Of a stretch of 64,000 nucleotides of DNA, positions 1-64,000 are shown piece after piece (positions within the stretch are counted from its first letter, which is position 1; every line of letters begins with the position of its first letter). Under the pieces are notes generated by a model. That model saw only the letters and a list, made by a program, of their open reading frames with translations, had not been told where the DNA came from and searched no databases. The position numbers were made by a program, and so were the translations under genes. Source of the DNA: Actinopolyspora biskrensis (lineage in GTDB: Bacteria; Actinomycetota; Actinomycetes; Mycobacteriales; Pseudonocardiaceae). The DNA is taken from positions 434,001-498,000 of the forward strand of contig NZ_JACBYW010000001.1 in the NCBI RefSeq assembly GCF_013408175.1, in the 5' to 3' direction.

Positions 1-752
<752 letters not shown>

Positions 753-930
753 CGAGTCCGGTCCGCCGGCCGGGCCCGGAGGCCGGCGACGTCCGGGGCC
801 GCCCGGTTGCCGGTCCCGGACGGCCTGCTGCGGACCGCTGATTCTCCCCGGCGCGGGCCGGATCGTTGAGGGAACGTTGGGGTGGGTGACTCAAGCGCTC
901 GCCTCGTCGGGCGAAGAACCGCCGGTCGGT

Positions 931-1716
931 TCAGCCCGTTGAGCCCGTGGGACCGGATTCCTGCATCCCGCACATCTTCCAGGACCCGTCCTCCACGGTC
1001 ATGTTCACGCTGAGGTCCATGGGAATCGACTGGGACCGGGTTTCCCCGAGGGCGGTCAGCTCCATGGTTGCTTCTCCGCTGATCTCGGCGACGGCCCTTT
1101 CGTCGGACTCCCTGGTCACGTTCTCCAGGCTCACGTCGAACTGCATCTTGTCGAGCAGCTCACTGGTATCGATGCCGGACGCGCCGTACTGGCTCATGCC
1201 CTGCTCGAGCGGGTTCTTTCCGGATTTCGAGCAGGACAGGTTCGCGATCCGGCTCGCGTTCTTCTCGTTGAACGAGTCGACGTACTTCCGGGCGGTCTCC
1301 TCGGGGTCCCCCGGTCCCGAGCTCAGTCCCACGATCAGCGCCGTGATCGCGCCTATCACGAGGATTCCGCCGCCGGTGCCGCCGAGGATCCAGGGGAGTT
1401 TGGACTTGTTGCCGGTGGGGGGAGGTGCGCCGGGCTGTCCGTAGGGGTGCTGCTGGCCGGGGTAGGCCTGTTGTGGCCAGGGTTGGCCGGGTTGTTGGCC
1501 CCACGGTTGCTGCTGTTGCTGAGCCCAGGCCTGCTGCTGTTGTTGCCCCCAGGCCTGCTGCTGGTCCCAGGGTTGTTGTGGGCCGCCGGGCTGCTGGCCC
1601 CAGGCCGGTTGCTGCCCGCTCTGCGGGTACTGCCCGCCCGGTTGTCCGTAGGGGTTCGGCTGGGCTGGTTGCTGGCCCCAGGGATCGTTGTGCCCTGGTT
1701 GCTGCGGGTAGTTCAT
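931..1716 (-). CDS. Membrane protein with Pro/Gln/Gly/Trp-rich N-terminal tail (paralogue 1 of 3)
   Basis: The function is not recognised. The 261-residue product has a low-complexity cytoplasmic tail (about residues 1-105) built from repeats such as GQQ, WGQQ and YGQP. A single hydrophobic segment with many glycines follows at about 108-133 (LPWILGGTGGGILVIGAI). After that comes an exported domain of about 125 residues starting PEETARKYVDSFNEKN, with two cysteines. That layout resembles the DUF4878/lumazine-binding-like accessory domains of actinobacterial surface proteins, which is inference. The start is the ATG beginning MNYPQQPG. The tail and the anchor are nearly the same as in the gene at 1831-2640, so the two are recent duplicates. 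The domain beyond the membrane has diverged. Confidence 0.75.
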   Translation of the reverse strand: MNYPQQPGHNDPWGQQPAQPNPYGQPGGQYPQSGQQPAWGQQPGGPQQPWDQQQAWGQQQQQAWAQQQQQPWGQQPGQPWPQQAYPGQQHPYGQPGAPPPTGNKSKLPWILGGTGGGILVIGAITALIVGLSSGPGDPEETARKYVDSFNEKNASRIANLSCSKSGKNPLEQGMSQYGASGIDTSELLDKMQFDVSLENVTRESDERAVAEISGEATMELTALGETRSQSIPMDLSVNMTVEDGSWKMCGMQESGPTGSTG

Positions 1717-1830
1717 CGAACCTCTCCGAGGAGTTCGGTGTTTGCGACGGTCGAGCGGGGCGGGACTCCGCTGTCGTGTTTCGTCCGGGGACGCTGACGT
1801 GTTTCGTCCGGTTCCGGTGATCGGCCGTGA

Positions 1831-2640
1831 TCAGTTCGAGCTGTTCTGGACAGGTCCGCACACCTTCCAGCCGTCGTCTTCTTTCTTGAGTTCGAACTCG
1901 GTGGTTTGGGAATCGCTTTCCTCGGGGTGGTTGAATTCCAGAGTGAAGGAACCGCTTTCTTCGGTGTGGTTGACCTCCTTGAGTTCGATGGTGGTCTTCT
2001 TTATCTTGTCCAGAGTTTCCTGGGGGAGATCAGCATCGCTCTCTTTCTGATTTTCGATGGACTCGTCCAGATCTTTCTGCATGTCGCTGCACGCGATTTC
2101 CTTGTACTTTTCGAGCGGGGGGTTCTGAGGATTCGATATTTGCTCCTTGTAGAGGCTCATGTAGCGGTTGGCGACCTCTTCCGGGGTGTTCCCGCCGGTG
2201 AGGACGAGCACGAGGGCGACGATGCCGCCGATGATCAGGAGGCCGCCGCCGGTGCCTCCGAGGATCCAGGGCAGCTTGGACTTCTTGTTGGGTGGTCCCG
2301 CCATGGGCGGACCGGGGTGTCCCGGGGGCATCTGGCCCCACTGCTGCCCGGGCTGCGGCTGCCCCCAGCCCTGCTGCGGCCATGCCTGCTGCGGCCCGGA
2401 TGCGGGGTACTGGCCGCCCGGTTGTTGCCCGTAGGGGTCCGGCTGACCGTACGGTTGCTGGGGCTGGCCGTACTGCTGGCCCCACTGCTGCTGCGGGTCA
2501 CCCCCCGGGTGCTGGCCGTACGGCTGCTGGGGCTGTCCCCACTGCTGCCCCTGGGAACCGGGCTGCCCGTAGGGATTCTGCGCGCCCCACTGCTGCTGCC
2601 CCCGGGGATCGTTCTGACCGGGCTGCTGCGGGTATGTCAT
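1831..2640 (-). CDS. Membrane protein with Pro/Gln/Gly/Trp-rich N-terminal tail (paralogue 2 of 3)
   Basis: The product of 269 residues has the same plan as the gene at 931-1716. A Gln/Gly/Pro/Trp-rich tail covers about residues 1-118. Then comes the anchor KSKLPWILGGTGGGLLIIGG, shared almost exactly with paralogue 1, and an exported C-terminal domain starting TPEEVANRYMSLYKEQ with two cysteines. The exported domain is rich in Glu, Lys and Asp and ends KVCGPVQNSSN. The tail probably lies inside the cell and the folded domain outside; this follows from the anchor and is not shown. No catalytic motif is seen. The start is the ATG at 2638-2640. All three paralogues read in one direction with gaps of about 45 and 115 bases and could be co-transcribed. 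Confidence 0.75.
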   Translation of the reverse strand: MTYPQQPGQNDPRGQQQWGAQNPYGQPGSQGQQWGQPQQPYGQHPGGDPQQQWGQQYGQPQQPYGQPDPYGQQPGGQYPASGPQQAWPQQGWGQPQPGQQWGQMPPGHPGPPMAGPPNKKSKLPWILGGTGGGLLIIGGIVALVLVLTGGNTPEEVANRYMSLYKEQISNPQNPPLEKYKEIACSDMQKDLDESIENQKESDADLPQETLDKIKKTTIELKEVNHTEESGSFTLEFNHPEESDSQTTEFELKKEDDGWKVCGPVQNSSN

Positions 2641-2685
2641 CCGTTCCTCGTTTCGGCGGTCCTGCCGCGTCTCGTGCGCGATCCG

Positions 2686-3351
2686 CTACGGGGCGAGATC
2701 GCAGACCTTCCACTTGCCGTTCTCCAGTCGCAGCCCCAGGGGCTGATCGACGCGTTGGGACGCCCCGGCGACGGTGTAGGTTCCGCGCACCCTGGCCGTG
2801 GCCGTGTCACCGTCGGCGTCGACCTCCCCCAGGCTCAGCTCGAACCGGCCCGTGCTGAGCTGATCGAGCTGGCGCCGCAGTTCCGGAGCGTTCGAATCGC
2901 ACAGCTCGCCGTCGAGCGCGGCGAAACGTCCCGAGTTGATTTTGTCCACCACCCGCGTGGCGGTCTCCCGCGGGGCACCTCGGTCGGTCGCGAACAACAG
3001 GAAGTAGCCGGCCAGCAGTGCAGCGACCGGGACCGCGGCCAGCAGCGCGTACATCCACGAGCGACGCGATTTGCGGGGCGGCGGGTCGACCTCGGGAAGG
3101 GCGTCGGGACGGGTCAGGTGCGCGTGTGGACCGAGAGCGGGGTTGGTCCAGCTCCGGGCCCCTTCTTCCGCTCCTCCTCCCGCGCGCGAGCCCTCCCGCG
3201 GCGGCTCCCCGTGCGCGGACTCGCCGGGGAAGCGTCCCCAGGGGCCCGGGGCGCCGACGTCCCCGATGGATCCGGTTCGGCCGGTCGTGCTTTCGTCGCC
3301 GGGGGGCCGAGGGCGCCCGCCAGGCGCGGGGTGCTGTGGCGGGTGGGACAT
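2686..3351 (-). CDS. Single-pass membrane protein related to the two downstream genes (paralogue 3 of 3)
   Basis: The product has 221 residues and begins MSHPPQHPAPGGRP. The start was chosen because the ATG at 3349-3351 follows GGAGG at good spacing, although the frame stays open further upstream. A proline/glycine/charged tail of about 125 residues precedes one membrane segment (WMYALLAAVPVAALLAGYFLLF). An exported domain follows (ETATRVVDKINSGRFAALDG) with the two cysteines seen in its paralogues (ELCDSN and WKVCDLAP). The tail is not Gln-rich and the anchor differs, so this is the most diverged member. It is the first gene of the likely three-gene unit. The function is not recognised. Confidence 0.75.
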   Translation of the reverse strand: MSHPPQHPAPGGRPRPPGDESTTGRTGSIGDVGAPGPWGRFPGESAHGEPPREGSRAGGGAEEGARSWTNPALGPHAHLTRPDALPEVDPPPRKSRRSWMYALLAAVPVAALLAGYFLLFATDRGAPRETATRVVDKINSGRFAALDGELCDSNAPELRRQLDQLSTGRFELSLGEVDADGDTATARVRGTYTVAGASQRVDQPLGLRLENGKWKVCDLAP

Positions 3352-3934
3352 CGGTTCCTCCGAACGGGGACGTGACTGGTGGAGGCGATCGATCGTCAAG
3401 TAGAACAGAACCTCCGCCCGTGAACGTGGGTAGTCGGTGAATTCGGCCCGCGAAACCGGTCCTGTGCGACTCGCACGGCCGTTGTGAGCACTTCTCGTGT
3501 CAGTGGGGTGTCGGGAGCTGTCGGGTTCGGTCCGGCCGCACGGGCTTGTCCGGAATGCGGGAGGAACTCCGCCCAGGAGTCCCGTTATGTGGGCGGGGTC
3601 GGCGTCCGAGGGGCGAACCCGGGTCACGGATCGGATACCACACGGATGTCCGCCCGGTGGGGTGTGAACGGGTGTGTGACGACAGCAGGTGTGTGCGCCG
3701 TCCCCCCGGGGCGTTCCGCCGCCGCTGTGCTCTCCCGAACGGACCAACGGGACAAAACGTATCGTGGTCGCCGGCGGACGCTCCGCTGGAAGGAAAGCGG
3801 TTCCGGAGTGGCGTGGTTCATGTGGCGTGGCCGTCTTCTGTGGCACTCTGGGCCGTCTAGCGGGATTCGATGACCTCGCGTTGTCGTTGATCGCCGGTAC
3901 CGTGGTGGTACGAACACGGGAGGAGGGTGCCGAT
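3352..3934. other. Divergent intergenic region between the paralogue set and arc
   Basis: These 583 bases separate the minus-strand paralogues from the plus-strand ATPase gene and must hold the promoters for both. Several frames are open across part of it, as expected at this GC content. None has a convincing start, family match or codon pattern. I see no RNA gene or long repeat. The only clear signal is the purine-rich ribosome binding site GGGAGGAGG just before the arc start. Confidence 0.5.
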
Positions 3935-5728
3935 ATGCAGCACGACCGTCCCGACAGCCGACCCGAAGAGGGTGTTGGGCAGGGTGCCCGCAGCAACGCG
4001 GAAACGAACGACCAGATCCGCGAGTTGGAGGACGAGGTCGCCTCGCTCCGCAGCAGGCTCAACGAGTCCCCTCAGCAGGTGCGGTTGTTGGAGCAGCGGC
4101 TGGCCGAGGCATCCGAGAGAGTGAGTCAACTCACTGAACGGAACGCCAAACTCACCGAGACTCTCAAAGAAGCGCGCAGCCAGTTGACCGCCCTGCGCGA
4201 GGAAGTCGACCGACTCGCCCAGCCACCGAGCGGGTACGGGGTCTTCCTCGCCAGCTACGAGGACAACACGGCCGACGTGTTCACCTCGGGACGGAAAATG
4301 CGCGTCGCCGTATCGCCGAACGTGAATGTGGAGGAGCTGCAACTCGGCCAGTCGGTTCGCCTCAACGAGGCGTTGACGGTGGTCGAGGCCGGAACTTTCG
4401 AACGTACCGGCGAGGTGTGCACTTTTCGCGAGGTGCTGCCTTCCGTGGACGTCGACCAGCCTCGGCGTGCACTGGTCACCGGTCACAGCGACGACGAGCG
4501 GGTGGTTTGGCTCACCCCTCCGATGGTCGAATCCGGACTCAAGTCCGGTGACTCGGTGCTGGTGGACAGCAAGGTCGGATACGCCTACGACACGGTGCCC
4601 AAGGCCGACGTCGAGGACCTCACGCTCGAGGAGGTTCCCGACGTCCAGTACGAGGACATCGGTGGTCTCGGCGGTCAGATCGAGGAGATCAGGGACGCCG
4701 TGGAGCTCCCGTTCCTGCACTCGGAGCTGTACGTGCAGTACAAGCTCTCCCCGCCCAAGGGAGTGCTGCTGTACGGGCCGCCCGGGTGCGGCAAGACCCT
4801 GATCGCCAAGGCGGTCGCCAATTCACTGGCCAAGAAGGTCGCCGCGAACCGGGGTGACGAGGACGGTCAGGCGAAGTCCTACTTCCTCAACATCAAGGGT
4901 CCCGAGCTGCTGAACAAGTTCGTGGGCGAGACCGAGCGGCACATCCGGCTGATCTTCCAGCGTGCCAGGGAGAAGGCCTCCGAAGGCACGCCGGTGATCG
5001 TGTTCTTCGACGAGATGGACTCGATCTTCCGGACGAGGGGCAGCGGAGTCTCCTCGGACGTGGAGACCACGATCGTTCCCCAGCTGCTCAGCGAGATCGA
5101 CGGTGTCGAGGGCCTGGAGAACGTCATCGTGATCGGTGCCTCCAACCGGGAGGACATGATCGATCCCGCCATCCTGCGTCCGGGACGGCTGGACGTGAAG
5201 ATCAAGATCGAGCGTCCGGACGCCGAATCGGCCAAGGACATCTTCGCCAAGTACCTGACCAGCGAGCTGCCCATCCACGAGGACGATCTGCGCGAGTTCG
5301 GCGGTGATCAGCCGACCTGCATGGACGCGATGATCCAGACCACGGTCGAGCGGATGTACGCCGAGACCGACGAGAATCGCTTCCTCGAGGTCACCTACGC
5401 CAACGGGGACAAGGAGGTCCTGTACTTCAAGGACTTCAACTCCGGGGCGATGATCCAGAACATCGTGGACCGGGCGAAGAAGGCGGCCATCAAATCGGCG
5501 ATCGAGACCGGCCAGTCCGGGATACGGATCCAGAACCTGCAGGACGCGATCGTCGACGAGTTCGCCGAGAACGAGGACCTGCCCAACACGACCAACCCGG
5601 ACGACTGGGCGCGCATCTCCGGTAAGAAGGGGGAGCGGATCGTTTACATCCGGACGCTGGTCAGCGGCAAGAACCAGGAGTCGGGACGTGCCATAGACAC
5701 CGCCACCAACACCGGTCAGTACCTGTAA
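3935..5728 (+). CDS. arc: Proteasome-associated AAA ATPase ARC/Mpa
   Basis: This ring ATPase recognises Pup on tagged proteins, unfolds them and feeds them to the 20S proteasome. The 597-residue product shows the full family layout. An N-terminal coiled coil (about residues 25-95, with heptads such as [12 protein letters not shown]) binds Pup. An OB-fold region follows to about 240. The AAA domain has Walker A GPPGCGKT at about 280-287 and Walker [11 protein letters not shown] at about 354-363. The C-terminal end GQYL is the signal that docks into and opens the proteasome gate. The start is the ATG at 3935, nine bases after GGGAGGAGG. The frame runs further upstream, but that part is not family sequence. 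Confidence 0.97.
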
Positions 5729-5785
5729 CCGTCGTTCGCCCGAGCACCGGATCGGTTTCCGAGCCGGTTCGGGCGGGAAGTTCGA

Positions 5786-5817
5786 GAGGGGCGTCGTCCG
5801 AACGGGCGGCGCCCCTC
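5786..5817 (+). terminator. Hairpin terminator after arc
   Basis: The arms GAGGGGCG (5786-5793) and CGCCCCTC (5810-5817) pair perfectly. The inner bases extend the stem with two mismatches. It sits 57 bases after the arc stop and before the next gene. There is no U-run, which is usual for high-GC actinobacteria. Confidence 0.65.
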
Positions 5818-5864
5818 CGCTTGTCCGGTGTCGCCATCGACGTACGGAAGTTAGGTTACGGCGC

Positions 5865-6818
5865 ATGACGGGTGCTGCGAACGGGCGACTGGAACGCCTC
5901 GGTGTCGGGCTGGCCGCGTTGGGCAGGCCCGCCTACATCAACGTCGGACGAACCGACGTGCTGCCCGGCTCGCGCACGGTGGACGCGATGCGCGAGCGGA
6001 CCAGGCAAGTGCTGGACGCCGCCTACGCGGAGGGGATCCGGCGGGTGGACACCGCGCGCTCCTACGGCAGCGCCGAGCGGTTCCTGGCCGAGTGGTTGCG
6101 CGACCGCGGCCACGAGGACGTGGTCGTCTCCAGCAAGTGGGGCTACGTCTACGTCGCCGAATGGCGGCTCGAAACAGAAGTGCACGAGACCAAGGAGCAC
6201 TCGCTGGAGCGGTTCAGACAGCAGTGGCCCGCCACGCGCGAGCTGCTCGGCAGGCATCTCCGGCTGTACCAGGTGCACTCCCTGACCAGGGACAGCCCGC
6301 TGTTCGAGGACGCCGACCTGCAGCGGGAACTGGCGCGGCTCAGGGACAGCGGGGTTCGACTGGGGATATCCACCAGTGGAGCCGCTCAGGCCGACGCGAT
6401 CGAGGCGGCCTGGGAACTGCGCGTCGGTGGGAGCCAGTTGTTCGGTGCTGTGCAGTCCACCTGGAACTCCCTGGAACCCTCGGCGGGCAAGGCCCTGCGG
6501 TACGCCCACGAGGGCGGTTGGACGGTGCTGGTGAAGGAGACACTGGCCAACGGCAGGCTGGCGGTGCGCCCACCGGAACCGTTGGCCGCGGTCGCGGGCA
6601 GGCACGGCGCCGGCGCCGATGCGGTGGCCCTGGCGCACGTGCTGGCGCAGCCCTGGGCCGACACGGTGCTGCTCGGCGCGGCCAGCGTGGGGCAGTTGCG
6701 CAGCAACCTGGCCGCCTGCTCGTTGACGCTGGAAGAGCGCGATCTGGACGAGTTGGCCGCGGCCGCCGGGGATCCGGCGACCTACTGGGGGGAGCGGTCG
6801 GCGCTCCCCTGGCATTGA
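5865..6818 (+). CDS. Aldo/keto reductase
   Basis: The enzyme is a predicted NADPH-dependent oxidoreductase acting on carbonyl compounds; the substrate cannot be read from the sequence. The 317 residues show the family tetrad. Asp and Tyr are in RRVDTARSYG, Lys is in VVSSKWGY, and His is in LYQVHSLTRDSP. The C-terminal half has the usual cofactor-binding region around DTVLLGAASVGQLRSNL. The ATG start gives MTGAANGRLERLGVGLAALG, in line with the family N-terminus. It is flanked by hairpins on both sides and lies between arc and dop, where the mycobacterial locus has other genes. A role in the Pup system is not implied. Confidence 0.88.
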   Translation: MTGAANGRLERLGVGLAALGRPAYINVGRTDVLPGSRTVDAMRERTRQVLDAAYAEGIRRVDTARSYGSAERFLAEWLRDRGHEDVVVSSKWGYVYVAEWRLETEVHETKEHSLERFRQQWPATRELLGRHLRLYQVHSLTRDSPLFEDADLQRELARLRDSGVRLGISTSGAAQADAIEAAWELRVGGSQLFGAVQSTWNSLEPSAGKALRYAHEGGWTVLVKETLANGRLAVRPPEPLAAVAGRHGAGADAVALAHVLAQPWADTVLLGAASVGQLRSNLAACSLTLEERDLDELAAAAGDPATYWGERSALPWH

Positions 6819-6863
6819 CCGCGCTGTTCGGGATGCTTGGCTCGGGCGGTTGCGCGGCGGGAA

Positions 6864-6880
6864 CTCGGGCGGTGCCCGAG
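6864..6880 (+). terminator. Small hairpin after the aldo/keto reductase gene
   Basis: CTCGGGC and GCCCGAG form a perfect 7-bp stem with a GGT loop, 45 bases past the stop codon. It lies in the 375-base gap between two convergent genes (6819-7193), in which I find no gene. Confidence 0.5.
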
Positions 6881-7033
6881 GGCGGGCTCCCCGGAACCGG
6901 GCAGCGGTTCTCCGCACGACGTCGGGGCCGTCCCAGCCGGGCACTCGACCGGGAACCCACGGCGGTGCCGGTTGATCGGTTGGGTGTTCCGGTGCCGGGA
7001 GCGCCGAAGGGACGTGCCACCAGCTTTCGGAAC

Positions 7034-7047
7034 GTTTCGCGCGAAAC
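7034..7047. repeat. Perfect 14-base palindrome resembling a degenerate parS site
   Basis: The sequence GTTTCGCGCGAAAC reads the same on both strands. It keeps the GTTTC/GAAAC arms of the ParB-binding site parS, but the centre is CGCG where parS has ACGT. It lies between two convergent genes, away from coding sequence. It may be a weak ParB-like site or only a chance GC palindrome. Confidence 0.35.
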
Positions 7048-7193
7048 CGTCACTCCGGAGCCGCTCCAGGAAGAACGTTCCGCCCCTGCTCCGCGGGATC
7101 ACTCCGCACTGCGGCGCTCAGCTTCGCGTCCAGCCGGGCAGTGCGCGCAGCACCTCCCGCAGCACGGGCCGGCCCGGCCCGTTCCGCGGGGGG

Positions 7194-7712
7194 TCAGCGA
7201 CCGCGGAACTCGAACCACTCCTCGACGAACTGCCTCCCGTCCGGTACCAGCGGTCGGTCCGGATCGTCCAGGTGCCGCCGCAGCTCGGACAGCGGCACCC
7301 ACCGGCCCTCGGCCACTTCCGCGGGTTGATGGACGATCGGCCCGTCCCAGAAGGTCTCGTAGAGGAACGCGTGGAACCGGATGCTGCCCAGCTCGTGCCT
7401 GGTGTGGAACAGGAAACGAGGGGCGGAACCGACGCCGAGCTCTTCGGCCAGTTCCCTGCGCGCCGTGGTGTCGGGGTGCTCACCCGCTGCCACGACCCCT
7501 CCGGCCCAGCAGTCGTACATCCCGGGGTAGACGTCCTTGTCCGCCGTCCTGCGGTGCACGTAGACCGCGTTCAGGTCGGTGGACCGGACCAGCACCGAGG
7601 CGGCCGCGTGCCACAGCCCCTCGGCGCGCATCCTCCTGCGCGGGGCGGAGCCGACCACTCCGCCGTTCCGGTCGTAGATCGCGACCGGTTCGTCACCGGT
7701 AGTCACGCTCAC
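7194..7712 (-). CDS. NUDIX hydrolase
   Basis: A hydrolase of nucleoside diphosphates linked to another group, about 172 residues. The NUDIX box is complete: GGVVAAGEHPDTTARRELAE continues into ELG, giving the GX5EX7REXXEEXG pattern that binds the metal. The N-terminal part (DEPVAIYDRNGGVVG, then HAAASVLV and VYVHRRTADKDVYPG) is typical of the Idi/YfcD-like branch, whose substrates vary. The start is uncertain. The frame is open to 7889, but that would run into dop on the other strand, so I chose the GTG at 7710-7712 (VSVTTGDEPV). A GTG two codons later is as likely. It is divergent from dop, with about 90 bases between. Confidence 0.85.
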   Translation of the reverse strand: MSVTTGDEPVAIYDRNGGVVGSAPRRRMRAEGLWHAAASVLVRSTDLNAVYVHRRTADKDVYPGMYDCWAGGVVAAGEHPDTTARRELAEELGVGSAPRFLFHTRHELGSIRFHAFLYETFWDGPIVHQPAEVAEGRWVPLSELRRHLDDPDRPLVPDGRQFVEEWFEFRGR

Positions 7713-7800
7713 GATGGTGACAGCGTCCGCGGCTGCTCCGTTCGGCCACGGCGGTTCGTCAGGGATTCGTTCGCCGGGCTGAACCCGTAGGCTGAGTACC

Positions 7801-9297
7801 ATGCGCCGGATCATGGGAACCGAGGTGGAGTACGGGATCACCGTGCCGGGGGACGCTACGGCGAACCCGGTGTTGACCTCCACCCACATCGTGCTCGCCT
7901 ACGCGGCGGCGGCCGACATTCCGCGTGCCCGTCGTGCGCGGTGGGACTACGAGGTCGAGTCGCCGTTGCGTGACGCGCGTGGATTCGACATGGGTGCGTC
8001 GACGGCACAGACGAACGGCTCGGAAGGCGACGACCTGGGGGCGGCCAACGTCATACTGACCAACGGGGCACGTCTCTACGTCGATCACGCTCACCCGGAG
8101 TACTCCGCGCCGGAGGTCACCAACCCGCGGGACGCGGTGTTGTGGGACAAGGCGGGCGAACGTGTCATGGAGGAGGCGGCGCGCCGCGCCGCCAGCGTTC
8201 CGGGGACCTCTCCGGTCCAGCTCTACAAGAACAACGTCGACGGCAAGGGCGCCAGCTACGGCACGCACGAGAACTACCTGTGCTCGCGGGACACACCGTT
8301 CACGGCCGTCATCGCGGGGCTGACACCGTTCTTCGTCTCCAGGCAGATCGTCTGCGGTTCGGGGCGGGTCGGACTGGGCCAGGTCGGTGAGAAGCCCGGG
8401 TTCCAGCTCTCGCAGCGTTCGGACTACATCGAGGTCGAGGTGGGGCTGGAGACCACGCTCAAGCGCGGCATCATCAACACCAGGGACGAGCCGCACGCCG
8501 ACGCGGACAGGTACCGCAGGCTGCACGTCATCCTCGGTGACGCCAACCTCGCCGAGACCGCGACCTACCTGAAGCTGGGAACGACGGCCCTGATCCTGGA
8601 CATGATCGAGGACGGGTACCGCTTCGACGATCTCAGGCTGGCGGATCCGGTCAAGGCAGTTCACCTGATCAGTTACGATCCCGAGCTCAGCCAGAAGGTG
8701 GAGCTCGCCGACGGCCGTCGGTTCACCGGGCTGGACCTGCAGCGGGCATACCACGAACGGGCCGCCGCGTACGTGGAGTCGCACGGCGGGGAGTCGGCCA
8801 GGGACGTGGTCCGCACGTGGGGCGAGACCCTCGACATGCTCGGCAACGATCCGATGGACTGCGCCGACCGCCTCGACTGGCCGGCCAAGCTGAAGATACT
8901 GGAGAACTACCGCAGCAGGGACAACCTCGGTTGGAGCTCCCCCCGGCTGCACATGATCGACCTGCAGTACGCCGACGTGCGGATGGACAAGGGGCTGTAC
9001 AACAGGCTGGTCAGCCGCGGTTCGATGAAGCGGATCCTCTCCGAGGAGGAGGTGCGCTCGGCGGTGACGAACCCGCCGGAGGACACCAGGGCCTACTTCC
9101 GGGGGCGCTGCCTCGAGCACTACCCCAACGAGGTGGCCGCGGCCTCGTGGGACTCGGTGATCTTCGACCTGGGTCGGGACTCCCTGGTGCGGATTCCGAC
9201 CCTGGAACCGCTGCGCGGGACCAAGGCCCACGTCGGGGAGTTGCTCGAGGCCGCGAGCAGCGCCGAGGACCTGGTGGACTCGCTCACCGGAGGATGA
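7801..9297 (+). CDS. dop: Pup deamidase/depupylase Dop
   Basis: Dop converts the C-terminal Gln of Pup to Glu so that PafA can ligate it, and it also removes Pup from tagged proteins. The 498-residue protein begins [15 protein letters not shown], with the conserved Glu in EVEYG at the ATP/metal site. It has the long Dop loop region around residues 40-80 ([14 protein letters not shown]). It shares the glutamine-synthetase-like fold with PafA, and many stretches match PafA in this window, such as [19 protein letters not shown]. The ATG at 7801 is the family start. Pup, the substrate, is encoded 200 bases downstream and ends in GGQ, which makes Dop necessary here. Confidence 0.96.
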
Positions 9298-9498
9298 CCT
9301 CCGAAAGGGTGACTCCCACGTGCGGAAAAGATCGGAAAGTCACCGTTCGGATCTGGGCGTGCAGCCGGTTGACTAGGTAGTGTTCACACCAGGATGTTTC
9401 GATGTTCGGTTCGGGCGCCGGAGGCGTCCGGGACATCGGAGTTCGGCGGGTGCTCCCCGCTCGGACGGGCATCCTCGACAAGACCACCGGGAGGCGAG

Positions 9499-9696
9499 AT
9501 GTCCCAGGAAAAGGTTGAGCGGCACGGCGGCGGAGACAACGAGGAAAACGAGGAGAACGGTGCTGAATCCGCCGGGCAGGAGCGTCGCGAGAAGCTCGGC
9601 GAGGACGTGGACACCATCCTGGACGAGATCGACGATGTCCTGGAGGAGAACGCCGAGGACTTCGTGCGTGCCTACGTCCAGAAGGGTGGACAGTAG
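9499..9696 (+). CDS. pup: Prokaryotic ubiquitin-like protein Pup
   Basis: This small, mostly disordered protein of 65 residues is joined to target lysines as a degradation tag. The C-terminal half (EDVDTILDEIDDVLEENAED and FVRAYVQKGGQ) is the family signature: the helix that pairs with the ARC coiled coil, then the terminal GGQ. Gln65 must be deamidated by Dop before ligation by PafA. The N-terminal half is rich in Glu, Gly and Asn, as usual. The start is the ATG at 9499 behind GGGAGGCG. A longer frame exists upstream but does not match the family. A perfect hairpin follows before prcB. Confidence 0.97.
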   Translation: MSQEKVERHGGGDNEENEENGAESAGQERREKLGEDVDTILDEIDDVLEENAEDFVRAYVQKGGQ

Positions 9697-9711
9697 ATCG
9701 TTCCGTACGAC

Positions 9712-9738
9712 GCCGGTCGGCCCGGAGGGCCGACCGGC
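9712..9738 (+). terminator. Perfect 12-bp hairpin between pup and prcB
   Basis: GCCGGTCGGCCC (9712-9723) and GGGCCGACCGGC (9727-9738) pair at every position around a GGA loop. It begins 16 bases after the pup stop and lies 68 bases before the prcB start. It may end most pup transcripts or act as a partial terminator or RNA stabiliser that keeps Pup mRNA above proteasome mRNA. Confidence 0.7.
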
Positions 9739-9805
9739 GTGCGTGCGCACCGCATAGAGTGTGCACGACCGACCATGTGACGCCAGTTACTTCGAGCAGG
9801 AGACG

Positions 9806-10663
9806 ATGTCGCCCATGGATTCCAGCTCGACTCGGGGCCACCCGGGTCAGGCCCTGCCCCCCGCGTACTTCACCCCCGGATCCGCCTCGTTCACGGAGTT
9901 CCTCCGAGACGCGGCCCCCGAGTTGATGCCACAGCTTTCCGACAACGCCGATGTTTCGGCGGAGGCCCCGCACGGGACGACCATCGTCGCTCTGACCTTC
10001 CGGGGCGGCGTCCTGCTCGCGGGCGACCGCCGTTCCACCATGGGCAACCTCATCGCGCAGCGGGACATGGACAAGCTCTACGTGACCGACGACTACTCCG
10101 CGGTCGGGATAGCCGGGACCGCGGGCATCGCACTCGAGATGGTGCGGCTGTACGCGGTCGAACTGGAGCACTACGAGAAGATCGAGGGGGTCTCCCTCTC
10201 GCTGGACGGCAAGGCCAACAAGCTCGCCACCATGCTGCGTGGCAATCTCGAGGGAGCGATGGCCGGGCTGGCCGTCATGCCGTTGTTCGCCGGATACGAC
10301 ACCGCCTCCGAGGACCCGGAACGGGCCGGAAGGATCGTCACCTACGACATCACCGGCGGGCGTTACGACGAGAGCGCGGGATACCACGCGGTGGGTTCGG
10401 GATCGGTGTTCGCCAAGTCCGCGCTGAAGAAGCGCCACGACCCGGAGGCCGACATCGATTCCGCGGTGCGCAACGCCTTGGAATCCCTCTACGACGCCGC
10501 TGACGACGACAGCGCGACCGGAGGGCCCGACGTCGCCAGGCGGATCTACCCGACGGTGGTGACCATCACCGGGGCGGAAGGAGCCGTGCGGCTGTCCGAG
10601 GAACGCACCGCCGCCGTCGCCGAAGAGGTGGTCGCCGGGCGTAAGCAGAACCCGGGTGGTTGA
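9806..10663 (+). CDS. prcB: 20S proteasome beta subunit (catalytic)
   Basis: PrcB forms the two inner heptameric rings of the proteasome and carries the N-terminal-threonine protease site. The 285-residue precursor has a propeptide of 57 residues that is cut in the motif [13 protein letters not shown]. This leaves Thr58 as the nucleophile. Further conserved parts are GDRRSTMGN, Lys in [10 protein letters not shown], and the [12 protein letters not shown] run. The start is the ATG at 9806, seven bases after CAGGAG; an upstream frame extension lacks family sequence. It is followed by prcA after 136 bases, and the two are surely one transcription unit. Confidence 0.97.
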
Positions 10664-10799
10664 GCCGCCGAATCATCGCCGCGGGTGACCCCGGACCCAC
10701 GGTTCGGGGCACCCGTCCTCGTCGTTCGCCGCAGTGTGTGCGGAGCAAGCGCCATGTGCCGACTCGGCACAGCACGATTCGAGCCAGGAGTGCACAGCC

Positions 10800-11585
10800 G
10801 TGACGATGCCCTTCTACACCTCGCCAGAGCAGCTGATGCGCGAACGCTCCGAGCTGGCCCGAAAGGGCATCGCTCGGGGACGTAGTGTGGTGGTGCTCAA
10901 GTACGCGGGCGGGGTGCTGTTCGTTGCAGAGAACCCCTCGACCACCCTGCACAAGATCTCGGAGATCTACGACCGCATCGGTTTCGCGGCGGTGGGGCGC
11001 TACAGCGAGTTCGAGAACCTGCGCATGGCCGGTATCAGGATGGCCGATGTGCGCGGGTACTCCTACGACCGCCGTGACGTCACCGGACGTGCCCTGGCGA
11101 ACACCTACGCGCAGACGCTCGGCGCGATCTTCACCGAGCAGGTCAAGCCGTTCGAGGTGGAGATCTGCGTCGCGGAGGTGGGTGCCACACCGGACGCCGA
11201 CCAGCTCTACCGGCTGACTTACGACGGTTCCATCGTCGACGAGCCGCAGTACGTGGCGATGGGCGGCCAGGCCGAGACCGTCACTTCCGCGCTGAAGGAG
11301 TCCTTCACCGACGGCATGGAGCTGGAACCGGCGATCCGGGAGGCCGTGCGCGCGCTGGTCGCCGGTGGTGAGGGATCCCGCGAACTGGGAGTCTCCCAGC
11401 TCGAAGTGGCCGTGCTGGAACGGTCCAGGCCGCACCGCACGTTCCGTCGCATCACCGGGGCGGCGTTGCGCGAGCTGCTTCCGAGCGAAGGGGACGGCTC
11501 TTCGGGCTCGGGAGCCGGGGACGAGAGCGCCTCTGACGGTGAGAGCGGGACTCCGGGCGCGGAAAACGGCAGCTCGGCGACCTGA
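10800..11585 (+). CDS. prcA: 20S proteasome alpha subunit
   Basis: PrcA forms the outer, non-catalytic rings that gate the chamber and receive the C-terminal tail of ARC. The 261-residue product begins [20 protein letters not shown], the family's gate and H0 helix, then [17 protein letters not shown]. It matches mycobacterial PrcA along its whole length, including [17 protein letters not shown] and SLKESF-like helices. The C-terminus is an acidic, Ser/Gly-rich tail of about 30 residues. I chose the GTG at 10800 because AGGAG lies 9 bases ahead; the ATG two codons later is the alternative. A 13-bp hairpin follows the gene. Confidence 0.96.
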
Positions 11586-11634
11586 TGCCGTCCCGGGTGC
11601 CGTCCGGGGCCACGACGGGGGCCCGTGGTCTTCG

Positions 11635-11666
11635 GAGCCACGACCGGCTCGGACCGGTCGTGGCTC
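11635..11666 (+). terminator. Perfect 13-bp hairpin after prcA
   Basis: GAGCCACGACCGG (11635-11647) and CCGGTCGTGGCTC (11654-11666) pair fully around the loop CTCGGA. It is 50 bases beyond the prcA stop and 128 bases before pafA, so it probably ends the prcBA transcript and leaves pafA to its own promoter. Confidence 0.75.
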
Positions 11667-11793
11667 GGGGAGTCCGCGTCGCGGTTCGGAACCCGGGAAC
11701 GTGCACCCTGTGTGATGATTTCGCGGGGAATCTGTGACTTCCGTCCCCGAACGGCGGACCGCCGAGTTCGACAAAGAGGCCTACCGTGGAGGC

Positions 11794-13152
11794 ATGCAAC
11801 GGAGGATCTTCGGCATCGAGACCGAGTTCGGAGTGACCTGTACGTTCCACGGGCAACGCAGGCTCTCCCCGGACGAGGTGGCCAGATACCTGTTCCGCAA
11901 GGTCGTGTCGTGGGGCCGTTCCTCGAACGTGTTCCTGCGCAACGGCGCCAGGCTCTATCTCGACGTCGGCTCGCACCCCGAGTACGCGACGGCCGAGTGC
12001 GACGATCTCGTCCAACTCGTCACCCACGACAAGGCCGGTGAGCGGATACTCGAGGATCTGCTGACCGATGCCGAACGCAGGCTGGCCGAAGAGGGCATCG
12101 GCGGGGACATCTTCCTGTTCAAGAACAACACGGACTCGGCGGGCAACTCCTACGGCTGCCACGAGAACTACCTCGTCGGTCGTTCGGGGGAGTTCTCCCG
12201 CATCGCGGACGTGCTGCTTCCGTTCCTGGTCACGCGCCAGTTGATCTGCGGTGCGGGCAAGGTGCTGCAGACACCCCGCGGGGCCACCTACTGCCTGTCC
12301 CAGCGCGCCGAGCACATCTGGGAGGGCGTCTCCAGCGCCACGACGCGTTCCCGCCCCATCATCAACACCCGCGACGAGCCGCACGCCGATGCCGAGCGGT
12401 ACCGCAGACTGCACGTCATCGTCGGGGACTCGAACATGTCCGAGGTCACGACCCTGCTGAAGGTGGGGGTGGTGAACCTGGTGCTCGAAATGGTCGAGCA
12501 GGGCGTGCAGTTCCACGACTTCAGCCTGGACAACCCGATCCGGGCCATCAGGGAGATCAGCCACGACCTCACCGGACGTCGGCCGGTCCGGCTGGCAGGG
12601 GGCAGGGAGGCCTCCGCGCTGGACATCCAGCGGGAGTACTACGGCCGCGCGGTGGACTACGTGGCGAAACGCGGCTCCGACCCCATGACCGATCGGATCA
12701 TGGACCTGTGGGGACGTGCGCTGGACGCGGTGGAGTACCAGGACTACTCGCTGATCGACAGGGAAGTGGACTGGGCCATCAAGCACCGGCTGCTGGAGCG
12801 CTACCGCGACAAGCACGGCCTGGAGCTGTCGAGCCCGCGGATAGCCCAGCTCGACCTCGCCTACCACGACATGCGGCGCAGCCGTGGTCTGTTCGAGATG
12901 CTGCAGCGCAAGGACCTGGTGGACCGTGCTACCAACGACGGCGACATCGAAGCGGCCAAGGACACGCCTCCGCAGAGCACCAGGGCGAAGCTGCGCGGTG
13001 ACTTCATCGCGGCGGCCCAGGGGGCTGGCAGGGACTTCACGGTCGACTGGGTGCACCTCAAACTCAACGACCAGGCACAGCGCACCGTGCTGTGCAAGGA
13101 CCCGTTCCGTGCGGTGGACGAGCGGGTGGAACGTCTGATCCACTCGTTGTGA
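11794..13152 (+). CDS. pafA: Pup--protein ligase PafA
   Basis: PafA uses ATP to link the gamma-carboxyl of Pup's C-terminal Glu to lysines of target proteins. The 452 residues match mycobacterial PafA almost end to end. The active-site acid is in [15 protein letters not shown], and ATP/metal residues lie around [20 protein letters not shown] and [20 protein letters not shown]. The C-terminal domain [20 protein letters not shown] carries the Pup-binding part. The start is the ATG at 11794 behind GGAGG. The frame is open to 11734, but the extra 20 residues are not family sequence. It is separated from prcA by a strong hairpin, and an amidase gene follows after 63 bases. Confidence 0.97.
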
Positions 13153-13215
13153 TCCGCGCCCTGTTCGGTACGCCCGGACGCGTTCGGCGCGGACGGCGTG
13201 GACGAAAGGGGCGGC

Positions 13216-14691
13216 GTGGACTACTCGGAATACCGCGAACACGACGGTGTGGGCTTGGCCGGACTGGTCCGCGAGGGCGCCGTCTCGGCATCCGAGCCGC
13301 TGGACGCGGCGCTCGCACGCTGTGCGCGGGTCAACGACCGGATCAACGCGGTCACCAGGACGACGGAGGAAACCGCCCGGGGACTGGCGGCCGGAGCGGG
13401 CCGGGGCGAACTGGCCGGCGTCCCCTTCCTGCTCAAGGACCTGCAGCAGGAGCTGGCCGGGCATCCCTCCTCCGCGGGAACCAGGGCGCTGGCGGAGGTC
13501 CCGCGGGCTGACACGGCCGAAGTGGTGCGTCGTTGGTTGGACGCGGGGCTGGTGCCGTTCGGCCGGACCAACTCCCCGGAGTTCGGGGCCAAGCCGGTCA
13601 CGGAACCGGAGGCCTTCGGGCCCACCCGCAACCCCTGGTCCCCGGACCGGACCCCCGGAGGGTCCTCCGGAGGCGCCGCCGCCGCCGTGGCCGCGGGAAT
13701 CGTTCCGGTCGCGGCCGCCAGCGACGGTGGTGGTTCGATTCGGATCCCCGCCGCCTCCTGCGGGGTCTTCGGCCTCAAACCGGGGAGAGGACTGGTGCCC
13801 GCGGGGCCCGATCGTGCGGAGAACTTCCACGGGGCCGCGTTGGACGGTGTGGTCTCGCGGACCGTGCGGGACAGCGCGGCCGCGCTCGACAGCGTCGCCG
13901 GCGGGAGCGCGGCCGGGCCCTACGCTCCGGCCGAACCTCCGCGTTCCTTCTCCGCCGAGACAGCGCTCGAACCGGGAAAGCTGCGGATCGGTTTCACCGC
14001 ACGCTCCGCGCTGGGACGTCCGCACCCCCATGCCGTGGAGGCGTTGACCGACGCGGCGCGACTGCTGGAGTCGCTGGGCCACCACGTCGAGCCGGTGGAG
14101 CCACCCGTCGACCTGGACGCGTTGTCCGTGGACTTCCTGCGTGCCTGGTCGGTCAAACTGGCCGTGTCCCTCGACGAGGCCGCACGGATCGCCGGAGCTC
14201 CGGAGCGGGCCTTCGAACTGGACAGCCGCCTGCTGGCCGCCGCGGGCCGGGCCGTCGGCGCTCCCGAGTACAGCGCGCTGTTGGACGGTTGGCACGACTA
14301 CACGCGAAAGCTCGCCGAGTTCCACCGCGGTCACGACCTGCTGCTCACACCCGGACTGGCCGGGCCTCCGGTGCGGGTGGGGGAGCTGGACACTCCACCG
14401 GCGCTGCGTGCCGCGGGACGCGCCGGCCTCGCGTTGCGGCTGGGCGGGCTGCTGCGTTCCAGCGGTGCCGTGGACCGGGTCGCGCGGAAGAATCTGCGTC
14501 ACGTTCCGTACACCCAGCTGGCCAACATAACGGGCAGACCGGCCATGTCGGTTCCGCTGTACTGGAACCCCGAAGGGCTTCCCCTGGGGGTCCAGTTCGT
14601 CGGCCCCCTCGCGGGGGAGGGAATGCTCTTCCGGCTGGCGGCCCAGCTGGAAGGGGCACGGCCCTGGTCCGGCCACGAGCCTCCGCTGTGA
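13216..14691 (+). CDS. Amidase signature family amidohydrolase
   Basis: An enzyme that hydrolyses a carboxamide; the substrate is unknown. About 491 residues show the Ser-cis-Ser-Lys machinery. Lys is in [11 protein letters not shown], the glycine/serine block in [17 protein letters not shown], and the nucleophile serine in [16 protein letters not shown]. The C-terminal half contains the family segment [19 protein letters not shown]. The start is uncertain. The GTG at 13216 ([10 protein letters not shown]) follows AAGGGGCG and is preferred; a GTG at 13198 would add six residues. It reads with pafA and pafB/C, but a link to pupylation is not known. Confidence 0.9.
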
Positions 14692-14839
14692 GGCCGGCAC
14701 CGAGCGACAGCGGCCTCCTGCCCGCGTTTCGTCGACCGCTCCCCGGGGGGCAGGGGTGGCCGCTCACGGGGCAGCGGGGGCTCCGCCGAGCGAGCACCTG
14801 CGGGGACCGAACCGGAAAAGCTCTACTAGAGTTGGCCCG

Positions 14840-15832
14840 GTGGGGATCCCGCGGGTCGAACGCCTGGTCAACCTGGTGCTGTGTCTGCTGTCGACTCGTC
14901 AGTACCTGACGGCGGAACGGATCAGGGACATCGTTCCCGGCTATGCCGAGACGACCAGCGACGAAGCCTTCTACCGGAAGTTCGAGCGGGACAAGGCCGA
15001 GCTGCGTGATCTGGGGGTTCCGCTCGAGACGGGACGCAACTCCTTCTTCGACGGGATCGACGGTTACCGGATAGCTCGCCGCGACTACGAGCTGGGCGAC
15101 ATCGAGCTGGAACCCGACGAGGCGGCGGCCGTTGCCCTGGCCTCCAGGCTGTGGGAATCACCCGAACTGGGCAACGCCGCGCGTGGTGCCCTGCGCAAGT
15201 TGCGCGCCGCGGGGGTCGATGTCGACGACGCCGCCCCCGCGCCGATCGAACCCAAGGTCCGCGCCGACGAACCGGCGTTCGTGCCGTTGCTGACGGCCGT
15301 CCGGCAGGGGCGTCCAGTGGTTTTCGACTACCGCAGGCCGGTGGACAACGTGGCGCGACGGCGCTCGGTCGAACCGTGGGGAGTGGTGGCCTGGCGGGGC
15401 CGCTGGTACGTGGTCGGACACGACAGGGACCGCGGTGCGGCACGCTGTTTCCGCCTGTCCCGGATCAGCGGGTCCGTGCGCTCGTTCGGGGAGGAGGGGC
15501 AGGTGTGCTGCCCGCCCGAGGTGAACCTGCTGGATCTGGTGACCGGTGCCGAGCCGACGGTGCCTGCCCGGACCTCGGTGCGGCTCTGGACGGCTCGCGG
15601 GCGTGCTCAGGGCGTACGGCGCCACGCCGAGGTTCTCGGGGAGCGGGAGCTCGACGGCGTGGCCGGGCAGGAGGTTCGCCTCGAGCTGGACAACCCGGAA
15701 ACGGCCGTCGGGTGGATCGCGGGGTACGGCCCGGACGTCGCGGTGCTGGAGCCGGAATCCCTGCGGACGGCCGTCCGCGAGGCCCATCTGGCCACCCTGG
15801 CCGCCGTCGGAGGTGAGAACCGTGGGCAATAG
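14840..15832 (+). CDS. pafB: WYL-domain transcriptional regulator PafB
   Basis: PafB with PafC activates DNA-damage genes in mycobacteria, responding to single-stranded DNA through the WYL domain. The 330-residue product has an N-terminal winged helix (about 1-70: VERLVNLVLCLLSTRQYLTAERIRD). A WYL domain follows at about 140-230 (VVFDYRRP and RWYVVGHDRDRGAARCFRLSRI), then a WCX-type C-terminal part. I chose the GTG at 14840 because the recognised sequence begins there. There is no good ribosome binding site, so the message may be leaderless. It overlaps pafC by 11 bases, so the two are translated together. Confidence 0.92.
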   Translation: MGIPRVERLVNLVLCLLSTRQYLTAERIRDIVPGYAETTSDEAFYRKFERDKAELRDLGVPLETGRNSFFDGIDGYRIARRDYELGDIELEPDEAAAVALASRLWESPELGNAARGALRKLRAAGVDVDDAAPAPIEPKVRADEPAFVPLLTAVRQGRPVVFDYRRPVDNVARRRSVEPWGVVAWRGRWYVVGHDRDRGAARCFRLSRISGSVRSFGEEGQVCCPPEVNLLDLVTGAEPTVPARTSVRLWTARGRAQGVRRHAEVLGERELDGVAGQEVRLELDNPETAVGWIAGYGPDVAVLEPESLRTAVREAHLATLAAVGGENRGQ

Positions 15833-16796
15833 CACGATCGAGCGGTTGCCGCGGCTGTTGGCGTTGGTGCCCTACCTGGTGAGCAGGCCCGGCGTGGCCG
15901 TCTCGGAGGTGGCGGCCGATTTCGGGGTGGGCGAGCAGCAGTTGCGGCGCGATCTGGAACTGCTCTGGATGTGCGGACTCCCCGGCTACGGACCCGGTGA
16001 TCTGATCGACCTCTCGTTCAGCGGGGACACCGTGACCGTCGTCTACGACGCGGGGATGCGCAAACCGCTGCGGCTGACCGGTCAGGAGGCCACGTCCCTG
16101 CAGGTGGCGCTGCGTGCGCTTTCGGAGACCCCCGGCATCGCGGACACGGACGCGGTGCGGCGCGCGCTCGCCAAGGTGGAGAACGCGGCCGGGCGGGCTA
16201 ACCCCTCCGGGGTGGTCGTCGGTCTGAACGACTCCCCCGGGCCCGTTTCCGCCGATACCGGTGGGACGGTGGAGTGGGCGGTCAAGCACCGCAGGGCGCT
16301 GCGGATCCGGTACTACACGGCGTCCAGGGACGAGATCACCGAGCGCACTGTCGATCCCATGCGACTGGTGCTGCTCGAGGGACGGGGGTATCTGGAGGCG
16401 TGGTGCCGCCGTTCCCGCGGGGTTCGGCTGTTCCGGCTGGATCGGGTGGACGAGGCCGAGTCGCTCGACGAGTACGCCCGGCCGCCGGCCGAGGCGCGGA
16501 GCACGGACTTCTCGGCCGGTCCGTTCCGGCCGCTGCCGGACCAGCCGAGCGCGGAGCTGGAACTGCAGCCGGAGGCACGTTGGGTCGCCGAGTACTACCC
16601 GGTCGACGAACGGGCGGATCTCCCGGACGGCCGGACCAGGGTGGTGCTGCGTTACTCCGATCGGGCATGGATTGTTCGGCTGGTGCTGGGGCTCGGGGGG
16701 CGCGGAAGGGTGACGGCTCCCGAGGATCTGGCCACTGAGGTGCGACAACGTGCGTACGCGGCACTGGAACGCTCTGGTCACCTGTTGTCCACCTGA
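15822..16796 (+). CDS. pafC: WYL-domain transcriptional regulator PafC
   Basis: Partner of PafB in the mycobacterial damage response; both come from one ancestor. The 324 residues begin GNSTIERLPRLLALVPYLVS, with a helix-turn-helix of the YAFQ-type (VSEVAADFGVGEQQLRRDLELLWMCG would be the recognition region). A WYL domain follows at about 150-225 (RRALRIRYYTASRDEITERTVDP, then GYLEAWCRR, FRLDRV), and a C-terminal WCX part. The GTG at 15822 has GGAGGTG ahead and starts inside the end of pafB. The PafBC pair is complete, with no missing domain. Confidence 0.92.
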   Translation: MGNSTIERLPRLLALVPYLVSRPGVAVSEVAADFGVGEQQLRRDLELLWMCGLPGYGPGDLIDLSFSGDTVTVVYDAGMRKPLRLTGQEATSLQVALRALSETPGIADTDAVRRALAKVENAAGRANPSGVVVGLNDSPGPVSADTGGTVEWAVKHRRALRIRYYTASRDEITERTVDPMRLVLLEGRGYLEAWCRRSRGVRLFRLDRVDEAESLDEYARPPAEARSTDFSAGPFRPLPDQPSAELELQPEARWVAEYYPVDERADLPDGRTRVVLRYSDRAWIVRLVLGLGGRGRVTAPEDLATEVRQRAYAALERSGHLLST

Positions 16797-16806
16797 GGGG
16801 GTTACC

Positions 16807-17025
16807 GTGTTGCTCGTGCCTTATGCGTTCATGGCGGGGCTGCTGGTGCTGGCCCTGGTGTTGTTGACGGCTTCGTTGCTGGTCACGCTGCGTTCGGTGC
16901 GGCGGTTCCACGCCGTCCGTTCCGCGGTGACGACCGATCTCGCCGACAGGGCGGGACTGTTGCGTGCCAGGGTCGCCGGTATCGGGGTGGCGCTGCGGCG
17001 GCGTCGACCGGATCGAAGCTGTTGA
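16807..17025 (+). CDS. Small single-pass membrane protein between pafC and tatA
   Basis: The function is not recognised. The 72-residue product has one hydrophobic segment at about residues 5-30 (FMAGLLVLALVLLTASLLVTL). A basic helix follows (RSVRRFHAVRSAVTTDLADRAGLLRARVAG) that ends in an arginine run. The GTG at 16807 follows GAGGGGGTT at good spacing and 10 bases after pafC. Its place between pafC and tatA suggests co-transcription. The basic tail would be inside the cell. Confidence 0.7.
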   Translation: MLLVPYAFMAGLLVLALVLLTASLLVTLRSVRRFHAVRSAVTTDLADRAGLLRARVAGIGVALRRRRPDRSC

Positions 17026-17084
17026 GAACAGACGGCTAGGGCGTAGTATTTCCGTGGCAGCAGGCTTGAGAGAGGTGTGCGGAC

Positions 17085-17387
17085 ATGAGTTTTCCCGGTG
17101 GGTGGGAGCTGGTTCTGATCGTCGGTGTCTTGGTGCTGTTGTTCGGTGCCACCAAGCTGCCGCAACTGGCCAGGTCGCTGGGGCAGTCTGCCCGGGTGTT
17201 CAAGGCCGAGACGCGTGGCATGAAGCAGGACGAGGAAACCGCCTCGCGGTCCAAGACCGAGCAGGAGCAACCACAGCAGCTCACCACTGGAGAACCGCAG
17301 CGTGACGGTTTCGCCGCTCCGGGGGCGGACCGGGTGAACGGTGAGCGCCCGGCCGAGAGCGCGTACCGCAACGACGCCACGAACTGA
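17085..17387 (+). CDS. tatA: Twin-arginine translocase subunit TatA
   Basis: TatA multimers make the channel through which folded proteins cross the membrane by the Tat route. The 100-residue product has the family's short N-terminal membrane helix (WELVLIVGVLVLLFGATKLP), then the FG hinge and the amphipathic helix QLARSLGQSARVFKAETRGM. A disordered, Gln/Glu-rich tail follows. The ATG is preceded by GAGAGGTG. tatC follows after 9 bases. No tatB is seen here; in many actinobacteria it is elsewhere. Confidence 0.95.
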   Translation: MSFPGGWELVLIVGVLVLLFGATKLPQLARSLGQSARVFKAETRGMKQDEETASRSKTEQEQPQQLTTGEPQRDGFAAPGADRVNGERPAESAYRNDATN

Positions 17388-17396
17388 TCCGGGGCT

Positions 17397-18356
17397 GTGA
17401 CGGTGGAAGACAGTCCGCGTCGTAGTCGTAAACGATTCGGTCGCGATCGGAACAAGTACAGCCGCCGCCGCAATCCCGACGGGACCATGAGCCTCGTCGA
17501 TCACCTTTACGAGCTGCGTCATCGGCTCGGGGTGGCGTTGCTCTGGGTGCTGATCGGCGGGGTATTCGGATTCTGGTGGTTCTCGAACCAGTTGTTCGTT
17601 CTGCCGAGTCTCGGGGACCTCATCACCGGGCCGTACTGCTCGTTGCCCGAGAGCGCTCGGATGACCCCGAACGGCGAGTGCCAGCTCATGCAGACCCGGC
17701 CGTTCGAAGTGTTCATGCTTCAGCTCAAGGTCGGTCTCGCGCTGGGCGCGGTGTTGTTGAGTCCGGTCTGGTTGTACCAGTTCTGGGCCTTCATCGCTCC
17801 CGGGCTGCACTCGAAGGAGCGCAAGTTCGCCAGGATCTTCGTCGGTATCGGCAGCCTGCTGTTCGTCGCGGGAGCGCTGCTGGCCTACTTCGTGGTTCCG
17901 AAGGGGCTCACCTTCATGGTGGGTTTCGGTGGGGACGAGTTCTTCACCGCCCTCACCGGTGGCGAGTACATCAACTTCGTGCTGCTGATGCTGTTGTTCT
18001 TCGGTATCAGCTTCGAACTCCCCCTCGTCATGGTGATGCTCAACAGGGCGGGCGTGGTCAGCTACGCCCAGCTGCGCGGCTGGTGGCGGGGAAGCGTGTT
18101 CGCCCTGTTCATCTTCGCCGCCGTGGCCACCCCGCAGGACCCGATTTCCATGCTGGTGCTCGGCGCGGCGCTGTGCGTCCTGTACTCCGTCGCGTTGCTG
18201 ATATGCCACTCCCACGACCGCTCCAAGGAACGCAAGCAGCGTGAGCAGGACTCGGCGGAGGACCCCGACGCTCCCTCGGACGTGGACCCCCGTGCTTCCG
18301 AGCTGAGCACGACCGGTACGTCGTCGGCGACTCACGGGGACGACGAGGCGACCTGA
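17397..18356 (+). CDS. tatC: Twin-arginine translocase subunit TatC
   Basis: TatC is the receptor that binds twin-arginine signal peptides. The 319-residue product has a basic N-terminal stretch (RRSRKRFGRDRNKYSRRRNPDG) before the conserved cytoplasmic motif MSLVDHLYELRHRL. The six membrane helices of the family follow, with the usual QFWAFIAPGLHSKERKF loop. The acidic C-terminal tail ends at DEAT. The GTG at 17397 lies 9 bases after tatA. An alternative GTG two codons on is possible. A hairpin terminator follows. Confidence 0.95.
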   Translation: MTVEDSPRRSRKRFGRDRNKYSRRRNPDGTMSLVDHLYELRHRLGVALLWVLIGGVFGFWWFSNQLFVLPSLGDLITGPYCSLPESARMTPNGECQLMQTRPFEVFMLQLKVGLALGAVLLSPVWLYQFWAFIAPGLHSKERKFARIFVGIGSLLFVAGALLAYFVVPKGLTFMVGFGGDEFFTALTGGEYINFVLLMLLFFGISFELPLVMVMLNRAGVVSYAQLRGWWRGSVFALFIFAAVATPQDPISMLVLGAALCVLYSVALLICHSHDRSKERKQREQDSAEDPDAPSDVDPRASELSTTGTSSATHGDDEAT

Positions 18357-18380
18357 TCGAGGTTTCCGCTCGGGGCCCGT

Positions 18381-18418
18381 GGGGGCTCGTTTCGGCGCCG
18401 CCGCGCCGGGGAGCCCCC
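18381..18418 (+). terminator. Hairpin terminator after tatC
   Basis: GGGGGCTC (18381-18388) pairs with GAGCCCCC (18411-18418). The 22-base interior is itself able to fold through CGGCGC repeats. It lies 24 bases after the tatC stop and ends the pafB-pafC-tatA-tatC unit. Confidence 0.65.
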
Positions 18419-18556
18419 GTCCGGCCGGCGAATCGGAGCCCCGAGACCGCGGAGCGGGGAGGCCGTGCGCGCGACGTGCGGGCTCCCCGCGCCTCCCGTG
18501 CGGTGAATGTCACCGCGATTGGCACATTCCCGGGGCGGATATGAAAGTCTGGGAGT

Positions 18557-21361
18557 GTGGCTGACAGCCGTACCGAAACCACGGAGACAGGCGCCGCACC
18601 GGTGGATCCGGCGAAGGCCCGTACCGACGACCACCGTGCCCGCGGTGCCCACCCGCGCCTGAACGCGTTCACGATGGACGTGTCCTTCGAACTGGACGCG
18701 TTCCAGCGGACCGCCTGCCAGGCCCTGGAGGACGGGCACGGGGTGCTGGTCTGCGCCCCGACGGGGGCGGGCAAGACCGTAGTCGGTGAGTTCGCGGTGA
18801 ACCTCGCCCTCGGGGGAGGGCACAAGTGCTTCTACACCACTCCGATCAAGGCGCTTTCCAACCAGAAGTACACCGACTTCTGTGAACGTTACGGTTCCGC
18901 CTCGGTGGGGCTGCTGACCGGCGACACCTCGATCAACGGCAACGCGCAGGTGGTCGTGATGACCACCGAGGTGCTGCGCAACATGCTCTACGCCGGTTCG
19001 AGCACCCTCGACACGCTCGGCTACGTGGTGATGGACGAGGTGCACTACCTGGCGGACCGCTTCCGGGGGGCGGTCTGGGAGGAAGTGATCCTGCACCTGC
19101 CCGAGCACGTGCAGCTCGCGAGCCTGTCGGCGACGGTGAGCAACGCCGAGGAGTTCGGCGAGTGGCTGGTCGAGGTGCGCGGGGACACCACCGTCGTGGT
19201 CGACGAGCACCGCCCGGTTCCGCTGTGGCAGCACATGCTGGTGGGAAGCAGCATGTTCGACCTGTTCGGCGGTGAGACGGAGAACCGGGAGCTGAAGATC
19301 AACCCCGAGCTGCTGCGTCACACCGGGGAGCTCGGTCGCAGCAGGGGAGCGCCGGGCAAGGTGCGCCGCGGGCCGGACGGCAAGAAGCGGGTTCAGCACC
19401 GGGGGAACAGGTTCTTCCAGCCTTCGCGGGTGGACGTGCTCACCCAGCTCGAGGACGCCGAGCTGCTCCCGGCCATCGTGTTCATCTTCAGCCGTGCGGG
19501 CTGTGACGCTGCCGTGGCCCAGTGCGTCCGGGCAGGTCTGCGGCTGACCACCGAAGACGACCTGGCCGAGATCCGCGAGGTGATCGAGGAGTACACCAGT
19601 ACGCTCCCCGAGAGCGATCTGGAGGTGCTCGGGTACTGGGAGTGGCGGGAGGCCCTGGAGCGTGGAGTGGCAGCACACCACGCGGGACTGCTTCCCGCCT
19701 TCAAGGAAACCGTCGAGGAGCTGTTCGTCCGCGGGCTGGTCAAGGCGGTTTTCGCCACGGAAACTCTCGCCCTCGGGATCAACATGCCCGCGCGCACGGT
19801 CGTGCTGGAGCGGTTGGTCAAGTTCAACGGCGAGTCGCACGTCGATCTGACCCCCGGGGAGTACACGCAGCTCACCGGAAGGGCGGGACGCCGCGGTATC
19901 GACGTCGAGGGCCATGCCGTGGTCGTGTGGCAGCCGGGGATGGACCCCAAGCAGGTCGCGGGGCTCGCCTCGACACGTACCTATCCGCTGCACTCCTCCT
20001 TCCGCCCCGGCTACAACATGGCGGTCAACCTCGTCGGGCGGGTCGGCTCCGAAGCGGCTCGGGAGCTGCTGGAGCAGTCCTTCGCGCAGTTCCAGGCCGA
20101 CCGTTCGGTGGTCGGCCAGTCCCGTCGGGTGGAGCGCAACACCGAGGCGCTCGAGGGCTATGCCGAGGCGATGCACTGCGATCAGGGTGATTTCGCCGAG
20201 TACTTCGAGCTGCGCCGACGCATTTCCGAGCGGGAGAAGGAGCTCGCGAAGCAGAACAAGGCGGCCAAGCGGGCCGAGGCCGCCAAGTCCCTGGAGAAGC
20301 TCCGCAAGGGTGACGTGATCGTGATTCCATCGGGGCGGCGTTCCGGGCTGGCCGTGGTGATCGATCCCGGCCTTGATCCGATGGAGGAGCCGCGTCCGCT
20401 GGTCGTCACGGAGGACCGCTGGGCCGGACGGGTGTCGGTGGCCGACTTCACCAACCCGGTCGAGGCCCAGGACAGGATCAAGTTGCCCAAGTACGTCGAC
20501 GTCCGTTCGCCGAAGTCGCGGCGCAATCTGGCGAACACGTTGCGCGAGACCGGCGTGAGCACCAGCGGGGGGCGGCGCGGGAAGAACAAGGGCGCGGACA
20601 CGAACAGCGACCAGGAGCTGGCGAGTCTGCGGCGGGCCATGCGTTCGCACCCCTGTCACGGCTGCGCCGAGCGGGAGAGCCACGCCAGGTGGGCCGAGCG
20701 GCACGAAAGGCTGCGCAGGGAGACCGAACAGATCAGGAACAAGGTGGCCGCCACGACGAACTCCCTCGTTCGGTCGTTCGACCGGATCACGGCCCTGTTG
20801 GAGGAACGGCACTACCTGGACCCGTATCAGCCGGACGATCCGGTTACCGAGTTCGGCAAGCGCCTGTCCAGGATCTACAGCGAGTCGGACCTGTTGGTGG
20901 CCGAGTGCCTGCGGGTGGGCAAGTGGCGGGCCCTCGAACCGGCCCAGCTGGCCGCCGTGGTTTCCTCACTGGTCTACGAGGCACGCGGTGACTCCCCCTC
21001 GGCTCCGGAGGTGCCCCCGGGCGCCGTGGCGGACGCGCTGTCGGCCACCTGGGAGCTGTGGGCCGAGTTGGAGGACGACGAGCGCAGGCACAAACTGGAT
21101 CGCACCCGTGAGCCCGATCCGGGATTCGCCTGGCCGGTCTACCGCTGGGCCAGGGGGGATTCGCTGGAGAAGGTGCTGACCGCTTCGGCCACGGCCGGGC
21201 ACGAGCTGTCCGCGGGCGACTTCGTGCGCTGGTGTCGTCAGGTGATCGACCTGCTGGATCAGATCCGCGAGGTCGTGGGCCGCGAGGATCCGGTCGGTTC
21301 GGCCGCGAACAAGGCGCTCAGCGGGATCAGGCGCGGGGTGGTCGCGGCCGGTTCCGTCTGA
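18557..21361 (+). CDS. helY: DEVH-box RNA/DNA helicase of the HelY/Mtr4 (Ski2-like) family
   Basis: A large superfamily-2 helicase, the bacterial relative of the eukaryotic Mtr4 and Ski2 helicases; its role in actinobacteria is not firmly known. The 934 residues show Walker A CAPTGAGKTVVGEF at about 69-82, motif Ia TPIKALSNQK, the DEVH box in YVVMDEVHYLADRF, SAT in ASLSATVSN, and the motif VI region YTQLTGRAGRRGID. The long C-terminal part contains the DSHCT domain (KLSRIYSESDLLVAECLRVG). The GTG start follows GGGAG. It is downstream of tatC after a hairpin, as in mycobacteria. Confidence 0.93.
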   Translation: MADSRTETTETGAAPVDPAKARTDDHRARGAHPRLNAFTMDVSFELDAFQRTACQALEDGHGVLVCAPTGAGKTVVGEFAVNLALGGGHKCFYTTPIKALSNQKYTDFCERYGSASVGLLTGDTSINGNAQVVVMTTEVLRNMLYAGSSTLDTLGYVVMDEVHYLADRFRGAVWEEVILHLPEHVQLASLSATVSNAEEFGEWLVEVRGDTTVVVDEHRPVPLWQHMLVGSSMFDLFGGETENRELKINPELLRHTGELGRSRGAPGKVRRGPDGKKRVQHRGNRFFQPSRVDVLTQLEDAELLPAIVFIFSRAGCDAAVAQCVRAGLRLTTEDDLAEIREVIEEYTSTLPESDLEVLGYWEWREALERGVAAHHAGLLPAFKETVEELFVRGLVKAVFATETLALGINMPARTVVLERLVKFNGESHVDLTPGEYTQLTGRAGRRGIDVEGHAVVVWQPGMDPKQVAGLASTRTYPLHSSFRPGYNMAVNLVGRVGSEAARELLEQSFAQFQADRSVVGQSRRVERNTEALEGYAEAMHCDQGDFAEYFELRRRISEREKELAKQNKAAKRAEAAKSLEKLRKGDVIVIPSGRRSGLAVVIDPGLDPMEEPRPLVVTEDRWAGRVSVADFTNPVEAQDRIKLPKYVDVRSPKSRRNLANTLRETGVSTSGGRRGKNKGADTNSDQELASLRRAMRSHPCHGCAERESHARWAERHERLRRETEQIRNKVAATTNSLVRSFDRITALLEERHYLDPYQPDDPVTEFGKRLSRIYSESDLLVAECLRVGKWRALEPAQLAAVVSSLVYEARGDSPSAPEVPPGAVADALSATWELWAELEDDERRHKLDRTREPDPGFAWPVYRWARGDSLEKVLTASATAGHELSAGDFVRWCRQVIDLLDQIREVVGREDPVGSAANKALSGIRRGVVAAGSV

Positions 21362-21526
21362 TCCCGACCGGTGCCTTCCGCTCGGGTTGTCGTAGGTCCC
21401 GGGGGAAGACCGCTTCGACGAGCGTCCCCGAGCGCCGCCCACCTGCCGTCCGGCGCCTCGGCTGTGGTTGGATCGGATCTCGATGTCGGCCGAGCCAACA
21501 CGATCGAGTTTCCTCCGGAGGGGTGA

Positions 21527-22090
21527 ATGAGTGATCCTCGTGGCACCCCTCCGCACCGGAGTCCGGAGGGGTGGCCGGACCCGGCGACGCCGTCCGGGAG
21601 CCAGTGGGAGGGGGACCCGTACCGTGCGTACGGACCTCCGGGTGGTGGAGACGGCAGGGAGACCGCCGGCACCGCTCCCGGGACTTCCGGCGCCTGGCCG
21701 GGCGGGGAGTCGTGGGACTGCTCCGCCGGGGGTGCGGCACTGCCCGGAACGTACGCGGCTTCCTCCGGTCGAGGAAGAAAGCTCCGGCCGTGGTTTTTCG
21801 CCGCTTTCACGGTGCTGGTGGCTCTGGTGGTGGCGTTTCTGGGCTTCGTGGCCCCCGGCTGGTTCTATCGGAGCGTGCTCGACGCGGGGTCGGTGCAGGC
21901 CGGGGTGCGTCAGATCGTGCGCGACTCCTACGGAATGGAGGGCGTCGAGTCGGTCTCCTGCCCTTCCGGCCAACCCGTCCGCCCCGGGCACAGCTTCACC
22001 TGCGAAGTCTCCACCGGTGGGGACGACGAGCGGGTCCGGGTCGTGGTGCAGGACGAGGAGGGCACCTACGCCGTCGAGCGTCCCGGCTGA
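21527..22090 (+). CDS. DUF4333-type single-pass membrane protein
   Basis: The function is unknown. The 187-residue product has a Pro/Gly/Ser-rich cytoplasmic tail to about residue 85, one membrane helix (PWFFAAFTVLVALVVAFLGFV), and an exported domain with the DUF4333 pattern. Two cysteines lie in SVSCPSGQPVRPGHSFTCEV and are likely to be disulphide-bonded outside. A homologous membrane gene follows the helicase in mycobacteria. The ATG has GGAGGGG ahead. The plan of tail, anchor and two-Cys domain recalls the three paralogues at 931-3351, but I see no close sequence match. Confidence 0.8.
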   Translation: MSDPRGTPPHRSPEGWPDPATPSGSQWEGDPYRAYGPPGGGDGRETAGTAPGTSGAWPGGESWDCSAGGAALPGTYAASSGRGRKLRPWFFAAFTVLVALVVAFLGFVAPGWFYRSVLDAGSVQAGVRQIVRDSYGMEGVESVSCPSGQPVRPGHSFTCEVSTGGDDERVRVVVQDEEGTYAVERPG

Positions 22091-22208
22091 TCGAGTCCGG
22101 CCGATCCGAGGCAGCCTCGAGGCCGTCGTGGGGTCGCCGGAGCGGGACCTGCGGTCGGTGAAGTGAAACCGTTCGAGATTCCGGGGTGGCGGTAGGCATC
22201 ATGGGGGA

Positions 22209-23426
22209 GTGACCGAACATGATGTCCGTCCCCTCACCGAGTCCGAGTTCCGCGCTTCGAACGACCTCTTCCGGAAGGCGTTGAACGCCCCGACGGTCAC
22301 GGACGAGGGGTGGCGGCTCCTGGCCGAGCGCTACGAGCCCGGCCGGGTGTGGGGGGACCACATCGGTGGGCAACTGGCCGGGACGACCATGTCCTTCGCC
22401 AGTTCGCTGGCCCTGCCCGGCGGTGCGGAGCTGCCCGCGGCGGCCGTGACCGCCGTGGGGGTCCGCGCCGACCTGACGCGCCGCGGCGTGCTCACCGAGC
22501 TCATGCGTGCCCAGCTGGACGAGGTCCGCCGGCGTGGTGAGGCGGCGGTCATGCTGCACGCCTCGGAAACCGCGATCTACGGGCGTTTCGGTTACGGGGT
22601 GGCCACCAGGTCCAGAACCGTGGCCCTGGAGACCGCGCGGGCGGCGCCACGCGACCGGGCTCCCGGTGGTGGCCGGGTCAGGCTGGTCGGTGTGGACGAG
22701 GCGGCGGAGATCCTGCCCGGGCTGTACCGCGGCCTCGGAGTCGTGCGGGCCGGGATGATCGCGCGCCCGCCGAGCTGGTGGCTGACACATCTCCGCCGAC
22801 GGGACTCGAACGGGGACCACGCGGTGATCGCGGTCCACAGTGACCCGAACGGCATCGACGACGGTTTCGCCGTGTGGGTGCCCAGCGGCAACGACTACCG
22901 CTTCGGGGACGGGCGCACGACTCTGCGCCTGCTGGATCTGCACGCGGCCGGTCCGGCGGCCACGGCCGCGTTGTGGTGGTTCCTGCTCGGGGTCGATCTG
23001 GCCGACGAGGTGGTGGCCATCGAGCGTCCGATCGACGAGCCCCTGGAGTGGTGGCTGACGGACAGCCGCCAGAGCCGGGTCCGCGATGTCTACGACGGAC
23101 TGTGGGTGCGTCCCGTCGACGTGCCGGCGATGCTCCGGGAACGCGACTACGGCACGGCCGAACCGGTGGTGCTCGAGGTGCGGGACGGGCTGTTACCGGA
23201 CAACGCCGGCTGCTACCTGGTCGGCCCGGACGGGGCTGAGCCCACCGAGCGGGACCCGCAGCTGAGCGTCGACGTCGCCGAGCTCGCCTCGCTGCTGTTC
23301 GGTGAGGCACGTCCGTCCACTCTGGCGGAGGCGAACCTGATCGAAGCGCACGATCCGAAGGCCCTCGACCCCGCGGACCGCTTGTTCGCCACCCTCGAGC
23401 GGGCCTGGTGCGGCACGCACTTCTGA
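22209..23426 (+). CDS. Eis-type GNAT N-acetyltransferase
   Basis: Enhanced-intracellular-survival family proteins transfer acetyl groups to amines; in Mycobacterium tuberculosis Eis inactivates aminoglycosides, but the natural substrate of this one is not known. The 405 residues show the acetyl-CoA site VTAVGVRADLTRRGVLTELM (V then RRGVL replacing RRRG). The conserved Tyr region AIYGRFGYGVAT follows, then a second GNAT-like domain and a sterol-carrier-like C-terminal domain. The chain ends CGTHF, giving the free carboxylate used as general base in the family. The GTG start is at 22209. It is convergent with the exonuclease gene. Confidence 0.88.
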   Translation: MTEHDVRPLTESEFRASNDLFRKALNAPTVTDEGWRLLAERYEPGRVWGDHIGGQLAGTTMSFASSLALPGGAELPAAAVTAVGVRADLTRRGVLTELMRAQLDEVRRRGEAAVMLHASETAIYGRFGYGVATRSRTVALETARAAPRDRAPGGGRVRLVGVDEAAEILPGLYRGLGVVRAGMIARPPSWWLTHLRRRDSNGDHAVIAVHSDPNGIDDGFAVWVPSGNDYRFGDGRTTLRLLDLHAAGPAATAALWWFLLGVDLADEVVAIERPIDEPLEWWLTDSRQSRVRDVYDGLWVRPVDVPAMLRERDYGTAEPVVLEVRDGLLPDNAGCYLVGPDGAEPTERDPQLSVDVAELASLLFGEARPSTLAEANLIEAHDPKALDPADRLFATLERAWCGTHF

Positions 23427-23459
23427 AGGAACGCGGCGGACGGCTCGTGTCCCGAGGGG

Positions 23460-24392
23460 TCAGCCGAGTGCCGCGACGAGCCGGTCCACCGAGCTGCCGA
23501 GCCCCCGGTCGCGCTGCAGCTCGGAGACTCTCGCGGCGTCGACGGGCTCGTCGCGCCGAATGTCCGTGGGCAGGCTGTGCTCGACCGGTGCGTCGGTGAC
23601 CGCGCGCACCACACTCGGCGCGGCGGCGAGGTACTCGCTCGCCTCGACGAGTTTCTCCCTGTCGCGCGGGGTCAGTCCCGTGTCGCCGTTCGCGGCGGCT
23701 TCCAGCAGTTCCTCCAGCGAGCCGAACCGGGAGACGAGTTTCGCCGCGGTTTTCTCCCCGATCCCGGCTACCCCGGCCAGCCCGTCCGAGGGGTCCCCGC
23801 GCAGCACCGCCATGTCCGCGTAGGCCCTTCCGGTGCCCTCGTCCGGCAGGCCGTAGCGTTCGGCCAGCTCCGCGGGACCGTAGTCCTGGAGTTTGTTGAG
23901 CCCGCCTCCCATGTAGACCACCCGGGTGGGGGTGGGCTCGTTCCGCACCAGCTGGAAGAGGTCGCGGTCCCCGGTGATCACCTCCACCGGGTCGTCCCGT
24001 TCCGCCTCCGCCAGCGTCGCGATTACGTCGTCGGCCTCGTACCCCTCGGCCTCGGCGGTGTCGACCCCGAGAGCGGCCAGCAGGTCCAGGATCACGGGAA
24101 TCTGCGGTGTCAGCGTGTCCGGAACCGCCTCCGCCTCCGGTGCTTCCTCGGCGACCCGATGGCTCTTGTACGAGGGCAGAGCCCGCACGCGGAATTCGGG
24201 ACGCCAGTCGTTGTCCAGACAGACCACGAGTCGTCCCGGGGAGCGCTCGGTGAGCAGTCTGGCGAGCGTGTCGCAGAAACCGCGTACCGCGTTGACCGGA
24301 CTGCCGTCCGGGGCGGTCAGTGATTCGGGCAGCGCGTAGTACGAGCGGAACCACAGTCCTGCGGCGTCGACGAGCATAACGGGGGTTTGCAC
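23460..24392 (-). CDS. 5'-3' exonuclease (FEN-like, PIN domain)
   Basis: A stand-alone flap/5'-3' exonuclease related to the N-terminal domain of DNA polymerase I. The 310-residue product has the metal-binding acids in MLVDAAGLWFRSYYALPES, CLDNDWRPEFRV, EGYEADDVIATLA and TGDRDLFQLV. A helix-hairpin-helix segment follows (DGLAGVAGIGEKTAAKLVSRFG) that binds DNA. The start was set at the GTG at 24390-24392; an ATG five codons later is the alternative. The frame is open far upstream but has no family sequence there. It matches mycobacterial Rv2090 in context and length. Confidence 0.9.
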   Translation of the reverse strand: MQTPVMLVDAAGLWFRSYYALPESLTAPDGSPVNAVRGFCDTLARLLTERSPGRLVVCLDNDWRPEFRVRALPSYKSHRVAEEAPEAEAVPDTLTPQIPVILDLLAALGVDTAEAEGYEADDVIATLAEAERDDPVEVITGDRDLFQLVRNEPTPTRVVYMGGGLNKLQDYGPAELAERYGLPDEGTGRAYADMAVLRGDPSDGLAGVAGIGEKTAAKLVSRFGSLEELLEAAANGDTGLTPRDREKLVEASEYLAAAPSVVRAVTDAPVEHSLPTDIRRDEPVDAARVSELQRDRGLGSSVDRLVAALG

Positions 24393-24756
24393 GACGTTCA
24401 GCTTGGCACGTGCGCGGTGTCCCGGCACCCGGCCCCCGCTTGGAACTCGCAGCGGAACTTTGCCGCAACCGGTCGGCCGGCGCGCGATCCGGCGCCTTGC
24501 CGTGTTGCGGGGCGCCTCGAGTGGTCGACTGCGCCACGTGCCCCGCCGCCTTGCGGGGCGCTCGACCCACGCACCCCGCGCTGGCTGAGCACCGAGCCGA
24601 ACGGACCCTGCTGTCGGAAGTGCTTCGAGCGCGTCCGGCGGGGGATGGCTGCGCGTGCGGCCGGCTGGATCGGTTCGGAAGTGAATGTGGTATTGACAAC
24701 ACCACAATAACGGGCAGAATCAGGCAATATCAAACCTCAATCGGAGGAAAACGGGC
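24393..24756. other. Divergent control region upstream of the fructose PTS operon
   Basis: These 364 bases lie between the exonuclease gene and the DeoR-type regulator. The left two thirds are ordinary GC-rich sequence without a gene. The right third drops in GC content and holds the promoter and palindrome described separately, followed by the ribosome binding site CGGAGGAAAA. Confidence 0.6.
24686..24720 (+). promoter_or_regulatory. fru promoter with an overlapping 21-base palindromic operator
   Basis: TTGACA (24693-24698) and CAGAAT (24715-24720), 16 bases apart, form a good vegetative promoter. The -35 box sits inside a palindrome at 24686-24706, TGTGGT...ACCACA, where nine of ten base pairs match around a central A. 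Repressor binding there would block RNA polymerase. The obvious candidate is the DeoR-type protein encoded just downstream, relieved by fructose 1-phosphate; this is inference. Confidence 0.75.
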
Positions 24757-25515
24757 ATGTATGGGGCAGAGCGCCGGCAACTGTTGACGCAGCGGCTGCG
24801 TCAGGAGGGGCGCATCGATGTCGCGACGGCATCCGAGGAGCTCGACGTCGCTCCGGAAACGATCCGGCGCGACCTCGGGGCTCTCGAGCGCCAGGGATTC
24901 GTGCGGCGGGTCTACGGTGGCGCCATTCCACTGGAGCGGTTGGACTTCGAACCGGAGGTGGCGCAGCGGGACACCACCGCGTCCGCGGAGAAGGACCGCA
25001 TCGCCCGCGCGGCACTGGAGCGGGTGCCGGAACGGGGGACACTGCTGCTGGACGCGGGAACCACCACGGCCAGATTGGCCGGGATGCTGCCCGCCGGTGA
25101 GTTCACGGTGGTGACCAACTCGCTTCCGGTGGCCAACCAGCTGGCCCACCGCGGCAACTGCGATCTGCACCTGCTCGGGGGCAGGGTGCGCGCCACGACC
25201 CTGGCCTCCGTCGAGTCCTGGGCCCGGGACGTTCTCGCCGGACTGACCCTCGACTTCGGTTTTCTCGGGGCCAACGGTTTCTCGGCCGATCGCGGATGCA
25301 CCACACCGGACAGCGCCGAGGGGGCGGTCAAGGCCGCCATGGTGCGCGCGTGCAGGCAGCGGGTGCTGCTGGCCGACCACACCAAGTACGGCCACGACCA
25401 CTTCAGCCGGTTCGCGAGCATCTCCGAACTCGACGTGCTGGTCACCGACAGCGGTCTTGACCCGGACGCCGCCGAGGAACTGCGTGCGGCCGGAACGGAT
25501 GTGGTGCTGGCATGA
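24757..25515 (+). CDS. fruR: DeoR-family transcriptional regulator of the fructose operon
   Basis: A sugar-phosphate-responsive repressor. The 252 residues have an N-terminal helix-turn-helix of the DeoR type (RIDVATASEELDVAPETIRRDLGALERQG, residues about 18-45) with the YGGAIPLE hinge. The C-terminal DeoR sensor domain has DAGTTTARLAGMLP, VVTNSLPVA, LLGGRVR and GANGFSADRGCTT. The last gene codons overlap the start of the 1-phosphofructokinase gene by four bases (ATGA), so it is the first gene of the operon. Given that context, fructose 1-phosphate is the likely ligand. The symbol follows usage for this position in related actinobacteria. Confidence 0.88.
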   Translation: MYGAERRQLLTQRLRQEGRIDVATASEELDVAPETIRRDLGALERQGFVRRVYGGAIPLERLDFEPEVAQRDTTASAEKDRIARAALERVPERGTLLLDAGTTTARLAGMLPAGEFTVVTNSLPVANQLAHRGNCDLHLLGGRVRATTLASVESWARDVLAGLTLDFGFLGANGFSADRGCTTPDSAEGAVKAAMVRACRQRVLLADHTKYGHDHFSRFASISELDVLVTDSGLDPDAAEELRAAGTDVVLA

Positions 25516-26456
25516 TCGTCACTGTCACCCCGAACCCGAGCCTGGACCGCAGCGTGGCGCTCGGAAAGCTGGAACGCGGTGCGGTGCACCGCACCGAACG
25601 GTCCCTGCTCGAGCCCGGTGGTAAAGGGGTCAACGTCGCGCGCGCGTTGGCCGCAGCCGATCACAGTGCCGTCGCGCTGCTGCCCACCGGGGGAGCCGAA
25701 GGCAGCCGTCTGGCCGAACTGCTGGCTCCCGAGGCCGTGTCCGTGGTCGAGGTTCCGGTCGAAGGTGCCACCCGAACCAACCTGACGCTGCTGGAGCCGG
25801 ACGGGACGACGACCAAGATCAACGAGCCCGGCAGCGCGCTAAACAGGGGCGAGCTGGAGGGATTGCGGAGCAGGCTGGGCGATCTCGCCGCGCGGGCCGA
25901 CTGGGTGGTGGCCTGCGGAAGCCTTCCAGCGGGTTGCCCGGAGGACCTGCACGCCGCACTGGTGCGTACCTCGCGGTCGGCGGGGGCCCGTATCGCGGTG
26001 GACACCTCCGGGACCCCGCTGGCCGAGGCCCGGCGGGCGGCTCCCGACCTGCTCGCTCCGAACCTGTCCGAACTGTCCGGACTGGTCGGACGTGAGCTGT
26101 CCGACGTGGAAGAGGTCGTGTCCGCCGCCCGTGAGGTGCGGCAGGACGACGTCGGCGCCGTGCTGGTGACTCTCGGGGAACTCGGGGCGGTGCTGGTGGA
26201 GGCGCGTGGTTGCTGGCACGCCAGCAGCCGGGCCCGGCGGGTGCGCAGCACGGTCGGCGCCGGGGACGCGGCACTCGCGGGCTTCCTGCTGGCAGGCGCG
26301 AACGGGCCGGAAGCGCTGCGGCACGCCGTCGCCTACGGAACCGCGGGAGTCGAACTCTCCGGGAGCCGGATGCCCTCCCCGGGTGACCTGCGTGTCGAGT
26401 CGGTCCGGGTGACCGAAGTGGACGAATACCGCCATCTCGATGGAGTGACACTGTGA
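25512..26456 (+). CDS. fruK: 1-phosphofructokinase
   Basis: It phosphorylates fructose 1-phosphate, the product of the PTS uptake step, to fructose 1,6-bisphosphate. The 314-residue PfkB-family protein has the substrate region TPNPSLDRSVAL, the loop EPGGKGVNVARAL, the effector part ATRTNLTLLEPDGTTTKINEPG, and the catalytic motif STVGAGDAALAGFLLA with the base Asp. The ATG overlaps the regulator stop. It overlaps the next gene by four bases (GTGA). Confidence 0.93.
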   Translation: MIVTVTPNPSLDRSVALGKLERGAVHRTERSLLEPGGKGVNVARALAAADHSAVALLPTGGAEGSRLAELLAPEAVSVVEVPVEGATRTNLTLLEPDGTTTKINEPGSALNRGELEGLRSRLGDLAARADWVVACGSLPAGCPEDLHAALVRTSRSAGARIAVDTSGTPLAEARRAAPDLLAPNLSELSGLVGRELSDVEEVVSAAREVRQDDVGAVLVTLGELGAVLVEARGCWHASSRARRVRSTVGAGDAALAGFLLAGANGPEALRHAVAYGTAGVELSGSRMPSPGDLRVESVRVTEVDEYRHLDGVTL

Positions 26457-26905
26457 ACAACGAGCTCATCACCTCCGACCTCGTCGATCTCGACCTGCGC
26501 TCCCCGGACAAGCAGGCCGCCGTGCGCAGCCTGGCCGAGCGGCTGGTCACCGCCGGGCGTGTGACGGACCTGGAACGGTTCCTCACCGACGTCGCCGAGC
26601 GGGAGAAGCAGATGTCGACCGGGATGCAGGGCGGTATCGGCATTCCGCACTGCCGGTCCGAAGCGGTGACCGCGCCGACGCTGGCCTTCGGGCGTTGCCA
26701 GGAAGGAGTCGACTTCGGCGCCGAGGACGGACCGGCCAACCTGGTCTTTCTCATCGCCGCGCCGCAGGGCGGCGATTCCGAGCACATGTCGGTGCTGGCC
26801 GCGCTGGCGCGCAGGCTCGTGCGGGCGGAGTTCAAACGAACCCTCACCGAATCCGACGACCCGGCCGCGGTGGCGGAGTACGTTCGCGAGGAGGTCACGC
26901 CATGA
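26453..26905 (+). CDS. PTS fructose-specific enzyme IIA
   Basis: EIIA passes the phosphate from HPr to EIIB during fructose uptake. The 150-residue protein shows the phosphorylation site in GIGIPHCRSEAV, with His66. The flanking family runs FLTDVAEREKQMSTGM and DGPANLVFLIAAPQGG are present. The GTG start overlaps fruK, and the stop overlaps the EIIBC start (ATGA), so translation is coupled. In many bacteria this domain is fused to EIIBC; here it is separate. Confidence 0.93.
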   Translation: MNNELITSDLVDLDLRSPDKQAAVRSLAERLVTAGRVTDLERFLTDVAEREKQMSTGMQGGIGIPHCRSEAVTAPTLAFGRCQEGVDFGAEDGPANLVFLIAAPQGGDSEHMSVLAALARRLVRAEFKRTLTESDDPAAVAEYVREEVTP

Positions 26906-28371
26906 GATTCGTCGCGGTGACAGCCTGTCCGACCGGCATCGCGCACACCTACATGGCCGCCGAGGCGCTGGAGCAGGCCGCGGCCGAACGCGGGGACGAG
27001 ATCTCGGTCGAGACCCAGGGTTCGGCGGGGTCGAGCCCGCTGGCCACCGAGGACATCCGTGCGGCGGACGCGGTGGTCCTGGCGGCCGACGTCGGGGTGA
27101 CCGACCGGGACCGGTTCGCCGGGAAGCCGATCGTGGAGGGCACGGTCAAGCAGGCCGTGGAGAACGCCGCCGAGCTGCTTGAGCGGGGTGCCGCGGTCCC
27201 CGCGTCCGAGCAGGAGGACTCCCACCGCGCGGAGGAGCAGCACCACGCGGAGTCCGCGACTGCGGGCGCGGAGGGAACCGGTTCGGCCACCAGGCTCCGC
27301 CAGTGGTTGATGACCGGCGTGAGCTACATGATCCCGTTCGTGGCCGCGGGCGGGCTGCTGATCGCGCTGAGCTTCGCTCTCGGCGGCTACCGGATCACCG
27401 AGGCCCCCGACGTCACCGAGCACTTCGATCCGGCCACCCTGACCAGTTGGGCCGCCCTGGCGAACCAGATAGGTTCGGCCGCCTTCGAGTTCCTCGTGCC
27501 GGTGCTGGCCGGTTTCATCGCCTACGGGATGGCCGATCGGCCCGCCCTGGCTCCCGGGTTCGTGGGCGGTGCGGCAGCGATGTCCGTCGGAGCCGGTTTC
27601 CTCGGCGGGCTCGTGGCGGGACTGCTCGCGGGCGCCGTCGTCGCCGGACTGCGCAGGGTCAGGGTCCCGAAGGCCGTGGCGGGGATCATGCCCGTGGTGG
27701 TGCTGCCGCTGCTGGGGACCCTGATCGTGGGCGTATTGATGTTCGTGGTGCTCGGCAGGCCGATAGCCGCCGTGATGACCGCGCTGACCGACTGGCTCAA
27801 CGGTCTCGGCGGGGCCAACGCGATGTTGCTCGGAGCGCTGCTCGGCGGAATGATCGCCTGTGACTTGGGCGGTCCGATCAACAAGGTCGCCTACACCTTC
27901 GCGGTCGGCGGTCTGACCACGGGCAGCGAGACGGCGCTGGAGATCATGGCAGCGGTGATGGCCGCGGGCATGGTTCCGCCGCTGGCGCTGGCCCTGGCGG
28001 CGACGTTGCGGAGCAAGCGGTTCACGGCGGCCGAGCGGGAGAGCGCCCGGCCCGCCTGGTTGCTCGGCGCCTCGTTCATCACCGAGGGGGCGATCCCCTT
28101 CGCCGCCACCGATCCGCTGCGGGTCATCCCGTCCATGATCGTCGGGTCAGCGGGCGCCGGTGCGCTGTCCATGATGTTCGGCGTGACGCTGCGCGCCCCG
28201 CACGGGGGCTTGTTCGTCCTGCCTCTCGTGGGCTCTCCGGCGCTGTACGCACTCGCGATCGTGGCGGGGGTGGCGCTGTCCGCCCTGCTCGTGACCGTGG
28301 CCAAGTCCTTCGGGCGGCGTGCTGCCGAGAACGTTCGCTCGGAATCCGTCGAGTCGCCGGTCGCGGCCTGA
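26902..28371 (+). CDS. fruA: PTS fructose-specific enzyme IIBC
   Basis: The membrane transporter that takes up fructose and phosphorylates it at C1. The 489-residue protein has an N-terminal IIB domain (1-100) with the phosphocysteine in VTACPTGIAHTYMA (Cys9). A charged, Ala/Glu-rich linker covers about 100-130. The IIC domain has about ten membrane helices, from RQWLMTGVSYMIPFVAAGG, with the conserved GGPINKVAYTF and FITEGAIPFAA. The ATG at 26902 overlaps the IIA stop. HPr follows after 46 bases. Confidence 0.94.
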   Translation: MRFVAVTACPTGIAHTYMAAEALEQAAAERGDEISVETQGSAGSSPLATEDIRAADAVVLAADVGVTDRDRFAGKPIVEGTVKQAVENAAELLERGAAVPASEQEDSHRAEEQHHAESATAGAEGTGSATRLRQWLMTGVSYMIPFVAAGGLLIALSFALGGYRITEAPDVTEHFDPATLTSWAALANQIGSAAFEFLVPVLAGFIAYGMADRPALAPGFVGGAAAMSVGAGFLGGLVAGLLAGAVVAGLRRVRVPKAVAGIMPVVVLPLLGTLIVGVLMFVVLGRPIAAVMTALTDWLNGLGGANAMLLGALLGGMIACDLGGPINKVAYTFAVGGLTTGSETALEIMAAVMAAGMVPPLALALAATLRSKRFTAAERESARPAWLLGASFITEGAIPFAATDPLRVIPSMIVGSAGAGALSMMFGVTLRAPHGGLFVLPLVGSPALYALAIVAGVALSALLVTVAKSFGRRAAENVRSESVESPVAA

Positions 28372-28417
28372 GCGCGCGTCCGCGGAACGGAAAACACAGT
28401 GGAAACGGAGTCGAATC

Positions 28418-28711
28418 ATGCCGCGACGTCGTGTCGGTATCGCTTCCGGAGTCGGGTTGCACGCCCGTCCCGCCGCCCTGCTGGCCAAGTCGGCCGCAGC
28501 CCAGCCCGTGCCCGTGACGATCGCCAAGGTCACCGACGGGGCCGCCGGGGAACCGGTGGACGCTGCCAGCGTTCTCGGACTGATGGGCCTCGGGGTCGAG
28601 CACGGTGACGAGGTCGAGCTCGGTGCCGCGGACTCCGAGGAGGCCGATTCCGTCCTCGACGAGCTGGTCGCGCTGCTGAGCACGGATCTGGACGCCGAAC
28701 CGGCGAGCTGA
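28418..28711 (+). CDS. ptsH: Phosphocarrier protein HPr
   Basis: HPr carries phosphate from enzyme I to EIIA. The 97-residue protein has the active site GLHARPAALLAK with His15, and the region ASVLGLMGLGVEHGDEVEL near the usual regulatory serine. The C-terminal half is acidic. The ATG at 28418 follows AAACGGAG. It is the last clear gene of the fructose operon; enzyme I is not in the window. Confidence 0.93.
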   Translation: MPRRRVGIASGVGLHARPAALLAKSAAAQPVPVTIAKVTDGAAGEPVDAASVLGLMGLGVEHGDEVELGAADSEEADSVLDELVALLSTDLDAEPAS

Positions 28712-28829
28712 TCCCGGAACTCGTGGTCGGCGCTTTCCCCGCGAATGCTCGTGGGAACGGGGATGAGCTCCCGCCCGTGGGGCGAGCCCGTGTGCGGGTC
28801 ACCACTTCTCGTGTCGAGCGGAGAACGCC

Positions 28830-29608
28830 TTGCTCGTCGTGCCGGGGTTCTTCTTCCTGCTGGGCACGGCGGATGCCCTGCGATTCGGATGGATGAGCAG
28901 CACCGAGGTCCGCGAGGTGCTCGTGGGAGTAACGGTGACGGCCGGGGTCTCTGCTCCCTCGGTGCTGCTGTTCGGGCTTCCCGTCGCCGTGCTGACGGAG
29001 AGGATCTGCTCCCGGGTGCGGCTTCCGGTGACGCTGCTGACCTTCGCGCTGGCCGGAGCGTTCGCCGGGGGCTCGCCGCGTCCGCGCTCTTCCACCCGCT
29101 CTTCTCCTACTACGTGGCTCCCTTCGCGGTGGTGAGCGCGGTGTCCGCGCGGGCGTTGTCCGGGCCGGTGGCGCGCAGCCCCGTGCTGTGGTGGGGCTTC
29201 GTGCTGCTCGCCGCGGTGGCGGTGCTGTACGCGCTGTGGAGGCTGCCCGCGGTGGACGGCGGCGAGCGCGCGGGGCTGCGCCGCGAGTTCGCCGCGGGGC
29301 TCGGTTACCTGCGCCGGGACCGGCTGGGCGTGGGGCTGCGCGGCACGGTGGTGTGCACGAGCCTGAGCTACGCGGCGGTTCTGCTGCTGTCGCTGTTCGG
29401 GCCGAGCTGGAAAGAGCTCGACCGCCCGAGACCGCCCGAGCACGAGGCTGACGCGACCGCGGGACAGCGCGTCGGGGGTGAACCGCTCCGCCACGGTTCC
29501 TCCGCCGAGCGGTTCGCCCGGGACCGCTCGGCGGAACCTCCCGGTCGGGAGGAGTTACGGCTTTCGTCATCCCGGTGTTGTGTGCGCCGGTGCGCGGGCA
29601 CGGGATGA
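28830..29608 (+). pseudogene. Frameshifted multi-pass membrane protein
   Basis: The first frame (TTG at 28830, GGAGA ahead) gives membrane segments FFFLLGTADALRFGWM and LLFGLPVAVLTERICS, then FALAGAFAGG. At the G-run 29067-29071 the sense continues in the next frame as LAASALFHPLFSYYVAPFAV and further helices. One added G would join the two parts into about 260 residues with four or five membrane helices. The tail after about 29430 looks like out-of-frame sequence. The family is not recognised. It may be a real pseudogene or a base-call error in the G-run. Confidence 0.55.
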
Positions 29609-29731
29609 TGACCGTGTCGGTGCCGGGGCTCCTGCCTCCTCCTCCCGTCGGGCGCCCCGGTGCCGCCCCCCGGCTCGTCCCGCGGGAGCTCCGTTCGACG
29701 CGCTTCCGGGAGGACCCCTTAGGGTTGAGCC

Positions 29732-30886
29732 ATGTCCACCGGTGCAATGAAGCAGGACCCAACGGTTCTCTCGGCGCGGCTACAGCGCGCTGCCGAGACG
29801 GCTGCCAGCGCGGACATCGACGCGCTGCTGATCTCGCCGGGATCCGACCTCGGCTACCTCATCGGAGTAGACGGCGAGTCCTTCGAACGGCTCAGCTGCC
29901 TGGTACTCCCCGCGGCCGGAAGCGCTGCCCCGCCCGTGCTCGTGGTGCCCAAGCTCGAGGAGCTCGGCTACGCCGAAGTGCCCGCCGGGGAACTGGGGAT
30001 GGAGATGGCGACGTGGGTGGACGGGCAGGACCCCCACCGGATGGTCGCCGATCTGTTGAGCAGGGACGGCGGGTCTCCCTCGCGGGTGGCTGTGGCCGAC
30101 GCCATGCCCGCGCTGCACACGCTGCCGCTGCGTTCGGCCCTGCCGGACGCCGAGCAGGTGCTCGCCGGTTCGGTGCTGCGTGAACTGCGGATGCGCAAGG
30201 ACGCCGCCGAGATCCAGGCGCTGCGCGACGCGGGCGCGGCCATCGACAGGGTGCACGCCCGCATGAGCGAGTTCCTGCGCGTCGGCCGCACCGAGGCCGA
30301 GGTCGGTGCCGACATCAGCAGGGCGATCGTCGAGGAAGGACACACCGCGGCCGAGTTCGTGATCGTGGGGTCCGGACCGAACGGGGCCAGCCCGCACCAC
30401 GCGCTCTCCGAGCGGGTGATCCACGAGGGCGACGTGGTCGTCGTGGACATCGGCGGGCCCATTCCCGGCGGTTACAATTCCGACTGCACCAGGACCTACT
30501 CGCTCGGGGAACCGCGCGAGTCCGACGTGCGGGAGACGTACGGGGTGCTGCAGGCCGCGCAACGAGCGGCGGTGGAGGCCGTTCGCCCCGGCGCCACCCC
30601 GTCCGAAGTGGATGCCGCCGCCCGCGAGCCGATCGCGCGAGCCGGATTCGGCGACTACTTCGTGCACCGCACCGGGCACGGCATCGGCCTGGACGTGCAC
30701 GAGGAGCCCTACATCATGGGTGGCAACGAGATCTCCCTCGAACCGGGGATGGCGTTCAGCATCGAACCGGGGATCTACCAGCAGGGGCACTGGGGTGCGC
30801 GGATCGAGGACATCGTCGTGGTCACCGAGCAGGGCGTGGAAAGCGTGAACAACCAGCCGCACGAGTTGGTGGTGCTACCGACGTGA
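29732..30886 (+). CDS. M24-family Xaa-Pro peptidase
   Basis: A metallopeptidase that probably cleaves dipeptides or peptides with proline in the second position. The 384-residue protein has a creatinase-like N-terminal domain and a pita-bread C-terminal domain. Metal ligands are visible: Asp in VVVDIGGP and NSDCTRTYS, His in HRTGHGIGLDVHE, Glu in FSIEPGIY, and Glu in GARIEDIVVV. The ATG start MSTGAMKQDP is the first after a gap of about 120 bases. It overlaps the following Lrp gene by four bases (GTGA). Confidence 0.92.
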   Translation: MSTGAMKQDPTVLSARLQRAAETAASADIDALLISPGSDLGYLIGVDGESFERLSCLVLPAAGSAAPPVLVVPKLEELGYAEVPAGELGMEMATWVDGQDPHRMVADLLSRDGGSPSRVAVADAMPALHTLPLRSALPDAEQVLAGSVLRELRMRKDAAEIQALRDAGAAIDRVHARMSEFLRVGRTEAEVGADISRAIVEEGHTAAEFVIVGSGPNGASPHHALSERVIHEGDVVVVDIGGPIPGGYNSDCTRTYSLGEPRESDVRETYGVLQAAQRAAVEAVRPGATPSEVDAAAREPIARAGFGDYFVHRTGHGIGLDVHEEPYIMGGNEISLEPGMAFSIEPGIYQQGHWGARIEDIVVVTEQGVESVNNQPHELVVLPT

Positions 30887-31356
30887 CGGACCGAAACGCC
30901 GCGCAGGGTTCCGAGCTGGAGGCCACCGACCGTGCGATCCTCCGGGAACTGCTGCGGGACGGCCGCTGTAGCTTCACCGAACTGGGCGAAAAGGTCGGGC
31001 TCAGCGTGTCGGCGGTGCACCAGCGTGTCCGCAGGTTGGAGCAACGGGGGGCGCTGCGCGGCTACACGGCCAGGGTCGACGGGGAACAGATCGGGCTGCC
31101 GTTGACGGCGTTCATATCGCTGACCCCCACCGACCCGGCAGCGCCGGACGACTACCCACAGCGGCTGGAGCACCTCTCCGAGATCGAGTCGTGCTACTCG
31201 GTCGCGGGGGACGAGTCCTACATCCTGCAGGTGCGGGTGGCCTCGCCGCTGGCTCTCGAGGACCTGCTCCGGCAGATCCGAGAAGCGGCTCAGGTCTCCA
31301 CCCGCACCACCGTGGTGCTCTCGACGCCGTTCGAGAACAGGGCGCCCGAGCTCTGA
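30883..31356 (+). CDS. Lrp/AsnC-family transcriptional regulator
   Basis: An amino-acid-responsive regulator. The 157-residue protein has an N-terminal helix-turn-helix (TDRAILRELLRDGRCSFTELG, then VGLSVSAVHQRVRRLEQRG) and a C-terminal RAM ligand domain (LPLTAFISLTP, EIESCYSVAGDESYILQVRV). It is translationally coupled to the peptidase gene upstream, so it may respond to amino acids released by it. An 18-bp hairpin follows. Confidence 0.92.
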   Translation: MTDRNAAQGSELEATDRAILRELLRDGRCSFTELGEKVGLSVSAVHQRVRRLEQRGALRGYTARVDGEQIGLPLTAFISLTPTDPAAPDDYPQRLEHLSEIESCYSVAGDESYILQVRVASPLALEDLLRQIREAAQVSTRTTVVLSTPFENRAPEL

Positions 31357-31399
31357 GACCTGCCGGAGCGCCGCGCTCGGGTGGGGACAGGCGGGGTGC

Positions 31400-31445
31400 C
31401 CCGGCACGGCGGACACCGCAGGACGACGGTGTCCGCCGTGCCGGG
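31400..31445 (+). terminator. Perfect 18-bp hairpin after the Lrp gene
   Basis: The arms at 31400-31417 (CCCGGCACGGCGGACACC) and 31428-31445 pair at all 18 positions around a 10-base loop. It starts 44 bases after the stop codon and ends the peptidase-Lrp unit. It is the longest perfect stem I found in the window. Confidence 0.8.
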
Positions 31446-31518
31446 TGGGAACGGCGATGCCCGCGGGCGGTGTGCCGCTCGCTGTGAAGACGGACCGAGA
31501 TTCGAATACCGTGGTCGG

Positions 31519-32223
31519 GTGGCACGTAATACGGTCTACGACCAGTTCGCGGAGGCCTACGCGCGGCATTCGGAGCACAGCCCGGCCAACGCCTACTACG
31601 ACCGCCCGGCCGTTCTCGAGCTGGCCGGCGACGTGCGCGGCAAGCACGTGCTCGACCTCGGGTGCGCCGCGGGCGTTCTCTCCGAGCAGTTGGTCGAACG
31701 CGGCGCCACCGTACTGGGGGTGGACCGTGAGCCGAAGATGATCGAGCTCGCCCGTGGCAGACTGGGCGAACACGCCAGGTTCGAAGTGGGCGATCTCTCC
31801 GAACCGTTGGACGCGGTTCCCACGGCCGGTGTGGACCTGGCCGTGGCCTCCCTGGTGCTGCACTACCTGCCGGACTGGGAACCGCTTCTCGGCGAGCTCA
31901 ACCGTTGCCTGGTCACCGGTGGGGAACTGGTCTTCTCGGTGCACCACCCGGCCGCGGACTGGCAGTGGTTCGGCAGGCCGGACTACCTGCGCACCGAGCT
32001 GGTTTCCGAGACCTGGCCGGTCGGAGGCGAGGAGGTCTCGGTCTCCTTCTACCGCAGGCCGCTCTCTGCGGTTTTCGAGCAGTTGCACCGGGCCGGTTTC
32101 GTGGTGCACACCGTCGACGAACCCCACCCGTTGCCGGAGCTCAACGAGCTGTCCCCCGACGCCTACGCGGAACTGAGCACCAAACCCGTTTTCCTGTTCG
32201 TCAAGGCCTTCCTGGTCGGGTGA
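31519..32223 (+). CDS. Class I SAM-dependent methyltransferase
   Basis: A small methyltransferase of unknown substrate, 234 residues. The SAM-binding motif I is HVLDLGCAAGVLSEQL, followed by motif II GVDREPKMIELARG and the later block VDLAVASLVLHYLPDW. This belongs to the Methyltransf_11 group. The GTG at 31519 begins VARNTVYDQFAEAYARHS, the usual N-terminus. No ribosome binding site is clear, so it may be leaderless. It stands alone after a strong terminator. Confidence 0.85.
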   Translation: MARNTVYDQFAEAYARHSEHSPANAYYDRPAVLELAGDVRGKHVLDLGCAAGVLSEQLVERGATVLGVDREPKMIELARGRLGEHARFEVGDLSEPLDAVPTAGVDLAVASLVLHYLPDWEPLLGELNRCLVTGGELVFSVHHPAADWQWFGRPDYLRTELVSETWPVGGEEVSVSFYRRPLSAVFEQLHRAGFVVHTVDEPHPLPELNELSPDAYAELSTKPVFLFVKAFLVG

Positions 32224-32311
32224 ACCGCTTCCCGAGGTCGGGACGACCGCTCACGAGCCCGCGAGAGGTTCCGCTGTGAGTCGTAACGGCACCCCGAGCG
32301 GAAAACACCGG

Positions 32312-33382
32312 TCAGTCCCCGGACGCCCGTTCCGCGGTCGTGGTGCGCACCCCGCCCTGCCCGTTCGGCACGCACCGCGCCGTGTTCCGGTCGCTGTCCA
32401 GGAACTCACTCAGGCACTCGGCGATGCGCTCGTAACCCCGCGCGTTCGGGTGAAACGACTCCTGCATCGCGTGCGGGGCCCGCTTCTCGTGCTCCAGGGC
32501 CTTCCAGTCCACGGCGAGCCGCCGGAACCACTCCGAATCGGGCGGAGGCGAGGAGGCGGTACACGCCTCGTGCCCGTACCCGGCCCGCGAGAGGTCCAGG
32601 AAGGCGGCGCCGTTCTGCCGGGCCACTTCGTGGAGCCCCTCGGACAGCTGGGGGACCGCGGTGCGCCGGACCCAGCGGACATCCGAGCCGAGCAGCGGGC
32701 AACCGGACAGGTCCTGGAGGTCGGACCGGATTCCTGGCCCCACGGGGGACGCGTAGGACTGCAGCACCAGCGAGTAGTCCCCGCGCGTGTAGCCCGCCCT
32801 GCGCATAACGCTCCGCACGTCGGAGAGAGCTTCGGAGACCTTGGGGCGCATCTCGTCGACCCTGCGCGGCCACTGCGCGCGCAGCCGCTCCGAACATCCC
32901 CCCTCCTGCTGACCGACCCAGGCGTTCACGCAGGAGTTGAGCACCCCGACGAAGTCGGGATCGTCGTTGGCACCGACGGCCACCACGATGTCGGTGATCC
33001 GGTAGCGCTCGGTCAGCTCGGCCAGTCTCCGCGCCTGGGAACCCTCCGGAGGACTCCCCCGCGGGTCCAGTCCCACCTGACTCGCCCGCGCACCGGAGCA
33101 GGCCAGGTTGATCCGCTTCACGTCAGCGGGGAGGGAGAGCTGGTGAACCACGGCTTCGGGGGAGCGGTGGCACCAGTTGCCGTTCCGACCGTCCGTGCCC
33201 GGCACGTAGTTTCCCGTTCCTTCGCCGGAGAGGGTACTGTCACCCATTGTGACCACGGCACGTGGCAGGTCCGGCTCCGGTTGCGGGGGGACGGGCACCG
33301 GTCGGTCGCTGACCAGTAGGACCAGCGCGAACACACTGCCGACCAGGAACAGGGTCAGGAGTTTCGCCAAGCGCGTTCGCAT
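32312..33382 (-). CDS. Secreted or membrane-anchored SGNH/GDSL hydrolase
   Basis: A predicted esterase or lipase outside the cell. The 356-residue protein starts MRTRLAKLLTLFLVGSVFAL, a signal peptide or anchor. Block I with the nucleophile is TMGDSTLSGEG, the Asn block is VVAVGANDDPDF, and the His block is SFHPNARGYERIAE. At least six cysteines suggest disulphide bonds. The ATG at 33380-33382 is preferred over the GTG just before it. Actinobacterial relatives act on lipids or on acylated envelope sugars; which applies here cannot be read. Confidence 0.85.
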   Translation of the reverse strand: MRTRLAKLLTLFLVGSVFALVLLVSDRPVPVPPQPEPDLPRAVVTMGDSTLSGEGTGNYVPGTDGRNGNWCHRSPEAVVHQLSLPADVKRINLACSGARASQVGLDPRGSPPEGSQARRLAELTERYRITDIVVAVGANDDPDFVGVLNSCVNAWVGQQEGGCSERLRAQWPRRVDEMRPKVSEALSDVRSVMRRAGYTRGDYSLVLQSYASPVGPGIRSDLQDLSGCPLLGSDVRWVRRTAVPQLSEGLHEVARQNGAAFLDLSRAGYGHEACTASSPPPDSEWFRRLAVDWKALEHEKRAPHAMQESFHPNARGYERIAECLSEFLDSDRNTARCVPNGQGGVRTTTAERASGD

Positions 33383-33556
33383 CACGTGGAGAGTTTATGG
33401 CCCGGGGCGAGGGAGGCGGCATGGTGTCGGCCGGGATTTGGTGGCGGTTCCGTGCCCGGGAACCCCGAATCCGAGGATGTAAGCGTGTCCGGGAGTAAAT
33501 TCGGCTCTTCGAGCGTTGTCCGGGAAACAACCCCCTAGTGGAGGTGCCAGCGCGAC

Positions 33557-34171
33557 GTGCCCGTATTCGTCCTGTTGTTCGTCGGTGTCGCCGTTGAGCT
33601 CAGCGTTCTCATCCTCGTGGGGCAGGCCATCGGGGCCCTCCCCACCATCGGACTGCTGCTCGCCGGCGCGCTGATCGGTTCGTGGCTGCTGCGCAGGGAG
33701 GGTCGCAAGGCCCTGCGCGAGTTCAGTGAGGCAACCCGGATGAGGCGTCCCCCCGAACGTGAGATCTCGGACGGGATGCTGATCGGCGGCGGTGGGCTGC
33801 TCATCCTGCTTCCCGGTCTGGTCAGCGACCTCGCGGGGCTGGTCCTGTTGCTCCCGCCAACGAGGGCGCTGTTGCGCAAGCGGCTGCGGCGCAGCGCCGA
33901 ACGGCAGCAGCAGCGCATGCAGCAGCGGATGCGGGAGCGGATGAACGCGTCCGGGACGGGTGGTTTCGGCCCCGGTGCGTTCACCGAAACTCCCCCCGCG
34001 GACGGCAACCGGCGCTCCCAGGGGAACCGGGACGGTGACGTCATCGACGGCGAGGTGGTGTCGGTCACCGAGGATGACGAACCGAGCTCCGGGTCCTCTG
34101 GCACCGTATTGCCTGGTCAGGAAACTTCCGATCCTTCCGCCGACGAGAGGCGTGAGCGTGGTGGGAGCTGA
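33557..34171 (+). CDS. fxsA: FxsA-family cytoplasmic membrane protein
   Basis: FxsA in E. coli interferes with phage T7 exclusion by F plasmid; the normal role is unknown. The 204-residue protein has the family core at about residues 1-110, with membrane helices VPVFVLLFVGVAVELSVLILV and PTIGLLLAGALIGSWLLRREG. The conserved GMLIGGGGLLILLPGLVSDLAG follows. A Gln/Arg-rich helix and an acidic tail complete it. The GTG at 33557 starts the family sequence. In mycobacteria fxsA is also near ppm1 and rbpA. Confidence 0.88.
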   Translation: MPVFVLLFVGVAVELSVLILVGQAIGALPTIGLLLAGALIGSWLLRREGRKALREFSEATRMRRPPEREISDGMLIGGGGLLILLPGLVSDLAGLVLLLPPTRALLRKRLRRSAERQQQRMQQRMRERMNASGTGGFGPGAFTETPPADGNRRSQGNRDGDVIDGEVVSVTEDDEPSSGSSGTVLPGQETSDPSADERRERGGS

Positions 34172-34353
34172 GCGGGTCGGCTGTGTCGATCGACGACAGG
34201 GGGCGGGTTAAGCTACTCCCGGCGATCGTGACCGACGGCGACGAGCCGCGCTGGCTTCTCCGAAACGCGGCCGGAGCGCGCTGAACGACGGTCGGTGCCG
34301 GTTTTGCGCAGTTTGCACACGCGACGGTGAATTACAGGGGTCAGGTCCGATAC

Positions 34354-35967
34354 ATGTCCGACACCACGCTCTTGCTCGGCGGGCGGATTTATTCGCCGGG
34401 TAACCCGGATGCCACCGCGATGGCCGTCAAAGACGGGACGGTCGCCTGGGTCGGCACCGACACGGTCGGTCGTGCGCTGCATCCGGAAGCCGAGATCGTC
34501 GACCTGGACGGTGCTTTCGTCGCTCCCGCGTTCGTCGATTCCCACGTCCACGCCACCTCGAGCGGGTTGCTGCTCAACGGGCTTGATCTCACCGGATGCG
34601 CCTCGCTGACAGAATTCCTGCACGCCCTGCGGGACTACGTCGCCGAACACCCGGGCCGACTGGTGTGGGGGCACGGCTGGGACGAGAGCTGGTGGCCGGA
34701 GCAGCGTCCACCGACACGGGCCGAGATCGACGACGCCGCCCGCGGGGAGGCGGTGTACCTGTCCCGCATCGACGTGCACTCGGCGCTCGTCTCCAGCGCC
34801 CTGATCGAGCGGGCCCCGCTCGCCAGAGGTGCCGAGGGGTGGGACGCGCACGGTCCGTTGACCAGAGTGGCTCACCACCACGCGCGCAGCGCTGCACGCG
34901 AGTCGTTGAGCGCGGCACAGCGCAGGGAGGCCCAGGCCGCGTTCCTGCGGCACGCGGCGGCCAGGGGGATCGCCAGTGTGCACGAGTGCGCGGGACCGGA
35001 CATCTCCGGCGCGGACGACCTGGCGGATCTGCTCGGTCTCTCCGAACGGGGCGGGGTCCCCGAGGTCGTCGGCTACTGGGGTGAGCTCGGTGCGCTGGAG
35101 AAGGGTCGGGAGCTGGGGGTGCACGGGCTCGGCGGTGATCTGTTCGTGGACGGGGCGCTGGGTTCGCGTACCGCAGCGCTGCGCGAACCGTACTCCGACG
35201 CGCCGGGAACTTCCGGAGTGCTGTACCTGGACGCCGACGCCATAGCCGAACATCTCGTGGAGTGCACCCGCAACGGTGTGCAGGCCGGTTTCCACGTGAT
35301 CGGCGACGCCGGAGTGGCCGAGGTCGGCGAGGGGTTCCGGCGCGCCGCACGGGTGCTCGGAACTCCCGCGCTGGCCGGCGGCAGGCACCGGCTGGAGCAT
35401 CTCGAGATGATCGACGGCGGACTCGCGGCGGAGCTCGCGGAGTACGGGGTGGCCGCCTCGGTGCAGCCCTGTTTCGACGCCTCCTGGGGAGGCACCACGC
35501 GGATGTACGCGAGCCGGCTCGGCGCCGAGCGCGGTGCCCGGCTGAATCCCTTCTCCGAGCTCGCTTCGAGTGGGCTGGTGCTCGCGTTCGGCTCGGACAC
35601 CCCTGTCACCCAACTGGGTCCGTGGGAAGCGATCCGAGCGGCCGTGCACCACCGCACCGAAGGGTTCGGGATCTCCCCGCGGGCGGCGTTCAACGCGCAC
35701 ACCAGAGGCGGTTGGCGTGCGGCGGGTGCCGACGACGGGGTGACCGGCACGCTCGTGCCGGGAGCTCCCGCCACGTACGCGGTGTGGAGCGTCGACGAGC
35801 TGGTTCCCGCCGGGCAGGACACCAGGGTGCGCCGCTGGTCCACCGATCCCCGATCCGGGGTGCCCGCGTTACCCGACGTCTCTCCACAGGCGAGGTTGCC
35901 GCGCTGCCTGCGCACGGTGCTGCGCGGGGAGACGATCCACCAACGGAACCCGGGGGACGAGGACTGA
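34354..35967 (+). CDS. Amidohydrolase, YtcJ-like
   Basis: A metal-dependent hydrolase of the amidohydrolase superfamily, about 537 residues; the substrate is unknown. Motifs include DSHVHATSSGLL (HxH), GHGWDESWWPEQ, the metal-loop VHVIGDAG (as FHVIGDAGVAEV), HRLEHLEMID and the late Asp in LAFGSDTPVTQLG. The family contains enzymes that cleave formamides and cyclic amides. The ATG at 34354 begins MSDTTLLLGGRIYSP, the family start; nine upstream codons are also open. Confidence 0.88.
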   Translation: MSDTTLLLGGRIYSPGNPDATAMAVKDGTVAWVGTDTVGRALHPEAEIVDLDGAFVAPAFVDSHVHATSSGLLLNGLDLTGCASLTEFLHALRDYVAEHPGRLVWGHGWDESWWPEQRPPTRAEIDDAARGEAVYLSRIDVHSALVSSALIERAPLARGAEGWDAHGPLTRVAHHHARSAARESLSAAQRREAQAAFLRHAAARGIASVHECAGPDISGADDLADLLGLSERGGVPEVVGYWGELGALEKGRELGVHGLGGDLFVDGALGSRTAALREPYSDAPGTSGVLYLDADAIAEHLVECTRNGVQAGFHVIGDAGVAEVGEGFRRAARVLGTPALAGGRHRLEHLEMIDGGLAAELAEYGVAASVQPCFDASWGGTTRMYASRLGAERGARLNPFSELASSGLVLAFGSDTPVTQLGPWEAIRAAVHHRTEGFGISPRAAFNAHTRGGWRAAGADDGVTGTLVPGAPATYAVWSVDELVPAGQDTRVRRWSTDPRSGVPALPDVSPQARLPRCLRTVLRGETIHQRNPGDED

Positions 35968-36201
35968 TCTCGGGGCCGGCCGCGTGCGGGGACCTCCGGG
36001 ACGGGGTGGCCCGCTCCGGCTCCGGCCGGTCGGGGCGGTTTCGCGGCGTGCGCCGTCGTTCGAGGTGGCCGACCGCTCGTCGGTGCCTTGCAGAACGGTT
36101 CGTCGTGGCCGGAGTGCTCGGTCCACGCGGAGTGAGTGACTCGGTGTCCGAGCACCGAGCGGGTCTTGCTGTAAGGAATCCCCAGTGACGAAGGTTGATC
36201 G

Positions 36202-37845
36202 TTGGTTACCTCCAGGGTGAACCCGGAAAACCGGGAGCGTCCCGGCGCGTGGAAGCGTTTGTCCCGGTTCGGCGGAGACCGGGGGCGGTACGCGATGCTC
36301 GCGCGTTCGTTGCTGGCCGCCTCGGCGGGCGGGCTGCTGTACTGGGCGAGCCCCCCGCGCGACCTGTGGTGGCTGGCGCCGGTGGCTCTGGCGGTGTTCA
36401 CCCTCGTCGTGCGTGGACGGCGCGGACGGGCCGGTTTCGGATACGGTTTCGTGCTCGGCCTGGCCTACATGCTGCCGCTGCTCGGGTGGCTGCTGGACTT
36501 CCTGGGCGGCCAGTTCGGTCCGTGGCCCTGGCTGGGCGTGGGGCTGGTGGAGGCGCTCTTCCTCGGACTCGCCGGGGCGGGAATGGCGCGCGCCGGAAGG
36601 CTGCCGCTGGCGCCGGTGTGGCAATCGGCCGTCTTCGTCGCGGCGGAGCTGCTGCGTTCCGCGCTGCCGTTCGGGGGCTTTCCCTGGGGACGGCTGGCAT
36701 TCACCCAGACCGGCGGGGCGCTGTTGCCGTTGGCCTCGATCGGGGGGACGGCTCTGGTCGGGTTCGGCGTGGCACTGACCGGCACGGCACTGGCAGAGCT
36801 GGTGCGCGGGCTGACGCGCCTGGTGCGCGCCGGGCGGAACTCCGCCGGTGGAGCGGAGCGCGCGGGACCGCTGCGCGGGCTGGCCGTCCCCGTCGCGGGG
36901 ACCCTGCTGCCGGTGGTGCTGGGGCTGGCGGTCACTCCCACGCTGGGAACGGCGGCCGAATCGGGTACGGCCCGGGTGGCGGTCGTACAGGGCAACGCCC
37001 CCAACGTCGGCCTGGACCTGCTCTATCGGGACCGGCAGTTGTACGCCAACCACGTCCGGGCCGCGCGCGAGCTCGTCGCCGACGTGGAGGCCGGAAGGGT
37101 CGCACGCCCGGATTTCGTGGTGTTGCCGGAGCAGGTCGGCTCGTGGGGGGCCGAGCGGCGGGACCCGGCACTGCGCGACGTCGTGGAAAGGCTGGGCGTC
37201 CCCGTGATCGTCGGTGGCCTCGCCACGGACTCGGCCGGCAGGCTCAGCAACCGCATCGTGCGTTGGGGGCCTGGTGAAGGAGCGAGCGAGGAGTACGTCA
37301 AGCAGCATCTGGTTCCCTTCGCCGAGAAGATCCCCCTGCGCTCGGTGGCCGGAGCGGTGAGCCCCTTCGTGCGGCGCTTCGATCGGGACATGGTCGCCGG
37401 GGACGATCCGGGCGTGCTGAGCGCGGGGCCCGCGCGGCTCGGTGTCGGGATCTGCTACGACGTCGCCTACGACGACGTCTTCCGCGGGGCGGCGCGGTCC
37501 GGGGCCAACCTGTTCGCGGTGCCGACCAACAACGCCTGGTACGGGCGTTCGGAGATGAGTTACCAGCAGCTGGCGATGTCGCGACTGCGTGCCGTCGAGC
37601 ACGGGCGTTCGATGCTCGTCGCAGCCACGAGCGGGGTCAGCGCGGTGGTGCGGCCGGACGGGAGCGTGGCGCGGCGGACGGATCTGTTCACGGCGGACAC
37701 GATCGTCGACGAGGTCCCCCTGCGTTCCTCGACGACCCCGGCCACGAGCATCGGGGAGTACGTCACGTGGGCAGTCGCCGCTCTGGGGGTGCTCGCGATG
37801 GTGCTGAGCACGCTGCGCGGACGCCGTGCGAGACGAGGCGGGTGA
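36202..37845 (+). CDS. lnt: Apolipoprotein N-acyltransferase
   Basis: Lnt adds the third acyl chain to bacterial lipoproteins at the outer face of the membrane. The 547-residue protein has about six to eight membrane helices in the first 260 residues. A nitrilase-like domain follows with the catalytic triad Glu310 (VVLPEQVGSWG), Lys367 (EYVKQHLVPF) and Cys418 (VGICYDVAYDD). A last membrane helix sits near the C-terminus. The start is unclear: the TTG at 36202 has AAGG ahead, and the GTG at 36217 would lose five residues. ppm1 follows after 91 bases; in mycobacteria these two are one fused gene. Confidence 0.92.
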   Translation: MVTSRVNPENRERPGAWKRLSRFGGDRGRYAMLARSLLAASAGGLLYWASPPRDLWWLAPVALAVFTLVVRGRRGRAGFGYGFVLGLAYMLPLLGWLLDFLGGQFGPWPWLGVGLVEALFLGLAGAGMARAGRLPLAPVWQSAVFVAAELLRSALPFGGFPWGRLAFTQTGGALLPLASIGGTALVGFGVALTGTALAELVRGLTRLVRAGRNSAGGAERAGPLRGLAVPVAGTLLPVVLGLAVTPTLGTAAESGTARVAVVQGNAPNVGLDLLYRDRQLYANHVRAARELVADVEAGRVARPDFVVLPEQVGSWGAERRDPALRDVVERLGVPVIVGGLATDSAGRLSNRIVRWGPGEGASEEYVKQHLVPFAEKIPLRSVAGAVSPFVRRFDRDMVAGDDPGVLSAGPARLGVGICYDVAYDDVFRGAARSGANLFAVPTNNAWYGRSEMSYQQLAMSRLRAVEHGRSMLVAATSGVSAVVRPDGSVARRTDLFTADTIVDEVPLRSSTTPATSIGEYVTWAVAALGVLAMVLSTLRGRRARRGG

Positions 37846-37936
37846 ATCCCCACGTTGGCGATCGTGAACGAAGGGCGCGCGTCCGGGAGCGGCAACAGCG
37901 GCGCCGGAGCGGCGGTGAGCAGGCGAGGAGACAGGG

Positions 37937-38728
37937 ATGGCTGAGCCGCGGGAACCGATGGTTTCCGGAGAGCACCCGCGCACGTTGGTGGTTGTTCCGA
38001 CCTTCAACGAACGGGACAACCTGCGACCGATCGTAGGTCGTCTCAACGATGCCGTGCCCTACGTGCACGTGCTGATCGTCGACGACAACAGCCCGGACGG
38101 AACCGGTGAGCTCGCCGAGGAGCTCGCCGCCGACGAGCGGGTGCACGTACTGCACCGCACCGTGAAGGCGGGGTTGGGCGCTGCCTACGTCGCGGGATTC
38201 GACTGGGCCCTGGAACGGGGCTACCAGGTGATCGTGGAAATGGACGCGGACGGTTCGCACGCCCCGGAGCAGCTGCCCGCGTTGCTGGAGGCGCTGCGCT
38301 CCCGGGGGGCGGGCGCGGTGCTCGGATCCCGTTACGTCGCGGGCGGCAGCGTGGTGAACTGGCCGTGGTACCGCTCGTTGCTCTCCCGCGGGGGCAACAT
38401 CTACTCCAAGTGGGCGCTCGGAGTGCCGATCAACGATCTGACGGGTGGGTTCCGGGTGTATCGCAGCGAGGTGTTACGCAGCGTGAACACCCACGCGGTG
38501 GCCTCGCAGGGTTACTGCTTCCAGGTGGACTTGGCCATGCGTGCCGTGGAGGCGGGCAGCTCGATCGTCGAAGTCCCGATCACGTTCGTGGAACGGGAGA
38601 GCGGCGAGTCCAAGATGAGCGGCTCCATAGTCCGGGAGGCGCTGCTGCGGGTCACCAAGTGGGGGGTGCGCAGAAGGGTGAACTCACTTCGTGCCCGGAT
38701 GCGTTCCCTCGCCCGTGGGCGTGGCTGA
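37937..38728 (+). CDS. ppm1: Polyprenol monophosphomannose synthase
   Basis: It moves mannose from GDP-mannose to polyprenol phosphate, making the donor for mannosylation of glycolipids and secreted proteins outside the membrane. The 263-residue GT2 enzyme has the motifs VVVPTFNERDNL, LIVDDNSPDGTG, the DXD in VIVEMDADGSHAPEQ, and LTGGFRVYRSEVL. No membrane helix is seen, so it relies on the adjacent Lnt or on membrane association. The ATG is at 37937. It is convergent with rbpA. Confidence 0.94.
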   Translation: MAEPREPMVSGEHPRTLVVVPTFNERDNLRPIVGRLNDAVPYVHVLIVDDNSPDGTGELAEELAADERVHVLHRTVKAGLGAAYVAGFDWALERGYQVIVEMDADGSHAPEQLPALLEALRSRGAGAVLGSRYVAGGSVVNWPWYRSLLSRGGNIYSKWALGVPINDLTGGFRVYRSEVLRSVNTHAVASQGYCFQVDLAMRAVEAGSSIVEVPITFVERESGESKMSGSIVREALLRVTKWGVRRRVNSLRARMRSLARGRG

Positions 38729-38744
38729 GGGGCCGGTGAACGTT

Positions 38745-38782
38745 TCGGGCGCCCGACTCGCGGAGGGAGTCCGGGCGCCCGA
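38745..38782. terminator. Bidirectional hairpin between ppm1 and rbpA
   Basis: TCGGGCGCCCGACTC (38745-38759) pairs with GAGTCCGGGCGCCCGA (38767-38782) with one bulged base. It lies in the 68-base gap between the two convergent genes and can serve both. Confidence 0.75.
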
Positions 38783-38796
38783 GTGCGTGCGAGCTG

Positions 38797-39153
38797 TCAG
38801 TTCGAGCTGTCGCCGGACCGGCTGCGGCGGGAACGCAGCTCCTCCAGCCGCTCGTTGAGCAGCTCTTCGAGCTCGGGAACGCTGCGGCGTTCCAGCAGCA
38901 TGTCCCAGTGGGTGCGCGGCGGTTTGGCTTTCTTCTGCTCCGGCTGGCTGCCGTCGATGATTTTCGACTCGGTGCCGTGCAGACGGCATTCCCAGGTCGA
39001 CGGGACCTCGGCGTCGTCGGAGAAGGGCACCTCGAACTCGTGGTCCTTGGAGCAGGCATAGCGCACCGTCCGGCGCGGTGCGAGGTCGTGGTTACGGTCC
39101 GTCTCGTAGCTAACCGCTCCGAGCCGGCTGCCACGCAGAACGCGGTCGGCCAT
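38797..39153 (-). CDS. rbpA: RNA polymerase-binding protein RbpA
   Basis: RbpA binds the housekeeping sigma factor and the core polymerase and helps open promoters; it also lowers rifampicin sensitivity. The 118-residue protein begins MADRVLRGSRLGAVSYETDRNH. The core domain holds the partial zinc-binding region YACSKDHEFEVPF and WECRLHGTESK. The basic linker KKAKPPRTHWDMLLERRS and the sigma-interacting helix SVPELEELLNERLEELR follow. The ATG at 39151-39153 follows AAAGGAA. Its place next to ppm1 matches the mycobacterial locus. Confidence 0.96.
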   Translation of the reverse strand: MADRVLRGSRLGAVSYETDRNHDLAPRRTVRYACSKDHEFEVPFSDDAEVPSTWECRLHGTESKIIDGSQPEQKKAKPPRTHWDMLLERRSVPELEELLNERLEELRSRRSRSGDSSN

Positions 39154-39758
39154 GACGGTTCCTTTCGCTTCGGCCCGGGTTTTCCGGGCGGCTTTGCTCA
39201 CCGAGTGCAACGACGGGGGACGCGTCGTCTGTTCCCGGTTCGGGGCTTCTGGTTGCCGTCGGTGACGGCATTCACTCGTCAACAGCGTTGACTTACCCGT
39301 GAGATGCACAGGCGGAACGTTCGTGACGCGTTCTCACTCTTGTAACCCACAGGTGCGTCCGAACGGGTGATAGTGCCAGAGCACCCGTCACCGAGGCCAA
39401 ATACATATGTGGCCACACGTGTGAATGGGACCGATATCACGTCCTCCGTCGTAGTGGCGAACGAGTCTGACTTCACTCTTCGTGTTCATGCCGGTTTCCA
39501 CTTCGGTGGTAACGGAAGGTACTGGAATATGCCACAGCACGGCTTACCGGGGGCCAGTGTCACCGACATGGAGCAGTCACCGGCTCCGCGACGTACGGAG
39601 CAAACTCGAGAACACCGTTCCGAGTGAGCAGTACAGGTTCCCACGGCGGTGGGGCCGGGGCGAACCCGGCGTTGCCCACTCAGACCCGTCAACGTCGCTG
39701 CACCGCGCCGACATTCCCGCCGACCGGGGCCGAGCGGGATCCGAGCCGGTGCTCGCAC
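39154..39758. other. Intergenic region of 605 bases upstream of rbpA
   Basis: This gap lies between rbpA and the transporter gene, whose ends read away to the left and into it from the right. It is less GC-rich than its neighbours around 39360-39550. A perfect 15-base palindrome, GTCAAC-AGC-GTTGAC at 39278-39292, lies about 125 bases ahead of the rbpA start and may be an operator. Short frames are open, for example 39367-39627, but none has a ribosome binding site or known family. No RNA gene is recognised. Confidence 0.45.
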
Positions 39759-41159
39759 TCACAGCACTTCGGGGGGCTCGTTGCCCGCCTGGCGGATCGC
39801 ACGGCCCACCGGGATCGGAGAGACCAGCGCCAGACCGAGGACGAAAAAACCGATCAGGGAGATGATCGCCAGCCGGAAGGACCCCGTGGCCTGCCCCACG
39901 GCCGCGAAGACGAGCGGGCCGAGCCACGAGGTCGACCGCTCGCCCACCTGGTACAGGGAGAAGTACTCGGCCTCCTTGCCGCGCGGGATCATCTGACTGA
40001 ACAGGGATCTGGACAGCGCGTTGGTGCCTCCGAGGACCAGACCGATCCCCGCCGCGACTCCGTAGAACTGCCCTGGCTCGCCCTCGCGGGTGAAAAAGGC
40101 CGCGATCAACACCACCACCCAGATCGACAGGCTGATCATGATCGTTCTCTTGGCGCCGATCCCGGCCGCCACCCGGCCGTGCAGCACGCCGCCGAGAAAG
40201 GCGATGAACTGGACGACCAGGATCGTCGTGATCAGCACGTCCTGACTCAGCCCCAGCTCGATGCTGCCGTACTGGGCCGAGACCTTGAACACCGTACTGA
40301 TCCCGTCGGTGAAGATCATGTAAGCACCGAGAAAGGCCAGGGTGAGCGGTAACCGCCGCGCCTGGCGCAGGGTCGCCGCCAGTTGGCGGAACCCGGAGCC
40401 CAGCGTCGCGCGCCCCGTCGCTCCGGAGGCGGGAGCGCGATCACGCAGTTTCGCCAGCGGTAGCAGCGTGAAAACCGCCCACCACAGCCCGCAGGAGACG
40501 AACACCAACCGAACCGCAGTCTCCTGGCCGATGCCCAGCGTCTCGTGCCCGGTGTAGAGCACGAGGTGGCCGGCCAGGGCGACTCCGCCGCCCAGGTAGC
40601 CGAAGGCCCAGCCACGCGCGGACAGGGCGTCCCGCTCGTCGGCGGTGGCGATCTCCGGCAGCAGTGAGTAGTACACCACCACCGAAGCGCCGAAACAGAC
40701 ATTGGCCAGCACGAACAGTCCCGCACCGAGGCGCCAGCTCTGCCCGCTCGTCAGCGCGAGCAGAGCGGTGGCCGTCGCGCCGCCGAACGCGAAGACCGCG
40801 AGCATCCTCCGCTTGTTGCCCGTGCGGTCGACGAGGGCCCCGGTCAACGGCAGCACCAGCACCTGGATCACGGCGGCCAGCGACAGCAGGTACCCCCAGA
40901 GCGAACCGGCCGGAAAGCTCCAGCCGAGGAACTCGACGGCGCAGCGCCGGAGGGCGTCGCCCCCGGGGCACGCGTCGGCCCCGTTGCGGGCCTCGGCGGC
41001 CTCGGCGGCCTCGGCGGCCACATCGGTCAGGTACAGCGACAGGAACACCGTGGTGATCGATGTGGGAAACACCGAGTTGGCCCAGTCGTACCAACACCAA
41101 CCGAGGTGCTCGCTGCGCCGAGCTGTTTCGGGTGCGGCTTCCGCACGGTTGGCAGTCAT
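39759..41159 (-). CDS. MFS transporter, UMF1-type
   Basis: A 466-residue membrane protein with about twelve helices. The opening GWCWYDWANSVFPTSITTVFLSLYL is typical of the UMF1 (unknown major facilitator) family, related to fungal Atg22 vacuole effluxers of amino acids. Further helices include YLLSLAAVIQVLVLPLTGALVDR and FGYLGGGVALAGHLVLYTG. A loop after the first helix carries an Ala/Glu repeat (AAEAAEAAEA) coded by a 9-base repeat. The substrate is unknown. The ATG is at 41157-41159. Confidence 0.88.
   Translation of the reverse strand: MTANRAEAAPETARRSEHLGWCWYDWANSVFPTSITTVFLSLYLTDVAAEAAEAAEARNGADACPGGDALRRCAVEFLGWSFPAGSLWGYLLSLAAVIQVLVLPLTGALVDRTGNKRRMLAVFAFGGATATALLALTSGQSWRLGAGLFVLANVCFGASVVVYYSLLPEIATADERDALSARGWAFGYLGGGVALAGHLVLYTGHETLGIGQETAVRLVFVSCGLWWAVFTLLPLAKLRDRAPASGATGRATLGSGFRQLAATLRQARRLPLTLAFLGAYMIFTDGISTVFKVSAQYGSIELGLSQDVLITTILVVQFIAFLGGVLHGRVAAGIGAKRTIMISLSIWVVVLIAAFFTREGEPGQFYGVAAGIGLVLGGTNALSRSLFSQMIPRGKEAEYFSLYQVGERSTSWLGPLVFAAVGQATGSFRLAIISLIGFFVLGLALVSPIPVGRAIRQAGNEPPEVL
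40991..41019. repeat. 9-base tandem repeat inside the UMF1-type transporter gene
   Basis: CCTCGGCGG occurs three times in a row followed by two more bases of the unit. On the coding strand it gives Ala-Ala-Glu repeats in the first outside loop. Because the unit is a multiple of three, copy changes would not break the frame. Confidence 0.85.
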
Positions 41160-41326
41160 GCGCTCCCGTCCTGGTGTGAGCGGCTGTGTCGATTACGCCG
41201 AGCACCTTTCTCGGCCACCGCTGGACGGAGCAATGCGTAGTTTCACTCAAAACCGCTCCCCCGCGCGGTGCGACGGGGCTCCGCTCCGGGGAGGCGGACG
41301 GGGGAACCGGTCCCGCGTGCGAGCAC

Positions 41327-42196
41327 TCAGCGATCCGCGTTCCCGCCCGTGGGAACCGGGGGGCCGGCGTGGGAGGTCGCACGCTCGTGCCACTGTCCTC
41401 TGGTGCGCAGCAGTTCGCGCAACACGTCCGGGCGGTCCGTCAGCAAACCGTCCACACCGAGGTCCAGCAGTTCCGCCATCTCCGCGGAGTCGTCCACCGT
41501 CCACACGTGCACTTCGGCGCCCCAGCGGTGCGCCAGTTCCACGAACCGGGGAGTGACCACGGGAAGGCCACTGTGCGTGCGGGGAACCTGAGCGGCCGCA
41601 CCACTTACCAGAACGGACCGCGCGAGGGCCGTCACGGGACGCGCGGCCGGGTGCGAGCCCGCCCACACGCAGGCCACCGATTCCGGCCCCATCGAGGTCA
41701 ACAGCCTGAACTCCCCGTTGCGCCGCAACATCCTCAGACGTCTGTCGTCGAAACCGGCCAGACAGACCCGGTGCCACGCGTTGTGCCGGCGGACCGCGCG
41801 CAGTGTCGGCACCACGGCCGAATCGGCCTTGACGTCGACGTTGATCAGCGCCTGTGGCAGTTCCTCGAGGAGCTGGTCCAGCGAGCACACCGGCTCTCGT
41901 CCGGCGATCAGCGCGGAACGAACCCGCGACCAGCGCTGTTCGCTTATGCTCCCCGCGCTGTCGGTGGTTCGTCCGAGGTCCGCGTCGTGGTGCACCACGG
42001 CGTGTTCATCCGAAGTGGAGTGAACATCGGTTTCCAGGTACCGGTATCCCTCCGCGCAAGCGCGCCGGAAGGCGCTGAGGGAGTTCTCCATGCCCGCGAG
42101 GTCGTCGATGTGCCAACCCCTGTGGGCGAAAGCACGTGGATGCGGGCCCCGCAGAAAGGGGTGGTTCCGGGACAGCGGTGGGAAGGAGCCGAACAC
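41327..42196 (-). CDS. Glycerophosphodiester phosphodiesterase
   Basis: It hydrolyses glycerophosphodiesters to glycerol 3-phosphate and an alcohol. The 289-residue protein has the GDPD catalytic site RAFAHRGWHIDDLAGMENS, with the His-Arg pair and Glu of EN. The metal/acid part ETDVHSTSDEHAVVHHDADL follows, and later LINVDVK and VWTVDDSAEMAELLDLGVDG. The start is not certain. The frame is open to 42433, but family sequence begins near PHPRAFAHRG. I chose the GTG at 42194-42196, with GGAG close ahead. There is no signal peptide in this version. Confidence 0.88.
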   Translation of the reverse strand: MFGSFPPLSRNHPFLRGPHPRAFAHRGWHIDDLAGMENSLSAFRRACAEGYRYLETDVHSTSDEHAVVHHDADLGRTTDSAGSISEQRWSRVRSALIAGREPVCSLDQLLEELPQALINVDVKADSAVVPTLRAVRRHNAWHRVCLAGFDDRRLRMLRRNGEFRLLTSMGPESVACVWAGSHPAARPVTALARSVLVSGAAAQVPRTHSGLPVVTPRFVELAHRWGAEVHVWTVDDSAEMAELLDLGVDGLLTDRPDVLRELLRTRGQWHERATSHAGPPVPTGGNADR

Positions 42197-42398
42197 CGCT
42201 CCAATGTCTCGCGTGGAACGCGTGTGCGGGCACGGGGGTGGGAACCGGAGCGCCCCGGCCTCCGCGGCGGCGAAGCCCCTATCGTCCGGTGGCCGGGAGC
42301 GGAATCGGGCCGGTTCGTGCGCGGAATCCGAACGACACGGGGATTTTTTCGGCGTGGCTGCCCGCAAATGAGCCTGTTTCGGACTAGCGTGGTGCAGC

Positions 42399-42761
42399 GT
42401 GGAGACAACGTCAGACCTCGAATCGCTCGGCACCCGCGGCCGGACACCTCGGCACTGCTCGTGGTGCGGTCGTCGGATACCGGGAGCGGGCAGCGTCGGA
42501 CGCCCGCGGATGTACTGCGCGCAGTCCTGCAGGCAGCGGGCCTACGAGCGTCGGGCCGCGGTTCAGCGCGGTGGACTTCCCGAGGACGCGGTCGTGCTGT
42601 CGGCGGAGGAGCTGGACGATCTGCAGGATCGACTCTTTCAGCTGCGGTGCGCGGCCGAGGACATTGCCACCGCGGCGCGGGAAGGGGCCCAGCAGCACGA
42701 GGTGCACGGGTTGGCCCAGCAGCTGCTCGACAGCGCGCGTGATCTGGAACGTATCCGTTGA
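42399..42761 (+). CDS. Small zinc-ribbon protein with a helical C-terminus
   Basis: Not assigned to a known function. The 120-residue product has four cysteines in the pattern HCSWCGRR and MYCAQSCRQRAYERR, which suits a zinc-binding ribbon like that in several actinobacterial DNA-associated proteins. The second half is an acidic and Ala/Gln-rich helix (LDDLQDRLFQLRCAAEDIATAA), probably coiled coil. The GTG at 42399 begins METTSDLESLG. It stands between divergent and parallel neighbours with no operon partner. Confidence 0.7.
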   Translation: METTSDLESLGTRGRTPRHCSWCGRRIPGAGSVGRPRMYCAQSCRQRAYERRAAVQRGGLPEDAVVLSAEELDDLQDRLFQLRCAAEDIATAAREGAQQHEVHGLAQQLLDSARDLERIR

Positions 42762-42924
42762 TCCCCTGGAAGGTCCTGAACCTGCACCCGAGTGGAGTAT
42801 TGTTGTGATTCACGAGACAAGCCAGGATAATACGCCGAATTTACCCCCGAAAGAGTGATCAACGTGCTGCCCGCGCGGGCAGGAGACGTCCGGTCGCTCC
42901 AGGTCCGGCCAGAAAGTTACGAAG

Positions 42925-43587
42925 TTGCCTCCAAACTCAGCGGTTTACGGCCTGCGCCGCGCCGAGCTACGTACTCCCGATCCCGACGCGACCACCCACT
43001 TCTACCGGAAGTTGCTGGACTGGACGGTTCTGCGCTCCGAGGAAGGACTCGACTGCTGGGTCGGCGAACGCAGATGTGCCAGAGTTCGCCCCGGCCACTC
43101 TTCGCACCTCCCGCAGTGGCACCTCGTCTTCGCCGGGGCCCCCGAGAACGGTGAACTCACCGGCCCGGAGGACACGTTCGCCAGCATGGTCAAAGGCCGT
43201 GCGCAGCACGGCCCCTGGGCGCCCCGGCCCCGTCGCGGTGAACCGTGCTGGATAGAACTGCACACGGCACTGGCCGAATCGGCGGATCGGTTCTGGAGCG
43301 AGTCACTGACCTGGTCGGTGCGCGAGGACGACCCGAAAGCCACTTACACGGTGCGGGACTCGGCGATCGCCGCGCGGACGGTTCCCCGCGAGTCCGACGG
43401 CAACGTCGGGTGGTTGTGCTACTTCAACGTCGGAGAGCTCGACGGGGCCGCGGAACGGGTGAACGACCTCGGGGGGTCGGTGCTGGAGCGCAACCGACAC
43501 GACGTACTGGGGGAGACACTGCTGATCGCCGATTTCGACGGAGTCGTCTCGGCGTTGGTCGCGGAGCCAAGCCGCTGGGGCGGGTGA
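42925..43587 (+). CDS. VOC-family (glyoxalase-like) protein with two modules
   Basis: The 220-residue product has two beta-alpha-beta-beta-beta modules of the vicinal-oxygen-chelate fold. The first is AELRTPDPDATTHFYRKLLDW, the second CWIELHTALAESADRFWSESL, followed by VGWLCYFNVGELDGAAERVNDLGG. Such proteins include dioxygenases, glyoxalases and antibiotic-binding proteins; the acid and His metal ligands are only partly present, so the activity is unsure. The start is weak: the TTG at 42925 begins the family sequence, but no good ribosome binding site is seen. Confidence 0.8.
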   Translation: MPPNSAVYGLRRAELRTPDPDATTHFYRKLLDWTVLRSEEGLDCWVGERRCARVRPGHSSHLPQWHLVFAGAPENGELTGPEDTFASMVKGRAQHGPWAPRPRRGEPCWIELHTALAESADRFWSESLTWSVREDDPKATYTVRDSAIAARTVPRESDGNVGWLCYFNVGELDGAAERVNDLGGSVLERNRHDVLGETLLIADFDGVVSALVAEPSRWGG

Positions 43588-43594
43588 ACGCCCC

Positions 43595-44605
43595 TCACTC
43601 GGTGCGTTCGCGTGAGCTGAGCTCCCCCAGTACCCGGTGCGTGCGGTTGGCCCGTACCGAAAGGCGCTGTTCACGAGCGGTGACGTCGATGTAGGACTGA
43701 CTGGAGTTGATCGAAGCGTGTCCGAGAAGCTTCGCTATCTCGGTCGCGTTGGCACCGTCCTCGGCGAGTCGGGTGGCGAAGGTGTGCCGCAACGCGTGCA
43801 CCATCGCGCCACGCCGGACGCGGTCGGAAACCCCGGCGGCACGCAGGGACTGCTGCACCAGGTACTGCAACCCGCCCCGCCGCAGTGCCTCGCCGCGGTG
43901 GTTGACGAACAGGGGCTCGGCTCCGGGGAGACGTTGTCCGAACCGCTGACCCCTGGTCTCCAGGTAGTCGTCGAGCACCTTCTCGAGCGATTCGTCCACC
44001 GGTATCGACCTGTTGGTGCCGCCTTTGCCGCGCACGTGCAACCTGCGTTCACCGCGCCGTCCGGCCAGATCGGACACGGTCAGATCGAGCAGTTCCGCCG
44101 AGCGCAGCCCCGTGCACAGCAGTGTGGCCAGCACGGCCAGATCCCGTTCCGGCCACGGGTCGCGGGCCTTGCGCGCTCCCTGGGCGATCAGCCGCAGCAG
44201 CCGTTCGGGGGTTTCCTCGCCGTCCAGCGGCTTCGGGGTGGTGTCCTTGGTGCGGGGCTTGGGGACCACCGGCATCGGATTGCCCGAGGTGGCACCCTCG
44301 ATCACGAGGAAGCGGAAGAAGCCGTTCCAGCTCGACCAGGCGCGGGTGACCGAGGAGGCCGAACGGGTGGCCGCGTGGCGGGCGAAGGCCGAGCGCAGTG
44401 ACTGCGCCGTCACCCCGGACAGGGGTAGTTCGGCCGTGTCGTGACCGGTGACCTCGGCAAGCTCGCCCGCGATCGAGTCCAGGTCGCGGCGGTAGGAGCG
44501 CAGCGAGTTCTCGGCCAGTTTCCTGGCTTGCAGGTGCTCCAGATAGGTCGCTATCCAGTGGGGCAGTGTCCGCTCGCCCTCGGCGGTTTCGGTGTCCGCG
44601 CGCAT
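43595..44605 (-). CDS. XerC/XerD-like tyrosine recombinase
   Basis: A 336-residue site-specific recombinase close to the XerC/XerD proteins that resolve chromosome dimers. The N-terminal SAM-like core-binding domain covers about 1-110. The catalytic residues are all present: Arg168 (CTGLRSAELL), Lys194 (VRGKGGTNR), His270 and Arg273 (HALRHTFATRL), His296 (LLGHASINSSQSY) and Tyr305. The start is the ATG at 44603-44605 behind GGGAGG; 16 upstream codons are also open. It lies about 1.6 kb before the tRNA-Leu gene and is not obviously part of the mobile element. XerC and XerD cannot be told apart from this alone. Confidence 0.88.
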   Translation of the reverse strand: MRADTETAEGERTLPHWIATYLEHLQARKLAENSLRSYRRDLDSIAGELAEVTGHDTAELPLSGVTAQSLRSAFARHAATRSASSVTRAWSSWNGFFRFLVIEGATSGNPMPVVPKPRTKDTTPKPLDGEETPERLLRLIAQGARKARDPWPERDLAVLATLLCTGLRSAELLDLTVSDLAGRRGERRLHVRGKGGTNRSIPVDESLEKVLDDYLETRGQRFGQRLPGAEPLFVNHRGEALRRGGLQYLVQQSLRAAGVSDRVRRGAMVHALRHTFATRLAEDGANATEIAKLLGHASINSSQSYIDVTAREQRLSVRANRTHRVLGELSSRERTE

Positions 44606-44726
44606 CCGGGACCACCTCCCAGAAGTAGGGGACTCGTTCCACGAGTCGATCACACTTGGGCTGCCGGTGCCGGAACGGCACGGCGCCGCGGGGAGCGGCG
44701 CCGTGCGACCGGTCCGTACCGCCGAT

Positions 44727-46088
44727 TCAGGCCGTTCGGAGGAAGTGGTCCAGCACCCTGGTGCCGAAACGCAGACCGTCCAGCGGCACCCGCTCGTCCA
44801 CGCCGTGGAACAGAGCGGAGAAGTCCAGTTCGGGGGGAAGGCGCAGCGGGGCGAATCCGAAGCAGTTCATTCCCAGCCTGCTGAAGGATTTGGCGTCGGT
44901 GCCGCCGGACATCATGTACGGCAGGGTGTGGGCAGCTGGGTCCTGGGTGAGCAGGGAATTGCTCATCGACTCGACCAGTTGTCCCTCGAAGCGGGTTTCC
45001 ACCGGTGGCAGCCCGACCCACTCGCGTTCCACATCGGGACCGAGGATCTCGGCGAGCTCCCGGTCGAAGGCGTCCTCGCGTCCGGGCAGGACGCGGCAGT
45101 CCACAGAGGCCTCGGCCACCGAGGGGATGACGTTGGCCTTGTAACCCGCGTTGAACATCGTGGGGTTGGCGATGTCGCGCACGGTGGCGCCGATGATGCG
45201 GGAGAGATTGCCGAGCTTGGCGATCGATCCGTCGAGGTCGTCGGCGGGGAATTCCCACCCGGTCAGCTCGGTCACCCCGTCGAGGAACTCCCGCACGCTG
45301 TCGTTGATCACGATGGGGAAGCGGTGCCTGCCGAGCCGGGCCACGGCCTCGGCGAGCTGGGTGACCGCGTTGTCCTCGTGCACCATCGAACCGTGCCCGG
45401 CGCGGGCGCGGACCCGCAGCTTGAGCCAGCGAATACCCTTCTCGGCAGTCTGGATCAGGTAGGCGCGCACGCCGTCGCCGAGGGTGACCGAGTAGCCGCC
45501 GACCTCGCTGATGGCCTCGGTGCAGCCCTCGAACAGCTCGGGACGGTGGTCGACCAGCCACTGGGCCCCCTGCAGTCCTCCGGCCTCCTCGTCCGCGAGG
45601 AAGGCGAACACCAGGTCGCGCTGCGGGGTGATGCCGTCGCGTTTGAGTCGGCGTGCGGTGGCCAGGCTCATGGCGACCATGTCCTTCATGTCCACCGCGC
45701 CGCGGCCCCAGAGGTAGTCGTCCTGGACCGCCCCGGAGAAGGGGTGCACGGACCACTCGGTGGGGTCGGCCGGGACCACGTCGAGGTGACCGTGCACCAG
45801 CAGCCCGCCACGTTGCCGGTCGGCTCCGGGGAGCCGGGCGATCACGTTGCCGCGTCCGGGGGTGTCGCCGGACTCCACGTAGGTGGTTTCGAAGCCCGCT
45901 TCGCCCAGTTTCTCGGCTACGTACTCGGCCGCGGGACGTTCCGGGCTCAGCGTGGCGGGGTCGCCGGTGTTGGTCGTGTCGAAGCGGATCAGTTCGCCGG
46001 CGAGATCGACGACCTCGTCCTCGGCGCGCCGCAGGCCCGGGTCGGTGGTCTCCGAGCCGTCTTTTTCAGGATCAACATGTGCGCTCAC
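44727..46088 (-). CDS. M20-family zinc peptidase
   Basis: A 453-residue metallopeptidase of the M20 dipeptidase type. The first zinc ligands are in LLVHGHLDVVPADPTEW, the bridging Asp in GRGAVDMKDMVAM, and the catalytic Glu and ligands in FAFLADEEAGGLQGA. A dimerisation domain follows with ARAGHGSMVHEDNAV, and the last His ligand is in MMSGGTDAKSFSRLGM (as TDAK with nearby residues). The GTG at 46086-46088 is the first start. Substrates are peptides or acylated amino acids. Confidence 0.9.
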   Translation of the reverse strand: MSAHVDPEKDGSETTDPGLRRAEDEVVDLAGELIRFDTTNTGDPATLSPERPAAEYVAEKLGEAGFETTYVESGDTPGRGNVIARLPGADRQRGGLLVHGHLDVVPADPTEWSVHPFSGAVQDDYLWGRGAVDMKDMVAMSLATARRLKRDGITPQRDLVFAFLADEEAGGLQGAQWLVDHRPELFEGCTEAISEVGGYSVTLGDGVRAYLIQTAEKGIRWLKLRVRARAGHGSMVHEDNAVTQLAEAVARLGRHRFPIVINDSVREFLDGVTELTGWEFPADDLDGSIAKLGNLSRIIGATVRDIANPTMFNAGYKANVIPSVAEASVDCRVLPGREDAFDRELAEILGPDVEREWVGLPPVETRFEGQLVESMSNSLLTQDPAAHTLPYMMSGGTDAKSFSRLGMNCFGFAPLRLPPELDFSALFHGVDERVPLDGLRFGTRVLDHFLRTA

Positions 46089-46206
46089 CTGGTCTTTCTA
46101 TCATCTTTACGGCAAAGAAGGGGGGGAGTTAACGGGGGGTCGGACCGATCAGTTATTGTGGTGTCACAACGCAGTGAGGGCGGCATTGAGCGGCCCGGGG
46201 CTGCAC

Positions 46207-46293
46207 GTCGGAGTGGCGGAAACGGTAGACGCGCTAGCTTGAGGTGCTAGTGACCTATTAATGGTCGTGGGGGTTCAAGTCCCCCCTCCGACA
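46207..46293 (+). tRNA. tRNA-Leu (GAG anticodon)
   Basis: The 87-base gene folds as a class II tRNA. Acceptor arms GTCGGAG and CTCCGAC pair at all seven positions, with A at the discriminator position. The anticodon arm CTAGC-TTGAGGT-GCTAG gives GAG, reading CTC and CTT. The long variable arm is TGACC...GGTCG, typical of leucine tRNA. The T-arm is GGGGGTTCAAGTCCCCC. CCA is not encoded (ACACCC follows). It is the insertion site of the element to the right. Confidence 0.95.
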
Positions 46294-46300
46294 CCCTGTC

Positions 46301-46316
46301 CGGGGAAATTTCCCCG
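46301..46316. repeat. Perfect 16-base palindrome next to the tRNA-Leu 3' end
   Basis: CGGGGAAATTTCCCCG reads the same on both strands and begins eight bases after the tRNA. It may end tRNA transcription as a hairpin. It may also be a binding site for the integrase or for the AbrB-like protein encoded three bases later. Confidence 0.6.
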
Positions 46317-46318
46317 AT

Positions 46319-46906
46319 GTGCGAGGTTCGAAGGTTTGTTGGCGCGGCACCATGGGTGCCGCTTTTTCTCATGTCTTGACGCGCTGGCTGTGCGTGGGCC
46401 GTGCTGTGGCCGCCGGGGTGGTGGTCGGCGTGGGTGAGTCGGTCGTGTCCGCGGTGGTTCCCGGTGCTGGGCGTGGTGATTCCGCCCGGAGTTCGGTGGC
46501 TGATGGGGTGTGGCCGCGTGCGTTTCCGCTGGCGGAGGTGCCGGAGTCTGCCGGGGTGTCGTCGTGGGTGTTCGGCATGGGCCGGGTGGATGCCTCGGGC
46601 CGGGTCGGTGACCGTGCGGTGGTGGCCGCGCTGGGCTGGGGGCGTGCTCAGCGGTGCGAGCTCGGTGTGCTCGCGGGCTCGGTGCTGCTGCGGGCCCACC
46701 CGGACGGGCTCTACGGGCTTTCCGGGCCGGGGTATGTGGTGGTTCCGGCGCGGGCGCGTTCGCGCTGCGGGATCAGCGCGGGGGATCGTGTGCTGCTGGC
46801 GGGATCGCCGCAGCGGGGGGTGTTGCTGGTGCACCCGCCGGTGGTGGTGGAGGCGGCGTTGGCCGAGCGGCACGCGGCCGTGCTGGGGGTGAGCCTCGAT
46901 GAGTGA
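46319..46906 (+). CDS. AbrB/MazE-like DNA-binding protein next to the integrase
   Basis: The recognisable part is the C-terminal 110 residues: FGMGRVDASGRVGDRAVVAAL, then a swapped-hairpin-type segment YVVVPARARSRCGISAGDRVLLAG and VVVEAAL. This resembles SpoVT/AbrB or MazE antidote folds seen next to integrases in actinobacterial elements. The start is unsure. The frame opens at the GTG 46319; an ATG at 46352 and a GTG at 46556 (VSSWVFGMGRV) are options, and the last fits the family length best. The stop overlaps the integrase start by eight bases, so the two are coupled. Confidence 0.65.
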   Translation: MRGSKVCWRGTMGAAFSHVLTRWLCVGRAVAAGVVVGVGESVVSAVVPGAGRGDSARSSVADGVWPRAFPLAEVPESAGVSSWVFGMGRVDASGRVGDRAVVAALGWGRAQRCELGVLAGSVLLRAHPDGLYGLSGPGYVVVPARARSRCGISAGDRVLLAGSPQRGVLLVHPPVVVEAALAERHAAVLGVSLDE

Positions 46907-47954
46907 TCGAGTGGAACACTCCGGCAACGCTGGTCCCGCTCCGTCGGAGCTGGAGGCGGCTCGGTTGGTGTTGGCGCGGATGGGGGTGGCGCCGGAGGAT
47001 CTGGTGGGGTCCGCGGCGGAGTCCTGCGTGGTGCCGACGTTTGCCGAGTATGTGCCGGTGGTGCAGCAGGCGGTGTCGGCGGGGACCAGGCGGGTGTATG
47101 GCTCGTACTGGAAACGGGTACTCGAGTTCTGGGGTTCTCGGCGGTTGGACGAGCCCACCGCGTCGGAGATCAAGCACTTGGCTGAGCAGGTGCGGGCCCA
47201 GCGGGTGCTGCGGCGCAACGCCCGGGGTGGGCGCAGCGCGGTGGAGCACTGTATCGCGGCGTTGCGGTGTGTGTACCGGCACGCGGTGGCCGACGGGATC
47301 CTGTCGGAGTCGCAGGATCCGGCCCGGCGGGTGGCGATGCCGCGTCGGTTGCCGAGTACGCGGCGCGGGTTGGGGGAGCAGCCGGTGGCGGAGCTGAACC
47401 GGGTGGCCGCCTCGACGGGTAATGATCCGGCGTTGGATGCGTTGTTGGTGCGGTTGCACACCGAGACGGCCTGCCGTCGGGGTGGTGCGTTGGCGTTGAG
47501 GGTGGCTGATCTGGATGCGGATCAGTGTGTGGTGCTGCTGCGGGAGAAGAATGATGCGATGCGGTGGCAGCCGGTTTCGCCGACGTTGATGCGGCATTTG
47601 CGGGAGCATGCTGATCAGCGGGGTGCGCATGCCTCCGGTGACGGGAGGGTGTTGCGCTACCGGAATCGGTCACCGTTGACGCATCGCCGGTATGACCACC
47701 TGTGGCACCGGCTCGGACAGCACCTGTCGTGGGTGGCCACCCAGCAGGTCAGCACCCACTGGCTGCGGCACACCACGTTGACGTGGGTGGAGCGCCACTT
47801 CGGCTACGCGGTGGCCCGGGCCTACGCCGGCCACACCGACCACGCGGGCCAGGACGGGGCCACGGCCACCTACGTCCGCGCGGGGCTGCCCGAAATCGCC
47901 GCAGCCCTGGCCGCTTTGACCGGAGAGGAACACCCCCTGGTCCCGGCGGGCTAG
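46899..47954 (+). CDS. int: Tyrosine-type integrase of the element
   Basis: It should cut and join the element into the tRNA-Leu gene. The 351-residue product has a core-binding domain (about 45-145: TFAEYVPVVQQAVSAGTRRVYGSYWKRVLEFWG) and a catalytic domain. Active residues are Arg193 or Arg194 (TETACRRGGALAL), His287 and Arg290 (HWLRHTTLTW), His312 (AGHTDHAGQD) and Tyr325 (ATYVRAG). The ATG overlaps the AbrB-like gene. It reads away from the tRNA, 605 bases from its end. Confidence 0.92.
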   Translation: MSDRVEHSGNAGPAPSELEAARLVLARMGVAPEDLVGSAAESCVVPTFAEYVPVVQQAVSAGTRRVYGSYWKRVLEFWGSRRLDEPTASEIKHLAEQVRAQRVLRRNARGGRSAVEHCIAALRCVYRHAVADGILSESQDPARRVAMPRRLPSTRRGLGEQPVAELNRVAASTGNDPALDALLVRLHTETACRRGGALALRVADLDADQCVVLLREKNDAMRWQPVSPTLMRHLREHADQRGAHASGDGRVLRYRNRSPLTHRRYDHLWHRLGQHLSWVATQQVSTHWLRHTTLTWVERHFGYAVARAYAGHTDHAGQDGATATYVRAGLPEIAAALAALTGEEHPLVPAG

Positions 47955-48077
47955 AGTCCGCCGGTCCTTTCCAGGACACACCGACCGGTGTTCCGGGTAT
48001 CGGTACGCGTGAGGGTCTGCTCGTCATCGCGGATGGTGGGCAGGCCCTCCTGTCCGCCGGGGACGGGCTTGGAGTGC

Positions 48078-48972
48078 GTGTCGAGCGCTTCGGGTGATGT
48101 CGCGTTGACCGTGGGGGAGTTGGGGTGGTGGCGCGTTACGCGCTCGACAGTGTGCGCGACGTTCTCGCGGTCTTCGAGGAGGTCTGTCCCGGGGATGGGC
48201 GGCCGCGTGCTGCTGTGGAGGCCGCGCGGGCTTTCGCCGGTGGTGCTGTGTGGTCGACGTGGCAGCGCGTTGCCGCTCTGGAGGCGCACCGCGCGGCGGG
48301 AGCCGCCGCTGAGCAGACGTCTGCAACGCCGGTCGTGCCGCGGGGGATGCGGCCGCGGCGGCTTATCTGCATCCGCTCGCGCGGGCGAGCCAGCTCGGCC
48401 ACGTCCTGCGTGCGAGCGCGCACGCGGTCCGAGCTGCCGAGCTGCGCGCCGGTGACGATCCCGCGGTGGCGGAGGCGGTGATCCGGCGGGCGCGTCAGCG
48501 CACCACGCCCGTGTTGATCGACGTTCTTCGTCGCTACCCCCGTGCTCCCGCGGGGAAGAACCGCGTCGCACAGTTGATGAAGACTCTGGACAGCACACTA
48601 CGAACGCCGTACTCCGCAGCGCAGGCCCCTCCGAGAACCGGACAAGTCACGAACCGTGGAACCGACCGGCCCACGAGGCTCCGGCAACTTACTCCGCCCT
48701 CAAGGGGCGATCCGGCCGGTCTCGTCGTTTCCCTGCATGCGTATCCGGGCGGATTCGAGCAGAACACAAGCCCCTACGAGCTCGCTGCGAGCTATAGGAC
48801 AGTGGCTGCCCACAAGGCACGTTTCGTTATTGACTCTCCTCCTAACTTGCTCAGGAGCGATATGTTTCTCCAGCACAGGTGGGAACCCTATTGTCTTCGT
48901 AGGAGTCTGATCATGGTTCCGCTGAGCGGATTCTTTCAGAAGCGAGTCTCTCCTGGAGAGCGGTATGGCTGA
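48078..48972 (+). pseudogene. Imm-5-like putative immunity protein gene with two frameshifts
   Basis: Three frames together spell one protein of the actinobacterial Imm-5-like group. The first frame from the GTG 48078 gives SSASGDVALTVGELG. It passes to ARYALDSVRDVLAVFEEVCP and RPRAAVEAARAFAGGA in the next frame, starting near the G-run at 48122-48125. It then passes to RAAGDAAAAAYLHPLARASQ and VIRRARQRTTPVLIDVLRRYP in the third, near 48310-48335. Each break equals one missing base. Family sequence ends about 48605 at MKTLDSTLR; the frame runs on to 48972 without known sequence and overlaps the NACHT gene end. It is decayed or has base-call errors. Confidence 0.6.
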
Positions 48973-50851
48973 ATTGGTAGAGGGGGCCCACTGTCCGGAT
49001 CAGCCTCCGTGCGCGGGCGTCTTCGAGAAATCTGATCATGTTGCGAGGAATGCTGTTTTTGTTCGAGAGTCTAATGTAAGATAATTTTACAATCACAAAG
49101 GGACTGGACAATAATGTAATGAGTATGGAAAACAGTCCGTATGAAATCCCAAAAATAATTCCGATTGCGAATCCGAAAGTAAGTGTTGTTATGGTTCCAG
49201 TTGCGATTCCTGTTCCTGGGCCGATTAAGATTGCTAATGTGATTATGCTGTTCCGGTCTTGTCTCCACAGTATGGAGGGGCTTCTGAAATCGTGATCAAC
49301 CAAATGTGACCGACACAGCTCAGCCGTAGGCCCGATTCCGAGCCCGTGTGCGAGTCCGAGGGCTAGTCCGTCCACGAGTCCGGCTACGACTCCGGTCACG
49401 AATCCGTCTGTGATCCCGAATATGAGCAGGAGCACAAGCCCGATAATGCCTCCGCCTGCCAGCCCGCCCATGAGGCCAAACGCGAGCCCGACTGCGAGTC
49501 TGCGGGGTTCCAGTCTCAATCGTTGAGGCTGCATGGGTGATGTGATTATGGGATTGTTACTGATTACGACGGGAAAATTCCACCAGGCGAAGTCGTGGGT
49601 TTCCGCTGCGGTCATTCGGGTGGCGAGGTATACCAGAGCGTTGCGAGCGGTCTTGATCGTGTAGGGAGGTTGTGGCTGTCCCGGACGGGGTGTGTAGGCG
49701 GCGTCAATCGTGTGATCGAGCAGGTGGTTGCCGATGTCGGTGGCGGTGGGGAAACGGGTGGTGTCGAGGAGCTTGTCGACAGGGTCGGCGGGGTTGTAGA
49801 CATCGCGGAGCAGACTCAGCGTCAACGGGTTGGCCAGTGCTTGGTGGACAGCACTGTCCGAGTCATCCGCGGTGAGGTGCTCGGCAAGATTCTGCCAGGC
49901 AGTCGGAGGTGGGGCTGGACGGTCTGCCAGGAGGTAGTGGGCGGCGCTGTCTGGAGGGATGGGCTGTAGCTCGAGGGCTACGGCTCCGGCCAGGATCGTT
50001 GTTTCAGCGGTGGTCAGTGCTTCGTCAATACGGCTGGTAATGACTAATCGAAACGGGACACCGGCCAGGGCCGTGAGTGCGTTGGAACGTGTGTGTTCGG
50101 GCATTTCGTCGAGCCCGTCGAGCAATACGGCCACCCGGCCAGTGGACAACATATCAGTGGCATGATCGTGGTTGCGGAATATCGGGTAGCTCTCGACGAG
50201 TTTGTCGGCCAACCAGTCGATGACAGCGATCGTGGGATCCCAGCCGTGCAACGTGAACATCACCGGAACGGGCACCCGTTCCCGAGCCTCCACAGAGGCT
50301 TGATAGCGAAAGCGTAGCGCATCCTGAAGAAGCAGAATCGCTGCTGCACTCTTTCCAGATCCGGCCGGGCCGAGTAACAGCAGCCGGCCCGATCCCAAAC
50401 CTCCGTACACGGTGTGTAGGGAAGTCGCGTCCCCTTCCTCTAGCTGTGTATGGTCCACAGATTCCAATCCGGGCAGCGGATCGAATCGGGCTCCGGTGGA
50501 CGTGCTGCCTGTAGCAGCGGAGACCGGGCCGGCTACGGGGTGCTGCGAACGACGCCACCGCACCGGCAGCGGCTGCGGATGCAGCAGCTTCCGCTCCTCG
50601 ATGGCCTGCGCCCATTCGTTCCACACCGCTGTTGCGAGCCGATCATCCAGATCGTGTGCATCCGAGCTCGATTTGCTCAGTGATATGAGCGGCAATACCG
50701 GTGCGAGGGCGCCGGAGAGTCCACCAACGATGCCAGCGAGATTGTTCCCCGTATCCAGCCCTTGAGCAAGGGTGGTGCCGATGATCAGAGCGATGATTCC
50801 TAAAACCACCGAGAGCGTTATACGCGCCCTCGAAAACCGCCACCGTGTCAC
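48911..50851 (-). CDS. Membrane NACHT-domain NTPase with a glycine-zipper C-terminus
   Basis: A STAND-class signalling ATPase of 646 residues. Two membrane helices lie at about 10-58. The NACHT domain has Walker A LLGPAGSGKSAAA (161-168) and Walker B VAVLLDGLDEMPEH (about 240-251), then FRLVITSRIDE. The region from about 430 to 575 is membrane-like, with Gly at nearly every fourth residue (GLAFGLMGGLAGGGIIG, GFVTGVVAGLVDGLALGLAHG and GIATGTITTLTFGFAIGIIFG). That spacing is a glycine zipper. There is no leucine-rich or TPR sensor repeat. Bacterial NACHT proteins often defend against phage. The GTG at 50849-50851 starts 66 bases after the upstream gene. GC content falls in the C-terminal third. 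Confidence 0.88.
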   Translation of the reverse strand: MTRWRFSRARITLSVVLGIIALIIGTTLAQGLDTGNNLAGIVGGLSGALAPVLPLISLSKSSSDAHDLDDRLATAVWNEWAQAIEERKLLHPQPLPVRWRRSQHPVAGPVSAATGSTSTGARFDPLPGLESVDHTQLEEGDATSLHTVYGGLGSGRLLLLGPAGSGKSAAAILLLQDALRFRYQASVEARERVPVPVMFTLHGWDPTIAVIDWLADKLVESYPIFRNHDHATDMLSTGRVAVLLDGLDEMPEHTRSNALTALAGVPFRLVITSRIDEALTTAETTILAGAVALELQPIPPDSAAHYLLADRPAPPPTAWQNLAEHLTADDSDSAVHQALANPLTLSLLRDVYNPADPVDKLLDTTRFPTATDIGNHLLDHTIDAAYTPRPGQPQPPYTIKTARNALVYLATRMTAAETHDFAWWNFPVVISNNPIITSPMQPQRLRLEPRRLAVGLAFGLMGGLAGGGIIGLVLLLIFGITDGFVTGVVAGLVDGLALGLAHGLGIGPTAELCRSHLVDHDFRSPSILWRQDRNSIITLAILIGPGTGIATGTITTLTFGFAIGIIFGISYGLFSILITLLSSPFVIVKLSYIRLSNKNSIPRNMIRFLEDARARRLIRTVGPLYQFSHTALQERLASERIRSAEP

Positions 50852-50917
50852 GACAAAGGATCCTACCGTCGACCGCCGTCGTGTCGGTGGACTGTAGCGA
50901 TTCGCGCAGTGCTCGTT

Positions 50918-52057
50918 TTACGGGGTTGTTGTGTTGGTGGTGTGGGGGTTGGTCAGTTGGGCGTATTCGTGGGCGAGGGCGAGGAGTTGGTGGGTGTCGG
51001 CGTGGGTGTCGGTGGTGGCTGGTGCGGCGATGATCGAGGGCGGGGTGGTGTGGGTGGGGGTGGTGTTGGTGAGTGCGGTGTGGATGAGTTGTGCTTGGTG
51101 TGCGGGGGTGTGGTCGGGGTGGATGGGTTCGGGTAGGTAGGGGCTGAGGCAGACGAGTCCGTCGCGGCATTCGATGATGCGGCGGTAGTAGCGCAGTCGC
51201 ATGTGGCGGAGTTGCCAGGCTTCGCGGTGTGGTGGGGGTGGGGTGAATAGGGCGATGGTGGGGAAGTGCTGGTGCAGTGCTGCCCAGAGGGGGCGGAGTT
51301 GCCGGTGCTGGCGGCGCATGGTGATCCACAGTCGGGTTGTGGTGATGCCGGTGCGTATGCCGGGGTAGCCGATGCCGAGGAAGAAGACGCTGATCCCGAG
51401 GGCCAGCAGGGGTGGTGTCCAGTGTGCTGTTGCGGGGACGGGGTCGGTGCCCAGCAGTAGTCGGCCGGTGGTGGACAGCACGCGGGGCAGGTGTGTTCCC
51501 AGCAGGCATGCGGTGAGTCCGAGGGCGGCCACGGTCAGGCTCTGACGGGCACCGGAGTAGGTCTGCCTCGCCGAGGCTCGGCATAGCCAGGCGCCGCGGG
51601 CGGTGGCGTAGCTGAGGTAGAGGTTGCCGATGAGGTAGAAGGCCAGCACCCCGGGGTACTGACCGGCTTCGGGGTAGCTGGTTCCGCGCCACTGTTGGGC
51701 GGTGGTGGCGAAGGCGAGGATCAGTCCGGTGCTGGTCAGGACCGCTAGCGCGATCTCTCCGTAGCCCTGTCGGGTGGCAGTGGTGGGGGCCAGGTTGGAA
51801 CGCAGCAGCACGATCAGCAGCGCGAAGAAGAACGTCAGCAGCACGTTCTGCAGCAGTTTCGGTGAGTGGCTGGGAAAGATCCCCGCCAGGCCGGGAATGC
51901 TGACGGCCAGCTGGGCCGACAGGGCCACAGCGACCAGGACCGTGCACAGGGTGACCACCCGCAAGCCCCGATCGTTCGGGAGGCGGATCAGCTGGGAGGT
52001 TTTCCATACTGCGGCGATCACGGCCGCGGTCCACATGAGCAGGTTGGGCCCGAGCAT
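50918..52057 (-). CDS. MAB_1171c-family polytopic membrane protein
   Basis: The 379-residue protein has about seven membrane helices in the first 270 residues, such as LLMWTAAVIAAVWKTSQLI and LLQNVLLTFFFALLIVLLRS. A cytoplasmic part follows with REAWQLRHMRLRYYRRIIECRDGL, then a low-complexity Thr/His/Pro tail. This is the layout of the MAB_1171c putative transporter group, commonly encoded next to ImmA/IrrE proteins in actinobacteria. Transport is not shown; a signalling role with the protease is as likely. The ATG at 52057 overlaps the IrrE stop (TGATG). The frame is open upstream but family sequence starts at MLGPNLLM. Confidence 0.8.
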   Translation of the reverse strand: MLGPNLLMWTAAVIAAVWKTSQLIRLPNDRGLRVVTLCTVLVAVALSAQLAVSIPGLAGIFPSHSPKLLQNVLLTFFFALLIVLLRSNLAPTTATRQGYGEIALAVLTSTGLILAFATTAQQWRGTSYPEAGQYPGVLAFYLIGNLYLSYATARGAWLCRASARQTYSGARQSLTVAALGLTACLLGTHLPRVLSTTGRLLLGTDPVPATAHWTPPLLALGISVFFLGIGYPGIRTGITTTRLWITMRRQHRQLRPLWAALHQHFPTIALFTPPPPHREAWQLRHMRLRYYRRIIECRDGLVCLSPYLPEPIHPDHTPAHQAQLIHTALTNTTPTHTTPPSIIAAPATTDTHADTHQLLALAHEYAQLTNPHTTNTTTP

Positions 52058-52587
52058 CACAGCCACCCTTGGTGGTCGTCGAACGCGTTGCTCAACCGAT
52101 CGCGCCTGCCCTGGGGAAACTGGAGATGGTCGAGCAGGCTCGCCCATTCCTTGATCACGGTGGCCACCATTTCGGCTTCCCGCTCGGCAGCGGGCCCGTA
52201 GTCGTCCCGGCGTAGTGCGCGGCGGATCATTTCGGGCGGAATGTCGGGGAACAGGTGGTTCCACACGTCGGCATCGCTGTTGTCGCTGCCGTGCTCGGAG
52301 AGGATGTGGCCGATTTCGTGCAGGATGATGTGTTCTTGATGGGCGGGGGTGGTGTCGCGCTGATAGAGGATGTAGTCGGTATCGGCCGTGCCGATCCACA
52401 GCCCGAACACCCCGGGAACGGGCAGGGGATAGGGCACCAGTCTGATGGGGCGATGTCTGCGCTGAGCCAGCCGGTCACACAGCAGGGGGACATCCAGCGG
52501 TGCGTCCAGACGGAGTTCGCGGAGAAGACGACGGACTCCGCGTCGCAGGTGGAGATCGTTGCGCCATCCACGAGCTTCGTCGGTCAT
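52057..52587 (-). CDS. ImmA/IrrE-family zinc metalloendopeptidase
   Basis: A 176-residue protein with the zinc motif ILHEIGHILSEHG (HEIGH at 90-94) and a downstream Glu in AAEREAEMVATVI. It fits the ImmA/IrrE family, which cleaves XRE-type repressors: ImmA acts on ImmR in ICEBs1 and IrrE on DdrO in Deinococcus. An XRE gene lies 960 bases upstream in the same cassette and is the natural candidate target. The ATG at 52585-52587 overlaps the hydrolase stop by four bases and follows GGAGGTCGGGAC. Confidence 0.88.
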   Translation of the reverse strand: MTDEARGWRNDLHLRRGVRRLLRELRLDAPLDVPLLCDRLAQRRHRPIRLVPYPLPVPGVFGLWIGTADTDYILYQRDTTPAHQEHIILHEIGHILSEHGSDNSDADVWNHLFPDIPPEMIRRALRRDDYGPAAEREAEMVATVIKEWASLLDHLQFPQGRRDRLSNAFDDHQGWL

Positions 52588-53405
52588 GTCCCGACCTCCG
52601 TGAACAGTGTCCGGAGCGCGGCCGCACTGGCCCGGGGATGACTGACCAGACCGTTGTGCCCACCCGGGAGTTCGACGAGTCGGTGAGTGAGGTGATGGGC
52701 CAGCTGTTCGGCGCAGCGGTATTCCCACCGTTCGCGGCCGTGATCACCACCCGTGGGGACGATCGGTACCGAGGAACAGGACAATTGCGCGAGATCGAGG
52801 TGAGCGTGCCGGACGGCGGGGAAATCGTGGGCGAAGAACCACCGCAGGTTCGCCGCGGTGTCACCGACCTGATCCCCCGCTTGGGCTCCCTCTTCCCAGA
52901 CGGGCGGTTCGTTACCGCTGAACGTGACGAAGTGCCGAATCGCGGCGTGCACGTCCCGCTCGGCGAGTGCGGCGACCTCGTCCAGCCCGGACTCCTGAAC
53001 CGGGTCCCGAACCAGCGACAGCATCGGCGGCTCGTGAGCGACCAGCCTCGCCACGCGTTCGGGATGTCGCAGTGCCAGGGACAGCCCGATGACCGCGCCG
53101 ATACTGGGGCCGACGACGTGGGCGGGCTGCTCCGTCACCGCATTCAGCAACGCTGCCGCGTCATCGGCATGGGTCGCCATCGTGACCGGTGTCTTCGCCT
53201 GTCCGTCCGGAAGGGAACTGCGCGACAGACCACGACGATCATAGGAGATCACTTGGTGGTGCGCGGCCAACTCGTTGGCGAGCTGCTCCGTGGTGCCCGC
53301 TTCGCTCAAACCCCCTTGAATGATCAGCAGCGGAGTGCCGTTACCGCGGATCTCGTAATAGAGCTCCGCCTCGTCGACCGTGACCATTCCCTGACGTGCT
53401 CGCAC
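52584..53405 (-). CDS. Alpha/beta-hydrolase fold enzyme
   Basis: A 273-residue hydrolase of unknown substrate. The nucleophile elbow is VVGPSIGAVIGLSL with Ser101, the oxyanion region LLIIQGGLSEAG, and the catalytic His in LPGGHNGLVSHP at about 254. The GTG at 53403-53405 follows AGGGG; an ATG six codons later is possible. It sits between the XRE and ImmA/IrrE genes, an unusual place for such an enzyme, and overlaps the latter, so its production is tied to the protease. Confidence 0.85.
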   Translation of the reverse strand: MRARQGMVTVDEAELYYEIRGNGTPLLIIQGGLSEAGTTEQLANELAAHHQVISYDRRGLSRSSLPDGQAKTPVTMATHADDAAALLNAVTEQPAHVVGPSIGAVIGLSLALRHPERVARLVAHEPPMLSLVRDPVQESGLDEVAALAERDVHAAIRHFVTFSGNEPPVWEEGAQAGDQVGDTAANLRWFFAHDFPAVRHAHLDLAQLSCSSVPIVPTGGDHGRERWEYRCAEQLAHHLTHRLVELPGGHNGLVSHPRASAAALRTLFTEVGT

Positions 53406-53548
53406 CGTCCCCTACTTCCCTGCCGCACCCAGCATGACCAGTAACGCGGCATGGCCATCGAAAGGACCTTGAATACGTGTTCAGTTGTCTAGACCAAGGA
53501 TGGCCTCACCATAAAACAACGAGAAGCCCCACGTCAGCGAAATGAGGT

Positions 53549-53974
53549 TCACTCGGAAGGGTGGTCCTTTGAGGAGCGGCCAGCTTGGAAGTCGATGAAC
53601 TCCATCACGCTGCGAAGCTGCTCCGGTGAGAGCTGGCTGGCACGAGCCGCGATGTGGCGTGCGTTCTGCTCGCCCAGCTTCGCCAACAGGTCATACTGCT
53701 GGTTGAGGTCACGGCCGCGTTCGGTGTCGGCGAAGTACTCCAGTTCGACGCCGAAGAAGTCCGCGAGTTTGACCACGACGGAGTGGCTCGGCTCGTTCTT
53801 ACCCTTCAGTAGGTCGTAGAGGTACCCTCGCGACACTCCGATGAACTCGGCCACCTCCGGTTTGCCGTACGAGGTGCCGTCGTCACGCTTTACGCTGCTG
53901 AAAAGTCGGCTCAGTCTGGTGGCGAACGTATCCCCCGCCGCGTTTGCCCCGGGCTCGGTCACTGTTCTCACCAC
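53549..53974 (-). CDS. XRE-family transcriptional regulator
   Basis: A 141-residue protein with an N-terminal helix-turn-helix: GKPEVAEFIGVSRGYLYDLLKGKNEPSHSVVVKLADFFGVELEYF, seen in pieces from about residue 41 to 85. The remainder is helical and may dimerise. With the ImmA/IrrE gene downstream it forms a likely repressor-protease pair of the ImmR/ImmA kind. The GTG at 53972-53974 follows AGAGG. It is divergent from the WhiB and conjugation genes and next to a promoter with a palindrome. Confidence 0.85.
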   Translation of the reverse strand: MVRTVTEPGANAAGDTFATRLSRLFSSVKRDDGTSYGKPEVAEFIGVSRGYLYDLLKGKNEPSHSVVVKLADFFGVELEYFADTERGRDLNQQYDLLAKLGEQNARHIAARASQLSPEQLRSVMEFIDFQAGRSSKDHPSE

Positions 53975-54523
53975 CTCTCGCGAGGGTGTCGTAAAAGCCT
54001 GACCAGCAATATCAACTGTCGACTAAACTTGACAACCCTGTCGAGGGTTCCTACTCTCAAGGTTGCACTGTCAAGGATACCGGACAAGAGCTCTCGACGA
54101 TATGGCCCGTCCGGAGCGGTGCTTCCCTGGGAGCAGAAATACAGCAGTGGACAGTCAGGGCTGACTGCTGTCCGGTTCGTCGGAGACCCGTCAACAGAAG
54201 GTGTTTCGATCACCAGGTCGGTCGAACACGGCGTAGGAACAATCAACGCTCTGCTCGATGAGAGGAGAAAAGAGCGAACAACCGCACCTCTGGATCGTTC
54301 CTGTGTTCGAAAAATCAGGGAAGGTGCGTGTCGTTGCGGAGGAATTTCGGTATTTTTCTGATTGTGAGGTCAGGACGCTCCTGGTCAAGATGATGTTTTC
54401 TTGATCGGTGCTATTCGGCATCGCTTGGTGCTGCTTTGTTTGCTGTGATGTTTCCCCGAGAGTTCCGTTTTTCTGGGCTCATGTGGGGTGCGATCTGTTT
54501 TCTGTGGAGTTCATTCGGAGATT
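53975..54523. other. Divergent control region between the XRE cassette and the transfer operon
   Basis: These 549 bases are clearly less GC-rich than the rest. They hold the promoter and palindrome at 54029-54057, scattered half-sites of the form TTGACA or TGTCAA, and an invertible stretch at 54141-54173 (ACAGCAGT ... ACTGCTGT, with GGACAGTCAG inside). Frames such as 54029-54361 are open but have no ribosome binding site or known family. The long leader before WhiB suggests RNA-level control, which is inference. Confidence 0.6.
54029..54057 (+). promoter_or_regulatory. Strong promoter with a palindrome in the spacer
   Basis: TTGACA (54029-54034) and TACTCT (54052-54057) are 17 bases apart, the ideal spacing, reading toward WhiB and the transfer genes. 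Between them lies AACCCT-GTCG-AGGGTT (54034-54049), a perfect 6-bp inverted repeat. A dimeric repressor bound there would cover the promoter. The XRE protein encoded 55 bases away is the likely ligand. Confidence 0.75.
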
Positions 54524-54871
54524 ATGTCGTTGCGTGATCTCATGAAACTGGTCGGTCAATACGGAACCTGCGTCTCGACGGACAATGCCGATGCGTGGTT
54601 CCGAGAGCAGCCACGGGGGCCATCGGCCCGTGCTATCCAGCGCAGGCAGGCGCGTGAAGCCTGCTCCGACTGTCCGGTGCGGACCGAGTGCCTGACTCTC
54701 GGAGTCACTCACGAGCTGAACACCGAGATGTGCTGGGGGATATGGGGCGGAGTGTGTTCCGCCGACCGGCAAGAGCTGATCGACGAAAACCTGAACAGCA
54801 AGAACTGCGAGAGCGACCCTGTCGAAGACATAGTGTCCCGTTTGCTGACGGGTGAACACTTTAGTGAGTGA
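54524..54871 (+). CDS. WhiB-family iron-sulfur regulator
   Basis: A 115-residue protein with the four cysteines that bind a [4Fe-4S] cluster: Cys16 (GTCVSTD), Cys47 and Cys50 (EACSDCPV) and Cys56 (TECLTLG). The glycine turn GIWGG is at 73-77. WhiB proteins act with the housekeeping sigma factor in nitric-oxide or redox sensing and development. The ATG at 54524 follows CGGAG; an upstream ATG at 54488 is less likely. It stands between the control region and the transfer operon and may regulate transfer. Confidence 0.9.
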   Translation: MSLRDLMKLVGQYGTCVSTDNADAWFREQPRGPSARAIQRRQAREACSDCPVRTECLTLGVTHELNTEMCWGIWGGVCSADRQELIDENLNSKNCESDPVEDIVSRLLTGEHFSE

Positions 54872-54980
54872 CGGCCTTTTCTGCTGTCTTCGTGTTCTTC
54901 TGTTTCGAGTTCGTTTTTATTTCTACGAAGTTGCTACTCGGTCCGAATTTGATCTTGTGCACTGTTGAGGTGACGACTTC

Positions 54981-56042
54981 ATGACCACCGAGCGGGTCGA
55001 TCGCGATTCCGAAGCTGCTGGCGAGCTTGAGCACTGCGACCGGACGTTGACGGGGCTGGCTTGCCGAAGTTGGCAGGACCTGCCCACAGCCGATGTGGTC
55101 GCTGCGGTGGAAGCCGGAGAGCTCACCACGGCTAGTCAGGGTGCTGCGGCAGGTCAACGGGTCACATCGGCCACCGCGACGAGTGCGGCCGCGGTGCAAC
55201 GGCAAGGGCTGCCACCGCTCAGCGACGCGACAGCGGACTGGTCCGGTTTCGGCGAGGCAGTGATTCCGGTGCTGTCGGGTTCGCCCGGCGCGGGAGCCTC
55301 GGTCGTGGCGGCAGTGCTCTCCGATGCTCTGAGCAGTCTGCGGCAACGGGTGTTGTTGGTCGACACCGCCGAACCGCCCCGGTCGGGGTTGGCCACGGCC
55401 GCGGCGGCGGAAGGTCCGGTGCTGCCCGGTCCGCACGAGTCGGTGCGCGTCCGACAATCCCAGCGCGACGACAACATCCTGCTCGCACGGGTGGAAACCG
55501 ACTTACCGGTGCTCACACCGGGTATGGTGCCGCCGCCCCGATTCTTCAAACCCACCAGCGGGTCGATCGACGCCACCATCGTCGACATCGGCCACGACGC
55601 CTGGCGGATGGCCACGCATCCGCTGGCCGGATCCGGTGCGTGGATGCGGACGGGGAGTCCGCCCGTTCGTCCGATCGTGGTGTGCCGGGCCACGCGTCCG
55701 AGCCTGCTGCACACCGAACAGGTGCTGACTCGGCTGGAGACGTGGAACGCGACGGGAGCGATCACACCACCGGCACAACTGGTGGTCGCCGGTGCCAAGA
55801 AATGGCCCGCGGGGATCCCCGGTGGAGCCGGACGGCGTGTGGCGGCACTGCTCGACGAGGCGGTGTTCGTGCCGCACGACCCGACGACGGAGCTGTCCGG
55901 TGTCACCGACGAACCGACTCCGAAACAGCTGCGGACAGCGGTCATGTCGTTGTTGGGCCGCTGGAACCTCATCGCTGGCAGCGCTCCCGCGTCCTCTCGG
56001 CGTGCCACCGCGCGCCGGAGCAGAAAGGAATCCCAAGCATGA
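54981..56042 (+). CDS. ParA/MinD-like protein with degenerate P-loop, first gene of the transfer operon
   Basis: A 353-residue protein. After a long Ala/Thr-rich N-terminal part, residues about 93-130 resemble a ParA start: VIPVLSGSPGAGASVVAAVL, then QRVLLVDTAEPPRSG. The P-loop GSPGAGAS has Ala where Lys is essential, so ATP hydrolysis is doubtful. A basic C-terminus (RRATARRSRKESQA) may bind DNA or the membrane. Such a protein may place the secretion complex or act on the DNA. The ATG at 54981 follows GAGGTG. The stop overlaps the next gene (ATGA). Confidence 0.72.
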   Translation: MTTERVDRDSEAAGELEHCDRTLTGLACRSWQDLPTADVVAAVEAGELTTASQGAAAGQRVTSATATSAAAVQRQGLPPLSDATADWSGFGEAVIPVLSGSPGAGASVVAAVLSDALSSLRQRVLLVDTAEPPRSGLATAAAAEGPVLPGPHESVRVRQSQRDDNILLARVETDLPVLTPGMVPPPRFFKPTSGSIDATIVDIGHDAWRMATHPLAGSGAWMRTGSPPVRPIVVCRATRPSLLHTEQVLTRLETWNATGAITPPAQLVVAGAKKWPAGIPGGAGRRVAALLDEAVFVPHDPTTELSGVTDEPTPKQLRTAVMSLLGRWNLIAGSAPASSRRATARRSRKESQA

Positions 56043-56332
56043 TTCAGCACTTCGAGGCCCTGATGCCGATACTGGCCCAGATCCCCAATCCGGGACCGGA
56101 AGCCCCTCCCGGTGCCGATCAGATCCTCGGTGTGGTCGGCAACATCAAATGGGGAGCCGGGGTGGCTCTGCTGGTCGGATTTTTCGTCGGTGTGCTGGTC
56201 TGGGCCGGCGGTCGATGGGTCGATCACCACCGGGCGGGCAAAGTCGGCGTGGTCATGATGCTCTGCGCCCTCGGAGGCGGCATCTTGTACGGCATCGGCT
56301 ACCAGCTGATCAGTCATTTCGCGGGGGTCTGA
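56039..56332 (+). CDS. VirB2-like small membrane protein (pilin candidate)
   Basis: A 97-residue protein with a polar N-terminal part and two membrane helices: GAGVALLVGFFVGVLVWAGG and GVVMMLCALGGGILYGIGY. The size and two-helix plan match VirB2/TrbC-type pilin subunits, which are poorly conserved in sequence, and its place ahead of VirB6 agrees. The ATG overlaps the preceding stop by four bases and follows AAAGGA. The role is inferred from position and shape. Confidence 0.65.
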   Translation: MIQHFEALMPILAQIPNPGPEAPPGADQILGVVGNIKWGAGVALLVGFFVGVLVWAGGRWVDHHRAGKVGVVMMLCALGGGILYGIGYQLISHFAGV

Positions 56333-56334
56333 CG

Positions 56335-57159
56335 ATGCGGGCCTCGGCACAGCAACGACATCGGCAACGTCGCGCCCGACTGGGACTGTCGGCGGTACTG
56401 GGAGCGCTGGCGGTGCTGGTGCTGATCGCGGCACTGGTGACCGCACGCTCGATCACCGAAGACAGGTCCGCTCCGAGTTCCCCGACACCGCGGACACCGT
56501 CCTCGAAGCCGAGCCGGGAGAGCGGCAACTGGAACGTGGACGCCCAGCAGAGCCTGGCCGCGCGGGAGATGGCGCAGCTGCCGCCGGCGGCCGCGCGACC
56601 TCACCCGCTGAGTACCGAGCGGGCCGGCCCACCGATCACGCTCCCCGCCCCGGAACGCACGCGGGGGCAGTGGATTCCCACCGGGTTTCCCGACACCCCG
56701 CGGGGCGCGCTGGCCCAGCTCGCGGCGCTGGACGAGACGGCGATGCGGGGTGGAGATCCGGGCGTCTATGCCCGCGGATACCGCGAGCTCGCCCTGGACG
56801 GTGCACCGAATCCGGAAAGCACCGGGCTGTATTCCCTGCTGACGTCGATGCGCAGCAGCGCTGGTCTCAAGGAGACCGGGTCGGTGCCGGATCTGCGGGT
56901 GGGATACGAGGCCACCCATGGCCAGATCAAGGGCACCACCGACAACGAGCGCTATGTCGTGGCCTGTGTGCTGGGCCAGTTTTCGGTGGACCACAGGGGA
57001 CGGACGATCTCCGCAGGCGTGGGCGATTGCCAAGCCCTGCGCCACGTCGAGGGACGTTGGCGGATCTCGCCGGGACCGTTGCCCGCCGCAGCGCCGAGCG
57101 CCTGGCCGGGTAGCAGCGCGGCGGTGCGAGCCGACTACCGACCGATCAAGGAGCGTTAA
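56335..57159 (+). CDS. VirB8-like membrane-anchored transfer protein
   Basis: A 274-residue protein with a basic start, one membrane helix (about 16-38, LSAVLGALAVLVLIAALVTA), a Pro/Ser/Thr-rich linker, then an exported domain of about 165 residues (DTPRGALAQLAALDETAMRG, and NERYVVACVLGQFSVDHRGRT). That is the plan of VirB8 and TcpC proteins, which hold the channel together outside the membrane. The fold match cannot be verified by eye. The ATG at 56335 lies two bases after the pilin-like gene. Its stop overlaps the next start (TAATG). Confidence 0.65.
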   Translation: MRASAQQRHRQRRARLGLSAVLGALAVLVLIAALVTARSITEDRSAPSSPTPRTPSSKPSRESGNWNVDAQQSLAAREMAQLPPAAARPHPLSTERAGPPITLPAPERTRGQWIPTGFPDTPRGALAQLAALDETAMRGGDPGVYARGYRELALDGAPNPESTGLYSLLTSMRSSAGLKETGSVPDLRVGYEATHGQIKGTTDNERYVVACVLGQFSVDHRGRTISAGVGDCQALRHVEGRWRISPGPLPAAAPSAWPGSSAAVRADYRPIKER

Positions 57160-58715
57160 TGCGATGGCCGCTGTGGGTGTGGCCGTTCGACGATCTCGGT
57201 AACTCGATCGGAACCAAACTCAAGAACATGTTCTCGTCGGCGTTCGAGCAGGCGATGCAGGCGGTCTGGGACGCCAGCCTGATGATTCTGCGGGAAGCCT
57301 TCAAACTCGCCGACCGGTTCTCGGTGTTCGTGGTGGACCCAACGACCGAACCGATCTCGATTCTGTGGCCGATGATGCTGTGGTTGTCCGGTGTCATCGC
57401 GCTGGGATTGTTCTTCTGGCAGCTTGCCATGACCAGTCTGCGTGGCGGCAGTGGCTTCCTGCGGCTGGTCGGTGGGCCGGTGCAGTACGGTATCGCTCTG
57501 GCGGTGACCACGGGCATGGTCGGCGTGTTTCTGGCCGCTGCTGACGGGGTGACCAACGGCATCCTCGAATACGGGCTGCAGGCGTCCAATTTCCAGGACG
57601 CACTGGAGCACACTTCATTCGCCGACGGGGCCGTGGACAGCGTCAAGGCCAACGTGCTGGGGCTGTGCGCGGTGTTCGGCATCATCCCCACCGGTGTCGG
57701 CTACGTGCTGGAAATGCTGTTCCGCGAGGCTGCGATCTATATTCTGGTGGCCACGATCCCGATCACTGCGGCCGGGCTGCTGGCCGATGTGACCAAAAAT
57801 TGGTACTGGAAAGCGCTGCGGTGGATGCTGGCCAGCATTCTCATGAAGCCCGTGCTGGCACTGACGTTGGTGCTGGGCGTGTCCATCGCCGGGGGGTCGA
57901 AAGGTCTGTCCGGCCTGCTGGCCGGAACCGGTGTACTGATGATTTCCCTGGCGGCACCGTTCGCGGTGTTCAAACTGTTCGCCTTCGTCGATCCCGGAAG
58001 CGATGCCGGAGTGGCGCTGCGCACCAACGTGGGCATGGCCTCCTACGGCAACGGCAACCCCGCCCTGCAAGGCATTCAAAAGCTGACCAGCCCCGGTGAC
58101 AATGCCGGCAGTACGTCCGGTGGCGGGGCCGGTCAGCTCTCCGAAGCCGGCGGTGGTGGCGGTGGGGCCCAGGAAGCGGCCAACACCCTCCGGTTCGACC
58201 ATGCCATGGCCGACTACGCCGAGGGCGAGGGCGCCAGCTACGGCATCGGTGGTGACACCTCCGGTGGGAGTGAGAGCACCACCGGTGGGGGTGCTTCCGC
58301 AACCGGGGCGTCGGCCGAAACGAGCGGAGCCGGTTCACATTCGGAGTCCGGTTCGGACAGTAGCTCCTCAGCAGCGACGAGCACCTCCTCGCCGCCTCCT
58401 GCGGCCAATCGGGGGCAGGTGACCGCCTCGGACGGGATCGGTCCGCAACACACCTCCTCCGCGGGAAGCAGCACCGCAGCGGAGACCGCTCCGTCCGGCG
58501 AGGAGGAACCCCCGCCGCAGCCGCCCGAGCACGGTGGTGGCCCCGATGGCGGTGATGACGATCCCGGTGGTGGAACTCCACGCGGGGGTAACGGTCCCCG
58601 GGGCGGTGGCCCCCGCGGAGGCGGGGGTGGTTCCGGCAGCAGTGGCAGCGGTGGCGGTGGTGCCGGTGGTGCCGCTGCCACCGATGAGGCAGCGGATGCG
58701 GCGGTGATCACCTGA
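57159..58715 (+). CDS. VirB6/TrbL-like polytopic membrane protein with a Gly/Ser-rich tail
   Basis: A 518-residue protein. The first 270 residues have six or more membrane helices, including LWPMMLWLSGVIALGLFFWQL, IALAVTTGMVGVFLAAADG and LASILMKPVLALTLVLGVS, as in the VirB6/TrbL inner-membrane channel. From about residue 305 the chain becomes low-complexity Gly, Ser and Thr, then proline-rich, ending AADAAVIT. Such tails in this family lie inside the cell or in the wall. The ATG overlaps the preceding stop, and its stop overlaps the next start (ATGA). Confidence 0.82.
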   Translation: MRWPLWVWPFDDLGNSIGTKLKNMFSSAFEQAMQAVWDASLMILREAFKLADRFSVFVVDPTTEPISILWPMMLWLSGVIALGLFFWQLAMTSLRGGSGFLRLVGGPVQYGIALAVTTGMVGVFLAAADGVTNGILEYGLQASNFQDALEHTSFADGAVDSVKANVLGLCAVFGIIPTGVGYVLEMLFREAAIYILVATIPITAAGLLADVTKNWYWKALRWMLASILMKPVLALTLVLGVSIAGGSKGLSGLLAGTGVLMISLAAPFAVFKLFAFVDPGSDAGVALRTNVGMASYGNGNPALQGIQKLTSPGDNAGSTSGGGAGQLSEAGGGGGGAQEAANTLRFDHAMADYAEGEGASYGIGGDTSGGSESTTGGGASATGASAETSGAGSHSESGSDSSSSAATSTSSPPPAANRGQVTASDGIGPQHTSSAGSSTAAETAPSGEEEPPPQPPEHGGGPDGGDDDPGGGTPRGGNGPRGGGPRGGGGGSGSSGSGGGGAGGAAATDEAADAAVIT

Positions 58716-60220
58716 TGAGCAGTGTGCGGATGTATCGGGGACTGGCGCGCCGGGAGAAACCCGGCTGGATCATGGGGCTGTCCCCGTGGCAGGCACTGAC
58801 CTGCCTCGCGCTGGCGGTGCCGGTGCTGTGGACCCTCTCGGCCGGGCAGTTCCTGCGGGCGTTGATCCTGGCCGCGGCCTGTGGGACAGGGACCTGTCTC
58901 GTGGTCGTTCCGGTGCGGGGCCGTCCCGCGTTGCGGTGGCTGGTGCATCTGCTGCTGTACCAGCTCGGGACGGCGTTGGGCTGGTCCCGGTGGCAGTCTC
59001 GGGTCGCCGCCGGCGATCCGGTCGATCCGGACGAGCCGGATCTGCCCGGTGTGCTGCAGCGGGTGTCCTTTCCGGACGGTCCGGTGTTCAAGGATCACGG
59101 CCGGGTGTGTTTGATCCACGACACCGGTGAGGGCAGGTGGGGCGCGACCGCGCGGTTGACCCACTCCGGGGTCGGCATGCTCTCGGCCGAGCAGTGTGAC
59201 CGGCTGGCCTCGCGACTGGGCACCCTGCTGTTGTCGATCGGGCACCGCGACGTCGTCGACCGGCTGTCGCTGCTGGTACGCACCGTGCCCGACGACGGCA
59301 CCGAGTACGAGGTGTGGCGTGCCCGCCACGATGTCGCCGACGCGCCGGATCTGACCCGGCAGGCGGTCGACGAGCTCGACCGCAGCATCGGTTCGGTCTC
59401 GGTGCGCCACGAGGTGTTCGTGACGGTGTCCGGCCCGGAGGACGCGCTGCGCAAACCCGCCGCGGCCGCGGGAGGGGGCGTCGAGGGCCGCGCGCGGGTG
59501 CTCTACCGCGTGCTCGACGGACTCGAGGATCCGTTCAAAGCCCTCGGAGCCGAGAGCGTGGAGTGGTTGTCCGGTGGGGCTCTGGCCGAGTCCATCCGCA
59601 CCGGGTTCAACCCCGGCAGCTCGGCGGTGTTGCGGGCCGGGCAGTTGACCGGCGACGGCGTCGACGGGCTGCCGAAGGCCGCGGCCGGTCCGACCCAAGC
59701 CCCCTCTCCGGGGTGGCGGCACTACGACCACGACGCCTATTCGACCGTGTCCTACAGCGTGCTCATGCCCGAATCCGGGACCGTGTTCGGCTCGCTGTCA
59801 CCCCTGCTGGCGGTCAAATCCGCAGGGGAACGGCGGTGCGTGGCCATCCACTACGAGGTGATGGGCGCTCGGGCGGCTTCGAAGTCGGTGCAGAACTACC
59901 GGTTCCGCTCCGGGGTGATGCGCGACTACAAGGCCAGCAAGGGATTTTCCGCCTCGGCGGTCGATGAGCGGGAAGCCGGCGGTGCGCGGGCGCAGGAGCA
60001 GGCCGTGGCCGCCGGTCACTCGATCGTGCGTTACTCCGCTGTCGCGGCGGTGACCGCGCCGGCCGACCGGCAGATCGAGGACCACGCCGCCCGACTGGAA
60101 AACGACTCCGCCGGCCGGTTCCGCCTGCTGCGGCTCGATCTCGCCCAGGACAGTTCCTTCGTGGCCGCCTGCCTACCGGTGGGCATCGGCCTACCCCGCT
60201 CACGAGGAGGTCTCCTGTGA
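58715..60220 (+). CDS. SCO6880-family transfer protein
   Basis: A 501-residue protein with two membrane helices at about 20-62 (LTCLALAVPVLWTLSAGQFLRALILAAACG), as in PrgI-type proteins. A soluble part without a P-loop follows. Sequence and place match the SCO6880 family of actinobacterial type IV secretion clusters, where it stands before a VirB4 ATPase. It may correspond to the N-terminal half of VirB4 fused to PrgI. The final codons overlap the VirB4 start (GTGA). Confidence 0.82.
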   Translation: MSSVRMYRGLARREKPGWIMGLSPWQALTCLALAVPVLWTLSAGQFLRALILAAACGTGTCLVVVPVRGRPALRWLVHLLLYQLGTALGWSRWQSRVAAGDPVDPDEPDLPGVLQRVSFPDGPVFKDHGRVCLIHDTGEGRWGATARLTHSGVGMLSAEQCDRLASRLGTLLLSIGHRDVVDRLSLLVRTVPDDGTEYEVWRARHDVADAPDLTRQAVDELDRSIGSVSVRHEVFVTVSGPEDALRKPAAAAGGGVEGRARVLYRVLDGLEDPFKALGAESVEWLSGGALAESIRTGFNPGSSAVLRAGQLTGDGVDGLPKAAAGPTQAPSPGWRHYDHDAYSTVSYSVLMPESGTVFGSLSPLLAVKSAGERRCVAIHYEVMGARAASKSVQNYRFRSGVMRDYKASKGFSASAVDEREAGGARAQEQAVAAGHSIVRYSAVAAVTAPADRQIEDHAARLENDSAGRFRLLRLDLAQDSSFVAACLPVGIGLPRSRGGLL

Positions 60221-61725
60221 CCCGCATTCGGCGGCGCGGTGCCGCGCAGCTGCTTCGCGACGGTGGCCAGACCCCACCGCGCGCCCCCAGAACATCCCGA
60301 GAGGAACCACGCTCTTCCACGGGGCAACGGATCAACCGGCCGCGGGCTCCCCGTCGCGGCCGGGCCCGTGCCGGACATGGCTGGTCCCCGGTCGAAGCGC
60401 CGATGACGGTGTACCAGGCCACCACCAGCGAGATCGGCGGCCTGTTCCCGTTGTTGGCCGCCAACGGGATCCCGGCCGTGGGGGCGCGCATCGGCTACGA
60501 CACGCTGTCCGGCAGCGCGTTCTACGCCCACCCGATCGAATGGGTGCTGCGCGGCCTGGCCACCAATCCGAACATGGTCGTCTTCGGCGAACCCGGCCGC
60601 GGCAAAAGCAGCACCGTGGTCGCGTTTTTGCTGCGCATGATGTTGTTCGGCACCAAAACGCTGATCTCCGGTGATGTGAAGGGCGAGTACTCACCCCTGC
60701 TGCGCGCACTGGGCATCACCCCGATCGCGCTGGGCAGCGGCTCACCGGCTCGGCTCAACGCGCTGGATCTGGGGCCACTGGCGCGCTGGTGGGAGTCCTG
60801 GTCGATCGAGCGCCAGCGCGAAGAGCTCGACGGGTTGCTGGCCCGCTGGGTCAAACTCCTCGTCGCGTTGGCCGAAGCCCAGGGGTACGTGCCCACCGTC
60901 ACCGACGAGGCCGTGCTGGCCCGGGTGCTGCGCCGGCTGCTCGGCGTCGCCGACGGGACCACGCGGCTGCGGCCGGTCACGATCCCGGACGTGCAGCGCG
61001 AGCTGGCCGATCCGGACGAGCAGCTCTGGCGCGAGACCCGTTTCGCCGACCGGCGCCAGTTCCTCGACACGCTGCGCCCGATCACCGACGCGCTGGCCAA
61101 CCTGGTAACCGGCCCGCTGGCCGGATTGTTCGACGAGCCCACCAACTTCGACCTGGACTGGCAGGCCCCGATCCAGTCCATGGACCTCTCGGGGCTGCGC
61201 GGCCGCGGTGATCAGGCCGTGGCGGTGGCACTGACCTGCCTGGGCTCGTGGTCGTCGATGATCACCGACCTGCAGGACGACGGGGAGATCCGCATCGTGG
61301 TGCGCGACGAGGTCTGGCGCCAAATGCGACTGGGTTCGAAAGCCGTGCAAGCCGTCGACTCGGACCTGCGGCTCTCGCGAGCCGAGCAGAAAATCCAGGT
61401 CCTCGTCGGCCACAAACCCAGCGATTTCCTCTCCGTCGGCAGCGCCGGCTCGCAGGAAGTCGCCATCGCCAAGGACCTGCTGGCGCTGTGCAGCACGCGA
61501 ATCCTGTTCGGGCAAAGCACCCGGGTTGCCGACGAGTTGGCCGAGGATTTCGCCCTCTCCGACAAAGAATCCGAGGTGACCACCGGCTGGTGCATGGAAC
61601 GCACCGGGCGAGCGCTGTGGAAGCTCGAAAACACCCCCGGCTACAAGGTCCAAACCGTGCTCTCCCGCACCGAAAAGACCGCGTTCGACACCAACGCCCA
61701 ACTGCGCGGTGCAGGGGAGGGCTGA
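60217..61725 (+). CDS. VirB4-like transfer ATPase
   Basis: The energising ATPase of the secretion channel, 502 residues. After a basic, disordered start, Walker A is VVFGEPGRGKSSTVVAFLL (about 124-132) and Walker B IRIVVRDEVWRQMRLG (about 357-370). The late Gln/Arg motif region LLALCSTRILFGQSTRVADE follows. The usual N-terminal VirB4 part is missing here and is likely supplied by the SCO6880-type partner. The GTG at 60217 overlaps that gene. The lytic-enzyme gene follows after 3 bases. Confidence 0.88.
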   Translation: MTRIRRRGAAQLLRDGGQTPPRAPRTSREEPRSSTGQRINRPRAPRRGRARAGHGWSPVEAPMTVYQATTSEIGGLFPLLAANGIPAVGARIGYDTLSGSAFYAHPIEWVLRGLATNPNMVVFGEPGRGKSSTVVAFLLRMMLFGTKTLISGDVKGEYSPLLRALGITPIALGSGSPARLNALDLGPLARWWESWSIERQREELDGLLARWVKLLVALAEAQGYVPTVTDEAVLARVLRRLLGVADGTTRLRPVTIPDVQRELADPDEQLWRETRFADRRQFLDTLRPITDALANLVTGPLAGLFDEPTNFDLDWQAPIQSMDLSGLRGRGDQAVAVALTCLGSWSSMITDLQDDGEIRIVVRDEVWRQMRLGSKAVQAVDSDLRLSRAEQKIQVLVGHKPSDFLSVGSAGSQEVAIAKDLLALCSTRILFGQSTRVADELAEDFALSDKESEVTTGWCMERTGRALWKLENTPGYKVQTVLSRTEKTAFDTNAQLRGAGEG

Positions 61726-61728
61726 ACC

Positions 61729-62823
61729 ATGGGCAGCAAAATCGGACTCATCGCGGCACCGCTGGCGATGCTGGTGGTGCTGCCACTGGCCCTGATCGGA
61801 ATGGCCCTGATCTCCGTCACAGGCGGTGCGGCTGCTCTCGCGGGGGCCTGCACATCCACCGGCGGTCCTGGAGGACCGGCCCAACAAGTCGGTGACCGGC
61901 ACTGGACCTCCGAACAGCTGACCAACGCTCGCACCATCACCACCGTGGTCCTGCGCCGGGCGCTCCCACAACGAGCTGCGGTGCTGGCCCTGTCCACCGC
62001 CATCGTCGAAAGTCGTCTACGCAACCTCGACCACGGTGACCGCGACAGCCTCGGGCTGTTCCAGCAACGTCCCAGCCAGGGCTGGGGAACCCGCGAACAG
62101 ATCCTCAACCCCGTCTACGCCACCAACACCTTCCTCGACCACCTGGTCGCCCTCGACGGGTGGTATTCGATGCCGCCGGGACGAGCCCAACAGGCGGTGC
62201 AGCGCAGTGCCTATCCCGATCGCTACGCCCCGCAGGAGCCCGCGGCCAGCGCGTTGACGCACGAGTTCTGGCGCGGGCCCAACAATCCACCACCGGAGTC
62301 CGGGTCGAACACGGATGGCCCGACGCAGCAGGCCGCGCTGGGCTGCTCCGATCAGGGTGGCTCCACTACGCCACTGGATCCGCAGAAGATTCCGGACGAT
62401 TTCGAGCTGCCGGCCGATCCGCGCCGTCGCGCGGCCGTGAAATACGCGCTGAGCAAACTCGGCGCGCCGTACGTGTGGGGCGCGAAAGGACCGGATGCGT
62501 TCGACTGCTCCGGGCTCACCCAGGCCGCCTGGGCACATGCCGGTGTGGCTGTCTCGGCCGGAACCACCAACCAGCTCCACGACGGACGCGTGGTGGGCTC
62601 CGTCGCCCAATTGGCTCCCGGAGATTTGGTGTTCATCCCCGGCTCGCTCGGTTCGCCGAGCAACCCCCGACACGTGGGGATCTACGCCGGGCACGGGCTC
62701 ATCGTCAACGCCTATGACGCGGACACCGGGGTGGTCCTCGAGAAGCTGTCCGCGTGGCGCGGCGAGATCGTCGCCATCCGCCGTGTCGCCGAACCGACTG
62801 CGCAGCAAGGGAACCGGACATGA
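61729..62823 (+). CDS. Cell-wall hydrolase with transglycosylase-like and NlpC/P60 domains
   Basis: A 364-residue exported protein that opens the peptidoglycan for the channel, the VirB1 role. A signal or anchor helix lies at about 5-40. A lysozyme-like part has Glu94 in LSTAIVESRLRNL, followed by DSLGLFQQRPSQGWG. An NlpC/P60 peptidase domain from about 232 has Cys260 (DAFDCSGLTQAAW) and His315 (PRHVGIYAGHG). Both a glycan-cutting and a peptide-cutting activity are thus expected. The ATG lies 3 bases after virB4; the stop overlaps the coupling-protein start (ATGA). Confidence 0.9.
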   Translation: MGSKIGLIAAPLAMLVVLPLALIGMALISVTGGAAALAGACTSTGGPGGPAQQVGDRHWTSEQLTNARTITTVVLRRALPQRAAVLALSTAIVESRLRNLDHGDRDSLGLFQQRPSQGWGTREQILNPVYATNTFLDHLVALDGWYSMPPGRAQQAVQRSAYPDRYAPQEPAASALTHEFWRGPNNPPPESGSNTDGPTQQAALGCSDQGGSTTPLDPQKIPDDFELPADPRRRAAVKYALSKLGAPYVWGAKGPDAFDCSGLTQAAWAHAGVAVSAGTTNQLHDGRVVGSVAQLAPGDLVFIPGSLGSPSNPRHVGIYAGHGLIVNAYDADTGVVLEKLSAWRGEIVAIRRVAEPTAQQGNRT

Positions 62824-64000
62824 GCACACATCGTCGTCCGTCACCGGCAGCCGATCGCGACCTGATGCTGCTGGGCCTGCTCGTTTCCGGACTCGGCCTG
62901 CTGCTGGCGCTGGCCGCCGGACTCATGACCGGTGCCGCTGTGGCCACCGCGCTGGCCGAAGGCCCTTGGAGCATGCCCGGCTTCGACGCCTGGCTTGACG
63001 GAGTGCTCGGCGTGTTCGCCCACCCGACAGATCCGGCTGCCGGACTCGGAACCCCGTGGGAGATGGCCCTGGACGGGCGGGCCGGGCTGTACTGGATTGT
63101 CACCGTGACGATATTGGCTACGGGGACAGTCGTGGTGACAACGGGGATTGTGCTGATCTGGCACCGATTCGGTCCCTCCGCACCGGGGCATGCTTCCCGG
63201 GAGGACATCCGCCGCGAGCTCTCGCCGGAAGCCGCCCGCCGCACCGCCCGCTGGACCCGCCCAGGGCTGAGTTCACGCGAGCGGCGTCGCGCCCCGCTGG
63301 AGGAGTTGGCCGTCCCGCTGCACCGCGGGCCGAACCGCCAGCGCCTGTATGTTCCGCTGGAGAACCCGACCGGCGCGTTCGCTCCTACTCAGTCGGGCAA
63401 ATCACGCACGGACCTGGTGCACAAAGCCCTGGCCGCCCCGGGCGCGCTGTTGTGCTCGACGACCAAACCGGACCTGGTGGAATTCGCCGCCCTGGCCCGC
63501 ACCCGCCGCGAGCAGGCCGGCCCGGTGCTGGTGTTCGACACCACCGGCGAGGTGTCCTGGCCAGCCCGAGTGCGATATTCTCCGATCCCCGGCTGCACCG
63601 AGTTCACCGTCGCCCGCCGACGAGCCGAAACCCTCGTCGACGCCGCCGCGGTCGGTTTGGAGAGCGTCGGCGGCAACGACAAGATCTTCCGCGAACGCGC
63701 CAAAACCGTCGTGCAGAGCTATCTGATCGCCGCCGCCCACGACGACCGCGGCGTGGGGGACCTGGTTACCTGGGCCATCACCAAACCGCCCGACCAGGAG
63801 CCGGTCGAGCTGTTGCGCCACTCCGGCTTTCCTGAGCTGGCCGACAACCTACGAGCCGAGATCGGCATGGTCGCCGAAACGTCGGATGCGGTGTGGTTGA
63901 GCGTACGCCGCGTCATCGAACCCTGGCTGGACCCACAGCTGCGCCAACTGTGCAGTCCCGAACCGGGTCAGGAGTTCGACGCCGGCAGCTTCATCGACAA
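62820..64000 (+). CDS. VirD4/TraG-like coupling protein, 3' end beyond the window
   Basis: The ATPase that brings DNA-relaxase complexes to the channel. The 393 codons visible show two membrane helices at about 15-45 (LLGLLVSGLGLLLALAAG) and 92-114 (YWIVTVTILATGTVVVTTGIV). Walker A follows at 188-195 (GAFAPTQSGKSRTDL), then LVFDTTGEVSWPARVRYSPI, as in the TraG/VirD4 family. The P-loop starts with Ala instead of Gly, as is common here. The gene is still open at base 64000. The ATG overlaps the preceding stop. Confidence 0.88.
   Translation, partial: MSTHRRPSPAADRDLMLLGLLVSGLGLLLALAAGLMTGAAVATALAEGPWSMPGFDAWLDGVLGVFAHPTDPAAGLGTPWEMALDGRAGLYWIVTVTILATGTVVVTTGIVLIWHRFGPSAPGHASREDIRRELSPEAARRTARWTRPGLSSRERRRAPLEELAVPLHRGPNRQRLYVPLENPTGAFAPTQSGKSRTDLVHKALAAPGALLCSTTKPDLVEFAALARTRREQAGPVLVFDTTGEVSWPARVRYSPIPGCTEFTVARRRAETLVDAAAVGLESVGGNDKIFRERAKTVVQSYLIAAAHDDRGVGDLVTWAITKPPDQEPVELLRHSGFPELADNLRAEIGMVAETSDAVWLSVRRVIEPWLDPQLRQLCSPEPGQEFDAGSFID

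Follow-up and report, generated by a model that had tools for sequence, protein, structure and literature searches.

The window, by which we mean the whole 64-kb stretch of DNA analysed, contains five open reading frames that all lie on the minus strand, from 53974 down to 48911, just as the first-pass annotation had described:

53549..53974, minus strand: XRE-type regulator, EspR-like over its full length (HTH and C-terminal domain; HTH_3 E 1.2e-9)
52584..53405, minus strand: alpha/beta hydrolase (PF00561, E 1e-16)
52057..52587, minus strand: ImmA/IrrE-like (M78-like) metalloprotease of 177 aa, with a HEIGH motif and conserved E136/E140
50918..52060 (alternative start 52057), minus strand: membrane protein of the MAB_1171c family with a C-terminal DUF6545 (NF042915, PF20182)
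48911..50851, minus strand: NACHT-like STAND ATPase that has hydrophobic segments in both its N- and C-terminal parts (Walker motifs, hydropathy)

The two stop-start overlaps reported earlier are real, spanning 4 bp between hydrolase and protease and 1–4 bp, depending on the start chosen, between protease and MAB protein. The remaining gaps measure 143 bp (XRE to hydrolase) and 66 bp (MAB to NACHT). Except for the interposed hydrolase, the XRE gene lies directly upstream of the protease gene, and the 143-bp gap could hold a second promoter.

In an alignment of 11 hydrolases (A2; nine from cassettes, two solitary), Ser101 of the GxSxG motif and His250 are invariant, and the usual position of the catalytic acid is not conserved. 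The window protease scores 16.4 bits against Peptidase_M78, below the Pfam cut-off of 22; 13 of 24 aligned proteases, this one included, match that model at E ≤ 0.01 (best 2.2e-4), and both histidines and the glutamate of HExxH are invariant in all 24 (alignment A1). Searched against solved structures, a protease profile returned fragilysin alone (E 0.6) and no M78 structure, and the window protease gave no phmmer match at E ≤ 1. The MAB protein is a member of its family, with 315.4 bits against the curated cut-off of 100 for NF042915, and scores 84.5 bits with PF20182 (DUF6545); phmmer found no match to it among solved structures at E ≤ 10. The seven helices of its earlier description are seen N-terminally in a single-sequence model of low confidence (mean pLDDT 47.7); a simple hydropathy scan gives five strong segments. 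A pattern search of viral contigs yielded no MAB gene. Relatives of P0005 among the genome contigs comprised one contig fragment.

The unit of regulator, hydrolase, protease and membrane protein is real and recurs in relatives. Four or more genera of one family carry this four-gene cassette, both on and off mobile elements, and it was located by coordinates in 8 of 120 family genomes (one of the eight is split at a contig end) and in 5 of 10 genomes of the genus; on a plasmid of S. pogona the XRE gene is convergent behind MAB. In the MAB tree the hydrolase cassettes fall into a single group (10 rows, SH-aLRT 100), and they are one event, not independent cases. In none of 10 hydrolase cassettes is MAB followed within 60 bp by a gene in the same direction; the NACHT gene of the window starts at 66 bp. 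No description of the cassette was recognised in a partial literature search that covered few subscription papers.

The position of the NACHT gene is best considered together with the mobile element that hosts it and with the sequence immediately before it:

46271..46297, plus strand: 27-bp repeat at the 3' end of tRNA-Leu (sequence repeat)
46899..47954, plus strand: tyrosine integrase of the host element, beside tRNA-Leu (PF00589, E 2.4e-13)
50852..50922, minus strand: upstream region travelling with NACHT (aligned, and matched by blastn, to locus L081 of a NACHT paralogue)
8 nt before the GTG, minus strand: candidate NACHT promoter CCGACA-16-TAGGAT, picked by eye and absent from the promoter-scan list

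Outside the window, near G000:C1:556236-556262 and at a distance of ~76 kb, lies a second copy of the 27-bp repeat with one mismatch. The NACHT protein carries GPAGSGKS (residue 161) as its Walker A motif and VLLDGLDE (residue 242) as a Walker-B-like one; its score of 16.0 bits against the NACHT model is below the cut-off of 26.7. These Walker motifs and the NACHT-like core resemble those of bNACHT and other STAND antiphage proteins, as described in the available text of PMC12169576. The protein differs from bNACHT and Avs in having hydrophobic segments to either side of this core and in matching neither a Pfam model above cut-off nor PADLOC at E ≤ 0.1.

The first-pass annotation had joined all five genes into one system, in which the protease would release both the NACHT effector and element transfer. 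The common strand, the 66-bp gap and the shared element speak for such a system, but the NACHT gene adjoins only 1 of 11 hydrolase cassettes, and a comparison across other genomes showed that the five-gene set does not recur. NACHT lies inside a 2.95-kb insert (47956-50908), and three relatives (L064, L152 and L153) carry the same element with this site empty. Adjacency on one strand with a short gap on a mobile element, as for NACHT here, is insufficient to infer a system; the empty-site relatives argue against one. Approximately 70 bp upstream of the gene are common to its paralogue elsewhere, at a locus (L081) that lacks a MAB gene, and thus, judging from sequence, NACHT probably has its own promoter; the MAB-NACHT gap contains no operator match scoring ≥8 (the operator is described below). 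We consider the five-gene system extremely improbable, and control of NACHT by the cassette is unsupported. NACHT seems instead to be separate cargo that landed beside the cassette on the mobile element.

The cassette itself represents one variant of a widespread XRE-ImmA-MAB triad, in which the enzyme is exchangeable. We assembled 102 loci, of which 99 came from the 120-genome sample and the window, two from further genomes of the genus and one from a plasmid; the MAB matches fetched from the sample are those listed, not every match, and six of the 102 loci are without a MAB match, having been fetched for hydrolase or NACHT matches. Genes were called at these loci with our own script (codon score plus HMM matches), which gives approximate starts and misses some genes, among them the window NACHT, MAB in L088, L089 and L135, and some ImmA; the triad counts therefore rest on HMM matches, and the script calls underlie the slot-gene counts and the MAB tree. 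An ImmA gene lies within 400 bp before MAB for 93 of 98 MAB genes, the other five having no adjacent ImmA, and an XRE gene is near the ImmA-MAB pair in 83 of 98 MAB loci, upstream and on the same strand in 73 of these.

Where a co-directional gene follows MAB within 60 bp, it encodes a small-molecule enzyme of varying family in 35 of 42 cases (14 amidohydrolases, 11 FAD monooxygenases, five F420-type reductases, four P450s and one AMP ligase). The same enzyme clusters account for 3 of 468 other close gene pairs taken as a control, a comparison in which the clusters were picked after being seen and related loci are not independent. At position +1, 36 of 85 genes belong to clusters seen there in at least three genera; the corresponding counts for positions +2 to +5 are 0/94, 0/93, 0/92 and 0/86. 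A separate sample of 40 loci outside the family provided 18 close slot genes, all in family f5, and 13 of them fall into enzyme groups supported by Pfam, our own HMMs or blastp to a scanned member (amidase, FAD oxidoreductase, methyltransferase, P450, PEP mutase and amidohydrolase); four of the remainder are PAP2-like by one sub-threshold match and one has no match. Both the hydrolase and a slot enzyme are lacking beside 48 of 94 MAB genes. The hydrolase of the window probably fills the role of the slot enzyme.

The same enzyme families could serve to make or trim a signal just as well as to detoxify, and the cassette might thus be a cell-cell or developmental signalling circuit, with an enzyme that produces or degrades an endogenous signal, and not a response to some foreign compound. 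GGDEF genes adjoin the triad XRE in divergent orientation at 11 of 67 loci in seven genera, in keeping with this idea. However, no recurrent biosynthetic gene set stands behind the triads, as the empty counts at +2 to +5 illustrate, and we judge a signalling circuit unlikely. The frequent presence of an enzyme beside the triad also argues against a toxin-antitoxin-like or abortive system with the MAB protein as a membrane effector restrained by XRE and ImmA, for which the precedent is an XRE-metalloprotease pair studied as a toxin-antitoxin system (available part of PMC10538038). PADLOC matched the XRE weakly in 10 models (best E 1.1e-4), the protease in one (capP, E 8e-4) and MAB in none, which further counts against this alternative, in our view a highly unlikely one. 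A reading of the cassette as a defence system was set aside on the same weak XRE and protease matches.

The regulator of the window matches the M. tuberculosis EspR structure 3r1f over residues 11-128 (E 6e-10, single-sequence phmmer), and a profile of 19 triad XREs matches EspR with E 2e-29. Before its gene we found one further feature:

54018..54033, minus strand: candidate operator GTCAAGTTTAGTCGAC, a palindrome with a motif score of 15.2, the top score in the 64-kb window

This palindrome overlaps the end of a -35 element at 54035-54030 and the spacer leading to a -10 element at 54013-54008, both in a promoter-like site of the XRE gene, and is invariant in 5 of 5 loci of the genus. At a score of ≥10, a related palindrome precedes 46 of 68 triad XREs as opposed to 61 of 1405 control upstreams, using a 16-mer matrix whose seed was chosen by eye and whose training set comprised 42 of the 68 sequences; among the 26 untrained sequences 20 score ≥8. 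With this looser threshold the matrix is not specific, the window giving 30 sites and 20 shuffles 15 on average, so that only the top operator score is telling. Outside the family the motif is weaker (7/23 against 29/423 at ≥8), and it is middling in L068-L070, with scores from 6.2 to 9.8; in L070 the XRE gene was called from a wrong start, so that its upstream region is wrong in the motif counts, the best score in the correct one being 8.9. A simple TTGAC...GTCAA palindrome, found in 1 of 68, was dropped in favour of the 16-mer. At loci with a convergent XRE the hexamer was present before ImmA or XRE in 3 of 9, and the motif thus does not cover that arrangement.

The XRE gene also stands head-to-head with a WhiB/conjugation-type operon that includes a SCO6880-family gene, a sub-threshold VirB4-like ATPase and an NlpC/P60 gene. 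The cassette could accordingly be the switch of the element, with XRE repressing this divergent operon and the protease freeing transfer in the manner of ImmR/ImmA of ICEBs1, a form of control that XRE-ImmA pairs exert over integrative and conjugative elements in firmicutes (available portions of PMC10233336 and PMC8960796). The head-to-head arrangement is found in the window, L064, L065, L152, L153 and L083, the last from another genus and with ImmA-MAB ~12 kb from XRE at the operon's opposite end, and two weak operator matches fall close to the start of WhiB (54390-54405, score 8.2; 54499-54514, score 8.6). Against this, only one operator match between 46 and 64 kb scores above 10, and it belongs to the XRE gene's own promoter; L068, L069 and L070 have no clusters of this operon within the ~8-9 kb fetched on each side; and the association with enzymes is left unexplained. 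An element switch is therefore possible in our estimation, albeit rather unlikely. By eye, the neighbours in L068-L070 look metabolic.

Since the four-gene unit exists and recurs, a membrane protein that senses and a protease that acts on XRE remain the best reading, and we consider the odds slightly in favour of a membrane-linked regulatory cassette that works as a chemical-sensing switch. We infer that XRE would at rest occupy the palindrome over its own promoter and keep the operon low. The MAB protein would perceive a chemical signal at the membrane and activate the protease, whose gene has a stop-start overlap with that of MAB; the protease would cleave or destabilise XRE and so induce the operon, and the hydrolase may then convert the inducing compound, resetting the switch. 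More tentatively, and with somewhat less than even confidence, the triads may constitute a general, previously undescribed actinobacterial platform for chemical sensing, in which an M78-like protease and a seven-helix MAB_1171c receptor would control an EspR-class regulator by proteolysis and a plug-in enzyme would remove the compound that the receptor detects. The occupants of the plug-in slot would, with the same reserve, be amidohydrolases, monooxygenases, P450s, reductases, amidases, methyltransferases and hydrolases. If such a platform exists, each enzyme hints at the chemistry of its receptor's ligand.

With EspR of Mycobacterium tuberculosis, a nucleoid-associated protein with the motif TTTGC[TC][GA] (available text of PMC3315491), the regulator shares full-length homology that includes the C-terminal dimerisation region; it differs in sitting in a cassette with a protease and in its motif. 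EspR is thereby placed in a larger family, many members of which adjoin proteases. The MAB_1171c family (NF042915; PF20182, DUF6545) is named as a putative transporter; the accessible part of PMC8707978, the one paper that a literature search yielded on the family, reports knock-out phenotypes, without a mechanism, and the search yielded nothing on DUF6545. Gene neighbourhoods turn this family into a testable receptor hypothesis, with the adjoining enzyme as a clue to the ligand. As in ImmR-ImmA of ICEBs1 and similar XRE-M78 pairs, an XRE protein is encoded with an HExxH protease and its proteolysis is presumed; PprI/IrrE-DdrO and CapP-CapH are such pairs. Unlike in those pairs, the XRE here is EspR-like, a MAB_1171c gene overlaps the protease gene, an enzyme is attached, and the protease scores below the M78 cut-off. 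In BlaR1-BlaI-BlaZ and MecR1-MecI, a membrane receptor, a metalloprotease, a repressor and an anti-inducer enzyme form one regulatory unit, with sensor and protease combined in one membrane protein and a repressor of the BlaI type. The logic proposed for our cassette would be the same as that of BlaR1-BlaI-BlaZ, built from unrelated parts, whereas the protease here is a separate protein, the repressor is XRE/EspR-like and the enzyme family varies by lineage.

The first-pass annotation had proposed a system of five genes reading in one direction with two stop-start overlaps, and we found all five open reading frames on the minus strand, together with both overlaps, as follows.

53974-53549, minus strand: XRE regulator (PF01381 match, E 1.2e-9)
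53405-52584, minus strand: alpha/beta hydrolase (PF00561 match, E 1e-16)
52587-52057, minus strand: ImmA-like protease (HEIGH motif; score under the M78 cut-off)
52060/52057-50918, minus strand: MAB_1171c membrane protein, MAB (NF042915 match, 315 bits)
50851-48911, minus strand: NACHT-like ATPase (score under the NACHT cut-off; Walker motifs seen)

His-91, Glu-92, His-95, Glu-136 and Glu-140 of the protease family are kept in 24 of 24 aligned sequences. An alignment of 11 hydrolases, 9 of them from cassettes, has Ser-101 (in GxSxG) and His-250 throughout, and the usual acid position is not kept. Solved relatives of the hydrolase (E ≤ 1e-8; 1.6e-16 to 2.5e-9) include esterases and zearalenone hydrolases.

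All five proteins served as separate queries against 120 family genomes. In 8 of these the first four genes are found together and keep their order (G000, which is the genome of the window, G072, G038, G077, G044, G074, G040 and G109; in G038 a contig end falls inside MAB); G082 and G069 have decayed copies, and 5 of the 10 genomes of the genus carry the cassette. A Saccharopolyspora pogona plasmid has hydrolase, protease and MAB in series, with the XRE gene behind MAB and convergent. In a tree of 95 MAB proteins, made by a quick method that gave warnings on some long branches elsewhere in the tree, the ten hydrolase-cassette rows fall into one group (SH-aLRT 100, one change needed) that spans four genera plus Saccharopolyspora. 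We regard it as close to certain that XRE, hydrolase, protease and MAB form one four-gene unit.

The fifth gene, which the first-pass annotation had placed in the same system, did not hold its place: of 11 hydrolase cassettes (window, L064-L070, L152, L153 and L172; L065 ends inside MAB, and a NACHT match at 1e-30 is absent from its genome), 1 has NACHT next to it, and three relatives carry the same element without the NACHT insert. A NACHT profile run over 102 loci matched, among those bearing MAB, the window and L083 alone, the latter at 35 bits and without confirmation by plain phmmer; the profile was built from a few close sequences and so does not cover distant STAND genes. No NACHT was found by phmmer in 40 further loci. 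In the three relatives (G072, G120 and G121) the element follows the window as far as base 50909, immediately beyond the MAB stop codon, and aligns again from 47954-47955 at the integrase end; about 120 unaligned bases lie between, where the window has 2.95 kb including NACHT. G038 (L076:824-4430) has other open reading frames here and rejoins the window at 48511, which marks the site as one of variable cargo.

47956-50908: variable cargo spot between MAB and the integrase, holding NACHT in the window and empty in three relatives

Similarity between the window and a NACHT paralogue in G072 (L081, a locus that lacks MAB) begins at 50922, so that both share about 70 bp upstream of the NACHT start, and the simplest reading would be that NACHT moved together with its own promoter. 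A candidate promoter read by eye, CCGACA-16-TAGGAT, stands 8 nt upstream of the NACHT GTG and is not among the sites listed by a promoter scan. Taken together, we consider it very probable that NACHT is separate from the cassette.

Paralogues of the window NACHT, 57-61% identical and with no MAB nearby, are present elsewhere in the window's own genome, at G000:C6:271426-273297 (L079), and in its sister genome G072 (L080 and L081). Next to the best-ranked plasmid relative (L174, NZ_CP038146) lie, on its upstream side, a 143-aa gene that overlaps it and, on its downstream side, another NACHT gene in convergent orientation.

An ImmA-like gene lies within 400 bp before 93 of 98 MAB genes in the fetched loci (HMM matches of at least 850 bases), and XRE is near in 83 of these 93 pairs, 73 times upstream on the same strand and 10 times otherwise placed. 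We refer to XRE, protease and MAB as the triad. Of 94 MAB genes that are followed by a further gene, this gene is co-directional within 60 bp in 42 (the enzyme slot), co-directional but farther in 13, opposite in 30 and a convergent XRE in 9.

Genes in the slot after MAB (Pfam from one representative per cluster; relatives in the separate sample assigned via blastp)
Main sample, of 42: amidohydrolase (PF01979) 14
FAD monooxygenase (PF01494) 11
F420-type reductase (PF04075) 5
P450 (PF00067) 4
AMP ligase (PF00501) 1
other 7: DNA ligase 3 (one genus), ribonuclease Z 1, no Pfam match 1, Pfam scan not run 2
Separate sample, of 18: amidase 3, FAD oxidoreductase 4, methyltransferase 3, P450 1, PEP mutase 1, amidohydrolase 1, PAP2-like membrane protein 4 (label from one sub-threshold match), no Pfam match 1

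The enzyme overlaps MAB by 4 bp in 17 of the 36 cases within 120 bp. When the other close co-directional gene pairs in these loci are taken, 3 of 468 have a member of the slot-enzyme clusters in the downstream position. Because these clusters were picked afterwards, we counted, for each position, the genes whose cluster occurs there in three or more genera: 36/85 at +1 (35 co-directional), 0/94, 0/93, 0/92 and 0/86 at +2 to +5, and, upstream, 19/83 at -3, 4/89 at -4 and none from -5 to -7. The enzyme labels as a whole need 22 changes on the MAB tree, compared with 50.1 in shuffles. In a separate sample of 40 loci from other families, 18 MAB genes had a close co-directional next gene; as such enzymes are common in those genomes, this sample speaks for the generality of the pattern and is no test of chance. 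In none of ten hydrolase cassettes does a co-directional gene follow MAB within 60 bp, which counts as one event since the ten are one clade; this fits the hydrolase taking on the slot-enzyme role while encoded on the opposite flank of ImmA. Neither slot enzyme nor hydrolase accompanies 48 of the 94 MAB genes. In L118-L120, from one genus, an ATP-dependent DNA ligase stands directly after MAB in place of a small-molecule enzyme.

The window XRE alone matches EspR (3r1f) with E 6e-10 over residues 11-128, and a profile of 19 triad XREs does so at 2e-29. EspR is reported to bind DNA as a dimer of dimers and to form loops (PMC3315491). An AGTTGA/TCAACT hexamer precedes 46 of 68 triad XREs, compared with 5.3% of 1405 control upstream regions, and a 16-bp palindromic matrix gives a score of at least 10 in 46/68 and 61/1405, respectively; loci outside the family give a weaker signal (7/23 versus 29/423 at a score of at least 8). 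The window has 30 sites scoring at least 8 and shuffles of it have 15 on average, so weak matches say little.

54018-54033: best candidate operator of all 64 kb, score 15.2
53479-53494: weaker match in the XRE-hydrolase gap, 9.4
54390-54405: weaker match near WhiB, 8.2
54499-54514: weaker match near WhiB, 8.6

The MAB-NACHT gap holds no match at a score of at least 8. The best site shows no sequence change across the genus loci (5 of 5), and it overlaps a promoter-like TTGTCA-16-GATATT of XRE, as would be expected for the site of an autorepressor. In L086, L094, L095, L115, L118 and L139 the region upstream of XRE has a pair of AGTTGA-type sites that point in opposite directions and are separated by about 45 bp, an arrangement that would suit an EspR-like bridging dimer.

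The element holding the five genes adjoins a tRNA-Leu and carries a tyrosine integrase and a conjugation-type operon with WhiB, an SCO6880 family gene (461 bits against a cut-off of 60), a sub-threshold VirB4-like ATPase and NlpC/P60 matches. A 27-bp repeat at the tRNA end has a copy about 76 kb off. A second integrase-like gene (L216:307-1145, G000:C1), with 75% DNA identity to the window integrase, lies just inside the far repeat, about 1 kb before it, which may mean that the 76 kb are a composite. In two genera (the window group and L083) XRE and the conjugation-type operon of this element type are arranged head-to-head, and triads recur near operons with SAF and Peptidase_A24 genes; for these reasons the triad may have a role in element or surface functions.

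L083:4311-5953 and L083:18063-19150: features in the related element of another genus, where ImmA-MAB lies about 12 kb from two XRE genes facing the operon and repeats of a GTCCRCTWTAGYGGAC-like palindrome precede the first XRE gene

The SAF-domain operon, in some cases with Peptidase_A24, is near triads in L066, L067, L088, L099 and L135 and looks like a Tad/Flp pilus locus. Two further genes lie directly beside the triad XRE and divergent from it. A GGDEF-type gene (one member scanned, PF00990) does so in 11 of 67 loci from 7 genera (L085, L091, L092, L093, L099, L101, L102, L104, L106, L166 and L169), and an XRE-NB-ARC-TPR regulator (one member scanned) in 5 of 67 from 3 genera (L066:12442-14667, L067, L129, L160 and L161). 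The latter is a STAND protein of another kind than the window NACHT, and through it triads may be linked indirectly with STAND proteins.

What we observed is a kept gene order with tight overlaps, a single clade, an association with enzymes, NACHT as an insertion and an operator-like motif at the promoter. We lean slightly towards a chain in which MAB would be a receptor, the protease would act on the XRE of the cassette and the hydrolase would act on the inducer. Among the literature matches listed, whose coverage leaves subscription papers mostly outside, none describes a triad whose regulator is EspR-like and whose enzyme can be exchanged. The parts of the cassette each belong to a known family, and XRE-protease pairs are also known; M78 proteases paired with XRE regulators act through removal of the regulator. 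In systems of the BlaR1 type, a membrane receptor is coupled to proteolysis of a repressor, and this repressor governs an enzyme directed at the inducer.
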